A stretch of 43,986 bases of DNA from Rhodothermales bacterium (GTDB lineage: Bacteria > Bacteroidota > Rhodothermia > Rhodothermales > BA12). Numbering within the stretch: position 1 is the first letter of the stretch; every line of letters starts with the position of its first letter. A model generated the notes under the pieces. That model worked only from the letters and a program-made list of their open reading frames with translations. It searched no databases and had not been told where the DNA came from. Where the stretch lies: the NCBI GenBank assembly GCA_014879465.1, contig JACSSA010000098.1, positions 1 to 43,986 of the forward strand. Direction: 5' to 3'. The position numbers were made by a program, and so were the translations under genes. Positions 1 through 43,986 of this stretch are shown piece by piece.

Positions 1-16
1 AGTTAATCTCATAATG

Positions 17-44
17 AAAAGGGCGCATCAATTGCGCGCTTTTT
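17..44 (+). terminator. Intrinsic terminator-like hairpin
   Basis: A stem made of GCGCA and TGCGC around a TCAAT loop extends, past one G-G mismatch, into a run of A pairing with the trailing run of T. The T-run right after the stem is typical of a rho-independent terminator. It presumably ends a transcript whose gene lies left of the window. The rest of 45-243 is AT-rich and I see no gene in it. Confidence 0.6.
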
Positions 45-270
45 CACACATAGATTTATTCATATTTGGTCTACCGTCAGGGAAGCGTAGCCTAAAAGCC
101 CGTTTTCGAGTTTGGAAATAGGTGTATGCTGAAAATGTCATCTTTTCTCATTTTGGAACAATTTCGGTTTCTAAAACGTCTCATATTCGTTATAAAATAG
201 AAGGAGTAGCGTGGGTGATGATGAAAACCACCCACCATGATTTATGGTGACATTATCGCAAAGGCTCAAT

Positions 271-738
271 ATGACCGATAAAGGGCAACAAAAGCCCACA
301 ACACGTCAAACGGCACACCGTCCAAAAAGTGCGCCGAGTCGTCGTATTATTCAACGCGGGCTTATCGCACAAATTAGCACGGCGCTCTTTCAACCGATAA
401 CATTTTTCGAGACACTCGCACCGATGCGCCAAACCCGTCAATGGTTATGGATTGGGTTCATCATTTTGGCATTGATTGGTGTGAGTGCCGTTCAACAAGT
501 ATCTTCACAATCAACCCCCACCGCCACCACAGAGACATCCACCAACATCCCTCCTATTGGCGACCCATTTGGCGGAGGTGGTAATTTAGGCGGTGGCATT
601 GATTTTGGCACACCGCCACCGATTGATACGGGCGGTGGTACATCCACAGATTCCACCCAAACGGTGAATAATTGGACGGTGGCGCTCATCGAAGCCGAGA
701 ACCCCGGTTGGGCCGACCTCTTGCCCTGTGCGGCGTGA
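271..738 (+). CDS. Yip1-like membrane protein, N-terminal part, with an odd GC-rich tail
   Basis: I chose ATG 271 over ATG 244 because AAAGG lies 6 bp upstream of 271. The product of about 155 residues has a basic N-terminus, a motif resembling the start of Yip1-domain proteins (FQPITFFETLAPMRQTRQWL), one clear membrane segment (WIGFIILALIGVSAV), and a Thr/Gly/Pro-rich low-complexity stretch. Yip1 proteins normally have about five membrane segments and more than 200 residues, so most of the domain is absent. The last ~15 codons are GC-rich like the DNA to the right, while the rest is AT-richer like the left edge. The frame therefore runs across a composition junction near 690. The tail is probably not native, either from an assembly join or from a recombination edge. 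The Yip1 call is by pattern only. Confidence 0.4.
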   Translation: MTDKGQQKPTTRQTAHRPKSAPSRRIIQRGLIAQISTALFQPITFFETLAPMRQTRQWLWIGFIILALIGVSAVQQVSSQSTPTATTETSTNIPPIGDPFGGGGNLGGGIDFGTPPPIDTGGGTSTDSTQTVNNWTVALIEAENPGWADLLPCAA

Positions 739-747
739 TTCACTCCG

Positions 748-755
748 TACCTTAA
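748..755 (+). promoter_or_regulatory. Candidate -7 element TACCTTAA
   Basis: Partial match to the Bacteroidota -7 consensus TAnnTTTG, 33 bp before the ATG at 789. The same TACCTT core recurs before other genes in the window. No convincing -33 TTTG was seen. Confidence 0.2.
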
Positions 756-788
756 CGCGAGAAGTCCCACGCTTCCTTCTCGCACGCT

Positions 789-1361
789 ATGCCTCGCTAC
801 GAGCCGCTCCCAGCCCCGCGCGCCAAGGTCTCCGATCACGGCTGGACGATAGACGTGGAGATTCCTGCCCGCCGCAGCTGGTTTGCAGTCGCTTTTCTGT
901 CGGTCTGGCTCGTCGGCTGGGCCTTTGGATGGGTTGCGGCGTTTGCCTCGGTGCTGGGCCTCCTCGATACCAAGCCCGGAGATGGGTTTGTGCTCTTCTG
1001 GCTCGTCGGCTGGACGGTGGGGGGCGTCTTTGCCCTTTACTCGTGGCAGTGGCTGGTCTTTGGACGCGAAGTCTTGCACGTCTCCCGCGAGGGCCTCACG
1101 GTGCAGCGCAAGGCGCTCTTTCCGGGACGTACCAAGCGCTACGCCGCCGCGAGCATGCGCAACCTCCGGGTCGTTTCCGCCGACCCGTGGTACGGCCAGA
1201 TGAGCAGCCTGCAGATGCCGTGGCAGAACACCGGCACGCTCGCCTTCGACTACGGCGCGGGCACGGTTCGCTTTGCCACCGGCCTGGACGAGGGCGAAGC
1301 CGACCTGTTGCGCCCCACGCTCGCCGCCAAACTCGGCCTTCCCACCGATTCACTTGCATAA
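789..1361 (+). CDS. Hypothetical two-helix membrane protein
   Basis: 190 residues from ATG 789. Two hydrophobic segments at about residues 32-55 and 65-85 form a hairpin. They are followed by a soluble C-terminal part with a strand-rich pattern (GREVLHVSREGLTVQRKALF) like bacterial PH-like membrane-associated proteins, in which the tail packs against the membrane. The basic RTKRYA stretch after it fits a cytoplasmic face. It is the first gene with the composition of the rest of the window. I do not recognise a named family and assign no function. The first gene to the right on this strand is a small ion-channel protein, with no sign of a shared operon. Confidence 0.6.
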   Translation: MPRYEPLPAPRAKVSDHGWTIDVEIPARRSWFAVAFLSVWLVGWAFGWVAAFASVLGLLDTKPGDGFVLFWLVGWTVGGVFALYSWQWLVFGREVLHVSREGLTVQRKALFPGRTKRYAAASMRNLRVVSADPWYGQMSSLQMPWQNTGTLAFDYGAGTVRFATGLDEGEADLLRPTLAAKLGLPTDSLA

Positions 1362-1476
1362 CACGCCGAGCCATGCGCTCGCCTGGGTCGGTAAGTGCTC
1401 GGCCTCAGAGGAGGGCGCGCAAACGTAGGCGGCAGGGCACGGGCGGTTTACGCACGGCGGGAAGCGTACCTTCTGG

Positions 1477-1484
1477 CCTTCGTG
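1477..1484 (+). promoter_or_regulatory. Candidate -7 element TACCTTCT
   Basis: Partial match to TAnnTTTG, 55 bp before the ATG at 1540. Listed because the core recurs upstream of other genes. Confidence 0.15.
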
Positions 1485-1539
1485 TGGCCTCGCCCGTCGC
1501 CCAGAACGGCTTGGTGAGGTACGCTTGACCCCCACGGGT

Positions 1540-1887
1540 ATGGATTCGCGTACGTTGAGACGAAGCTTCGCGTCCGGGCTGATGGCCGGGCTGCAGATCG
1601 TGTGGCCCGTGCTGTCGGTGCTGCTCGGGCTGATCGTCGTGCTCGGCACGGCCGTGGGCCTGCTCGAAGGCTGGTCGGTCCAAGACGCCGTCTACTTCGC
1701 CTTCGTCACCGCGTTGACCATCGGCTACGGCGACCTCGTGCCCACGCTGCTGGTGACCCGGACGCTGGCCGTGCTCATCGGCGCGTGCGGCGTTCTGTTC
1801 ACGGCGCTGGTGGCCGCCGTGGCCGTCCGGGCGCTCACCCACGCGCACGACCAGCAGACGCGCCAAGACCCCGACGACGCGGCCTAA
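1540..1887 (+). CDS. Two-transmembrane potassium-channel-like protein
   Basis: 115 residues from ATG 1540; a TTG at 1525 would add five residues and has GAGGT just upstream, so it remains possible. The layout is that of the Ion_trans_2 pore module: a first membrane helix (about 20-42), a pore helix (VYFAFVTALT), the potassium selectivity filter TIGYGD at 60-65, and a second helix (about 72-98). A short charged His/Gln/Asp tail follows. There is no RCK, cyclic-nucleotide or ligand domain, so it is a minimal pore of the KcsA type, probably tetrameric in the inner membrane. No partner is adjacent; the next gene is convergent. A second channel-like gene of foreign composition occurs at 22502. Confidence 0.8.
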   Translation: MDSRTLRRSFASGLMAGLQIVWPVLSVLLGLIVVLGTAVGLLEGWSVQDAVYFAFVTALTIGYGDLVPTLLVTRTLAVLIGACGVLFTALVAAVAVRALTHAHDQQTRQDPDDAA

Positions 1888-1891
1888 GCCG

Positions 1892-2947
1892 TCACCCGTC
1901 ACCGCGACGTTCGGCTTCGTCGAGGACGCGGTGGGCGATGCGGCGGGCCAGTTCGGGGGCGTTGCCGTAGGCGCGGTTGTTCACGATCAGGTTGAGCACG
2001 GCCTGCTGCCGCTCGGCCTGAAACGCGAGCGCCACGGCGTCCAAAACCATCCGCTGCGTCTCCTCGCTGTTCACCAGCGCCTCCACTGGGGCCTCGAACG
2101 GAAAGGCCTGCGCGAAGGCGTCTTCAAACGACATCCGCAGCGGCGAGAGCAGCCGCGCCACGGCGGTGCCGTCGGCGGCGGTGAAGCGCTGCCCGGCCTT
2201 TTGCCACTGCTCGCGGATGGGCGGCAGGTACTGCCAGTGCGAGAAGACGTGCCCAAAGCCCGCGTCTTCCAAAAACCCGAAGTACGCGGGCGTGAGCAGG
2301 CTCGGCGTGCGGATTTCGAGGTGCGGCTGCACGTCGGGCGGGACGGCCTCGAAGAACGCGGCCAGTTCGTCAACGAACGCTTCGGGGTCGGGCGCGGACT
2401 CCTTCCGCTGGTATTCCTGCTCGAAAAGGAAGCCGCCGAGCCGGTCGCCCAGCAGTTCGATGGCCGGCTCTTGAAACTGGACGACGAACGCGTCGGCGTC
2501 GAGGTACGACGCGTTGGGCGTGAACCGGACTTCGCCGCCGGACGACGACCGCCGCTGCCGGGCGAAGAACAGGCCGGGGACTTTGAGGAGGAACCGGGCG
2601 TCGGGCGGGCTGTGCTCGACGTACTGTTGAAGGGTGAAGTAGTTGGACTCGGGCTTGCCTTCGGCGCTGAGCAGCGGGCGGTAGTAGGTGAAGTCGATCT
2701 CCAACACGTCGAAGTGCTGGAAGTAGTCGTCGGCGCTCTCGATGGGTAGCATCCGCTCCTCGAACGTTCCCTTGCTCGTCTTCTTCGCCCGCGTCTCCAC
2801 CCGGTCTTGCCAGACGTCGAGCGGGTAGATCTGGCCGAGCCACGCGGCGTAGCGGTCGGAGGCCGTGCCGACCTTCATCGCCGGGTGCGTGTGCCGAAAG
2901 TCGAAGCGGTCGGCAGCGGCGCGGCGGTCGGCAAGCGTACGGGGCAT
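1892..2947 (-). CDS. DUF72 family protein
   Basis: 351 residues from ATG at 2947. The N-terminal MKVGTASDRYAAW matches the start of the DUF72 TIM-barrel family (YecE-like). It is followed by the family's IESADDYFQHFDVLEIDFTY region, the phenylalanine-rich RFLLKVPGLFF strand, and a C-terminal NNRAYGNAPELARRI motif. Length is slightly above the usual 240-300 because of extra loops. The biochemical role of DUF72 is not established. It is last of three genes on this strand, behind purU (163 bp gap) and a GT2 gene. The wide gaps argue against tight coupling. It is convergent with the channel gene, 4 bp apart. Confidence 0.85.
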   Translation of the reverse strand: MPRTLADRRAAADRFDFRHTHPAMKVGTASDRYAAWLGQIYPLDVWQDRVETRAKKTSKGTFEERMLPIESADDYFQHFDVLEIDFTYYRPLLSAEGKPESNYFTLQQYVEHSPPDARFLLKVPGLFFARQRRSSSGGEVRFTPNASYLDADAFVVQFQEPAIELLGDRLGGFLFEQEYQRKESAPDPEAFVDELAAFFEAVPPDVQPHLEIRTPSLLTPAYFGFLEDAGFGHVFSHWQYLPPIREQWQKAGQRFTAADGTAVARLLSPLRMSFEDAFAQAFPFEAPVEALVNSEETQRMVLDAVALAFQAERQQAVLNLIVNNRAYGNAPELARRIAHRVLDEAERRGDG

Positions 2948-3110
2948 GGAGGAAAGCGACGGTTATCGAGCGGCGAGTATCGAACGGAGGATCGTCCGCA
3001 CGTCCAAGGCGGAGACGACCTTGTCCGGGTACTGGGAGAAGATAGGCCAGCGGCAGGAGCAGGCACGGCACGGCACTTCGGGCCGTTCGTCGTTTGCACC
3101 TCGCCGCTCG

Positions 3111-3944
3111 TCATTCCAGCACGACGGTTCGGTTGCCGTGGAGGAAGACGCGCTCGTCGAGCAGCAGCCGGAGGGCGCGGGCAAGGACGATCTTCTCCAC
3201 GTCGCGGCCCGCCTGCGCCATCGCCTCGGCGGTGTAGGTGTGGTCGACGGGGCGGGTGCCTTGCGCGAGAATCGGCCCGGTGTCGAGGTCGTCGGTGACG
3301 ATGTGCGCGGTTGCACCGATGATTTTGACGCCGCGCTCGTGGGCTTGGTGGTAGGGCCTTGCGCCGATGAACGCGGGCAGGAACGAGTGGTGGATGTTGA
3401 GGATGCGATCCTTGTAGCGCGCGACGAACGCGGGCGAGAGGATGCGCATGTACTTGGCGAGCACGAGGTACGCCGGGTCGTACGGCTCGATGGCGGCAAG
3501 GACGGCGCGCTCGTGCTCGGCTCGGCTCAGCCCTTCGTGCGGAACGTAATGGAAGGGCAGCCCGAACGCCTCGACGAGCGGCCGAAGCGTGTCGTGGTTG
3601 GCCACGACGGCGCGGATGTCGGCAGGAAGCCCTTCGTAGGCGTAGCGCAGCAGCAAATCGCCGAGACAGTGCGCCTCCTTCGTGGCGAGCAGCACCACAG
3701 GTCGCGGCGCGTCGGTGGCGAGCGTCACGGTGGCCCGCTCGGGCAACAGGGCACGCACCTCGGCTTCCACCGCCGCCGCGTCGTCTACGCCCGTAAAGGC
3801 CGTACGCATAAAGAAGTGCTCGGCTTCGGTCTCTACGAATTCGTGGTTGGAGACGACGTTGCAGCCGTGGCGGACGAGCACGCCCGTGACGGCGTGGACG
3901 AGGCCGGGCGCGTCGGGGCAGGAGATCCGGAGCAGGTGAGGCAT
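3111..3944 (-). CDS. purU: Formyltetrahydrofolate deformylase
   Basis: 277 residues from ATG at 3944, the usual PurU length. The N-terminal ACT domain (about 4-75: RISCPDAPGLVHAVTGVL) is the glycine/methionine-sensing part in characterised PurU. The C-terminal formyl-transferase fold carries the catalytic triad: N183 and H185 in ILNIHHSFLPAF, and D221 in THE DDLDTGP loop. The enzyme hydrolyses 10-formyl-THF to formate and THF, which balances one-carbon pools and supplies formate for PurT-type purine synthesis. It lies between the GT2 gene upstream (97 bp gap) and DUF72. Nothing is missing or unusual in the protein. Confidence 0.95.
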   Translation of the reverse strand: MPHLLRISCPDAPGLVHAVTGVLVRHGCNVVSNHEFVETEAEHFFMRTAFTGVDDAAAVEAEVRALLPERATVTLATDAPRPVVLLATKEAHCLGDLLLRYAYEGLPADIRAVVANHDTLRPLVEAFGLPFHYVPHEGLSRAEHERAVLAAIEPYDPAYLVLAKYMRILSPAFVARYKDRILNIHHSFLPAFIGARPYHQAHERGVKIIGATAHIVTDDLDTGPILAQGTRPVDHTYTAEAMAQAGRDVEKIVLARALRLLLDERVFLHGNRTVVLE

Positions 3945-4041
3945 AGAGAGGGCTTGTGGTTTCGGGCTACGGGCGGCGGGCTGGGTGCTCGGCCCCCGAT
4001 GGCTTCGGGCGTGGGAGGAGTGACCTTTGGAGAGCGCCGCT

Positions 4042-4806
4042 TTACAGCCGTCCGGTGAGGGCGCGGAAGCGCAGCTCCCACACCTTCCACGCGGCCTCGC
4101 GCATGATCGCCCGCGACATCTTCGATTGCCCTTCGGCGCGTTCGGTGAACACGATCGGCACCTCGGTCAGACGCAGGCCTTTCTTCCACGCCCGGTACTT
4201 CATCTCGACCTGAAACGAATAGCCGTTGGAGCGTATCCGGTCGAGGTTGAGCGTATCGAGCACGCGGCGGTGGTAGCAGACGAATCCCGCCGTCACGTCT
4301 TGCACGGGCATGCGGGTGATGGCGCGGGTGTAGACCCCTGCGCCGTAGGAGAGCACGAGGCGTTCGAGCGGCCAGTTGATCACGCGGACGCCCCCCACAT
4401 ACCGGCTGCCGATGGCGAGGTCGGTGCGCCCTTCGGCCACGGGTGCGATGAGGGCGGGAAGATCGTCCGGGTTGTGCGAAAGGTCGGCGTCCATCTCGCA
4501 GACGTAGGCGTAGTCCGCGTCGAGAGCCCACCGAAAGCCTGCGACGTAGGCCGTGCCGAGGCCCAGTTTCCCCGTGCGCTCGATCAGGTGGATGCGCCCC
4601 GGGTGCGCCGCGATGGCCTCCGTCACCAGCGCCGCCGTGCCGTCGGGCGAGCCGTCGTCCACCACCAGCACGTCCACGCGCACCGGCAGCGCCAGCACGC
4701 GAGCAAGGATGGCGAGGATGCCCTCGGCCTCGTTGTAGGTCGGAATGACCACCACGGCACGGCCACCGGGCGGTTCGGGAGGAACGACAGGGTTCGACGG
4801 GGACAC
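4042..4806 (-). CDS. Polyprenol monophosphomannose synthase-like GT2 glycosyltransferase
   Basis: 254 residues from a GTG at 4806; no earlier in-frame ATG fits. GT-A features: VVIPTYNEAEG (19-29), nucleotide-binding VVDDGS (48-53), the metal-binding DAD at 106-108 followed by LSHNPDDLP, and the IGSRY / GYSFQVEMKYRAWKKG / TERAEGQSKM signatures of dolichol-phosphate mannose synthases. It lacks the C-terminal membrane helices found in some relatives, so it is the soluble single-domain type. The likely reaction is transfer of a sugar from GDP- or UDP-sugar to a polyprenyl phosphate at the inner membrane, for glycan or lipoprotein modification. The donor cannot be read from sequence. It is divergent from pdhA across a 260-bp control region. 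Confidence 0.88.
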   Translation of the reverse strand: MSPSNPVVPPEPPGGRAVVVIPTYNEAEGILAILARVLALPVRVDVLVVDDGSPDGTAALVTEAIAAHPGRIHLIERTGKLGLGTAYVAGFRWALDADYAYVCEMDADLSHNPDDLPALIAPVAEGRTDLAIGSRYVGGVRVINWPLERLVLSYGAGVYTRAITRMPVQDVTAGFVCYHRRVLDTLNLDRIRSNGYSFQVEMKYRAWKKGLRLTEVPIVFTERAEGQSKMSRAIMREAAWKVWELRFRALTGRL

Positions 4807-4908
4807 GGGGGAAGGAGGGAGGCTGAATCCGGAACGTCGGAGCAGAAGGAACGTCGCAGCGGGCCGTCGTCTCCCGATGTTTCTACAAACAGCGAAATCT
4901 TTGACGTC

Positions 4909-4920
4909 GAAAGCGCTTCC
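4909..4920. promoter_or_regulatory. LacI-type operator-like dyad upstream of pdhA
   Basis: GAAAGCGCTTCC contains the palindrome AAGCGCTT with the central CG typical of LacI/GalR operators (AANCGNTT). It lies in the divergent gap between the GT2 gene and pdhA, 147 bp before the pdhA start. The core and right flank (CGCTTC then CGATAC) resemble the middle site of the array at 37649, where the matching stretch is CGGCATAC. No LacI-family regulator gene is in the window. Confidence 0.35.
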
Positions 4921-5066
4921 GATACGCGGCGAGGGGCGCTATGTTGGGACGATTGACCTTAATTTGCGCACCGTCGTTACGCTCTTGGCGAAACCCGACG
5001 ATGCTCAGGGAAACCGCACCGCCCGGTCTCGCGTGTCTTGTTGTTCTTGATCCTATCCCTGCTCCG

Positions 5067-6260
5067 ATGGCCACCACCGCCAAAGCCGCCAAGCCGCGCC
5101 GCGCCGCGGCCTCCGATGTTACGGGAGATGCTTCCGCTTCGCCTGCCGAGGTGGGCGGCGACGGAGCATCCGGCGTAGCTCCCGAAGGCGTTCTCCCCGA
5201 CGCCGTCCGCGAGGAGCAGATCGTCATCACCAAGACCGTCGCCTCGTATCCTGCCGACGTCTACTCGCACACGGAACTGGGCCTGTCCAAGGACGATCTG
5301 CTGGCGATGTACCGCTCGATGCTGCTCCAGCGCCGCTTCGAGGAGCGTGCCGCGCAGGCCTACGGCAAGCAGAAGATCGCGGGCTTCCTCCACCTCTACA
5401 TCGGGCAGGAGGCGGTTTCCACCGGGGCCGTCAACGCGATCCACGTCGGCAAGGACTCGGTCATTACGGCGTACCGCGACCACGGCCTTGGCCTTGCGCT
5501 CGGCATGACGGCCCGCGAGGGCATGGCCGAGATGTTCGGGCGCGCCACCGGCTCGTCGAAGGGCAAGGGCGGCTCGATGCACTTCTTCAAGGAGTCGGTC
5601 GGGATGTACGGCGGCCACGGCATCGTCGGCGGCCACGTTCCCGTAGGCGTGGGCCTCGCGTTCGCGCACAAGTACAAGGGCGACGGCGGCCTGAGCCTCA
5701 CGTTCCTCGGCGACGGCGCGGTGGGGCAGGGCGCGGTCCACGAAGCGCTCAACCTCGCGGGGCTGTGGGACTGCCCGGCCATCGTCATCATCGAAAACAA
5801 CGGCTACGCGATGGGCACCTCCATCCAGCGCGCCTTCTCGGAGCCGGAGTTCGTTCGCCTCGCCGTCGGCTACGGCATCGACGCGATGGTGGTGAACGGC
5901 ATGGACGTGCTCACCGTGACGAAGGCCCTGCGCGACGCCGCCGTGCTTGCCCGCAGCGGTCGCCCGGTGCTCGTCGAGATGCGCACCTACCGCTACCGGG
6001 GCCACTCGATGTCGGACCCGCAGAACTACCGCACCAAAGAGGAGCTCGACGCCAAGAAGGAAGAGGATCCGATCCTCCGCCTCAAGGCCTACCTCTTGGA
6101 GCACCAGCTCTCCACCAACGAGGTGCTCGACGCCATCGACGAGGAGGTGAAGGCCGAGGTGCTCGACGCCGTCGATTTTGCCGACAACAGCCCGCTGCCG
6201 GAGCTGAAAGACGCCTACGACGACGTGTATGTGCAGGAGGACTACCCCTTTCTCAAGTGA
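5067..6260 (+). CDS. pdhA: Pyruvate dehydrogenase E1 component, alpha subunit
   Basis: 397 residues from ATG 5067; the frame is open further upstream, but only this ATG starts a plausible product (MATTAKAAKPRR). The Ala/Lys-rich first ~60 residues are a linker, after which the E1-alpha fold begins at LLAMYRSMLLQRRFEERAAQ. Seen motifs: IGQEAVSTGA, the phosphorylation-loop region TAYRDHGLGLALG, GSSKGKGGSMHFF, the thiamine-diphosphate motif GDGAVGQG...ENNGYAMGT, and RYRGHSMSDPQNYR. With E1 beta it decarboxylates pyruvate and reductively acetylates the E2 lipoyl group. It is first of the cluster, 92 bp before pdhB. A branched-chain 2-oxoacid substrate is less likely but not excluded by sequence alone. 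Confidence 0.93.
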   Translation: MATTAKAAKPRRAAASDVTGDASASPAEVGGDGASGVAPEGVLPDAVREEQIVITKTVASYPADVYSHTELGLSKDDLLAMYRSMLLQRRFEERAAQAYGKQKIAGFLHLYIGQEAVSTGAVNAIHVGKDSVITAYRDHGLGLALGMTAREGMAEMFGRATGSSKGKGGSMHFFKESVGMYGGHGIVGGHVPVGVGLAFAHKYKGDGGLSLTFLGDGAVGQGAVHEALNLAGLWDCPAIVIIENNGYAMGTSIQRAFSEPEFVRLAVGYGIDAMVVNGMDVLTVTKALRDAAVLARSGRPVLVEMRTYRYRGHSMSDPQNYRTKEELDAKKEEDPILRLKAYLLEHQLSTNEVLDAIDEEVKAEVLDAVDFADNSPLPELKDAYDDVYVQEDYPFLK

Positions 6261-6352
6261 GGAATGGCCAAGTGCCAAAGGTCCAATGTCGATTGCAACG
6301 ACAGAAAACCTTTTCCATCTGACTCTTGACCCTTCCCATTCGATCTTTTCCC

Positions 6353-7336
6353 ATGCCTGAACTGCAACTGCGTGAAGCCCTCCGTGCCGCCATGACGGAG
6401 GAGATGGAGCGCGACGAGAACGTCTTCCTCCTCGGCGAAGAAGTGGCCGAGTACAACGGCGCCTACAAGGTTTCGGAAGGCATGCTGGCCCAGTTTGGCC
6501 CCAAGCGCATCATCGACACGCCGATCTCGGAACTGGGCTTCTCGGGCGTGGCCATCGGTGCGGCGCTCAAGGGACTGCGGCCCATCGTCGAGTTCATGAC
6601 GTGGAACTTCGCGTTCGTGGGCATCGACCAGATCATCAGCAACGCCGCCAAGATCCGGTACATGTCGGGCGGGCAGCTCAAAGTGCCGATCGTCTTCCGG
6701 GGGGCCAACGGCTCGGCTGGGCAGCTCGGCGCGACGCACTCGACGTCGGTCGAATCCATCTACTCCGTCTTCCCCGGCCTCAAGGTGATCTCGGTGTCCA
6801 ACCCCGACGATGCCTACGGCCTGCTCAAGTCGTCCATCCGCGACGACGATCCGGTGATCTTCTGCGAGTCGGAGGTGATGTTCGGACTCAAGGGCGAGGT
6901 CGAACTGGGCAAGGATCGCCTCATCCCCATCGGCAAGGCCCGCATCGGGCGCGAAGGCTCGGATGTGACGCTTGTGGCGTGGAACAAGAGCTACTGGACG
7001 GCGATGCGCGCCGCCGAGGAACTGGCCAAAGAGGGCATTTCTGCCGAGGTCATCGACCCGCGCACGATCCGCCCGCTCGACATCGACGCCATCCTCGGCT
7101 CGGTGGCCAAAACCAACCGCCTCGTGATCGTGGACGAGGCCAACCCGTTCGCGTCCGTCGCCTCCGAAATCACCTACCAGGTGCAGGAACGGGCGTTCGA
7201 CCGTCTCGACGCGCCGATCCTGCGGGTGACGAGCCAGGACATTCCTGCGCCCTACGCCAAGAACCTGATCGAAGCCTATGTGCCGCAGGTCCACGAGATC
7301 GTGGAGGCCTGCCGCAGCGTCTCGTACGTCGCCTAA
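6353..7336 (+). CDS. pdhB: Pyruvate dehydrogenase E1 component, beta subunit
   Basis: 327 residues from ATG 6353 (MPELQLREAL), the standard E1-beta start; an upstream TTG at 6326 is rejected. The transketolase pyrimidine-binding domain contains VFLLGEEVAEYNGAYKVSEG, DTPISELGFSGVAIGAA and the GGQLKVPIVFRGANG region. The C-terminal transketolase domain contains VTLVAWNKS, EVIDPRTIRPLD and the final PYAKNLIEAYVP. It forms the heterotetramer with PdhA. The 92-bp spacer before it is less GC-rich than the genes but shows no clear terminator, so one transcript with pdhA is likely. Confidence 0.94.
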   Translation: MPELQLREALRAAMTEEMERDENVFLLGEEVAEYNGAYKVSEGMLAQFGPKRIIDTPISELGFSGVAIGAALKGLRPIVEFMTWNFAFVGIDQIISNAAKIRYMSGGQLKVPIVFRGANGSAGQLGATHSTSVESIYSVFPGLKVISVSNPDDAYGLLKSSIRDDDPVIFCESEVMFGLKGEVELGKDRLIPIGKARIGREGSDVTLVAWNKSYWTAMRAAEELAKEGISAEVIDPRTIRPLDIDAILGSVAKTNRLVIVDEANPFASVASEITYQVQERAFDRLDAPILRVTSQDIPAPYAKNLIEAYVPQVHEIVEACRSVSYVA

Positions 7337-7405
7337 CCGCACCGTTCACCGTAGTAGGGATCCTTCGCGAACGATTCCTACGGTTCATCATCCGACCGCA
7401 TCCCT

Positions 7406-8695
7406 ATGGCGATTCCCGTTGAAATGCCGAAAATGAGCGACACGATGGTCGAGGGCGTCCTCGCCGCGTGGCTCGTTGACGAAGGCGCAAAGGTCTCTTC
7501 CGGCGACGTGATCGCGCAGGTCGAGACCGACAAGGCCACGATGGACCTCGAAGCCTACGACGACGGCGTGCTGCTCAAGAAGATGGTGGACGCAGGCGGA
7601 TCGGTGCCGATTGGCGGGCTGATTGCAGTGCTGGGCAAGGAGGGCGAAGACATCGCTGCTGTGCTTGCCAAGTACGGCTCCGGCGACGGGGCCAGCGCCT
7701 CGGCTGCACCTGCAAAGGCCGAAGCCGCCGTGATGCTGTCGGCGGAAACGCTTGCCGCCGCCGCCGAAACGCCCGGCGACCCGACGACGCTGACGTTGCC
7801 TGCCGACGGTGGGCGCGTGAAGGCGTCGCCGCTGGCGCGTTCGATGGCCAAGGAGATGGGCGTTGACCTGTCAGCCGTGAAGGGAAGCGGCCCGGAAGGA
7901 CGCATCGTCAAACGCGATGTCGAGGCCGCGCAGTCGGCTCCTGCCGTCGCGCCGGCTCCTGTCGCTGCCGCGCCCGCTCCGCCGCGTGCCGCCACGCCGT
8001 CGGAAGGCGACGAGGTTCGGCCCAACAGCTCGATGCGCAAGGCCATCGCCCGCCGTCTCTCCGAGAGCAAGTTCTCCGCGCCCCACTTCTACCTCACCGT
8101 GGATGTGGACATGGAGGCCGCCAGCGCGTTCCGCGGCGACCTCAACGTGCTTGCCGAGAAGCAGGGTAAGGCGAAGGTGTCGTTCAACGACCTCATCACC
8201 AAGGCGTGCGCCGTGGCCCTTCGGAACCATCCGTACGTCAACGGCTCGTGGAGCGCCGATGCCATCACGCTGCACCAAGACGTGCACGTCGCCATTGCCG
8301 TGGCGATGGAAGACGGGCTGATTACGCCGGTGGTGCGTCACGCCGACCGCAAAGGCCTCGCGCAAATCGCCGAGGAGACCCGCGACCTCGCCACCCGCGC
8401 CCGCGACAAGAAGCTCGCGCCGGACGAGTTCGAAGGCTCGACGTTCACGACTTCCAACCTTGGCATGTTCGGCATCGCCGAGTTCACGTCCATCATCAAC
8501 CCGCCCAACGTGGCCATCCTCGCCATCGGAGCCATCCGCAACGTGCCGGTGGTGAAGGACGGCGCGGTTGTGCCGGGCAAGGTGATGACGCTCACGCTCT
8601 CCTGCGATCACCGCGTGGTGGACGGGGCCAAGGGCGCAGCGTTCCTTGTGGACGTGCAGAAGTACCTCGAACAGCCTCTCACGATGCTGCTCTGA
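7406..8695 (+). CDS. pdhC: Dihydrolipoamide acetyltransferase (PDH E2)
   Basis: 429 residues from ATG 7406. There is a single lipoyl domain (about 1-80) with lipoyl-lysine K43 in ETDKATMDLEAYD, then an Ala-rich linker. The peripheral subunit-binding domain follows (about 133-170: KASPLARSMAKEMGVDLS ... GSGPEGRIVKRDV). An Ala/Pro hinge leads to the catalytic domain with DHRVVDGAKGAAF near the end (H402 and D406 as catalytic pair). It transfers acetyl groups to CoA and forms the complex core. It follows pdhB by 69 bp. The E3 gene (lpd) is not next to it; the next gene is a phosphoesterase behind a strong hairpin. Confidence 0.94.
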   Translation: MAIPVEMPKMSDTMVEGVLAAWLVDEGAKVSSGDVIAQVETDKATMDLEAYDDGVLLKKMVDAGGSVPIGGLIAVLGKEGEDIAAVLAKYGSGDGASASAAPAKAEAAVMLSAETLAAAAETPGDPTTLTLPADGGRVKASPLARSMAKEMGVDLSAVKGSGPEGRIVKRDVEAAQSAPAVAPAPVAAAPAPPRAATPSEGDEVRPNSSMRKAIARRLSESKFSAPHFYLTVDVDMEAASAFRGDLNVLAEKQGKAKVSFNDLITKACAVALRNHPYVNGSWSADAITLHQDVHVAIAVAMEDGLITPVVRHADRKGLAQIAEETRDLATRARDKKLAPDEFEGSTFTTSNLGMFGIAEFTSIINPPNVAILAIGAIRNVPVVKDGAVVPGKVMTLTLSCDHRVVDGAKGAAFLVDVQKYLEQPLTMLL

Positions 8696-8732
8696 TCGGA
8701 TCGACCGCGAACTCCTTTTCGACGTGCCTTTT

Positions 8733-8763
8733 GACCTGTCAGGTTTGCGAAACCTGACAGGTC
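8733..8763. terminator. Perfect 14-bp hairpin after the PDH cluster
   Basis: Arms 8733-8746 and 8750-8763 are exact complements around the 3-nt loop GCG and are followed by GTTTTCTT. Position and T-rich tail fit termination after pdhC. Each arm also contains a near-palindrome (ACCTG-T-CAGGT), more than a simple terminator needs, and it ends only 13 bp before the next start codon. It may be a dispersed intergenic repeat acting as a terminator. Confidence 0.65.
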
Positions 8764-8776
8764 GTTTTCTTCCCCG

Positions 8777-9640
8777 ATGGAGCCTGCCGAAACGCCGCTG
8801 TTCGTTCTTGCCCACGCCTCCGACATCCACTTCGGGGCGATCGACGATCCTCGGGTGGTGGAGGCGCTTGTGGCCGAGATCAACGCGGCGGCGGTGGATC
8901 TGGTGTGCGTCTCGGGCGACCTGACGCAGCGTGCGCGTGCCCGCGAGTTTGACGCCGCTCGTACGCTGCTGGCCCGGTTCGAGGCGCCGTATGTGGTCGT
9001 GCCCGGCAACCACGACGTCTACCAGTGGTGGAATCCGATCAAGCGGGTGTTCAGGCCGCTGCGCCGCTACCGCCGGGAAATCACCGACGATCTGACGCCG
9101 TCGTTTGAGCAGGGGAACGGCGCGCGCGGCTTGGCGGTGCTCGGCATCAACTCCGCGTACGGGCGCACCCGCAAAGGCGGGCACATTGCGTCGGCGATGC
9201 GGGCGGCGATGCAAACGTTCTTCGGCAGCAAACCGACGGACACGTTCAAGGTGCTCGTGCTGCACCACCACCTGACGCGGCTCCGGGCGCTCGGCCGCCA
9301 CGACGTGTCGCGGAAGGCTCCTCCCACGCTCGCGCTTGCGCAAACGCTCGGCGTCGACCTGATCCTCTGTGGCCACCTGCACATCTCGCACGTCGAGGCG
9401 GTTGGCAACGATGCGCCGGTGCCCGGGGCCATCGAAACGCTCGGGCGCGGGGCGAGGCGTGTGGTGATTGCCAGCGCCGGAACGGCCACCTCTACGCGCG
9501 GGCGCGGCAAGCACCGGCAGGCGAACTTCTACAACCTCGTTCGCGTCTTTGCCGACCGGTTCGAGATCGTCGAGCGCCGCTTTGACCCGGCAGCAGGAGC
9601 GTTTGCCGATGTCGACGTCCGCGCCTTTGCGCGTGTCTGA
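8777..9640 (+). CDS. Metallophosphoesterase (calcineurin-like)
   Basis: 287 residues from ATG 8777. All five calcineurin-type motifs are visible in order: HASDIHFG (D-x-H), VSGDLTQRA (GD), VPGNHDVY (GNHD), VLHHHL (H) and CGHLHISH (GHxH). These bind a two-metal centre. No signal peptide or membrane segment is present, so the protein is cytoplasmic. The substrate cannot be deduced; relatives include cAMP/cyclic nucleotide phosphodiesterases and nucleases. It is separated from pdhC by the 8733-8763 hairpin and convergent with rodA (20 bp). Confidence 0.88.
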   Translation: MEPAETPLFVLAHASDIHFGAIDDPRVVEALVAEINAAAVDLVCVSGDLTQRARAREFDAARTLLARFEAPYVVVPGNHDVYQWWNPIKRVFRPLRRYRREITDDLTPSFEQGNGARGLAVLGINSAYGRTRKGGHIASAMRAAMQTFFGSKPTDTFKVLVLHHHLTRLRALGRHDVSRKAPPTLALAQTLGVDLILCGHLHISHVEAVGNDAPVPGAIETLGRGARRVVIASAGTATSTRGRGKHRQANFYNLVRVFADRFEIVERRFDPAAGAFADVDVRAFARV

Positions 9641-9660
9641 CCCCCGGCCAAGGCAACCGT

Positions 9661-10932
9661 TCAGTAGCCGAGCGAGCCGGTCACGTCGTCGCGGTGCAGG
9701 TGAAGGCTCAGGCTAATCGCCAGCATCAGCGTGTTGGCCATCAGCGCCGCGCCGCCGTACGACACAAACGGCAGCGGAATGCCGATCACCGGCAGCAGGC
9801 CCGTCACCATTCCGATGTTGACGAACAGGTGGATGAGGAAGATGCCCGCCGTGCCCGCCGCGAGCATCGACCCGAACGGGTGGCGCATCTGCACGCCGAG
9901 GCGCACGAGCCGGGTGAGCAGCAGGCCGTAGAGCACGAGCAGCGTCATCCCGCCCAGAAAGCCGAACTCTTCGCCGATGATGGTGAAGACAAAGTCGGTG
10001 GACTGTTCCGGGATGTATGCGCCTTGCGTCTGTGAGCCGTGCATGAACCCTTTGCCGGTGAGGCCGCCCGAGCCGATGGCCGCCTTGGCCTGCACTTGGT
10101 GGTAGCCCACACCGGAGCGAAACTCCTCGGCTTCGGGGTTGGTGAACGCTTCGATGCGGGCGCGTTGGTGCGGTTGGAGCTGGCTCACGGCCACGCCTGC
10201 CACCGCCACCACGCCGAACGTGAACGCCACGGCAAGGCCGGTGAGGAGCCGGTCTTTGGTTGCGATCCACATTCCCGCCGAGAGCACGAGCGAGACGGCC
10301 AGCGCCACCGGAAGCGACACGATGGCGAAGTATCCGGCCAGCGCCGGGGCCATCATCAGCGCCAAGACGTTGAGTGGCAACTCGCTCCAAAACAGCATGA
10401 TCGGAATCAGCCCAAGGAAGACGAGGCCCGTGCCGGTGTCGTTCTGCGGCCCGATTACGATGGCCGCCGGAATGAGCAGCAAAACCGTGGCGGCGATGCC
10501 GTAGCGCAGGTTGTTGGAGCCGGGGCGGCGGTTGGACAGCAGTGCCGCCACGGCGAGCAGCGTCGCCACCTTGGCGAACTCGGCGGTTTGGATCGAGAAG
10601 CCGCCGGGCAGCGGCAGCCAGCCCTTCGCCCCGTTGATCTCGCGCCCAATGGCGGCGGTGACGAGCAGCAGCACAAGCGTGACGAGGTACGCCGGGTACG
10701 CGATCGCCTGGAAAAACCGCATCCGCAGATTCAGGATCACCACCGCCCCAAGCACACCGACCGATCCAAAGATGACCTGCTTCTGGAAGTTGCGCGTCAT
10801 CTGCTCCGGCAGGTATTCCGCCGCCGGGCCGTGGGTGCTCGAATAGATGGCGATGAGGCCGATGACGACCAGTCCGGCCCACGCGAAGACGATCGTCCAC
10901 GACAGCTGACGGTACCAAGCGCGGGAGTTCAT
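9661..10932 (-). CDS. mrdB: Rod shape-determining protein RodA (SEDS glycosyltransferase)
   Basis: 423 residues from ATG at 10932 (MNSRAWYRQLSW). The frame is open much further upstream, through mrdA on the same strand, but that extension is not a protein. About ten hydrophobic segments are present. SEDS signatures include GREINGAKGWLPLPGGFSIQTAEFAK written as two parts (GREINGAKGW; IQTAEFAK), PQNDTGTGLVFLG, YHQVQAKAAIGSGG, TDFVFTIIGEEFGFLG and the C-terminal PFVSYGG. It polymerises lipid II into glycan strands for cell elongation together with the class B PBP encoded just upstream. The gap to mrdA is 53 bp, so one operon is expected. Confidence 0.95.
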   Translation of the reverse strand: MNSRAWYRQLSWTIVFAWAGLVVIGLIAIYSSTHGPAAEYLPEQMTRNFQKQVIFGSVGVLGAVVILNLRMRFFQAIAYPAYLVTLVLLLVTAAIGREINGAKGWLPLPGGFSIQTAEFAKVATLLAVAALLSNRRPGSNNLRYGIAATVLLLIPAAIVIGPQNDTGTGLVFLGLIPIMLFWSELPLNVLALMMAPALAGYFAIVSLPVALAVSLVLSAGMWIATKDRLLTGLAVAFTFGVVAVAGVAVSQLQPHQRARIEAFTNPEAEEFRSGVGYHQVQAKAAIGSGGLTGKGFMHGSQTQGAYIPEQSTDFVFTIIGEEFGFLGGMTLLVLYGLLLTRLVRLGVQMRHPFGSMLAAGTAGIFLIHLFVNIGMVTGLLPVIGIPLPFVSYGGAALMANTLMLAISLSLHLHRDDVTGSLGY

Positions 10933-10985
10933 CGGCGAAGGGCGAGAGGCAAAGGGCGAGCGTAGAGACGGGTCTCCCGGCGAGA

Positions 10986-12962
10986 TTAACGGCGGGCGGT
11001 GTCGCGGCGGAGAGGTGCGGTGGGGCGAGGAAGTGCGGCAGGGGCGTCGTCGCGGGCCACGGAGTCGCGTCCGCCGCGGGGCGCGGTTTCGCGCGGCGGC
11101 GGGGCCACCTCCTCGTTGGGCAGCGGCTGGCTCTTGACCGCCATCACGCGCGACACGAGCGCGCGGCGCGCGGGCGTGATGGTGCCGGTGAGGTAGCGTT
11201 CGGCCATGAGCGTGGCAATCGGCCCGGCAGCAGCTGCGCCGAAGCCCGCGTTCTCGACCTGCACGGCAATAGCGATTCTTGGATTGTCGTAGGGTGCGAA
11301 CATGATGAACACCGAGTTGTCCTTGCGCGCCACGCCGGGAGCTTGCGCCGTGCCCGTCTTGCCGCCCGACGGGATGCCCGGGATTTGCAGGCTCCGGCCC
11401 GTGCCCGCCTCCATCACCCGCCGCATCCCGAGGCGCACGAGGTCGAAGTACTCGTCCTTGATCGGCAGGTCGCTCGGCGCTGGCAGCGTCGGTACAATCG
11501 TCTCGCCGGTTTCGGCGTTGCGGAGGTTGCGGATGAGGTGCGACGTGGGTTTGTGCCCGCGGGCAGCAACGATGCCCATGTACCGGGCCAGTTCGAAGGG
11601 CGTGGCGCCCATGTTGCCCTGCCCGATGCCGAGGTTGATGGTGGTACCCGCGCCCCATCCGGTCTTGCCAAACATCCGGTTGAAGTACGACGAGTCCGGG
11701 ATCAGCCCCGGCGTTTGCTCCGACACGTCGGAGAGCGCCCGCTCGCCAAAGCCGAACATGTGGGCGTAGCGCTGATACGTGTTCACGTCCGTGCGGTACA
11801 TCAACTCGAAGAAGAACGTGTTGCACGAGCGCTGGATGGCCGTCACCACCTCGATGGCGCCGTCTCGGTGCATGCAGCGGAACATGCGCCCGCCACCGAG
11901 CGGATGGTAGCCGGGGCAGAAAATCTTTTCCTCGGTTTTGAGCGTGCCTTCTTGCAGCGCCATCAGCGCCATGAACGGCTTCCACGTTGAGCCGGGCGGC
12001 TGCATCGACTGCGTGGCCCGGTTGAACATCGGCTTGGTGGGGCTTTCGTTGAGGTAGCGCCACGTCGCGCCGTCCACCTTCTGCGAGAAGATCGAGAGGT
12101 CGTAGTCGGGGTAGGAGACGAGCGAGAGGATTTCGCCGGTTTGGGGATCGATCGCCACCGCGCCGCCGCGCTTGCCCACGAACAGGCTCTCGGCGAAGGC
12201 TTGCAGCGGTGCGTCGAGCGTAAGCGTGAGGTCGTAGCCGGAAACCGGCGGGCTGTCGTCGCGCCCGCCGTTGGCCGGGCCGATGTCGAGGCCGCGGGCG
12301 TTGACGAGCCGGAAGCTCATGCCCAACTTCCCGCGCAGGTAGCTCTCGTAGTTGCGCTCAACGCCGTTGATGCCGATCAAGTCGCCGCGTCGGTAGCCGT
12401 CGTCGTAGTACCGATCCAATAGCCGTGGACTGATCTCGCGGACGTAGCCGAGCACATGGCTCGCCCGTGCTTCCGACAGGTAGCGCCGGGATTGCTGCGT
12501 TTCCACCTCGACGCCGGGCAGGCGGAAGCGCTCCTCTTCGATGCGCGAGAACGTCTCGAACGAGAGGTTGGGGAAGACGCGGGTGTAGGCGTCGCGGTTG
12601 CGTGTTTCGGCGGTGGCAAGCGCGCTCCACACCGACGAGTCCGGCACGCCGAGCCGGTCGGCCAAGAGACGCACGCGTGTGGTGTCGTAGGCCTTGGGGT
12701 CGTGGGGGCTGCGGGCGAAGTAGCGGGGGTTGACCGAGAGCGCGTAGGTGGGCGCGTTGCTCACCATCAGCGCGCCGTTGCGGTCGAAGATGGCCCCTCG
12801 CGGGGGGCGCACATAGATGTCGCGGGTAGCGTTGTTGGCGGCCTCGGTTGAATACGTTTCGGCGTTGAAGATTTGCAGCCACGCCAGCCGTCCGGCCAGC
12901 ACGCCGAGCACCACAAGGATCAGCGAGATAAAGATGCCAGCGCGTACGCGGTACTCGTCCAT
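10986..12962 (-). CDS. mrdA: Penicillin-binding protein 2 (elongasome transpeptidase)
   Basis: 658 residues from ATG at 12962. There is a short cytoplasmic N-terminus, one membrane helix (about 9-30: IFISLILVVLGVLAGRLAWL), then the pedestal domain with RGAIFDRNG at 55-63. The transpeptidase domain has the active-site S325-T-W-K328, S379-C-N381 and K535-T-G537. The C-terminus is a disordered Arg/Pro/Ala-rich tail. It cross-links peptidoglycan during side-wall growth and pairs with RodA, whose gene follows. The usual upstream mreB, mreC and mreD are absent here; the region upstream is a 302-bp gap and then a divergent gene. Confidence 0.95.
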   Translation of the reverse strand: MDEYRVRAGIFISLILVVLGVLAGRLAWLQIFNAETYSTEAANNATRDIYVRPPRGAIFDRNGALMVSNAPTYALSVNPRYFARSPHDPKAYDTTRVRLLADRLGVPDSSVWSALATAETRNRDAYTRVFPNLSFETFSRIEEERFRLPGVEVETQQSRRYLSEARASHVLGYVREISPRLLDRYYDDGYRRGDLIGINGVERNYESYLRGKLGMSFRLVNARGLDIGPANGGRDDSPPVSGYDLTLTLDAPLQAFAESLFVGKRGGAVAIDPQTGEILSLVSYPDYDLSIFSQKVDGATWRYLNESPTKPMFNRATQSMQPPGSTWKPFMALMALQEGTLKTEEKIFCPGYHPLGGGRMFRCMHRDGAIEVVTAIQRSCNTFFFELMYRTDVNTYQRYAHMFGFGERALSDVSEQTPGLIPDSSYFNRMFGKTGWGAGTTINLGIGQGNMGATPFELARYMGIVAARGHKPTSHLIRNLRNAETGETIVPTLPAPSDLPIKDEYFDLVRLGMRRVMEAGTGRSLQIPGIPSGGKTGTAQAPGVARKDNSVFIMFAPYDNPRIAIAVQVENAGFGAAAAGPIATLMAERYLTGTITPARRALVSRVMAVKSQPLPNEEVAPPPRETAPRGGRDSVARDDAPAALPRPTAPLRRDTARR

Positions 12963-13264
12963 TGGGGCGGCAAAACAAAGGAGATTAGGCCTGCTCGATG
13001 AACGCCTCGACCGCCGAAAGGGTGCGTGCGAAACGGGAGAAAATCACGGCTCCGACCGCTCGCCCCTTGTGAGCCACCGCTCATCGCCTTGCTCGCGCAT
13101 CTGACACACGTCCGTGACATGTGGGGCGTGGCAATATTGTATTGTGCCCTACGTTAGGGCGAGCCGTGCTCAGACGTGTACCGTTTGCGCTACCGATGCG
13201 CGCGGCGTGGGCACGAATCCCCGTCTGAGGCGTGCTTCCCCCGTTCTCATTGCCGCCGGCCTTT
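12963..13264. promoter_or_regulatory. Divergent intergenic region, mrdA / surface protein
   Basis: 302 bp without a supportable gene between two divergent starts. Most is GC-rich, but 13130-13145 (AATATTGTATTGT) is a local AT-rich patch. It is followed at once by the dyad GCCCTA-CGT-TAGGGC at 13146-13160. An AT-rich patch abutting a dyad is a plausible promoter/operator for the gene at 13265, about 105 bp downstream. No exact TAnnTTTG was found, so no promoter is assigned. Confidence 0.3.
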
Positions 13265-16200
13265 ATGACGTTCTCCCGTCTCCTTCGTCTCGCCGCCGCG
13301 GGCCTCGTGGCCGTTGGTGTAGCGCTGGCTGTTGCCCCTCAGGCCGTGGCCCAATATTTCGGGCGCAACAAGGTGCAGTACGAGCGCTTCAACTTTCGGG
13401 TGTTCGAGACCGACCATTTCAAGATCTACTACTACCCCGAGGCCGAAGTCGCCGCCCGCGACGCCGCCCGCATGGCCGAGCGCTGGTACGAACGTCACCG
13501 CCGCACCTACCTGAACACGTTTGGCGACAAGAAGGCGCTGGTGTTCTACGCCGACGACGCGGACTTCCAGCAGACCAACGTCATCTCCGGGCAGATTGGC
13601 GAAGGCACCGGCGGCGTTACCGAAGGCCTCAAACAGCGCGTGACGATGCCCTTCACCGGCTCGTACGCCGAGAACGATCACGTCCTCGGTCACGAGCTCG
13701 TGCACTCGTTCCAGTACGACCTCGCGCTCACCAAGGACACGACGGGCTTCAACCTGCAAGGCCTTCCGCTGTGGCTCATCGAGGGGACGGCGGAGTACCT
13801 GTCGGTGGGGCGGCAAGACCCGCACACGGCGATGTGGCTGCGCGACGCGGCGCTGCGCGACGACATCCCGACGATCTCGAAACTCACCCGCGACACCCGT
13901 TACTTCCCCTACCGCTACGGTCAAGCCGTAATGGCGTACGTCGGCGGCAAGTACGGCGATGCCGCGGTGGCCAACCTCTACCGCATGGCCGGGCGCGTTG
14001 GGGCGGACTCGGCCTTCGTCTTTGCCCTTGGCATTTCGGCCGACAGCCTGTCGCGGGAATGGGCCGCCGCCGTGCGCAACACCTATCTGCCGCTCACCGT
14101 TGGGCGCACCCCTGCTGCCGAAGTCGGGCGCACGGTGCTCACCCGAGGACGCTCCGGCGGGCGGATGAATGTGGCTCCAAGCCTCAGCCCCGACGGCAGC
14201 CGCCTCGCGTTCCTGTCGGACTCCGACCTGTTCAACATCAACCTGTTCGTGGCCGATGCCGAGACCGGGCGCGTGACCAAGCGCGTGCGCGAAACCGCCG
14301 GTAACGCCCACTTCGATGCCATCCGCTTTATCGCCTCATCGGGCACATGGAGCCCCGACGGGCGGCGGCTGGCGTTTGTGACGTTCGTGGAGGGCGACAA
14401 CGAGATCTCGATCTTCGACGTGTCGAGCCAGCGCGTGGTCGACCGATTTCGCGTGGCGTCGGTCGGCTCGATCAACAACCCGTCGTGGAGTCCCGACGGC
14501 ACAAAGATCGCGTTCACCGGCCTCAAAGGCGGCCTCTCGGATCTGTACGTCCTCGATCTCGCAAGCAAGCAGGCCCGCCAACTCACCAACGACCGCTACG
14601 CCGACCTCCAGCCGACGTGGAGTCCGGACGGTCAGACGCTCGCGTTTGTGACCGACCGCGGCCCCGAAGGTACCAACTTCGAGACGCTCGAATACGCCGA
14701 GATGCGTCTCGGCCTCTACCGGCTGACGTCGGGGCAGATCGACGTGATCCGCCCGTTCGGGCGGGCGATGCACCACAACCCGCAGTTCTCCCGCGACGGC
14801 CAGAGTCTGTTCTTTATCTCCGACCAAGACGGTTTTCGCGACGTGTACCGCACCGACCTGGCTTCCGGGGAGGTGTTTCGGGTGACCAACCTCCAGACCG
14901 GCGTGTCCGGCATCACCAGCCTGTCTCCGGCGATGACCGTGGCGCGGCAGACGGGGCGGATGGCCTTTTCCGTGTTTTCGAACAACGGCTACACCGTCCA
15001 CACGTTCAGCGAGGCCGAGACCGTGGGCACGCCGCTTATCCCGCGCGAAAGCGGCATTGCAACGGCAGGCGTGTTGCCTCCCGTGACGGCGATCTCGTCG
15101 GGATTGGTGGCGACGTACCTGCGCGACCCCGGCTCTGACCTGCCCGCATCGTACACGCAGGCCGGCCGGCCGTACCGTGCGGTGCTGCGCCTCGACGCCG
15201 TGGCCCCGCCAACGGTGGGCGCAAGTGTGGGCGGCTACTACGGCGCAGGCGTGCAGGGCGGCGTCGGATTCCTCTTCTCCGACATGCTCGGCAACCACCA
15301 ACTCGTGGCGGTGGCGCAGGCGAACGGGACGTTCAAGGACATTGGCGGGCAGGTGCAGTACCTGAACATGGCGCGCCGACTGAACTGGGGCCTTTCGGCG
15401 GCGCACATCCCGGTGCAGTATTACGCGGGCGAAGGCGTGCTGACCAGCGGCGAGTACGCGGTTCTCCGCGACCGCGTCTTCATCACGCAGGGTGCCGGCC
15501 TTGCCGCCTACCCGCTCTCCACCACCCGTCGGTTTGAGGCCGATCTTGGTGTGACACGCTATGGGTTTAGCCGAGAAGCCGACATCTACGCTTACGACGC
15601 TGCTGGAAATTTTGTGCCTGTAGACCGCCGGGAATTCGACGCCCCCGATCCGGTGTACCTCGCCCGGAGCGGCGCGGCCTACGTGACCGACTTCTCCAAC
15701 TTTGGCTTTACGTCGCCGGTGCAGGGCGGACGCTCGCGCTTTCAGATCACGGCCAACTACATCAACGACACGCAGTATGTGGACAGCCTCGGCACGCGGC
15801 GGTTTGTGACGGCCCTTGCCGACGTGCGACGCTACTTCTTCAAGAAGCCCTTCACGTTCGCCGTGCGCGGCCTGCACATCGGCAACTACGGTCTTCAGCG
15901 GCAGAGCAGTTCAAGGAGTTTCGCCGACCGCATCGGCACGGAGTACCTTGGCTCGCCCTACTACCTCGGCTTTGTTCGCGGCTACAACTTCTCGACGTTC
16001 ACCGACTGCAAGAACCAAGTCAACGACTGCTATCTCGACGATTTGCAACTCGTTGGGTCGCGGATTGCGCTGGCGAGCGCCGAGCTGCGCATTCCGCTCA
16101 TCGGCACGCGCGATTTTGGGCTGATCAAGTTTCCGTTCCTGCCCACCGAACTGGCCGTTTTTGCCGATGCCGGTTTGGCGTGGGACAAGTCCTCGACCGT

Positions 16201-16435
16201 GCGCTTGGAGTTCGAGCGCGACCCGGTGCAACGCATCCTCGACACCATAAACCCCAACGCCGTAGGCCCCACGGTGAGCACCTACCAAGACCTGCGCTAC
16301 CCGATGGTGAGCGTGGGGGCGTCGGCGCGGGTGAACGTGCTCGGCTACCTTGTCGCGGAGATCTTCTACGCCTACCCGTTCCAGCGGCCCGAGCGCGGCG
16401 CGCACTTCGGCTTCAACCTCCAGCCCGGCTGGTGA
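13265..16435 (+). CDS. Surface peptidase-MA / PD40 propeller / outer-membrane beta-barrel fusion
   Basis: 1056 residues from ATG 13265. It has a signal peptide (LAVAPQAVAQ, cleavage after about 29-30). A gluzincin metallopeptidase domain of the peptidase MA type carries HELVH at 143-147 with the third-ligand glutamate in LPLWLIEGTAEYLS (E173 or E177). A run of TolB/PD40 propeller repeats follows, with recurring SPDG (LSPDGSRLAFLSD, WSPDGRRLAFV, WSPDGTKIAFTG, WSPDGQTLAFVTD). From about residue 640 come alternating strands of a barrel with aromatic girdles, ending in GFNLQPGW with a C-terminal aromatic residue as in proteins inserted by BamA. Likely placement: barrel in the outer membrane, with propeller and protease on one side of it. 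Substrate unknown. It is monocistronic by context. Confidence 0.85.
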   Translation: MTFSRLLRLAAAGLVAVGVALAVAPQAVAQYFGRNKVQYERFNFRVFETDHFKIYYYPEAEVAARDAARMAERWYERHRRTYLNTFGDKKALVFYADDADFQQTNVISGQIGEGTGGVTEGLKQRVTMPFTGSYAENDHVLGHELVHSFQYDLALTKDTTGFNLQGLPLWLIEGTAEYLSVGRQDPHTAMWLRDAALRDDIPTISKLTRDTRYFPYRYGQAVMAYVGGKYGDAAVANLYRMAGRVGADSAFVFALGISADSLSREWAAAVRNTYLPLTVGRTPAAEVGRTVLTRGRSGGRMNVAPSLSPDGSRLAFLSDSDLFNINLFVADAETGRVTKRVRETAGNAHFDAIRFIASSGTWSPDGRRLAFVTFVEGDNEISIFDVSSQRVVDRFRVASVGSINNPSWSPDGTKIAFTGLKGGLSDLYVLDLASKQARQLTNDRYADLQPTWSPDGQTLAFVTDRGPEGTNFETLEYAEMRLGLYRLTSGQIDVIRPFGRAMHHNPQFSRDGQSLFFISDQDGFRDVYRTDLASGEVFRVTNLQTGVSGITSLSPAMTVARQTGRMAFSVFSNNGYTVHTFSEAETVGTPLIPRESGIATAGVLPPVTAISSGLVATYLRDPGSDLPASYTQAGRPYRAVLRLDAVAPPTVGASVGGYYGAGVQGGVGFLFSDMLGNHQLVAVAQANGTFKDIGGQVQYLNMARRLNWGLSAAHIPVQYYAGEGVLTSGEYAVLRDRVFITQGAGLAAYPLSTTRRFEADLGVTRYGFSREADIYAYDAAGNFVPVDRREFDAPDPVYLARSGAAYVTDFSNFGFTSPVQGGRSRFQITANYINDTQYVDSLGTRRFVTALADVRRYFFKKPFTFAVRGLHIGNYGLQRQSSSRSFADRIGTEYLGSPYYLGFVRGYNFSTFTDCKNQVNDCYLDDLQLVGSRIALASAELRIPLIGTRDFGLIKFPFLPTELAVFADAGLAWDKSSTVRLEFERDPVQRILDTINPNAVGPTVSTYQDLRYPMVSVGASARVNVLGYLVAEIFYAYPFQRPERGAHFGFNLQPGW

Positions 16436-16437
16436 GA

Positions 16438-17229
16438 TCAGCCGACGGCGGCCGTTCCGCGCACCACCGTAACGGCCCGCCCGCGCAGCACCACCCGGTC
16501 ACCGCGCATCGCCAGTTCGAGTTCGCCGCCGCGCGGGCTGGCTTGGTAGGCGCGGAGCGTGGTATGCCCGGTTTCCGTAGCCCAGTATGGGGCGATGGCG
16601 CAGTGTGCCGAGCCGGTCACCGGGTCTTCGGGCACACCGACCTGCGGCGCGAAGAAGCGCGAGACGCAGTCGAAGCCCTCGTCGCCGGGAGCGGTTACGA
16701 TTACGCCGCGAGCATCAAGCCGGGCAAGGGCGGAAAGGTTGGGCGTGAGGTTCCGAACGGCCTCCGCGCTTTCGAGGCGTACGAACACGTCGAAGCGGCT
16801 GCGGCCGGTCCAGACGGGCGTCGCGCCCAGCGCCTCGGTCAGTCCGTCGAGGGGAGGGCAGACGGTGGGAGGCGTCGTGGGGAAGTCCATCGCAATCCGC
16901 CCGTCGGCGAGGCGTTCGCACGCGAGCACACCGCTGAGGGTGTGGAAGCGGAGCGCCGGAGCGTCGGAGAAGCCCTCCGTCCAGAGCACATGCGCGGTGG
17001 CGAGCGTCGCGTGCCCGCAGAGCGCCACCTCGGCCAACGGGGTGAACCAGCGCAGGTCGTAGCCGTCGCCGTCGGCGCGGCGCATCGGGAAGGCCGTCTC
17101 GGCTTGGTTCATCTCCATCGCCATCGCTTGCATCGTCGGCTCCGGCAAGGGCATGTCGGCAATCGCCACGGCGGCGGGGTTGCCCACAAAAGGCCGGTCG
17201 GCGAAGGCATCGACAAGGAAGAGGCGCAT
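16438..17229 (-). CDS. PhzF family isomerase-like protein
   Basis: 263 residues from ATG at 17229 (MRLFLVDAF). An upstream in-frame start would translate the GCTTCGG repeats as RSPKPEARSPKP and is rejected. PhzF hallmarks: FVGNPAAV, the catalytic glutamate E44 in QAETAF, LCGHATLA, and PEDPVTGSAHC near the C-terminus. The fold is the diaminopimelate-epimerase type. True PhzF isomerises dihydro-hydroxyanthranilate in phenazine synthesis, but most family members in bacteria without phz genes have unknown substrates, and no phz genes are nearby. Its stop lies 2 bp from the stop of the convergent surface-protein gene. Confidence 0.88.
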   Translation of the reverse strand: MRLFLVDAFADRPFVGNPAAVAIADMPLPEPTMQAMAMEMNQAETAFPMRRADGDGYDLRWFTPLAEVALCGHATLATAHVLWTEGFSDAPALRFHTLSGVLACERLADGRIAMDFPTTPPTVCPPLDGLTEALGATPVWTGRSRFDVFVRLESAEAVRNLTPNLSALARLDARGVIVTAPGDEGFDCVSRFFAPQVGVPEDPVTGSAHCAIAPYWATETGHTTLRAYQASPRGGELELAMRGDRVVLRGRAVTVVRGTAAVG

Positions 17230-17234
17230 GGGTG

Positions 17235-17269
17235 GCTTCGGGCTTCGGGCTTCGGGCTTCGGGCTTCGG
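17235..17269. repeat. Five tandem copies of GCTTCGG
   Basis: Five perfect 7-bp units lie in the 100-bp divergent gap between the PhzF-like gene and pyrD, starting 6 bp upstream of the PhzF start codon. Seven-bp units can change number by slippage, and copy number here would alter spacing upstream of both genes. Confidence 0.8.
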
Positions 17270-17329
17270 GCTGGAACCAACGGCAAATGCCCGGTTCCAT
17301 TTTCGCCCTTGCCCTCCTCCTCGCCTCCG

Positions 17330-18445
17330 ATGTACGCCCGCCTGCGTCCGCTGCTGTTTCGCCTTGATCCCGAACGGGCGCACGACCTCGCGCTCGCGCT
17401 CGCCGGCTTGGCTCAGCGGCAGTTTCTGCCGCGGGTGCGCCGCGCCGTTGGTTTTCGGCCTGACCCGCGCCTCGCCCAGACGCTGTTCGGGCGATCGTTC
17501 GCGCATCCGGTCGGATTGGCGGCGGGGCTGGACAAAAACGGGCGACTCGCGCCGTTTTGGAACGCGCTGGGCTTCGCCTTCGTCGAGATGGGGTCGGCTA
17601 CCGCCCGGGCGTCGCTGGGCAACCCGAAGCCGCGCCTGTTTCGCCTGCCTGCCGACCGGGCGCTTGTCAACCGGATGGGCCTCAACAACGCCGGAGCGGA
17701 GCGAGTGGCCCGAAGCATCCGCCTCACCCGAAGCCGTGCCGGACGCCTCGTCGTGGCCGTCAACATCGCCAAGACGCACGATCCGTCCATCCTCGGCGCG
17801 GCCGCCCTCGACGACTTCCGCGAGGCCTTCCGGGCTGTCGTGGGCGTGGCGGATCTCGTCGTGGTGAACGTCTCGTGCCCCAACACCCGCGAGGGGACGA
17901 CCTTCGAGGAGCCGAAGGCGCTCGACGGCCTGTTGAGGGCGCTGGCCGTGGAAGTCGGGTATCTTGGCGCTACGCCGCCGCTGCTGATCAAGCTGGCTCC
18001 GCCGCCCGCTGCCACCGCACACGGTAGCCCGATGCCCGGCCTCTATGCCGAGGTCGTAGACGTGGCGCGGCGCTACGACGTGGCGGGGTTCGTGGCGACC
18101 AACACCGCGCCCGACCGAGCGGGGCTTGCCGCCGACCACGCCACCCTTGAGGCCATCGGGCGAGGCGGGCTGTCCGGCGCTCCGCTGGCCGAGCGTTCCA
18201 CCGCGCTTGTGCGGCATCTCTACCGCCTCACCAACGGAACGATGCCGATTGTAGGCGTCGGCGGGGTGATGAGTGCGGACGATGCATGGCGGCGGATGCG
18301 GGCGGGCGCGTCGCTGGTGGAGGTCTACACCGGGTTGATTTACGAAGGGCCGGGGTTCGTTCGCACGCTCCACGACGGACTGGTGCAGCATCTCGACCGC
18401 TCTGGCGCGTCTACCATCGCCGAGATCGTCGGGGCGGATGCCTGA
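17330..18445 (+). CDS. pyrD: Dihydroorotate dehydrogenase, quinone-dependent type
   Basis: 371 residues from ATG 17330 (MYARLRPLLF). The N-terminal amphipathic helix region (1-40, with LDPERAHDLALALAG) is typical of class 2 enzymes that bind the inner membrane and pass electrons to quinone. FMN-site motifs: GLAAGLDKNG (63-71), GSATARASLGNPKPR, NRMGLNN and the C-terminal VGVGGV / GASLVEVYTGLIYEGP. The base position in NVSCPNT is Cys183, where the E. coli and human class 2 enzymes have Ser and class 1 enzymes have Cys. It catalyses dihydroorotate to orotate in pyrimidine synthesis. It is divergent from the PhzF-like gene and convergent with the HNH operon. Confidence 0.95.
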   Translation: MYARLRPLLFRLDPERAHDLALALAGLAQRQFLPRVRRAVGFRPDPRLAQTLFGRSFAHPVGLAAGLDKNGRLAPFWNALGFAFVEMGSATARASLGNPKPRLFRLPADRALVNRMGLNNAGAERVARSIRLTRSRAGRLVVAVNIAKTHDPSILGAAALDDFREAFRAVVGVADLVVVNVSCPNTREGTTFEEPKALDGLLRALAVEVGYLGATPPLLIKLAPPPAATAHGSPMPGLYAEVVDVARRYDVAGFVATNTAPDRAGLAADHATLEAIGRGGLSGAPLAERSTALVRHLYRLTNGTMPIVGVGGVMSADDAWRRMRAGASLVEVYTGLIYEGPGFVRTLHDGLVQHLDRSGASTIAEIVGADA

Positions 18446-18535
18446 GCGCGATGCAGTCGAGCAGGTCTACGCACTCCAGAGTCCACGCCCGAACCTTTAC
18501 CTTGGCCACCACCTGCGCACGCAGCGCAAGGAACG

Positions 18536-18724
18536 TCACCGCGCCGCTCGCCGTCGGCACCCAGAGGTCGGTAGGGCCAAAACGAAGCCGCCGGGGCCGT
18601 CGCCGCGGGCCAGCGTAACGTGCGCGGCGATGAGCCGATGCTGCACCGGGTCCACCAAGCGCCAAACCGTCTCGATAGGTTCGGCTCGCGGCGGTGGGAC
18701 GAACAGCGTGAGCTGCCGACGCAT
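18536..18724 (-). pseudogene. Broken 2'-5' RNA ligase-like gene, N-terminal remnant
   Basis: The ATG at 18722-18724 shares its A with the TGA of the HNH gene (TGATG), a translational-coupling arrangement. The first ~40 residues (MRRQLTLFVPPPRAEPIETV ... DPVQHRLIAAHVTLARGD) look like the start of the 2'-5' RNA ligase / cyclic phosphodiesterase (2H) superfamily, with the first H-x-T as HVT. The frame then dissolves and stops after 62 codons. A second minus frame holds LRFGPTDLWVPT, resembling the next part of the family. The second HxT is absent, and only about 90 bp remain before the pyrD stop, too little for the missing ~100 residues. An internal deletion plus 3' loss fits better than a single sequencing error. 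Confidence 0.5.
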
Positions 18725-19224
18725 CACGTCAGAAACAGGTACGGCTTCCATGTGTCGTCCACGTTCCCCACAAAGTCGCGGATGAACATCACATGCGACG
18801 GGCGGAACGGGCGGCCGAGCAGTGGCATGTGCGCCTCGTCGGGCGTGCGGCTGCCCTTGCGGGCATTGCAGCGGCTGCATGCGGCCACGAGGTTCTCCCA
18901 CGTGTCCTTGCCGCCCCGGCTCTTGGGTAGCACATGGTCGATAGTCAGATGCTCGCGGGTGCCGCAGTACTGGCAGCGGTGGCGGTCGCGGCGCATCACG
19001 TTCTTGCGCGTGAGCAGGATGCTGCGGTAGGGCACGCGGATGTAGGCGCGTAGCCGAACGATGCTGGGCATCGGGAAGCGCGCCCGCGCCGAGCGCAGAA
19101 ACTGCCCATCGAGCGCCTGCACCACATCGGCCTTACCCAGAAAGACGAGCACCACCGCCCGCTCCACCGTGCACACGCCCATCGCACTGTAATCGGCGTT
19201 GAGCAAAAGAACATGATGGTTCAT
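18724..19224 (-). CDS. HNH endonuclease family protein
   Basis: 166 residues from ATG at 19224 (MNHHVLLLNADYS), the standard start of this compact family. The N-terminal part (LLNADYSAMGVCTVERAVVLVFLGKADVV) precedes the HNH module: C84-x2-C87 (CQYC), TIDHVLPKSRGG with His97, ENLVAACSRCN with N111 and the second zinc pair C116/C119. The small HNH proteins of this type are widespread in bacteria and their physiological role is not settled; nuclease activity is inferred from the motif. The gene is translationally coupled to the broken 2'-5' RNA ligase-like gene downstream. Confidence 0.88.
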   Translation of the reverse strand: MNHHVLLLNADYSAMGVCTVERAVVLVFLGKADVVQALDGQFLRSARARFPMPSIVRLRAYIRVPYRSILLTRKNVMRRDRHRCQYCGTREHLTIDHVLPKSRGGKDTWENLVAACSRCNARKGSRTPDEAHMPLLGRPFRPSHVMFIRDFVGNVDDTWKPYLFLT

Positions 19225-19402
19225 CGCGGCCTCCGAACAGGGAAGCCGCTGCGTAGACCGAAGCGAAGGTGAGCGGGATTCGGGAAGGCGCGCGCGGAGG
19301 ATGGAGCGAGGCGCAGAAAGGCGGCCCAGCGTCGGGGAGAAAGTAACACGCCTGAGGTAGACACGCAAGGGAAAAAACCACGGCCTGCCTCGCCCGCCGC
19401 GT

Positions 19403-19410
19403 TACCTTTG
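19403..19410 (+). promoter_or_regulatory. Exact TAnnTTTG promoter element (TACCTTTG)
   Basis: Full match to the Bacteroidota -7 consensus TAnnTTTG. It overlaps the first possible TTG start of the NUDIX frame (19408), so transcription from it would begin downstream of that codon. This supports the internal ATG at 19486. No -33 TTTG is seen at the right distance. Confidence 0.35.
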
Positions 19411-19485
19411 GGCGTGCTGGCCCCTCATCTTCCGTTTCCCCGCATCCCCGACGCCATCCCGCCCGACCTCGACGAGGGCGCGGAC

Positions 19486-19881
19486 ATGCAGGTTGGGGCC
19501 GTGCCGTTCCGGTGGCGGCGCGGTGAACTGCGGATGCTGCTCGTTACCTCGCGCACCACCCGGCGGTGGATCGTGCCCAAAGGCGGGCAGATGCGGGGCC
19601 TCACCGACCGGCAGACGGCAGCGATGGAAGCCCGCGAAGAGGCCGGGGTGGAAGGCTATGTGTTCCCCAAGCCGCTGGGAACGTACCTGCACACGTCGCA
19701 CGACGGCACACGTCCGGTGCGGCTCTTCGCTCTCGAAGTGCTGCGGCAGCGACCCAAATGGCCGGAAAAGCACCAGCGCGAGCGCCGGTGGGTAAGCCTT
19801 GCCGAGGCGCAGGCCCTTGTCGAGCCGCCGCTGGCTGCGCTGCTGGCCCGGCTGCCCGAGGTGGTAGGCGTGGCCCGATGA
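19486..19881 (+). CDS. NUDIX hydrolase, diphosphoinositol-polyphosphate-phosphatase-like
   Basis: 131 residues from ATG 19486 (MQVGAVPFRW). The frame is open upstream to TTG 19408, but homologous proteins begin close to this point. The NUDIX region VPKGGQMRGLTDRQTAAMEA-REEAGVEG keeps the metal-binding EE-x-G-V but replaces the first canonical Glu by Leu and the Arg by Met. The same pattern is known in the small NUDIX group with PKGWPM...EAxEEAGV, related to diadenosine/diphosphoinositol polyphosphate hydrolases. The likely role is removal of phosphoanhydride-containing nucleotides; the substrate is not readable. It is divergent from the HNH gene and convergent with the globin gene. Confidence 0.82.
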   Translation: MQVGAVPFRWRRGELRMLLVTSRTTRRWIVPKGGQMRGLTDRQTAAMEAREEAGVEGYVFPKPLGTYLHTSHDGTRPVRLFALEVLRQRPKWPEKHQRERRWVSLAEAQALVEPPLAALLARLPEVVGVAR

Positions 19882-19969
19882 CAGGCTGTTGGTTGGAGCG
19901 TTTTTTCCTGCGTCGAGGCGCGTACCAGCCGGGCACGCCCTGTTCCCCGGAAGCCGGAAACCAGAACCT

Positions 19970-20353
19970 TCACCCCATCACGTCAAGCAGGCCGAGGCGC
20001 ATCTGAAAGACCGTGGCAATCTGGCGGCCGCTGGCTTTCATCCGCTCCGCGTTAGGCCCGGCGGCGTGCGCGTCCACGCAACGCTCCAGCCGCCCTACCC
20101 ACACGTCGAAGTGCGCCGGTGTAAGCGGATAGGCGAAGTTGAGGTGTTTTTGGAACGGGCGACCCCGGTACACCGCCTCGCCAAACACCACGTTGCTCCA
20201 GAACTGGATCAGCGTTTCGACGTGCGCGTCCAGGTCGACCTCGGCGAAGAACGGCCCCAAGGCGGGATCGTCTTGGATGGTGGCGTAAAAATCCTCCACG
20301 ACAGGCCGGAGGTCAAGCGGAGTCTGAAAGTCGTTCAAAGCAATACACCTCAT
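19970..20353 (-). CDS. Truncated haemoglobin, group III-like
   Basis: 127 residues from ATG at 20353 (MRCIALNDFQ); an upstream start is rejected. It shows the short 2-over-2 globin layout: VVEDFYATIQDDPALGPFF (B helix region with Phe-Tyr), LIQFWSNVVFGE (E helix; Trp/Phe, no distal His as usual in group III), and LTPAHFDVWVGRL with the proximal His. Group III proteins such as Campylobacter Ctb bind oxygen tightly and are tied to respiration or nitrosative stress. Cytoplasmic, haem-binding by family. It is divergent from the acyl-CoA ligase gene, with a perfect dyad in between. Confidence 0.85.
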   Translation of the reverse strand: MRCIALNDFQTPLDLRPVVEDFYATIQDDPALGPFFAEVDLDAHVETLIQFWSNVVFGEAVYRGRPFQKHLNFAYPLTPAHFDVWVGRLERCVDAHAAGPNAERMKASGRQIATVFQMRLGLLDVMG

Positions 20354-20394
20354 AGCGTGACGGGATAAGCTACTGCAAGGCCCCCGGCGGCGTC

Positions 20395-20412
20395 TGCCGG
20401 GAAATCCCGGCA
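20395..20412. promoter_or_regulatory. Perfect 18-bp dyad, globin / acyl-CoA ligase intergenic region
   Basis: TGCCGGGA-AA-TCCCGGCA has exact 8-bp arms around a 2-nt spacer. It sits in the 175-bp divergent gap, 42 bp upstream of the globin start and 117 bp upstream of the ligase start. The short spacer and lack of a T-run favour an operator over a terminator. The regulator is unknown. Confidence 0.45.
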
Positions 20413-20528
20413 CCGTCCCGCCCGAAGGTCTTGCTCCTTCGTTTCTTCACCGGCCGAAACCCTGCGGTCGTCTTGGGCATACCAGCCGCTCTCTCTCCGC
20501 CCCCAATCGCCCTTTCGCGGCTCCCACC

Positions 20529-22421
20529 ATGCCAGCGCTCGTCACCTTCGACACCATTCCTCAGCTGTACACCGGCATTCTCTCGATGTTCGAGGGGCAA
20601 AACAAGGCCGCGCTTGCCTACAAAGACAAGAAGACGAAGGAATGGGTGGACATCACCTACGAACAGCTGCGCGAACAGGTGGATGCCTTCACCGGCTTTC
20701 TCTACAGCCACGGCGTGCGCAAGGGCGACCGCGTGGCCATTCTTGCGGAGAACCGCCCGGAATGGGCCATTGCCGACTTGGCCACCCAGTTGCTCGGCGG
20801 GGTGAACGTGGGGCTGTACACCACGCTGCCGCCCTCACAAATCGCCTACATCCTCAAAGATTCCGGCGCGAAGGTGCTCGTCGTTTCCACGGCGATGCAG
20901 CTGCGCAAGGCCGAGGAGATTATGGACCAATGTCCCGACCTCAAGATGGTGGTCACGATGTCGGAGCTGAAGAAGGACCGCGAGGGCCGGGTGATGATGT
21001 GGGAGGATGCACTGGCCGAGGGCGCTTCCGTCTGGGCAGCGCAGAGCGCCGAGATCGAGCCGCTGCGCAACGCCGTCAGCGGCGACGACCTGTCGGCGTT
21101 CATCTACACGTCCGGCACGACGGGCAACCCCAAGGGTGTGATGCTCACGCACCACAACTTCGCCTCGAATGCGATTAGCGCCCTTGAGCTGCTTCCCGTA
21201 GGCCCCACCGACCGCCACCTGTCGTTCCTGCCGCTCTGCCATGTGTTCGAGCGCCTTGCCGGGTACGTCGTGATGTTTGCGTGCGGGGTGAAGATCAGCT
21301 ACGCCGAGTCGGTAGACGCCGTCGCCAAGAACCTGCCGGAGGTCAAGCCGACCATCCTGCTCTCGGTGCCCCGCGTCTACGAGCGCGTCTACAACAACGT
21401 GATGAAGGGCGTGGAAGAGGGGTCGTCGACCAAGCAGAAGATCTTTCACTGGGCGCTCGGCGTGGGCCGCCGCGTGGCCGACGCGCAAGCACGGGGCGAA
21501 GCACCGAGCTTCCTGCTGGACTTCCAGAACAACCTCGCCACCAAACTCGTCTTCTCCAAGCTCCACGAACGCCTCGGCGGGGCCATCCGGTTCGGCTGCT
21601 CCGGCGGCGCGGCGCTTCCCAAACACATCGGCGAGTTCTTTATGGCCGCGGGCGTGCCGATTCTGGAGGGCTACGGCCTGTCCGAGACCAGTCCCGTGCT
21701 CACCTTCAACCCGCTTGCTGCGCCGCGCTTTGGCACCGTCGGCAAGGTGCTTCCGGGCGTGACCGTCGCCATCCAAGACGTCAACACCAAGGAACTCATC
21801 GCTACCATCGACGGCTCGGCGGACGCTACGACGCTCAGCAGCGCCGAGGGCGAGATCATCGCCAAGGGGCCGAACATCATGAAGGGCTACTGGAACCTTC
21901 CCGACGCCACGAAGGACGCCATCGACGCCGACGGTTGGTTCCACACGGGCGACATCGGCAAGTTCGAGGACGGCTACCTCCGCATCACCGACCGGCTCAA
22001 GCACATGCTGGTGAACAAGGGCGGCAAGAACGTCTACCCCGGCCCCATCGAGGAGCAACTCAAGGCCGGCTCCACGCTGGTCGACCAGGTGCTCGTCATC
22101 GGCGAAGGGCAGGACTTTCTCACCGCGCTGATCGTGCCGAGCCTCGACAACGCGAAGGCGATGTTCCCGCAGGCAGGCCTCACCGACGAGGCGAGCGCGG
22201 CGGCCAGCGAAGACGTGCGCAAGGCCATCGACGGCGTCGTGAAGGCGTACTCCAAGACGGCGGCTCCGCACGACAAGGTGCGCGGCTTCTACCTCGTGCC
22301 CGAGCCGTTTACGGTGGAAAACGAGATGATGACGCCCACGCTCAAGCTCAAGCGCAAGGTGATCGAGAAGGCCTACAAAGACCAGATCGACGCGCTGTAC
22401 GGCGGCACCGACGACGAATAA
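20529..22421 (+). CDS. Long-chain fatty acid--CoA ligase (AMP-binding)
   Basis: 630 residues from ATG 20529. The adenylation P-loop FIYTSGTTGNPKGVMLTH is at 191-208, the A5-type motif GYGLSETSPVLTFN follows, and the hinge region GDIGKFEDGYLRITDRLKHMLVNKGGKNV is present. The C-terminal lid ends with LKLKRKVIEKAY, the usual acyl-CoA synthetase close. Length and the long linker (KPTILLSVPRVYERVYNNV) fit the long-chain (FadD/FAA-like) group rather than acetyl-CoA synthetase. It activates fatty acids to acyl-CoA with ATP, likely at the membrane face. No beta-oxidation genes are adjacent. Confidence 0.9.
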   Translation: MPALVTFDTIPQLYTGILSMFEGQNKAALAYKDKKTKEWVDITYEQLREQVDAFTGFLYSHGVRKGDRVAILAENRPEWAIADLATQLLGGVNVGLYTTLPPSQIAYILKDSGAKVLVVSTAMQLRKAEEIMDQCPDLKMVVTMSELKKDREGRVMMWEDALAEGASVWAAQSAEIEPLRNAVSGDDLSAFIYTSGTTGNPKGVMLTHHNFASNAISALELLPVGPTDRHLSFLPLCHVFERLAGYVVMFACGVKISYAESVDAVAKNLPEVKPTILLSVPRVYERVYNNVMKGVEEGSSTKQKIFHWALGVGRRVADAQARGEAPSFLLDFQNNLATKLVFSKLHERLGGAIRFGCSGGAALPKHIGEFFMAAGVPILEGYGLSETSPVLTFNPLAAPRFGTVGKVLPGVTVAIQDVNTKELIATIDGSADATTLSSAEGEIIAKGPNIMKGYWNLPDATKDAIDADGWFHTGDIGKFEDGYLRITDRLKHMLVNKGGKNVYPGPIEEQLKAGSTLVDQVLVIGEGQDFLTALIVPSLDNAKAMFPQAGLTDEASAAASEDVRKAIDGVVKAYSKTAAPHDKVRGFYLVPEPFTVENEMMTPTLKLKRKVIEKAYKDQIDALYGGTDDE

Positions 22422-22501
22422 TCAATCTCATCGGTCAGCATATAAGGTCGGGGCGCGCATGTCTCTTGTGCAATGCACAACGATATATTTAATGTTTTCG
22501 A

Positions 22502-23023
22502 ATGAAAAGATTTTTAAATCACCTAGAAAATCATCTCCTAATTATAGCAGCATTTTCAATCATAATAGCATCTCTGCCGTTTTACCTTGACAAGGTAAAA
22601 GGTTTTGATAGATTTACTATTTACTTCATGGTCATTTCTTTTGTTATTTACAAGTCTTTGTATTTTCCATTGATTATGGTTGAGAATATTTCAAAATCAA
22701 ATAAGACAGATCGTGATGTATTTAAAAAATCTATAACCTCAATTATACCTTTTGGGTATATGATGTTATCATTTTGTCTAGACTATGGTGTGATTGAATA
22801 TATATTCAATGGATCTTTTTCGGGATTTTCGGGTAATGATTTAGCATCCAAATCGTTTGATTTTGCATACTATTCAGTTATGACAATGACGACGCTAGGT
22901 TACGAGGGAATTAGACCAGAGAGTTATCTTGCAAAATTTGTTTCTATGATACAAGTTTTGAGTTCGTTTTTAATAATTACATTTATCTTATCCAATTCAG
23001 AAAAGATAGGAGTACCGAAGTAA
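22502..23023 (+). CDS. AT-rich ion-channel-like membrane protein, probably acquired
   Basis: 173 residues from ATG 22502. Four hydrophobic segments are visible (about 13-30, 38-60, 76-95 and 145-165). A pore-like stretch SVMTMTTLGYEGIRPES precedes the last helix, placing a potassium-channel-style filter (TTLGYE, with E in place of the usual D) before the pore-lining helix. Composition is unlike the neighbours: in 22501-22560 only 15 of 60 bases are G or C, and Ile/Lys/Asn/Ser codons end in A or T. The AT-rich tract begins near 22480 and ends near 23025. No integrase or IS lies beside it. It is likely a laterally gained ion channel; the ion is a guess. Confidence 0.7.
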   Translation: MKRFLNHLENHLLIIAAFSIIIASLPFYLDKVKGFDRFTIYFMVISFVIYKSLYFPLIMVENISKSNKTDRDVFKKSITSIIPFGYMMLSFCLDYGVIEYIFNGSFSGFSGNDLASKSFDFAYYSVMTMTTLGYEGIRPESYLAKFVSMIQVLSSFLIITFILSNSEKIGVPK

Positions 23024-23041
23024 AGCAGGCGCATTTCTTCC

Positions 23042-24202
23042 TCACCGCACGCCGTCGCGGGCGTCGATGCGGAGTTCTTCGACGACCTCGTCGCCGCGCA
23101 CGAGGAACATCCGCTCCTGCGTGGCAACGGTCACGCAGGCGTGGTTGGGGACGATGCGGATGCGGTCGCCTACGCCGGCGATGAACGTGCCGTGGACCTC
23201 CGCCCAGCCGTGCTCTTCCGACAGCGCCGTGAGGCGCAGGTGCGGCAGCTCGCGCATCGTGCGCGGGTTGTAGAGCGGAATGCCGTAGCCCGTCGTGCCG
23301 TAGCCGCCGTCGCTCGTAAACACCTTCTTGCCCGCGTCGAAGAACACCGCCTGCTGGCCGAGGTCGTCGGTTTGGATGGACACGACGGACGTGAGCACGG
23401 TGAGGGCGCAGTCTTCGAGCGTGGCGCTGCCGAGCGCGACCTGCTGGGCGTCGCGGAAGACGTAGTTGCCGGGGCGCAGTTCGGTGATGCGGAAGCCCGC
23501 GCTAGAGGTGCGGTTTTCGAAGGCCGTGGCCGTGGGTGTGCTGCCCATCGAGAGGTCGAACGCGCCCGGCGTGGCGAGGCCTTCGGCCAAAAGCGCGTCG
23601 GCCGCGCCGAGGAGGCGTTCGCGGGCCTCGGTCATCACGCGGCGTCGGGCGTCGAGGGCGGTTTCACCGCTGCGCGGCCCGGCGTAGGCGTGGCCTTCGT
23701 GGGTGAACAGCCCGGCGAGGCGAAGCCCCGGCAGCCCGGCGACGAACCGGGCGAACTCCGCCAGTTCGGCCCCGTGCTCGCGTCGTCCGGTGCGGTGGTG
23801 GCCGCAGTCGAGTTCAACCCGCACGTCCACCGGCGCATCTTCGAAGGCCGCCGAGAGCGCCTCGGCCCCGTCCTTCGTGTCGACGCCGAGCGTAAGGCGG
23901 GCGCGGACGGCGAGGGCACGGACCTCCGCAACGCGGACGTGGCCCGCCACCGGGTAGGCGAGGAAGACGTCCCGCAGACCGGCCTCGACAAACGGCGCGG
24001 CCTCGCTGGGCTTCGACGCCGTCAGACCAGCGGCCCCCGCTTCGGTTTGCATCTGTGCGATCCGCACCGATTTGTGGGTTTTGACATGCGGACGCAGCGC
24101 GACGTTGTGGGCGGCGGCGCGGGCCTGCATCCGGTCGAGGTTGACGCGGAGGTGAGCGTCTTCCACCAGCAAGGTGGGCGTGGCGAGGTCGTCGATGAGC
24201 AT
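23042..24202 (-). CDS. DSD1-family PLP-dependent enzyme (D-threonine aldolase / D-serine dehydratase-like)
   Basis: 386 residues from ATG at 24202 (MLIDDLATPTLLVE); an ATG ten codons earlier is less typical of the family. The N-terminal alanine-racemase-like TIM barrel carries the PLP lysine K41 in RPHVKTHKS. Further family motifs are ELDCGHHRTG, LFTHEGHAY and SMGSTPTA. The C-terminal D-serine-dehydratase-like domain has the metal-site residues in VPNHACVTV. Members cleave or dehydrate D-3-hydroxy amino acids. Aldolase and dehydratase cannot be separated by eye. It is convergent with the AT-rich channel gene. Confidence 0.85.
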   Translation of the reverse strand: MLIDDLATPTLLVEDAHLRVNLDRMQARAAAHNVALRPHVKTHKSVRIAQMQTEAGAAGLTASKPSEAAPFVEAGLRDVFLAYPVAGHVRVAEVRALAVRARLTLGVDTKDGAEALSAAFEDAPVDVRVELDCGHHRTGRREHGAELAEFARFVAGLPGLRLAGLFTHEGHAYAGPRSGETALDARRRVMTEARERLLGAADALLAEGLATPGAFDLSMGSTPTATAFENRTSSAGFRITELRPGNYVFRDAQQVALGSATLEDCALTVLTSVVSIQTDDLGQQAVFFDAGKKVFTSDGGYGTTGYGIPLYNPRTMRELPHLRLTALSEEHGWAEVHGTFIAGVGDRIRIVPNHACVTVATQERMFLVRGDEVVEELRIDARDGVR

Positions 24203-24288
24203 CGGAGCAACGAGGAGGATAGCACGCGGCAAAGATAGCGGGCGGAGGCGGGGACTTGGACGGCGCGTCGGACGTTGGAACAGACCCG

Positions 24289-24296
24289 TACCTTTA
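24289..24296 (+). promoter_or_regulatory. Candidate -7 element TACCTTTA
   Basis: Matches TAnnTTTG in all but the last base, 26 bp before the TTG start of the LolD-type gene. The -33 element is not evident. Confidence 0.25.
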
Positions 24297-24321
24297 GGCT
24301 CTTGATCTTCGAACGCCTCCT

Positions 24322-25041
24322 TTGGATTCCTCCGTCTCGCTTTCCTCGCCCGGCTTGCCGCTGCTCGTGGCGGATCGTCTGTACAAACAGTACCCCTCGG
24401 GCACGGGCGGCGTGCTGGAGGTGCTGCGCGGCGTCGATCTGACCGTTCACACGGGCGAGTTCGTGGCCATCGTGGGCGAGAGCGGCACGGGCAAGTCGAC
24501 GCTCCTGCACCTGCTGGGTGCGCTCGACCGTCCGACGGCGGGCACGGTCACATTCGCGGGCGAGGATGTGTTCAAGAAGGACGACGAGGCGCTCGCGGCC
24601 TTCCGCAACCGGCACATCGGCTTTGTCTTCCAGTTTCACCACCTGCTCCCCGAGTTTACGGCGCTGGAAAACGCGGCGATGCCCGCGCTGATCGCCGGGC
24701 AGTCGGTGAAGCAGGCGACGCCGCGTGCCACCGAGTTGCTCGAACGCCTCGGCCTTGGGGCACGGCTCGACCACCGCCCCGGCCAGCTTTCCGGCGGCGA
24801 GCAGCAGCGCGTGGCCGTGGTGCGGGCGCTGATGAACGCGCCCGACGTGGTGCTGATGGACGAACCCTCCGGCAACCTCGACGAGAAGACGGCGGATGCA
24901 CTCCACGACGAGATCGTGCGTTTGGCGCAGGACGAAGGCCGCGCCTTTGTGGTTGTGACGCACAACCCGGCGCTCGCCGCCCGCGCCGACCGCGTGTTCC
25001 GGATGGAAACGGGCCATTTGACCGGCTCGGACGCGGCGTAA
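24322..25041 (+). CDS. LolD-type ABC transporter ATP-binding protein
   Basis: 239 residues from TTG 24322; no in-frame ATG lies between it and the conserved start [11 protein letters not shown], and a GTG at 24367 is the alternative. Walker [10 protein letters not shown] (52-60), Q-loop [21 protein letters not shown], the signature LSGGEQQR (156-163), Walker [13 protein letters not shown] and the H-loop VVVTHN are all present. The Q-loop wording is that of LolD, which powers lipoprotein release from the inner membrane with LolC/E; the MacB group is close. No permease gene is adjacent, so its partner must be elsewhere. Confidence 0.88.
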
Positions 25042-25133
25042 TCCGCTGCCATCCCGTCACCGGCCCGTCGCAGCACGGGCGCAACGCATTGGCGCGGACA
25101 GCGTAGGACAGGCCATCTTGCCCGTGCCTGCCG

Positions 25134-26141
25134 ATGTCTACCGCTCTGCTCGACCTGCCCGTGTTCGACCCTGCCCTCGGCTTCGTCGAAGCTCCCATCG
25201 ACCCGACGCTCGACCTGTTTGAGGAGATCCAGCGCCTCAAGAAGGAGAAGAACGCGGTCGTGCTGGCCCACTACTACCAAGAGGCCGACATCCAAGACGT
25301 GGCCGACTACATCGGCGACAGCCTCGGCCTCGCCCGGCAGGCCGCCGCCACCGACGCCGACGTGATCGTGTTCTGCGGCGTCCACTTTATGGCCGAAACC
25401 GCCAAGATCCTCAACCCGACGAAAAAGGTCTTGCTGCCCGACCTCAACGCGGGCTGCTCGCTCTCCGACACATGTCCGCCGGACGATTTCGCCGCCTTCT
25501 GCGCCCAGCATCCGGACCATACTGTCGTCTCCTACATCAACTGCTCGGCAGGCGTCAAGGCGCTCTCCGACATCATCGTGACGTCGAGCAACGCCGAGCA
25601 CATCGTCCGCCAGCTTCCGAAGGACGAGAAAATCCTCTTCGCGCCCGACCGCAACCTCGGGCGCTACATCGCCCAAGAAACCGACCGCCCGGACATGGTC
25701 GTGTGGCAAGGCGTGTGCATCGTCCACGAGACGTTCTCCGAACGACGCCTGCTCGCGCTCAAAGCCCAGCACCCCGGCGCGCCCGTGCTGGCCCACCCGG
25801 AGTGCGAGGAGGCCGTTCTGCGCCACGCCGACTTCATCGGCTCGACCACGCAGATCCTGCGGGCGGCGCAGGAGCGTCCGGAGCGCGAGATGATCATCGC
25901 CACCGAGGAAGGCATCCTGCACCAGATGCGCAAGGCGTCGCCGGAGAAGACGTTCATCCCCGCCCCGCCCGACAACGGCTGCGCCTGCAACGCCTGCCCG
26001 CACATGAAGCTCAACACGCTCGAGAAGCTGTACCTCTGCATGAAGTACGAGCAGCCCGAGTTGGTGATGGACGAGGCGTTGCGCGTGCAAGCGCTCGCGC
26101 CCATCGAGCGGATGCTGGCGATGAGCGCGGGCGTGAAGTGA
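25134..26141 (+). CDS. nadA: Quinolinate synthase
   Basis: 335 residues from ATG 25134. The three pseudo-repeated NadA domains are visible: [34 protein letters not shown] and INCSAG, then the C-terminal [20 protein letters not shown]. Cluster ligands are likely C108, C195 (WQGVC) and one of C283/C285/C288, probably C288. The 4Fe-4S enzyme condenses iminoaspartate with dihydroxyacetone phosphate to quinolinate for NAD synthesis. nadB and nadC are not adjacent. A tight hairpin overlaps its stop codon. Confidence 0.96.
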
Positions 26142-26157
26142 GCCGCCCGAAGCGGCT
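26141..26157. terminator. Hairpin between convergent nadA and lipoprotein gene
   Basis: AGCCGC-CCGAA-GCGGCT, a perfect 6-bp stem starting at the last base of the nadA stop and ending at the first base of the opposing TAA stop. The location between two converging genes suggests a shared terminator, but there is no long T-run. Confidence 0.4.
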
Positions 26158-26588
26158 TACTGGCCTTCGATGACCGGGCTGGCGGCGTCGACCGACGCGA
26201 TGGCTCTGGCCGAGTCCTTGGCGATCACCGCGCCGTCGACCATCAGCGTGGCTCCGACGAAGCCCTTGAGCAGTTGCGTCCGCGTGGTGTCGGTGGTGAG
26301 GTTGGTGGCCGTCATGCGAAACTCCGCGAGGTCCGACCGTTCGTACACCTTCGACCACGACACCCGTGCGCCGGTGAGCGTGTCGCGCATCACGCCGTTG
26401 GGCGAGACCCACTCGATGGCGATGCGGCTGGCGTAGCCGACGGTGGCGTTGGTGGTGGGCGCGCCGGTGAGCCGGTTGGACGAGACGTAATAGGTGGCCA
26501 GCTCAGGGCTGTCTTCCGGCACCTTCACAAGGTCGCAGGCGGGAAGAGCGAACAGGGCGGCGGCAACGAGAAGCGAGACGCGGGACAT
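26157..26588 (-). CDS. Hypothetical lipoprotein
   Basis: 143 residues from ATG at 26588. A signal peptide ends in a lipobox, LFALPAC with Cys18, predicting lipid anchoring. The mature part is strand-rich (TYYVSSNRLTGAPTTNATVGYASRIAIEWVSPNG; cited in two blocks: TYYVSSNRLTG and ASRIAIEWVSPNG) and Thr-rich, like a small immunoglobulin-like or beta-sandwich domain. I do not recognise the family. It is divergent from the LON-domain gene and convergent with nadA. Confidence 0.7.
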   Translation of the reverse strand: MSRVSLLVAAALFALPACDLVKVPEDSPELATYYVSSNRLTGAPTTNATVGYASRIAIEWVSPNGVMRDTLTGARVSWSKVYERSDLAEFRMTATNLTTDTTRTQLLKGFVGATLMVDGAVIAKDSARAIASVDAASPVIEGQ

Positions 26589-26735
26589 CGGGCGGCGCGG
26601 AAAAAGGACGTGCCGGAGAAGATAGGGCGTGGCGCGGCGCTTTCCAACCGGCCGGCGTCGTTTGATCGGTGCCGCCGGGCGTTGGCAGAACCTTCGCCGG
26701 GCTGGGGGCGTGTGGCGTTCGAACGCTCTGCTCCG

Positions 26736-27380
26736 ATGCCCGACCTCCCGCTCTTTCCGCTCCAGACCGTCCTGTATCCCGGCGAGCGCTTGCCGCTGCA
26801 CATCTTCGAGCCGCGCTACCGAACCATGATCGCCCGCTGCCTGCGCGACGACCTCGCCTTCGGACTCGTCCTGTCCGACGCCGAGGGGCATCTGGCCGAC
26901 GTGGGCTGCACCGCCCGCCTCGACCGCATTCTCGAACGGTATCCCGACGGGCGGCTCGACCTGCTCGTGCGCGGCGAAACCCGCTTTCGCATCGAAACGC
27001 TGCGCCACGAGCACGCCTACCTGTCTGCCGACGTGGCGTTCGTGCACGAACCCGCCGAGACGCTGCAAAAAAACCTCTCCGAGCGGGCCATCACCCAGCA
27101 CATGCGCCTGCTTGAACTGGCCCGGCGCGACGTGCGCCCCAGCCTCTACATGACGCCGTTCGTCTCGTACGTCATCGCTCACAACGCGGGTCTAACGCTC
27201 GCGCAAAAGCAAGAGGTGCTCGAACTGCTCACCGAAAACCTGCGCCTGAGCTATCTGGTGGCTCACCTCGAAGCGCTCATCCCGCAGGTCGAGCAGCAGG
27301 AAGACGTTCGGCGCAAGGTGCAGTCCAACGGCCATTTCCGCGACTTCCTCCCGCGTATCTCGGACGACGGCGACGCGTGA
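26736..27380 (+). CDS. LON substrate-binding-domain protein (no ATPase or protease part)
   Basis: 214 residues from ATG 26736. The start MPDLPLFPLQTVLYPGERLPLHIFEPRY, seen as LPLFPLQTVLYPGERLPL then HIFEPRYRTMI, is the hallmark of the Lon N-terminal (LON/PUA-like) domain. It is followed by GCTARLDRI, YPDGRLDLLVRGETRFRI and a helical C-terminus (NLRLSYLVAHLEALIP). It lacks the AAA+ and Ser-Lys protease domains, as in the stand-alone LonN family common in bacteria, whose role is unclear. Its stop directly abuts that of the convergent gene at 27381, so the junction reads TGATCA. Confidence 0.9.
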   Translation: MPDLPLFPLQTVLYPGERLPLHIFEPRYRTMIARCLRDDLAFGLVLSDAEGHLADVGCTARLDRILERYPDGRLDLLVRGETRFRIETLRHEHAYLSADVAFVHEPAETLQKNLSERAITQHMRLLELARRDVRPSLYMTPFVSYVIAHNAGLTLAQKQEVLELLTENLRLSYLVAHLEALIPQVEQQEDVRRKVQSNGHFRDFLPRISDDGDA

Positions 27381-27881
27381 TCAGCGGCGCTGGTAGATCT
27401 GGTTGTAGACGAGCGGTGTGGGCAGGCGGTTGCTCTCCAGACGCACGTTCATCACCAGGCGGCCTTGGGCGTCGAGGGAGAACGTGTTGGTGCGCGTGCC
27501 GTCGTCGGCTACAAACCGCTGGATGAGATGCGGGCCGTGCACGGTGACCGTCGTGGTGTAGGCCTTGCCGTCGTTGTCGCGGGCGCGCACGCCGGGGCCG
27601 TCGATCACGTTGCGGCGCGTGTCGGCTCCGGTGGTGATGGTCACGGCGTTGCCGGAGAACACGATGGCGACGTTGGGGATGGGCGGGTTCGCCGTGCGGA
27701 GGCGGCTCCGCACATAGCCGCGCAGAATCGGGTTGACGCGGGCGACGGTCGTCTGGACAGCCGCGCGGATGTCGTCGGACGCCGAGGCATCGAGCGCGTA
27801 TGTGCCCGCAAGGCGGAGGTCTTGGGCGACGGCCGGCGTGGCAAAAACCAGCGCGGCAGCGACGGCAAAGCGAAGGTGCAT
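27381..27881 (-). CDS. Hypothetical secreted protein
   Basis: 166 residues from ATG at 27881, with a clean Sec signal peptide (FAVAAALVFATPAVAQ). The mature chain begins LAGTYALDASASDDIRAAVQ, has a helix and then a beta-rich part with NVIDGPGVRARDNDGKAYTT and a final RLESNRLPTPLVYNQIYQRR. The layout, strands with an opening LAGTY, resembles small periplasmic lipocalin-like proteins, but I cannot name a family. It follows the PrsW gene on the same strand by 13 bp, so the two are probably co-transcribed. Confidence 0.65.
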   Translation of the reverse strand: MHLRFAVAAALVFATPAVAQDLRLAGTYALDASASDDIRAAVQTTVARVNPILRGYVRSRLRTANPPIPNVAIVFSGNAVTITTGADTRRNVIDGPGVRARDNDGKAYTTTVTVHGPHLIQRFVADDGTRTNTFSLDAQGRLVMNVRLESNRLPTPLVYNQIYQRR

Positions 27882-27894
27882 CGGAGCGAGACGG

Positions 27895-28791
27895 TTAGGC
27901 GGTGTGGGGAAGCGGGGCGTGGCAGCGCGGGCACGCGGTGGCCCGGATCGGCACACGAGGAAACGCACACGACGGGCAGGAACGTACGAAATCCGGGTCG
28001 CGCAGCGTCGTCCCGCAGTATACACATACCGGCGAATCGTCCGGGTTGAGGTTCCGGCACTCCGGGCACTCGCCGGGTTCGAGGTACGGCGAGGCCGCCA
28101 CGAGGCGCAGCAGATGCTGGTGCGCAAGCCAAAGCAGCCCAACCAAGGCGCTCAGGCCAACCAGCGCGGCGGCGTTGGGGCCGAGCAGCAGCACGAGGTT
28201 GGCGGTGGCGTGCAGCAGTCCGGCTCCAACGAGCGACGTGGCGAACGTGCGCCAGCCGCTTCCGGGAGCGCCGGGCGGGCCGAAGCGGGCGCGGGCCAGG
28301 CCGTAGCCCCACACGGCGGCGTAGGCGAGGTGTGCGGGCACGGGCCAGAGGAAGCGCACGAGCAGCACCTCGCGCCCGTACTGCTGGGCGTAGAGCGCGT
28401 TTTCGCCTACGGCGAAGCCCAGCGCCACGGTCAGCGCCGCCAGCATCGCGTCCACCGGCTCGTCGAGGCGCAGGAACAGCCGAACCGCCAGCGCCGCGCC
28501 GAGGGCCTTGCACAGCTCTTCGTTCAGCCCGGCAAACAGCGCAAAGACCACGGTTTGTCCCGTTCGAGCGCCAATCGCGCCGGCCTTCAGGCCAAGAAGC
28601 GCGGCAAAGGCTTCGTTGCCAAGGGTGGCCAACGCCAGCGCGAGGCCGCCGCCGAGCACGAGTGCCCCCACGAGCCGCCCCGTCGCCTGCGGGTGCAGTC
28701 GGTCGTAGCGGCGCACGAGCGCCAGCCATACCAGCGCCCCCAGCAGCAGCGCCCCAACCGTAACCCAACCGTCGTTCACCCGCGTAAGCAC
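27895..28791 (-). CDS. PrsW family intramembrane metalloprotease with C-terminal zinc ribbons
   Basis: 298 residues from GTG at 28791; a second GTG at 28779 is possible and no ATG exists. About eight membrane segments. PrsW motifs: EELCKA with E91-E92, GFAVGEN at 125-131, WPVPAH (H154) and GLLHATAN (H194). The C-terminal 60 residues hold two zinc ribbons: CPEC (242-245) with CVYC (256-259), and CPSC (272-275) with CPRC (287-290). PrsW cleaves the anti-sigma factor RsiW in Bacillus; here no anti-sigma gene is nearby, so the substrate is unknown. The ribbons may serve regulation or binding. It is divergent from the kinase-like gene at 28913. Confidence 0.85.
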   Translation of the reverse strand: MLTRVNDGWVTVGALLLGALVWLALVRRYDRLHPQATGRLVGALVLGGGLALALATLGNEAFAALLGLKAGAIGARTGQTVVFALFAGLNEELCKALGAALAVRLFLRLDEPVDAMLAALTVALGFAVGENALYAQQYGREVLLVRFLWPVPAHLAYAAVWGYGLARARFGPPGAPGSGWRTFATSLVGAGLLHATANLVLLLGPNAAALVGLSALVGLLWLAHQHLLRLVAASPYLEPGECPECRNLNPDDSPVCVYCGTTLRDPDFVRSCPSCAFPRVPIRATACPRCHAPLPHTA

Positions 28792-28912
28792 AATCGTCTC
28801 TTGGCGAGGAGATACGCCGAGGAGCACGGAGAGGTTTGGTTCGTCGCATCCGGTTATCTTCTCTGCGTCTCCGCCCAGCCCCGTGCCCGACGTTTCGCCC
28901 GCTCCGATTCCT

Positions 28913-29527
28913 ATGCGCTCCGAGGCCGCCCGCAAGGCGCTGCACCTCGTGTCGCTCATCGTCCCGGCAGCCATGCTTGCCTTGGGGCGCACCACCGCGC
29001 TTGTTGCGGGCGGGGCTGTGGCCGCCGTGGCCGTCGCTGCCGACGTGCTGCGGGCGCGCTCGCCGGGCTTCGCCCGGTTCATTGACCGATGGTTTGGGTG
29101 GATGATGCGCGCCGAAGAGCAGCCCGGTGTGCCCGGCCCGGTGGTGTTCAACGGCGCAACGTGGGTGTTGGTGACGGCCTTCCTCTTGGCGCTGCTGTTT
29201 CCCTTGCGCGTCGGGATGGCGGTGTTCATCGCGTTCATGCTCGGCGACGCTGCCGCCGCGCTTGTGGGCCGGGCCGTCGGGCGGCACCGATGGCCGGGCA
29301 CGCGCCGGACGGTCGAGGGGTCGGCGGCGTTCTTCGCCGTGGCGCTGGCCGTCTTGCTGGCGCTGCCGGCTGTGGTGGGAGACGCCGTCGTCCACCCGTC
29401 GCTGCCGGTTGCGGCGGCGGTGGCGCTGGCGATGGCGGCGGTTGAAGCGTTGCCGATCCGCTTAAACGACAACGTCCGCGTACCGGTCGTGGGCGCGCTG
29501 CTGCTCGTTGTCTTGAACGTGCGGTAG
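28913..29527 (+). CDS. Diacylglycerol/polyprenol kinase family membrane protein
   Basis: 204 residues from ATG 28913 (MRSEAARKALHL); a GTG at 28883 would add ten residues. Motifs of the CTP-dependent DGK1/SEC59/VTE5 group: E-x2-RK-x2-H at the start, FMLGDAAAALVGRAVGR, RTVEGSAAFF and the C-terminal RLNDNVRVPV. About six membrane helices. The family phosphorylates dolichol, phytol or diacylglycerol; in bacteria the acceptor is usually unknown. It precedes a lipase gene on the same strand (45 bp), so a lipid-related pair is possible. Confidence 0.8.
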   Translation: MRSEAARKALHLVSLIVPAAMLALGRTTALVAGGAVAAVAVAADVLRARSPGFARFIDRWFGWMMRAEEQPGVPGPVVFNGATWVLVTAFLLALLFPLRVGMAVFIAFMLGDAAAALVGRAVGRHRWPGTRRTVEGSAAFFAVALAVLLALPAVVGDAVVHPSLPVAAAVALAMAAVEALPIRLNDNVRVPVVGALLLVVLNVR

Positions 29528-29572
29528 AAGATGGAAGGATAAACAAGCCCCAGCACTTACGCCGGCACCCGC

Positions 29573-30430
29573 ATGCCCGACCTTCCCACCCGCGTGTTTC
29601 GCCAAGTGGCCGGGCTGGCCGCCCGCCCGCAGCCGCCGCTGATCCGGCTGCGTCGCCCGGTGGTGCTGATGCACGGCTTCGGCACGCTCGGCGGCGTGGG
29701 GCGCAAGGGAATGCTCCACGCCGAGGCCCTGCACCTGCGCCTGCGCGGCGTGCTGGCCTACGCGCCGAACGTGGCATCGTACGAAACCATCGAGCGCCGC
29801 GCCGCAATGTGGCGCGACCACCTCGATGCGGTGATGGAGGAGACCGGGCACGAGCGCGTCCACCTCGTCGCTCACTCGATGGGCGGCCTCGACGCCCGCC
29901 ACCTCATCTCCACCCTTGGCTATCACCGGCACGTCGAAACGCTCACCACCGTGGCCACACCACACCACGGCGCATCTATCGCCGAGGCGATGCTCGACAC
30001 GCCTGCACTGCTGCGACTGCCCGTGCTGGGTTTGGCCGACTGGACGGGCGCGGCGGCGCTCGAAGGCGTTTCCTCGAACGTGCAGGCGGCGCTGCGCCAG
30101 CTCACCCGGCAAAGCATCGTGAAGACGTTCAACCCCGCCACGCCCGACCACCCCGACGTGACGTACCGCTCGTGGGCCGGACGGGCGGGCACCAACTCGC
30201 CGGTCGGCATCACTCCGTTGCTGCGCCCCGCTCACGCCGTCGTCTACGCCCGCGAAGGCGTCAACGACGGGGTCGTCGGCACCGACAGCGCCGTGTGGAC
30301 GGGGTTTCAGGGGGTGATCGACGCCGACCACGCCCGTCAGATCGGCCTTGCCGCCGGGTTGCCGCGTCGGTTTCGCGCCAGCGCGTTCTTCGCCTCGCTC
30401 GTCCAAACCCTCGCCGACGCCGGGGGCTGA
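29573..30430 (+). CDS. Triacylglycerol lipase-like alpha/beta hydrolase
   Basis: 285 residues from ATG 29573. Oxyanion motif VVLMHGFG, nucleophile elbow LVAHSMGGLDARH (Ser in A-H-S-M-G), a THH-type loop VATPHHGAS and the VNDGVVGTDSA segment resembling the acid/calcium loop of Pseudomonas/Burkholderia family I lipases. A late DADHARQIG offers the catalytic His. No signal peptide is apparent, so it may act inside the cell or be exported otherwise. It hydrolyses ester lipids by family inference. Its stop abuts the stop of the convergent deacetylase-like gene inside a 16-bp palindrome. Confidence 0.85.
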   Translation: MPDLPTRVFRQVAGLAARPQPPLIRLRRPVVLMHGFGTLGGVGRKGMLHAEALHLRLRGVLAYAPNVASYETIERRAAMWRDHLDAVMEETGHERVHLVAHSMGGLDARHLISTLGYHRHVETLTTVATPHHGASIAEAMLDTPALLRLPVLGLADWTGAAALEGVSSNVQAALRQLTRQSIVKTFNPATPDHPDVTYRSWAGRAGTNSPVGITPLLRPAHAVVYAREGVNDGVVGTDSAVWTGFQGVIDADHARQIGLAAGLPRRFRASAFFASLVQTLADAGG

Positions 30431-30438
30431 TCAGCCCC
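30423..30438. other. 16-bp perfect palindrome across two abutting stop codons
   Basis: GGGGCTGATCAGCCCC is self-complementary over its whole length. Its centre TGATCA is the TGA of the lipase gene followed directly by the TGA of the opposing gene. A loopless palindrome is a poor hairpin, so I list it as a structural observation rather than a terminator. Confidence 0.5.
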
Positions 30439-31825
30439 GCTTCCACGTCTCCAGCAGCTCCGACACGCCGCCCGTGCGCAGCCCGCGCACCTGCGCCGCC
30501 GCGACGGTTTCAAGCACATGCGCCCGCGACGCCGGGTTCACGTCGGGGAGGGAAAGTGTGTTGTGCCACAGCGCCACCACCACACCTCCGAAGCGCCGCG
30601 CGGTGTCCAGCAAACGCTCCGTGACGGCCTGCCCGGCTTCGTGCGTGGCGGCTTCGCGGACGAACAGCGCCACGTCCATCAGCGCCAGTGGCAGCTCCCA
30701 GACGTTCGTCGTCCGTCCGGTCGCGAGGTCGTAGAGACGGAACGGATGCGTCGTGCCGCGTCGGAAGCCGGTGGTGTCGCTCCAGCCGAGGCTGCTGTCG
30801 AGTGCAACCCCGGCGGCCTCAAGGCGGCCCGGCGTTTCAAGTGGATCGAAGCGGAGGTAGTGGCTGCGGACGGCATCGGAGGCGCCGGGGAAGGCACTGC
30901 GCAAGGCCGTGCGCTCGTGGTCGAGCCGACCGCCGCCGTCGTACGACGGGTGAAGGGCGACCTCGTGCCCCATCGCCGCCACGGCTCCAAGCGCCTCGTC
31001 GGCGAGGTTCACCGGCGTGTCGTAGGCGCGGTTGGTGGCGTCGGCTTTGAGGAAGAACGTGCCGCCGCCGAGGGGCGCGAAGGTGTCGGCCAGCCACGCG
31101 AGGTCGAAGAGGTACGGATCGCCCGGCCGCATCGCGTCGCCGAGGAGCCGGTCGGCGCGGTGCAGGCGGGTGGCGAAGGGTTCGCGCTTGGCGTTGCGGG
31201 CGAGGTCATCCCAGAACACCTGCTTGAAGATGCCCGGGCGAACGCGGTAGAGCGCGTCCACGTCGCAGGTGAGCGCCAGCGCTCCGGCGTCGCCGCCCCA
31301 TGTCCGGCCCGGCACGTCTATCCCGGCCGCGCGGAGCCGGTCGGCCAGCACCACACGCAGCGCATCCACGACGGGCAGGTCGGTCGGCAAGCCCAACGTG
31401 TGCGCCCACGACGCCGCGAACGGCACGCGGCCGTGTCCGTCGCGCTCGGCAGACGCCTCGCCCCAGCCCGCGAGCCACGCGAAGGCCGTGGCCACGAGGT
31501 CGGGTGCCTCCGGCGATCCAAACGCGAGCGGTAGGCGCATCGCAGCGCCGTCCGGGGCCGTCGCGTCCATCCAACCGCCGCGTGCGGGATCCAACGGCGA
31601 CGTGCGCGGATCGCCTGTGAGCACCGCTGCTGCCGGATCGGCGGGCAGATGCGCCGCACCGGGCAGGGCGTCGGGGCCAACGACGAGCGCGGGCAGAGCG
31701 GCTTCAACCGGTACGAGGCCGAGGCCGAAGAGCAGTTCGGTGAGGGCGTAACGGTAGGCGGGCCGCAGCGCGTCCGGCACATCGAGGCGGACGGCAAGCG
31801 AGCGGGCAGTCAAGTCGGACGTCAT
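30431..31825 (-). CDS. Polysaccharide deacetylase family protein with N-terminal DUF7033-like part
   Basis: 464 residues from ATG at 31825. The C-terminal half has NodB-like features: LTCDVDALY (metal-binding D and catalytic D), GHEVALHPSYDGGG (His of the metal triad in an altered HxxxH motif), RSHYLRFD and WELPLALMD with VALWHNTLS near the end. The N-terminal ~190 residues resemble the domain that precedes the deacetylase fold in a Bacteroidota group (DUF7033). CE4 enzymes remove N- or O-acetyl groups from glycans. No signal peptide is present, so a cytoplasmic role in a glycan pathway is possible. It follows arcA on the same strand by 34 bp. Confidence 0.75.
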   Translation of the reverse strand: MTSDLTARSLAVRLDVPDALRPAYRYALTELLFGLGLVPVEAALPALVVGPDALPGAAHLPADPAAAVLTGDPRTSPLDPARGGWMDATAPDGAAMRLPLAFGSPEAPDLVATAFAWLAGWGEASAERDGHGRVPFAASWAHTLGLPTDLPVVDALRVVLADRLRAAGIDVPGRTWGGDAGALALTCDVDALYRVRPGIFKQVFWDDLARNAKREPFATRLHRADRLLGDAMRPGDPYLFDLAWLADTFAPLGGGTFFLKADATNRAYDTPVNLADEALGAVAAMGHEVALHPSYDGGGRLDHERTALRSAFPGASDAVRSHYLRFDPLETPGRLEAAGVALDSSLGWSDTTGFRRGTTHPFRLYDLATGRTTNVWELPLALMDVALFVREAATHEAGQAVTERLLDTARRFGGVVVALWHNTLSLPDVNPASRAHVLETVAAAQVRGLRTGGVSELLETWKRG

Positions 31826-31859
31826 GCAGCCAACAACGGCGGATAGGAGGCAAGGGGCA

Positions 31860-33125
31860 TCAGCTCCTCAGGAGCGGCATGGTCATGCACCGGGGGCCGC
31901 CACGGCCGCGGCTCAGCTCGGTGCCGCCCATCTTGATGGCGATTTTCTCGCCGTGCGCGTAGGCCGTCTCCTCGTGGTAGTCGAGGAAACCCTTGGCGCT
32001 CACCACGCGGTAGCCGTGGCGCTGCAGCATCTCGAACGTGCGCTGGTTGCGCTCGTAACCCATCACCACGCCGGGGGCGAGGGCGAAGAAGTTGGCCCCG
32101 TCGGTCCACTGCTCGCGGCGCTGCGAGAGCGGATCGTTGCCGCCGCACGGAATGAACGCGAGGGTGCGGTCGAGCAGTCGTTCGAGCGTGCTCTTGAGGT
32201 CGGTGCGGAGTTCGGAGACGAAGTGGTCCGGCCGCTCGCCACGGGTGAAGTGCACGATGTTGCCGGTGCCGTCGCTCTCAAACAGCGGCGGGAAGACGAC
32301 GCATTCGTCTTCGGCGATGAACGTGAAGACGGTGTCGAGGTGCATCGACGAGCGGCGCTTGGGCAGGTCCACCATCACGACGTGCTGCACGGCGGTCTGC
32401 TCGAAAAGGGCGCGGGCGATGGCCATCACGCCGGAGAAGCTGGTGCGTTCGCTGTGGCCAAGCAGCACAACTTCGGGCGAGGCGACGATCATGTCGCCGC
32501 CTTCGAACGTGACGCCTTCGGGCAGCTGCACGACGTGGTCGCGCACGCCTGCGAACATCGGGTGGTAGCCAAGCACCGTTTGCATGATCACGCTCTCGCG
32601 TGTTCGTGCCGGGTTGGCCGGGTGCGAGAGCACGATCCGGTCGGCCACGACAGCGGCGATGTCGCGGGTGAAGAGCAGGTTGGGCACCGGCTCTTCGTGC
32701 AGCGGCAGCAGCGTCTGGCCGGTAAGAGCGAAGCGGTGCAGCTCGTCAGGCGACAGGCGGACGAGATCGCCCTCGAAGGCGTGAAGGTTGCGGGCGGCGT
32801 CGACAGAGACGAGCGTCCGCACAAACGCGGCGCGGGCATCTTCTTCGGTGAAGGTCTCGCGGAGCAGGTCGGAGAGTTGGAGTACGCCCCCGGCGCGCCC
32901 GATCACCTTGTCGAACACGTCGCACATGAGCAGGTGCTCGGTTCGGGCTTGGCCGACGAACAAGATGTCGTCGAACAGAAGGTCCATCCGGTTTTCGGGC
33001 GAGACGAGATCCATCTCGTCGCCCGGCGTGTGGACGATCACGCGGCGCAGCGCCCCGGTTTCGGAGCGGATGCCGAGCGTGGCGGCGGTGTCGGCGGAGG
33101 CCGGGGCAGAGGCGACGGGTTCCAT
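31860..33125 (-). CDS. arcA: Arginine deiminase
   Basis: 421 residues from ATG at 33125. Guanidino-modifying enzyme motifs: LLFTRDIAAV (D155), FEGGDMIVASPEVVLLG (E208, D211), MHLDTVFTF (H262, D264) and the C-terminal catalytic Cys413 in GGPRCMTMPL. The C-terminus is typical of ADI. It hydrolyses arginine to citrulline and ammonia. arcB, arcC and an arginine/ornithine antiporter are not adjacent, so the energy-yielding operon is not evident and it may be used for nitrogen release. Neighbours on this strand are a small membrane protein upstream and the deacetylase-like gene downstream. Confidence 0.93.
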   Translation of the reverse strand: MEPVASAPASADTAATLGIRSETGALRRVIVHTPGDEMDLVSPENRMDLLFDDILFVGQARTEHLLMCDVFDKVIGRAGGVLQLSDLLRETFTEEDARAAFVRTLVSVDAARNLHAFEGDLVRLSPDELHRFALTGQTLLPLHEEPVPNLLFTRDIAAVVADRIVLSHPANPARTRESVIMQTVLGYHPMFAGVRDHVVQLPEGVTFEGGDMIVASPEVVLLGHSERTSFSGVMAIARALFEQTAVQHVVMVDLPKRRSSMHLDTVFTFIAEDECVVFPPLFESDGTGNIVHFTRGERPDHFVSELRTDLKSTLERLLDRTLAFIPCGGNDPLSQRREQWTDGANFFALAPGVVMGYERNQRTFEMLQRHGYRVVSAKGFLDYHEETAYAHGEKIAIKMGGTELSRGRGGPRCMTMPLLRS

Positions 33126-33208
33126 AGGATGGCGGGAAGATTGAGGGGTCAACCCGCCCTGCACCCGGCCCGTTTCCTGTTTGGCCCGTTTCCTTGTTTG
33201 TGCGCAGA

Positions 33209-33397
33209 TCAGCCGCGCTTGGCCTGCACGGCCTGCACCACGCGCCACGCTACATAGGCGGCCAGCACGATGGCGAGGAACGGCAGCAGCAGCACGATGA
33301 GGCCGAACGCCACCTTGAAGACGAACGAAGCCAGCAGGATCAAGCCAACGACGATGGCGATCTGCACGAAGGTGTCGGAGGTCGATCGGGTTTCCAT
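33209..33397 (-). CDS. Small hydrophobic membrane protein
   Basis: 62 residues from ATG at 33397. Nearly all of residues 10-55 is hydrophobic: two helices (about 10-28 and 31-50) with a short turn, then a basic tail RVVQAVQAKRG. Similar small two-helix proteins are common and uncharacterised. It lies 83 bp upstream of arcA on the same strand. Confidence 0.6.
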   Translation of the reverse strand: METRSTSDTFVQIAIVVGLILLASFVFKVAFGLIVLLLPFLAIVLAAYVAWRVVQAVQAKRG

Positions 33398-33458
33398 AGC
33401 GAGGCGGTAAAAGCGGGGAGGTGGTCGTCGTTACGAACGCACGCTCGCCAAGTTGCGC

Positions 33459-34832
33459 CTACCGGAGGCTGGTCGTCACGACAATCGCGCTGGAGAGGGC
33501 ATTTCCTTCGTCGCCCATTCCGCCAACGAGCACCACGCGGCCGCCGGGCAGGGCGGTGGCGGTGAGGCCGTAGCGGAAGAGTGCGCCCAGCGGCAGCGCG
33601 AAGAAACGGTCGGCCCCGGCGGCGTAGACCTCGGCACCGCCCACCAGATCGTTCGCCGACGGAACGATGCCGGAGAACGCGTCGCGCGCGCCGGCGGCGA
33701 CGAGCACGAGGCTGTCGGCCAACCGGGCGGCGGCGTGGCGGTGGCGGGCACGGTTCGGCGTGGCGTCCTCGTCGGGGGAAACGTTTATCCCCGAAAGGTC
33801 AAGCGCAAAGCCCAGCGGGAGCGTCTCGACGACGTTGGGCGTGGACGTGTTCTGCCGCTGCGCCGCCGCCACGATGGCCCGCCCGTCGCCGCCGGATTCG
33901 GCCAGGGCGGTGAGCGGCGTGGCCGAGAACCCGGAGACCCGTTCGCCCACGCTGCGCCCGTAACCCGACGACGCTCCGGTGGTGGCGACGAGTTCGGCGT
34001 CGGTGACTTCAAAGACCCGCACGTCGTCGTGCTCGCCGTAGGTTCGGCTGCTCACGCCCGACGGTGCACCCTCGCCCCCGATCACCGCGACGTACACGCC
34101 TCCGCTCGGCGTGCGGCGCAGCAGTGTTTGGTGGTAGGCGTTCTGGATGCCCGCACCGCGCAGCAGCAAAAACGAAAACCGGGTGGTGGCCGGGTCGTAG
34201 AGTTCGGCGGTTTGGACGAGGTCGGAAAGTGTGCGGCTGCCGTCCGCGCGTGTCCCGCCGAGGATCAGCACCTTGCCGTTGGGCAGCCGCGTGGCCGTGT
34301 GGCCGGTGCGGCCCACGTTCATCCGGTTGGGAATGGGCGTGGCCACGAACGAGACCGGATCGAGCAGGAAGGCGTCGTCGCGGGCCGACGCTCCCGTGCG
34401 TTCGACGCCGCCGGTCACCAGCAGCCGCCCGTCGAGAAGGCGTGTGACGGTGTGGCCGCTGCGGGCAAAACCGAGCGCGACCGACGTTGCCGAGGCCTGC
34501 AGGCGCAGGGCGTATTCGGTGGTGGTGCGGGCCACGCCGCCCTCGTCGGTGGCGGTGAGGTGCAGGCGGTTGAGGCCCTCGGAAAGCCCCACGCGGCCCG
34601 ACCAGAGGCTGTCGTTCGTGCGGACCATCGCTCGGCCGTTGGCTTCGACGTGGGCGATGGCGCGAAACGTGGCGGCGCGGACGACGAGCGTGAGCGAGTC
34701 GCCGGTTTGCACGTCGGAGAGGCGCGGCGAAACGACCGTGATCTCCGGTTCGATCTCGTCCACGAACGGACGGTCGCAGCCGACCACGACCAGCGCGGCG
34801 GCCAGCCCAATCGTTCCCAAGCTCAAACGCAT
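33459..34832 (-). CDS. Kelch/galactose-oxidase-like propeller lipoprotein
   Basis: 457 residues from ATG at 34832; an ATG at 34856 eight codons earlier is also possible. A lipoprotein signal ends in ALVVVGC (Cys19). An immunoglobulin-like domain follows (about 25-115; PEITVVSPRLSDVQTGDSLT). A propeller comes next, with repeated R-x-GHT-x-T-x-L-x-(D/N)G-x-(L/V)-L-(V/I)-x-GG units: RSGHTVTRLLDGRLLVTGG, RTGHTATRLPNGKVLILGG, and a final TALPGGRVVLVGG. This is the kelch pattern. Likely surface- or periplasm-facing and involved in binding; no catalytic residues are apparent. Confidence 0.8.
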   Translation of the reverse strand: MRLSLGTIGLAAALVVVGCDRPFVDEIEPEITVVSPRLSDVQTGDSLTLVVRAATFRAIAHVEANGRAMVRTNDSLWSGRVGLSEGLNRLHLTATDEGGVARTTTEYALRLQASATSVALGFARSGHTVTRLLDGRLLVTGGVERTGASARDDAFLLDPVSFVATPIPNRMNVGRTGHTATRLPNGKVLILGGTRADGSRTLSDLVQTAELYDPATTRFSFLLLRGAGIQNAYHQTLLRRTPSGGVYVAVIGGEGAPSGVSSRTYGEHDDVRVFEVTDAELVATTGASSGYGRSVGERVSGFSATPLTALAESGGDGRAIVAAAQRQNTSTPNVVETLPLGFALDLSGINVSPDEDATPNRARHRHAAARLADSLVLVAAGARDAFSGIVPSANDLVGGAEVYAAGADRFFALPLGALFRYGLTATALPGGRVVLVGGMGDEGNALSSAIVVTTSLR

Positions 34833-35007
34833 AGCCGTACGGAAAAGCCCTCGCATCGGCGAGAGGCGGCGGCGGTTCCCGCGTCCCGTCGGAAATGCCC
34901 TTGCGGAAGAGGGCGGGTTTCTGGGTTGCCGGTCGCCGAGGCGGACGGCCACCCACCTTCAGCGCCCAACCGCCTGAAGCCTCCAGCCGATAGCCCGAAG
35001 CTTCCGC

Positions 35008-36303
35008 TCATACGTCCATCGGGCGAAGCGTGAGGCACAGCACCAGCAGCGCCAAGCACAGCCACGCCAGCACTTTTCGACCGGGCGAGAGCGGCTCTTC
35101 CACCTGCGATGGCGGATGGTCCACCCGGACGACCCAGACGAGCAGCACCGCCCACACCAGCCACGGCACGAAGCCGAGCCGGGCCACGGGCGGGTATGTG
35201 CTGCCCAGCGCCGCCCCGACGACCAGCGCCAGCAGCAGCCCTGCCGCCAGCGTGCGCTCCACCATCCGCCGGAGCATCGCGTACAGCAGCGCCGCCAGCC
35301 CCACCCATCCGGCCACGCCCTGCCAGCGGCTCTCGTCGGCGAGGGCGCTTAGCACCGGCACCACGCCAAGGCTGCCGAGGGCAAGCATCGCCAATACCGT
35401 CAGGCGGGCGATGCGTCCGTGCCAACGCCGTCCAAACAGCGCGTATGTGACGTGCCCGCCGTCGAGTTGACCCACGGGCAAAAGGTTGAGCGCTGTAAAG
35501 AACAGCCCCAGCCACGCCGCCAGCAGCGTCGGGTAGTGGTACATCTCCCACGGCGGCGGCACGTTCGGGAAGAGCGACGCAAGGCCTCGGTAGAGCAGCC
35601 CCTCGCCCATTCCCGATCCGCCGAGGCCGCCGGGCTGGTTCGCCGGAAACGCGGCGTACGTGCGGATGTACTGGTGCAGCAGCCCGTGCGACTCGGGCGA
35701 GACGGCGAGCAGGTAGTCGGGCGGCGGCAGCGTGGCGAGCGCGTAGACGAGCACCGAAAGCGCCACCACGAACCCCGCCAGCGGCCCCGCCGCGCCCATA
35801 TCGAAGAGCGAGCGCGTGGTCGGCAGCGGCTCGCGCAACCGGATGACCGCGCCCATCGTGCCGAACGTCAGCATCGGCGGGGGCAGCGGCAGCGGGATGA
35901 AGTACGGCGGCGACACGTCCACGCCGTAGCGCCGCGCATAGAGGTAGTGCCCGAACTCGTGCGCCGTCAGAAACAGCATCAGCGGGACGGAGAAGCGCAG
36001 GCCGTCGGCGAGAAACGACGGGCCGACGAGCATCCCGAGCAGGTCGAACCACGCATCCTGCTGGTAGAGCGCCGTGCGGCTGGCCCACATCCCGCCCGCG
36101 AGCGTCGTCGTCACGAACGTCGTCGCAAACAGCGCAACGTGCAACGCCCAGCGATCCGGAGTGCGGCGCGGCTCGGTCAGCACCGACGGCGCGGCGTCGA
36201 GGACTTCGTGCGATGAGGGCGAGGCGGCGGGTTCCAAACGGGAGGAGGGCAAGGCTGCGGGTAGACGTGCACGACCCGTGCGGTTCCCCGAGCCGTCCCT
36301 CAA
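35008..36303 (-). CDS. M50 family (site-2 protease-like) membrane metalloprotease
   Basis: 431 residues from a TTG at 36303, placed directly after the stop of the aminotransferase gene; a GTG at 36183 is the alternative and would drop a low-complexity 40-residue head. Motifs: TAHEFGHYLYARRYGVD with HEFGH at 115-119, FGTMGAVIRL, GAAGPLAGFVVAL, and NLLPVGQLDGGH with the third ligand Asp281. About eight membrane helices. No PDZ domain, so it belongs to the group with a bare core (compare EGY1-like or SpoIVFB-like enzymes). It cuts membrane-embedded substrates; which ones is unknown. Co-transcription with the aminotransferase is likely. Confidence 0.85.
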   Translation of the reverse strand: MRDGSGNRTGRARLPAALPSSRLEPAASPSSHEVLDAAPSVLTEPRRTPDRWALHVALFATTFVTTTLAGGMWASRTALYQQDAWFDLLGMLVGPSFLADGLRFSVPLMLFLTAHEFGHYLYARRYGVDVSPPYFIPLPLPPPMLTFGTMGAVIRLREPLPTTRSLFDMGAAGPLAGFVVALSVLVYALATLPPPDYLLAVSPESHGLLHQYIRTYAAFPANQPGGLGGSGMGEGLLYRGLASLFPNVPPPWEMYHYPTLLAAWLGLFFTALNLLPVGQLDGGHVTYALFGRRWHGRIARLTVLAMLALGSLGVVPVLSALADESRWQGVAGWVGLAALLYAMLRRMVERTLAAGLLLALVVGAALGSTYPPVARLGFVPWLVWAVLLVWVVRVDHPPSQVEEPLSPGRKVLAWLCLALLVLCLTLRPMDV

Positions 36304-37509
36304 TCACGCCAGCGCCTTGAGGGCGGCTTCGATGCGGTCGGCGGCTTCGGCGAGGTTCTCCATCGACGCGGCGTAGGATAGGCGGATGCCGCTGGGCGCG
36401 CCGAAGCCGTCGCCGGGCACGAGCGCCACATGCGCGTCTTCGAGCAGGTAGTAGGCCAGTTCGTCCGCCCCCTCGATCACCCGGCCCTTGGGCGAGACGG
36501 AGCCGAAGTAGTTCGACACGTCGGGGAAGAGGTAGAACGCGCCTTCCGGGCGGGGCAGCACGAGGCCGTTGAGGGCGGAGAGCCGTCCGATCAGGAAGTC
36601 GCGGCGCTCGCGGAAGGCCGCCACCATCTCGTCCACGTACCGCCGATCCATCGCGAGGGCGGCCACGCCTGCCTTCTGCGAGATCGTGGAGGGTGCGCTC
36701 GTGAGCTGGCTTTGGAGGCGGGCGCAGATCTTGAACAGCGGCGTGGGCGCGGCGAGGTAGCCGAGCCGCCAGCCGGTCATGGCGTAGCCCTTGGAGAAGC
36801 CGTTGACGGTGATCGTGCGGTCGTACATCCCGTCGAGGGTCGCAAACGACACGTGCTCGGCGTCGTACACGACGTACTCGTAGATCTCGTCGGAGATGAC
36901 GAGCACATGCGGGTGGCGGCGCAGCACGTCGGCGAGCGCCTCCTGCGTGGCCCGGTCGTAGACGACGCCTGTGGGGTTGGACGGGCTGTTGAGGATGACG
37001 AGCCGCGTCTTGGGTGTGATCGCCGCCTCGAGCACTTCGGGGCGAAGGACGTAGCCGTCCTCGGCGGTCGTCTCCACCGCGACGGGCACGCCGCCGGCGA
37101 GGCGCACCATCTCCGGATACGACACCCAGTACGGCGAGACGATCACCACCTCGTCGCCGTCGTCGACGACGGCGATTACGGCTTGCGCGACGCTCTGCTT
37201 CGCGCCGTTGGAGAGCAGCACCTGCGTCGGCTCGTAGGCGAGGCCGTTGTCGCGGCGGAGCTTGTCGGCAATGGCGGCGCGCAGTTCGGGCAGGCCCGCG
37301 TTGTCGGTGTAGTGCGTCCAGCCCTCACGAAGCGCCCGCTCCGCCGCTTCGATGATGGGCTGCGGCGTCGTGAAGTCCGGTTCGCCCGCGCTCAGGCCGA
37401 TCACCGGCAGGCCTTGGCGCTTGAGTTCGGATGCCTTGGCCGTCATGGCAAGCGTCGCCGACGGCTGGACGGTGGCGGCGCGTTGGTTGAGATGGTAGAG
37501 TTCGGACAT
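36304..37509 (-). CDS. Class I aminotransferase (aspartate aminotransferase-like)
   Basis: 401 residues from ATG at 37509. Fold-type I motifs: IGLSAGEPDFTTPQPI, YTDNAGLPELRAAIA, LNSPSNPTGVVY (N178), ISDEIYEYVVY (D207, Y210), the PLP lysine K240 in NGFSKGYAMTGWRLGY, and GIRLSYA with the carboxylate-binding Arg near the end. The wording is that of bacterial subgroup 1-gamma aspartate/prephenate aminotransferases. Interconverts aspartate and oxaloacetate, possibly also prephenate. It is divergent from the TPR gene across the operator-rich gap at 37510-37731. Confidence 0.92.
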   Translation of the reverse strand: MSELYHLNQRAATVQPSATLAMTAKASELKRQGLPVIGLSAGEPDFTTPQPIIEAAERALREGWTHYTDNAGLPELRAAIADKLRRDNGLAYEPTQVLLSNGAKQSVAQAVIAVVDDGDEVVIVSPYWVSYPEMVRLAGGVPVAVETTAEDGYVLRPEVLEAAITPKTRLVILNSPSNPTGVVYDRATQEALADVLRRHPHVLVISDEIYEYVVYDAEHVSFATLDGMYDRTITVNGFSKGYAMTGWRLGYLAAPTPLFKICARLQSQLTSAPSTISQKAGVAALAMDRRYVDEMVAAFRERRDFLIGRLSALNGLVLPRPEGAFYLFPDVSNYFGSVSPKGRVIEGADELAYYLLEDAHVALVPGDGFGAPSGIRLSYAASMENLAEAADRIEAALKALA

Positions 37510-37628
37510 CGGGCGGAGGCGAAACGGGACGAGGAACAGCGAAAAGCGAGCCTTCGGACAAAACTTACGGCGGTGGGAGGCGGTGCTTGGGAACGGTCTG
37601 TGCAGAAACGACGGAAGCGGCGGCGATG

Positions 37629-37689
37629 TAAGCGTTTTCGCATCGCCGGAAGCGCTTCGGCATACCGACGGCGCGCAACCAAACGTTTG
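37629..37689. promoter_or_regulatory. Array of three LacI-type operator-like dyads
   Basis: Three AANCGNTT sites: TAAGCGTTTT (centre about 37633.5), GAAGCGCTTC (37653.5) and CAAACGTTTG (37684.5), spaced 20 and 31 bp, close to two and three helical turns. The last closely resembles the core of the E. coli PurR box. A separate perfect inverted repeat, CGGCGATG...CATCGCCG (37621-37648), flanks the first. All lie in the divergent gap between the aminotransferase and TPR genes. No LacI-family gene is in the window. Confidence 0.45.
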
Positions 37690-37731
37690 CCGCTTGCGGC
37701 GGTACACCGCCGTCCCTGCCCGATCTGCCCG

Positions 37732-38910
37732 ATGCTGCGTCGCCTTCTGTCCGTGCTGCTGCTGCTGGTTGCCGTGCCCCTGACGTCGGCGCAGACGCGC
37801 CGTGCCCCGGCGCGGGCCGCGTCGTCCATCTTCGCCGACGCCGAGGCCCGCGCCCACGCCGAGGCCGCGTTGGCCGCCGCCAACGACCTGCGCTTCGCCG
37901 ACGTGGAGACGCATGTGGTTGCTCTTGCTGAACGCTACCCCGGCCACCCGGCCGTGCCGTTCTTGCGGGCGCAGACGCTGTGGTGGCGCATTCTGCTCGA
38001 CCTCTCGAACAACGCCTACGACGCGCCCTTCAACCAGCAGATGGACGCCGTTGTCCGCGCCGCCGACGCCCGGCTCCGCCGCAACCGAAACGACTTCGAC
38101 GCTCGCTTCTTCCGGGGCGTCGCGCTCGGCTACAAGGCCCGGATGCACGTCAACCGCAGCCGATGGTGGCCCGCCGCCCGCGACGGAAAGGACGCCTTAG
38201 ACGATGTACTGTTCGTCTCGCGCCGCAACGAGGGCAACCCCGACTACGGCTTCGGGCGCGGCCTCTACGACTACTACGCCGAGGTTATTCGCGACCGCTA
38301 CCCGGCGGCCTTGCCCGTGCTCGTTTTCTTCCCCGACGGCAACCGCGAGCGCGGCCTGGCAGCTCTTCGTGCCGCTGCCGAGCGCGGCACGTTCACCCGC
38401 AGCGAGGCCACCTACTTCCTCGCCCAAATCCTGTACCTCTACGAAGGACGCCCGCTCGAAGCCCTCGTCTATGTGCAGCAACTCCGGGCGCGGCACCCCG
38501 GCAACCCGTACTTCAATGCCTTCGAAGGACGGCTTTTGCTGGCCACCGGGCAATACGACGCGGCGCGCACCGTCTTTGCCGGCATCGTGGCCCGCTACGA
38601 CGCCGGGCAGAGTGCCTACGCCGGCCTCGCCGAGCAGAGCCTCTTCCAGTTGGCCCGGTTGGAGATGATGCAGGGGCGGCCTGAATCGGCGATTGCGCAC
38701 CTCGACCGGGTGGAGATGCTCACCGAGCGCTTTCGCGGCGGCGAGAGCTACTACCGCGTGCTCGGGCGGCTGCGGCGCGGAATGGCGCTCGACCAACTCG
38801 GCCGCCGCGACGAGGCGGTGGCGCTCTACGAACAGGTGCTCCGGATGCGCGACCTCTCCGACAGCCACGCCGCCGCACGCCGCTACCTCGAACGGCCCTA
38901 CGGCTCGTAA
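37732..38910 (+). CDS. Secreted TPR-repeat protein
   Basis: 392 residues from ATG 37732. Sec signal peptide MLRRLLSVLLLLVAVPLTSA. The mature part is helical with TPR-like units: FADVETHVVALAERYPGHPAVPFLRAQ at the start, LYEGRPLEALVYVQQLRARHPGNPYF, TGQYDAARTVFAGIVARY, and MALDQLGRRDEAVALYEQVL near the end (shown here as pattern guides). A conserved middle part with SRWWPAARDGKDALDDVL and YGFGRGLYDYYAEV is like periplasmic TPR proteins of Bacteroidota. Probably a periplasmic scaffold; no enzymatic motif. Upstream lies the operator array. Confidence 0.75.
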   Translation: MLRRLLSVLLLLVAVPLTSAQTRRAPARAASSIFADAEARAHAEAALAAANDLRFADVETHVVALAERYPGHPAVPFLRAQTLWWRILLDLSNNAYDAPFNQQMDAVVRAADARLRRNRNDFDARFFRGVALGYKARMHVNRSRWWPAARDGKDALDDVLFVSRRNEGNPDYGFGRGLYDYYAEVIRDRYPAALPVLVFFPDGNRERGLAALRAAAERGTFTRSEATYFLAQILYLYEGRPLEALVYVQQLRARHPGNPYFNAFEGRLLLATGQYDAARTVFAGIVARYDAGQSAYAGLAEQSLFQLARLEMMQGRPESAIAHLDRVEMLTERFRGGESYYRVLGRLRRGMALDQLGRRDEAVALYEQVLRMRDLSDSHAAARRYLERPYGS

Positions 38911-38916
38911 GGCGGC

Positions 38917-39225
38917 TCAGATCTCGGCGTAGACGAGCACGAACGCACCGACGACCGTGAGCAACAGCGACACCGAGAACACCCACTCCGCCATCGAAAC
39001 AAGACGGTCGACCCGAAGCGTTTTCGTCTCTTTCTGGGCGAGGTAGCCCAGCGCCAGCACCACGAGAAACCCCAGCGACGAGAACAGGAACAGGTCGTCG
39101 GCGACGGTTTCCGTGCCGTCCATCGACGACTTGGCCGCGAGGATGCCTACCAGCGCCAATCCGATGCCGGCCATCGTGCCGCTGATGGATACCAAGGTGT
39201 CGATGGACGAATCGGTGTTGGACAC
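38917..39225 (-). CDS. Hypothetical three-helix membrane protein
   Basis: 102 residues from GTG at 39225 (MSNTDSSIDTLVS). A TTG at 39282 would lengthen it with low-complexity residues, so I prefer the GTG. Three hydrophobic segments at about 13-30, 45-62 and 77-98, joined by a basic loop (KETKTLRVDRL). No family recognised. It is convergent with the TPR gene (6 bp) and lies between it and the broken GNAT gene. Confidence 0.55.
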   Translation of the reverse strand: MSNTDSSIDTLVSISGTMAGIGLALVGILAAKSSMDGTETVADDLFLFSSLGFLVVLALGYLAQKETKTLRVDRLVSMAEWVFSVSLLLTVVGAFVLVYAEI

Positions 39226-39288
39226 GGCGACGGCGGGAGAGGAGCGAGCGGAAAGATCGCATTCGGCCGCCACGCCGCGCAAGCCCGC

Positions 39289-39519
39289 TCAGGCGCTTTC
39301 GGCGGCCCCGGCTGCGATGCGTTCCGCCGGAGCGACGAGGTAGTCGAACGCGTCTGTGCCCGGCTCGTCGCCGGGGTACGGCGCGCTCCGAAACCCCATC
39401 GACGCGTAGAGCCGCGACGCGACGGCGTTCTCCGGAAGCACGAACAGCGCCGCCTCCGCCGCGCCCGCGTGCCAATCCGCGCATGCGGACGCCACGTTAC
39501 AGACGACGCCCGCGTGCAC
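39289..39519 (-). pseudogene. GNAT acetyltransferase, C-terminal remnant
   Basis: The frame reads from about 39519 (GTG) to a stop at 39289. The stretch ALFVLPENAVASRLYASMGF is the GNAT motif-B end (x-N-x-x-A-x-x-LY-x-x-x-GF) with a normal C-terminus after it. The N-terminal part with the acetyl-CoA-binding Q/R-x-x-G-x-G/A loop is missing: the same frame extends only ~15 codons further before a stop at 39565, inside the SIR2 gene. So the 5' part of a resident GNAT gene has been replaced by the SIR2 gene region. Whether the remnant is translated is unknown. Confidence 0.6.
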
Positions 39520-39532
39520 GATATCGCGTGCA
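39511..39532. repeat. Short direct repeat with dyad, just upstream of the SIR2 gene
   Basis: CGCGTGCA occurs at 39511-39518 and 39525-39532, separated by CGATAT. The segment TGCACGATATCGCGTGCA is also a near-palindrome centred on CGATATCG. It lies 14 bp before the SIR2 start and near the presumed left edge of the acquired block, so it could be an operator or a junction trace. Confidence 0.35.
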
Positions 39533-39545
39533 TACTTCTGGATGC

Positions 39546-41432
39546 ATGGCCAAACGCACCGCCCCTACCTCGTCGCCCACCGACGCTCCGCCGCTCGTAT
39601 ACGACCGGGTAGAACTTGATTTCGTCGCCGCCGAGATGCGAGCGGCGCAAAAGCGCAGCCCAAAAGGCGGAAGCCCCGCCACGCTGTTCCTCGGCGCGGG
39701 GCTGTCCAAGAGCGCGGGCATCCCGCTCGCCAACGAGTTTGTGGAGCGGATTCTCCGCGACGACCACTTCAAGACGCGATTCCCCGGGCGCAAGGCGGCC
39801 ACCGACCCCGACGGAGACGGGACGGTGCTAACCTACCCCGAGTGCATGAAAAAGCTCACACCCACCGAACGGCGCGACGTGATCGGACCGTTCATGGAGG
39901 AGGCCACGCTGAACCGGGCGCACCTTGCCATCGCGCAGCTGATGAAGCACGGGTACGTGGACCGCATCCTCACCGTCAACTTCGACCCGCTGCTCGTCAA
40001 GGCGTGTGCCCTCGTCGGCGAGTTTCCCGCCGTGTACGACCTCGCCACCGCGCAAGACTTCGCGCCGCAGCTGATGCACCGCAAGGCCATCTGCTACCTC
40101 CACGGGCAGGCCCTCGGCGCGTTTCTCGTCAACACCGAAGCCGAAGGCCGAAAGCAGGCCAAACGCCTCGCGCCTCTCCTGCACGATACGTTCCGCGACC
40201 GGTTCGTGCTCGTGGCTGGGTACAGCGGCCAGAACGATCCGCTCCTCCGGGCCTTTCTCTCCGCCGGAGCGTTCGAGCGACATCTGGTGTGGACGTGTTA
40301 CGAGGACGAACCCGGTGATCATTTGGACGACCTCCTCAAACCCAACGCCAAACAACCGCGCTTCACCCACGCTCTCCCCGGTCAAAGCGCCGACACCTTC
40401 TTTGTCGCGTTGGCCGAAGCACTGGGCTGCTGGCCTCCCACGTTCCTCTCCGAGCCGCTCGGCTACATCCGAGAAGCACTCGCCTTGGTGCGCGAAGACC
40501 AGAACCTGAAAGAGCCGGTGGAACGGGTGCTCAAATTTGCGGAACGTAGTTGGGAGGAAGAAGGCGTTCAGGTTCTCTTGAATGTGACTTCGAGTCTTGT
40601 GAACGAGCGGTTCGACGAAGCAGAGAAGATTGGGAGACAAAGCTTCGCCAGCTACGCGGGCAAATCCGTTGAGCGCGAATTTCGAGAACTGACCGCATGG
40701 GCTATTATGTTGCGCGCTGGTGAGAGCACTCCGAAGGACTACGAAGAGGCGTGCAAAAAAGCGGCAGAGGTTGCCCCCCAATTGCCTCAGGCCTTCAGCA
40801 ACTGGGGAGTCGCGCTGACACAACTGTCCGAGGCTGAACCCGCTTACCGAGAAGAATACCTGCGCAATGCAGTGAAGAGATTTGAACAGGCCATCTCCAT
40901 CAGGCCTGATCTACCCGAGAGCCTCTTCAATTGGGGTTTCACTCTGGGAAAGATGGCCGATGCTGCCCACTCCCCAGCAGAGACGATCCGGTTGTGGCAT
41001 CTTGAAATTGAGAAGTACGCACAAGCCATCGTCATCAATCCCACTATGCATCAGGCTCTTATCAATTGGGGAAGCACACTGGCAAGTCTTGCCTACGCTG
41101 AACCAGAGCGAGCTACTGAACATCGCCGCGAGGCCATCAGGAAATTTGAGCAGGCTGTTGCAATTAAGTTCGACTTGCACGAGGCTTTCTTCAACTGGGG
41201 TCTCGTACTTGGTGCTTTGGCAGAGACAAAAGACGATGTTTTGCTTCTGGACGAGGCTAAAAAGAAGCTAGAGGCCGCGAATCGAATCACTCCGGGAAGT
41301 GCAGCCAAGGGGCTTGATTTGCTTGCGGCTATCCGGGCAAGGATGAAGTCTGACCCCAAAGAAGCGGCGGAGGCGGAGACGTCGCCCGAGAAGCCGAAGC
41401 GGCGGCGCATAAACGGCAAGACACAGGGCTGA
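39546..41432 (+). CDS. SIR2-domain protein with C-terminal TPR-like repeats (candidate defence effector)
   Basis: 628 residues from ATG 39546. SIR2-like core (about 44-300): TLFLGAGLSKSAGIPLANEF with GAGLS at 50-54 and GIP at 58-60, ILTVNFDPLL with N145 and D147, CYLHG with His186 as the likely catalytic residue, and AGYSGQNDPLL at 224-234. No zinc-binding Cys quartet, unlike deacetylase sirtuins, so an NAD-hydrolysing role is more likely. A helical linker follows, then four repeats marked by NWG at 419, 462, 507 and 550 (43-45 residue spacing), each followed by a helix pair such as AVKRFEQAISIRPDLPESLF. The tail is basic (PEKPKRRRINGK). Composition falls from host-like in the SIR2 half to AT-richer in the repeat half. 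Sensor-plus-NADase layout suggests abortive infection; target unknown. Confidence 0.85.
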   Translation: MAKRTAPTSSPTDAPPLVYDRVELDFVAAEMRAAQKRSPKGGSPATLFLGAGLSKSAGIPLANEFVERILRDDHFKTRFPGRKAATDPDGDGTVLTYPECMKKLTPTERRDVIGPFMEEATLNRAHLAIAQLMKHGYVDRILTVNFDPLLVKACALVGEFPAVYDLATAQDFAPQLMHRKAICYLHGQALGAFLVNTEAEGRKQAKRLAPLLHDTFRDRFVLVAGYSGQNDPLLRAFLSAGAFERHLVWTCYEDEPGDHLDDLLKPNAKQPRFTHALPGQSADTFFVALAEALGCWPPTFLSEPLGYIREALALVREDQNLKEPVERVLKFAERSWEEEGVQVLLNVTSSLVNERFDEAEKIGRQSFASYAGKSVEREFRELTAWAIMLRAGESTPKDYEEACKKAAEVAPQLPQAFSNWGVALTQLSEAEPAYREEYLRNAVKRFEQAISIRPDLPESLFNWGFTLGKMADAAHSPAETIRLWHLEIEKYAQAIVINPTMHQALINWGSTLASLAYAEPERATEHRREAIRKFEQAVAIKFDLHEAFFNWGLVLGALAETKDDVLLLDEAKKKLEAANRITPGSAAKGLDLLAAIRARMKSDPKEAAEAETSPEKPKRRRINGKTQG

Positions 41433-41476
41433 ACCAATCTCCCGCCGGGCGTTCACCGGGGAAACGCTCCGGCCCG

Positions 41477-42595
41477 ATGCGCTTCTTTTCGTACACCGAC
41501 TGGGACGAGTCCCGCCACGGCGGCGACCACCAGACGCCCTTCGAGCGGCTCTTCGACCTCTTCCAGCAGCTGCTCACCCTCTCCGCCGGCAACGCGCAGG
41601 AGGCTCTCGACTGGATGGCCCAGCTCGACCGGCGCTACGGCCTCACCACCGACGACTACGGCCTCGGCGACTTCATCGACGAGCTCAAAGAACGCGGCTA
41701 CCTCCAAGACGACGGGCCGGGCGGCACGCCGCAGATCACGTCCAAGACCGAGCGCAGCCTCCGCCAGAAGGCGCTCGAAGACGTGTTCGGCAAGCTCCGC
41801 AAGTCCGGGCGCGGCCAGCACAAAACGCCGCACGCCGGGCAGGGCGACGAGCGGCAGCCCGAAACGCGCCCGTGGGCCTTCGGCGACGACATCGCCCACC
41901 TCGACGTGACGGCCACGCTCTCCAACGCCTTCCGCAACTCCGGCGAGGCGCTGCACCTGTCGGAGGACGACTTCGAGGTCTACGAAACCGACCACCACGC
42001 CACGACGGCGACGGTGCTGATGATCGACCTGTCCCACTCGATGATCCTCTACGGCGAAGACCGGATCACGCCCGCGCGCACGACGGCCCTTGCGCTCGCC
42101 GAACTCATCACCACGAAATACCCCAAGGACACGCTGGACATCGTCGCGTTCGGCACGGATGCGTGGGAAGTGCCGCTCAAGGAGCTGCCGTACCTGCAGG
42201 TGGGGCCGTTCTACACGAATACCCGCGCCGGGCTGATCCGCGCCCGCGACCTCCTGCGCCGCCGCAAGAACGCCAACAAGCAGATCCTGATGCTCACCGA
42301 CGGCAAGCCCTCGTGCCACTACGAAGGGCCGAACGGGCTGTCGGGGCGGCTCTACCGCAACGCCTTCGGCCTCGACCGCAAGGTGGTGAACAAGGTGTTG
42401 GACGAAGCCGCCGCGTGCCGCCGCGAGGGCATCCCGATCACCACGTTTATGATCGCCCGCGATCCGCTGCTCCAGCAGTTCGTCCACGAGCTGACCGAGA
42501 CGAACCAAGGCCGGGCGTACTACTCCAGCCTCGACGACCTCGGCGATTTCGTCTTCGAGGACTTCGTGCGCAACCGACGCAAGCGCGTCCGGTGA
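41477..42595 (+). CDS. VWA-domain protein (MIDAS intact)
   Basis: 372 residues from ATG 41477. N-terminal ~130 residues are acidic/helical with a Gly/His/Gln-rich linker. The VWA domain (about 175-360) has the MIDAS motif D184-L-S186-H-S188, the TNTRAGL loop (Thr247-Thr249) and LTDG with D275. Such VWA proteins usually work with a MoxR- or chelatase-type AAA+ ATPase encoded next to them, but none is present here. It begins 44 bp after the SIR2 gene on the same strand. Composition is host-like. It may be a resident gene or the second member of an acquired pair. Confidence 0.85.
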   Translation: MRFFSYTDWDESRHGGDHQTPFERLFDLFQQLLTLSAGNAQEALDWMAQLDRRYGLTTDDYGLGDFIDELKERGYLQDDGPGGTPQITSKTERSLRQKALEDVFGKLRKSGRGQHKTPHAGQGDERQPETRPWAFGDDIAHLDVTATLSNAFRNSGEALHLSEDDFEVYETDHHATTATVLMIDLSHSMILYGEDRITPARTTALALAELITTKYPKDTLDIVAFGTDAWEVPLKELPYLQVGPFYTNTRAGLIRARDLLRRRKNANKQILMLTDGKPSCHYEGPNGLSGRLYRNAFGLDRKVVNKVLDEAAACRREGIPITTFMIARDPLLQQFVHELTETNQGRAYYSSLDDLGDFVFEDFVRNRRKRVR

Positions 42596-42899
42596 CGGCC
42601 CGACGACCGAGCCGTTCTCGTGGGATGCGCTCGGAGATCGACTTCTGGCCTTCCTGGCGATCGTTCTGCGCCACGCCCCGGCCGGTCTGGTACATCACGC
42701 CGAGGCTGTTCTGCGCGGTGGCATTTCCCGCCTCGGCGGCTTGTCGCATGAGCGGGAGGGCTTCGGCGTATCGATTGGCGTCGAAGTGGATCTTGGCTTG
42801 GGCGAAGAGTTGGGCCGGCGTCTGGGCGGCGGCGGGCGCGGCGAGGACGAGGGCGAGCAGGGCGGCCAGCAGGGAGCGGCGAAGGAAGGGGCGGGCCAT
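42447..42899 (-). pseudogene. Sel1-repeat secreted protein, C-terminally truncated
   Basis: Starts at ATG 42899 with a good signal peptide (SLLAALLALVLAAPAAAQ). One Sel1-type unit follows: AEALPLMRQAAEAGNATAQN then SLGVMYQTGRGVAQND, ending about residue 80 (near 42660). Normally the next unit would begin with D-x-x-x-A-x-x-W/Y-Y. Instead the frame continues as unrelated Arg-rich sequence and runs antisense into the VWA 3' end before stopping at 42447. No Sel1 continuation was found in the other minus frames of 42596-42660. The gene therefore lacks its 3' part. Confidence 0.6.
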
Positions 42900-42973
42900 G
42901 GCGCATCGGGGTGCGAGCATGTGCCCAACGTGGCATCGGGCGGAGCAGTATGCAAGCGTTCTGTTTGCGGGCG

Positions 42974-43006
42974 CACCCAGTCAGGGCCAACGACCCTGAC
43001 TGGGTG
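42974..43006. repeat. Perfect 13-bp hairpin with GTCAGG core, divergent region
   Basis: Arms 42974-42986 (CACCCAGTCAGGG) and 42994-43006 are exact complements around a 7-nt loop (CCAACGA). It lies between two diverging genes, 40 bp upstream of the epimerase start, with no T-run, so a terminator is unlikely. It shares the GTCAGG core with the hairpin at 8733-8763. Confidence 0.6.
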
Positions 43007-43045
43007 ACCTCTGCGCCGTATCTTGCGGCATTCCACCTGTTTGCT

Positions 43046-43986
43046 TTGGCACGTTTTCTCATCACCGGCGGCGCGGGGTTCGTGGGCCGTCACTTCACCC
43101 GCCGCCTGCTCGAACAGGGCCACGAGGTCGTGGTCGTCGATCCCATTGCGCCGCTCACCGGCGGCATCGCGCCCGCCGACGGCTGGCCGTTGTTCGACCC
43201 CCGCGACTTCGACGGCTTCCGCTTCCACGACCTCGATTGCCGCGACTACTTCGCCAACCGCCCGAACGAGACGTTCGACGCGGCCTTCCACCTTGCCGCC
43301 ATCGTGGGCGGACGGCTCGTGATCGAGCAGAACCCGCTGGCCGTGGCCGACGACCTGTCCATCGACGCGGCGTACTGGCAGTGGGCCAAGACCGCACAGC
43401 CGGGCAAATCCGTCGTCTTCTCGTCGTCCGCCGCCTACCCGATTGGCCTGCAACGCCCCGACTTCTACCGGCTTTTGAAGGAGGACGACATCCGGTTCGA
43501 CGGCTCGGATTTGGGCATGCCAGACCTGTCGTACGGTTGGGCCAAACTGACCGTCGAGTACCTCGCGCGCCTCGCCTACGAGCGCCACGGCCTCAAATCC
43601 GTCTGCTACCGCCCGTTCTCCGGCTACGGCGAAGACCAAGACGACACCTACCCGTTCCCGTCCATCTGCAAACGCGCGCTCGCCAACCGGGGGGCCGACG
43701 CGCTTACGGTGTGGGGGTCGGGGCGGCAGATGCGCGACTTCATCCACATCGAAGACTGCGTGACGGGCGTGTTGACGACGATGGACGCCGTGGACGACGG
43801 CGACGCCTTCAACCTCTCCACCGGACGGTTCACGTCGTTTATCGAGTTCGCGCAGATCGCCGCCCGCGCCGCCGGGTACGATCCGCAGGTGACGGGCACG
43901 TCCGACAAGCCGGAGGGCGTGTTCGCCCGCGGCGGCGACACGGCGAAGCAAGCCGCGCACGGCTTTGTGGCCGAGACGACGTTCGA
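43046..43986 (+). CDS. NAD-dependent epimerase/dehydratase (extended SDR), partial at window end
   Basis: Open from TTG 43046 to the window edge (313 codons seen; no stop). Rossmann start RFLITGGAGFVGRHF with TGGAGFVG, and active-site features FSSSAAYPIG and SYGWAKLTVEYLARLAYER (Tyr-x3-Lys). C-terminal parts include CYRPFSGYGEDQDD, VWGSGRQMRDFIHIEDC and AFNLSTGRFTS, placing it near nucleotide-sugar epimerases/dehydratases such as GDP-fucose synthase or UDP-glucose 4-epimerase types. Likely makes an activated sugar for surface glycans. No in-frame ATG precedes the fingerprint, so a TTG start is accepted. Confidence 0.85.
   Translation, partial: MARFLITGGAGFVGRHFTRRLLEQGHEVVVVDPIAPLTGGIAPADGWPLFDPRDFDGFRFHDLDCRDYFANRPNETFDAAFHLAAIVGGRLVIEQNPLAVADDLSIDAAYWQWAKTAQPGKSVVFSSSAAYPIGLQRPDFYRLLKEDDIRFDGSDLGMPDLSYGWAKLTVEYLARLAYERHGLKSVCYRPFSGYGEDQDDTYPFPSICKRALANRGADALTVWGSGRQMRDFIHIEDCVTGVLTTMDAVDDGDAFNLSTGRFTSFIEFAQIAARAAGYDPQVTGTSDKPEGVFARGGDTAKQAAHGFVAETTF

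Follow-up and report, generated by a model that had tools for sequence, protein, structure and literature searches.

The window, a whole contig of 43,986 nucleotides (C190), belongs to a Rhodothermales genome of 2.97 Mb in 219 contigs. On its plus strand, a gene encoding a SIR2-TPR protein is followed directly by a gene encoding a VWA-domain protein, as described in the first-pass annotation, and the Pfam domains of both proteins were found. To the left lie c1, a small membrane-protein gene missing from that annotation and the remnant of a GNAT gene; to the right lies a shortened Sel1/TPR gene (Table 1). As the relatives sampled include none from the same genus or family, comparisons were made within the order only.

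Table 1. Features of the locus, with positions in the window.
Feature	Position	Strand	Basis
c1, secreted TPR protein, conserved; the ancestral gene to the left of VWA	37732-38910	+	start MLRRLLSV at 37732; homologues with 38-46% identity
Insert, ~2.57 kb, not present between c1 and VWA in relatives	38911-41476		junction comparison
Small predicted membrane protein, ~121 aa	38917-39282	-	convergent with c1, stops 6 bp apart
GNAT acetyltransferase remnant, C-terminal part only	~39289-39564	-	C-terminal motif and alignment with the G004 homologue
SIR2-TPR gene, 628 aa	39546-41432	+	Pfam SIR2_2 and TPR_11 above cut-off
VWA-domain protein, 372 aa	41477-42595	+	Pfam VWA_2
Sel1/TPR-like secreted protein, N-terminal part only	42645-42920	-	homologue comparison

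The VWA neighbourhood and the limits of the insert

Homologues of the VWA gene, with 65-77% identity and one copy each, occur in 44 of the 59 relatives of the same order, where they stand without a SIR2-TPR gene; VWA is thus a long-established resident, and this speaks against the VWA gene being cargo or a partner of SIR2, as had been proposed at first. In 23 of the 32 genomes inspected, a c1 homologue precedes VWA on the same strand at a distance of 2-195 bp. Of the other nine, one (G006) has c1 and VWA separated by 2384 bp with other genes, and eight have no c1 within reach. The usual gene order across 18 larger loci is c1 - VWA - ksgA - mgtE, in which the last two genes (c2 and c3) were assigned, by reading their sequences, to a KsgA/RsmA-type methyltransferase and an MgtE-type transporter. 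The 2.4-kb stretch in G006 (L043 4630-6983) represents other genes that were inserted independently into the same junction between c1 and VWA. The GC3 of the VWA gene is 0.94, which is equal to or above that of resident genes.

Distant relatives of the VWA protein in Thermomicrobium and Tsukamurella are encoded beside an AAA ATPase of the 'sigma 54-interacting' kind. An ATPase with 50% identity is encoded in the genome studied here (G000 C39:31-1437), at a contig end and apart from VWA, and it is a probable partner of the VWA protein. Such a pair resembles the usual MoxR/chelatase-like AAA-VWA arrangement, which is unrelated to SIR2.

The gap between c1 and VWA is 2566 bp here, in comparison to 2-195 bp in the 23 relatives. 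Since c1 is complete in the window and adjoins VWA in most relatives, the extra DNA is the interval given in Table 1; its left limit is 38911, just after c1, and its right limit falls within 41433-41476, before VWA. It contains the small membrane-protein gene, the GNAT remnant and the SIR2-TPR gene, none of which was found at the c1-VWA junction of relatives. The first-pass annotation had regarded 39520-42660 as one inserted block with both the SIR2 and VWA genes inside. This proposal has to be abandoned, as the comparison places VWA outside the insert and relatives carry VWA at the same place, behind c1, without SIR2, which the annotation itself had named as an observation against it. The exact empty site was not seen at the DNA level because the closest relatives compared share only the order. 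A search of the insert borders for an integrase, transposase, tRNA, target-site duplication or Rfam element found none, and no defence island was found adjoining SIR2-TPR.

For the small membrane-protein gene, 113 further genomes of the order yielded no homologue. The stop of the GNAT frame lies 6 bp ahead of the start of this gene, and the two genes were perhaps once co-transcribed. The GNAT remnant bears only a C-terminal GNAT signature (...VLPENAVASRLYASMGF...), and it is 39% identical to the C-terminal part of the GNAT domain of its nearest homologue, from G004, in which this domain extends N-terminally by about 110 more residues. No Pfam domain matched the remnant and the NCBIfam matches were weak; the GNAT assignment therefore rests on the motif, the G004 match and these weak NCBIfam matches. 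Loss of the 5' part of this gene, proposed in the first-pass annotation, is thus borne out by the motif and the longer homologue. The open frame overlaps the SIR2 gene by about 19 bp.

On the other side, the minus-strand Sel1/TPR protein has a signal peptide, and its repeat similarity ends near 42650, about 55 bp past the VWA stop. That the gene lost its 3' part there agrees with the size of its homologues, which are frames of 281-641 aa. The ksgA and mgtE genes are still adjacent in this genome, although on another contig (C44). Because they normally follow VWA, we consider the Sel1 break to be a separate rearrangement, with loss of the VWA-ksgA adjacency, and not a second trace of the arrival of one block, to which both gene breaks had been ascribed. 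Nothing found ties the Sel1 break to the SIR2 insertion. A single break joining the Sel1 fragment to the contig of ksgA was also considered, and rejected, as the missing Sel1 part is not beside ksgA on C44.

The SIR2-TPR protein and its homologues

The SIR2-TPR protein consists of a SIR2_2 domain of the NADase type (residues ~45-293), a linker and a TPR array (residues ~396-602). The SIR2_2 match scores 26.8 bits at a Pfam cut-off of 24.5. The motifs G50xG52xS54, T143xNFD147 and H186G187 are kept across an alignment of 12 homologues, H186 being nearly invariant, and thus the catalytic-type residues Asn145 and His186 are present. A profile built from the homologues matches solved SIR2 proteins, namely 8in8 (9e-46), the partner of a short Argonaute, as well as KomC, DSR2 (6e-8), ThsA and, more weakly, human FAM118B. 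On the other hand, the CobB model gives just 19 bits at a cut-off of 320. No NTPase domain was found in the 628 aa. In the predicted structure the TPR half is a regular helical array (pLDDT ~75-95), and the Foldseek matches listed are TPR or other helical-repeat proteins. The SIR2 half mostly has pLDDT below 60 because the model used a two-sequence alignment, and its fold is therefore not confirmable from the model. Taken at sequence level, the earlier suggestion of a SIR2 NADase effector with a repeat-based sensor seems to be right, with the SIR2 motifs intact and a TPR array present.

The base composition of the gene is uneven. GC3 of the first 250 codons is 0.85-0.89, which is resident-like (resident mean 0.87), and every 150-codon window starting at codon 201 or later has a GC3 of 0.55-0.71, lower than in any of the 116 windows taken from 17 resident genes. 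The composition of TPR repeats as such could contribute to the low values, but c1, which also encodes a TPR protein, has a GC3 of 0.88. The mosaic may mark a swapped sensor half.

The SIR2-TPR gene was found in none of the 59 relatives; G009 has just a distant SIR2 protein (24%). The same domain order, without VWA or any fixed partner, recurs in L062 (Verrucomicrobia) and in L068 and L069, both from G199, a genome of the same phylum. A scan of genome contigs with SIR2-TPR returned L062 as its sole match. No VWA gene stands beside SIR2 in any of 13 SIR2 loci, nor a SIR2 gene beside VWA in any of the 32 VWA genomes, so the recurrence of the two genes as neighbours, which the first-pass annotation had proposed as a check, was not seen. 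Related SIR2 proteins are encoded by single genes in a mobile context: in the virus Halfgib1 near its integrase, in Vibrio elements beside an integrase, and on plasmids. In the Vibrio phage-like elements (L071 5019-6854 and L072 1354-3225) the SIR2 gene is apparent cargo by the integrase. In IMG/VR the single SIR2-TPR protein had no match, and the alignment gave just one, which was weak and limited to SIR2; literature searches found no named SIR2-TPR system.

In two of these homologues the TPR part is a tandem DNA repeat, with 3.8 units of 132 bp at 85% in L069 (6519-8333) and 5.5 units of 102 bp at 82% in L062 (6678-8786). High internal repeat conservation is seen in some immune-type repeat proteins. 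The L068 and L069 genes of G199 are paralogous SIR2-TPR genes with ~75% DNA identity and different numbers of TPR units. From the alike tandem units and the differing repeat numbers in G199, it follows that these TPR arrays expand and contract. No such tandem array was found in the SIR2-TPR gene of the window, whose TPR units have diverged. A 722-bp stretch from the 3' part of a permease gene stands on either side of the L062 gene as a direct duplicate (5793-6513 and 9554-10275, 94.9%), as if insertion of the SIR2-TPR gene had duplicated its flank.

Likeness to known SIR2 systems

A review counts seven anti-phage systems with SIR2 domains, tied to NAD+ depletion (PMC10952713). SIR2 identity of the SIR2-TPR protein to tested systems is low. 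Avs5 (AVAST type 5; SIR2-STAND-TPR/Sel1) likewise carries a SIR2 effector at the N terminus and TPR-type repeats at the C terminus. Those repeats are essential and have been proposed both to hold Avs5 inactive and to sense phage (PMC12931631). However, the protein described here has no STAND ATPase between SIR2 and repeats, and is only 628 aa long. DSR1 and DSR2 resemble it as single-gene, stand-alone SIR2 proteins with a C-terminal part, and DSR2 is reported to sense a phage tail tube protein (PMC11087589, PMC11263360). Full-length homology to DSR2 (~1005 aa) is absent, though, and the SIR2 core alone aligns in the profile match given above. The best PADLOC match is PDC-S65, a candidate single-gene SIR2 protein (SIR2 region 47-293, 4.4e-23), but it covers only model positions 35-290 of 592 (the family model spans 503-592 aa), which leaves the TPR half outside the family; all PADLOC matches of the window's protein are confined to SIR2. 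The plasmid homologues L074 and L075 fall in PDC-S65 along most of their length or all of it. The short Argonaute SIR2 proteins provide the closest solved SIR2 domain by profile (8in8), yet here there is no adjoining Argonaute gene and a TPR array replaces the rest of the protein. Halfgib1 QRG24194.1, from a virus with an integrase nearby, combines SIR2_2 with a downstream TPR part in a single gene, although its SIR2 part is 26% identical and its TPR part, besides being shorter, belongs to another type.

Possible function and alternative explanations

That the SIR2-TPR gene is foreign to the locus is supported by its absence in relatives, by its splitting of a conserved gene pair and by the aberrant GC3 of its TPR half. 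Judging from these features and from the domains, it probably encodes a horizontally acquired, single-gene abortive-infection protein that depletes NAD and has the TPR array as its sensor. The gene came to lie inside the c1-VWA pair, and the VWA protein is probably uninvolved. NADase activity, a phage trigger, the TPR array as sensor and the route of insertion are what we infer. The C-terminal TPR superhelix would keep the N-terminal SIR2 domain inactive until it binds an infection-associated protein. Such binding might free or oligomerise the SIR2 domain, which would then hydrolyse NAD+, so that growth of the infected cell halts before phage release. Avs5 and DSR2 serve as precedents for this mechanism. 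As there is no STAND ATPase here, TPR binding itself or oligomerisation would have to bring about activation directly.

It was plausible to assume that SIR2-TPR and VWA belong to one defence unit of two genes and were inserted together, as they are on the same strand, only 44 bp apart, with broken genes on either side. Nevertheless, the VWA gene is conserved across the order, where c1 and ksgA are its long-standing neighbours, it is in no other SIR2 locus, and its GC3 of 0.94 is far from the ~0.5-0.65 of the TPR half of SIR2-TPR; we thus consider such a unit hardly credible. Another scenario is that VWA is a resident to which SIR2-TPR has since become wired, through a shared transcript, co-regulation or guarding of the VWA/AAA ATPase system. 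In its favour are the same short same-strand spacing and the lack of any called terminator or promoter from the SIR2 stop to the VWA start. Moreover, the insertion separates c1 from VWA, and therefore VWA may depend on the SIR2 transcript. Consensus promoter scans are, however, weak evidence in a GC-rich genome, and the arrangement is known from one genome only, SIR2-TPR being alone elsewhere, which makes this scenario quite improbable.

A different kind of objection concerns the function of the protein itself, which might be a regulatory or protein-modifying sirtuin (a deacylase or an ADP-ribosyltransferase) with a TPR targeting domain, and not a defence protein. TPRs often bind partners, and some conflict-system sirtuins have been proposed to be ADP-ribosyltransferases (PMC9503650), which we count for this possibility. 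We nonetheless find it rather unlikely, as the protein falls in the defence branch, SIR2_2, and not with deacylases of the CobB type, and its homologues are found on viruses, on plasmids and beside integrases.

Returning to the single-gene abortive-infection protein, it may be asked whether it represents a compact, ATPase-free receptor family, NLR-like but lacking an NTPase, with a TPR sensor that is replaced or grows independently of the effector. The sensor-swapping idea comes from the foreign-like GC3 of the TPR half next to a resident-like SIR2 half and, elsewhere, from repeats that vary in number and are alike within a gene. We put this forward tentatively, as a possibility of low probability.

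What had been read as a two-gene defence system is thus corrected to a one-gene system, and a false lead linking SIR2 to VWA is removed. The SIR2-TPR protein, a small candidate fusion of effector and sensor, could reveal whether a SIR2 NADase can be gated by nothing more than a repeat array, with no STAND ATPase involved.
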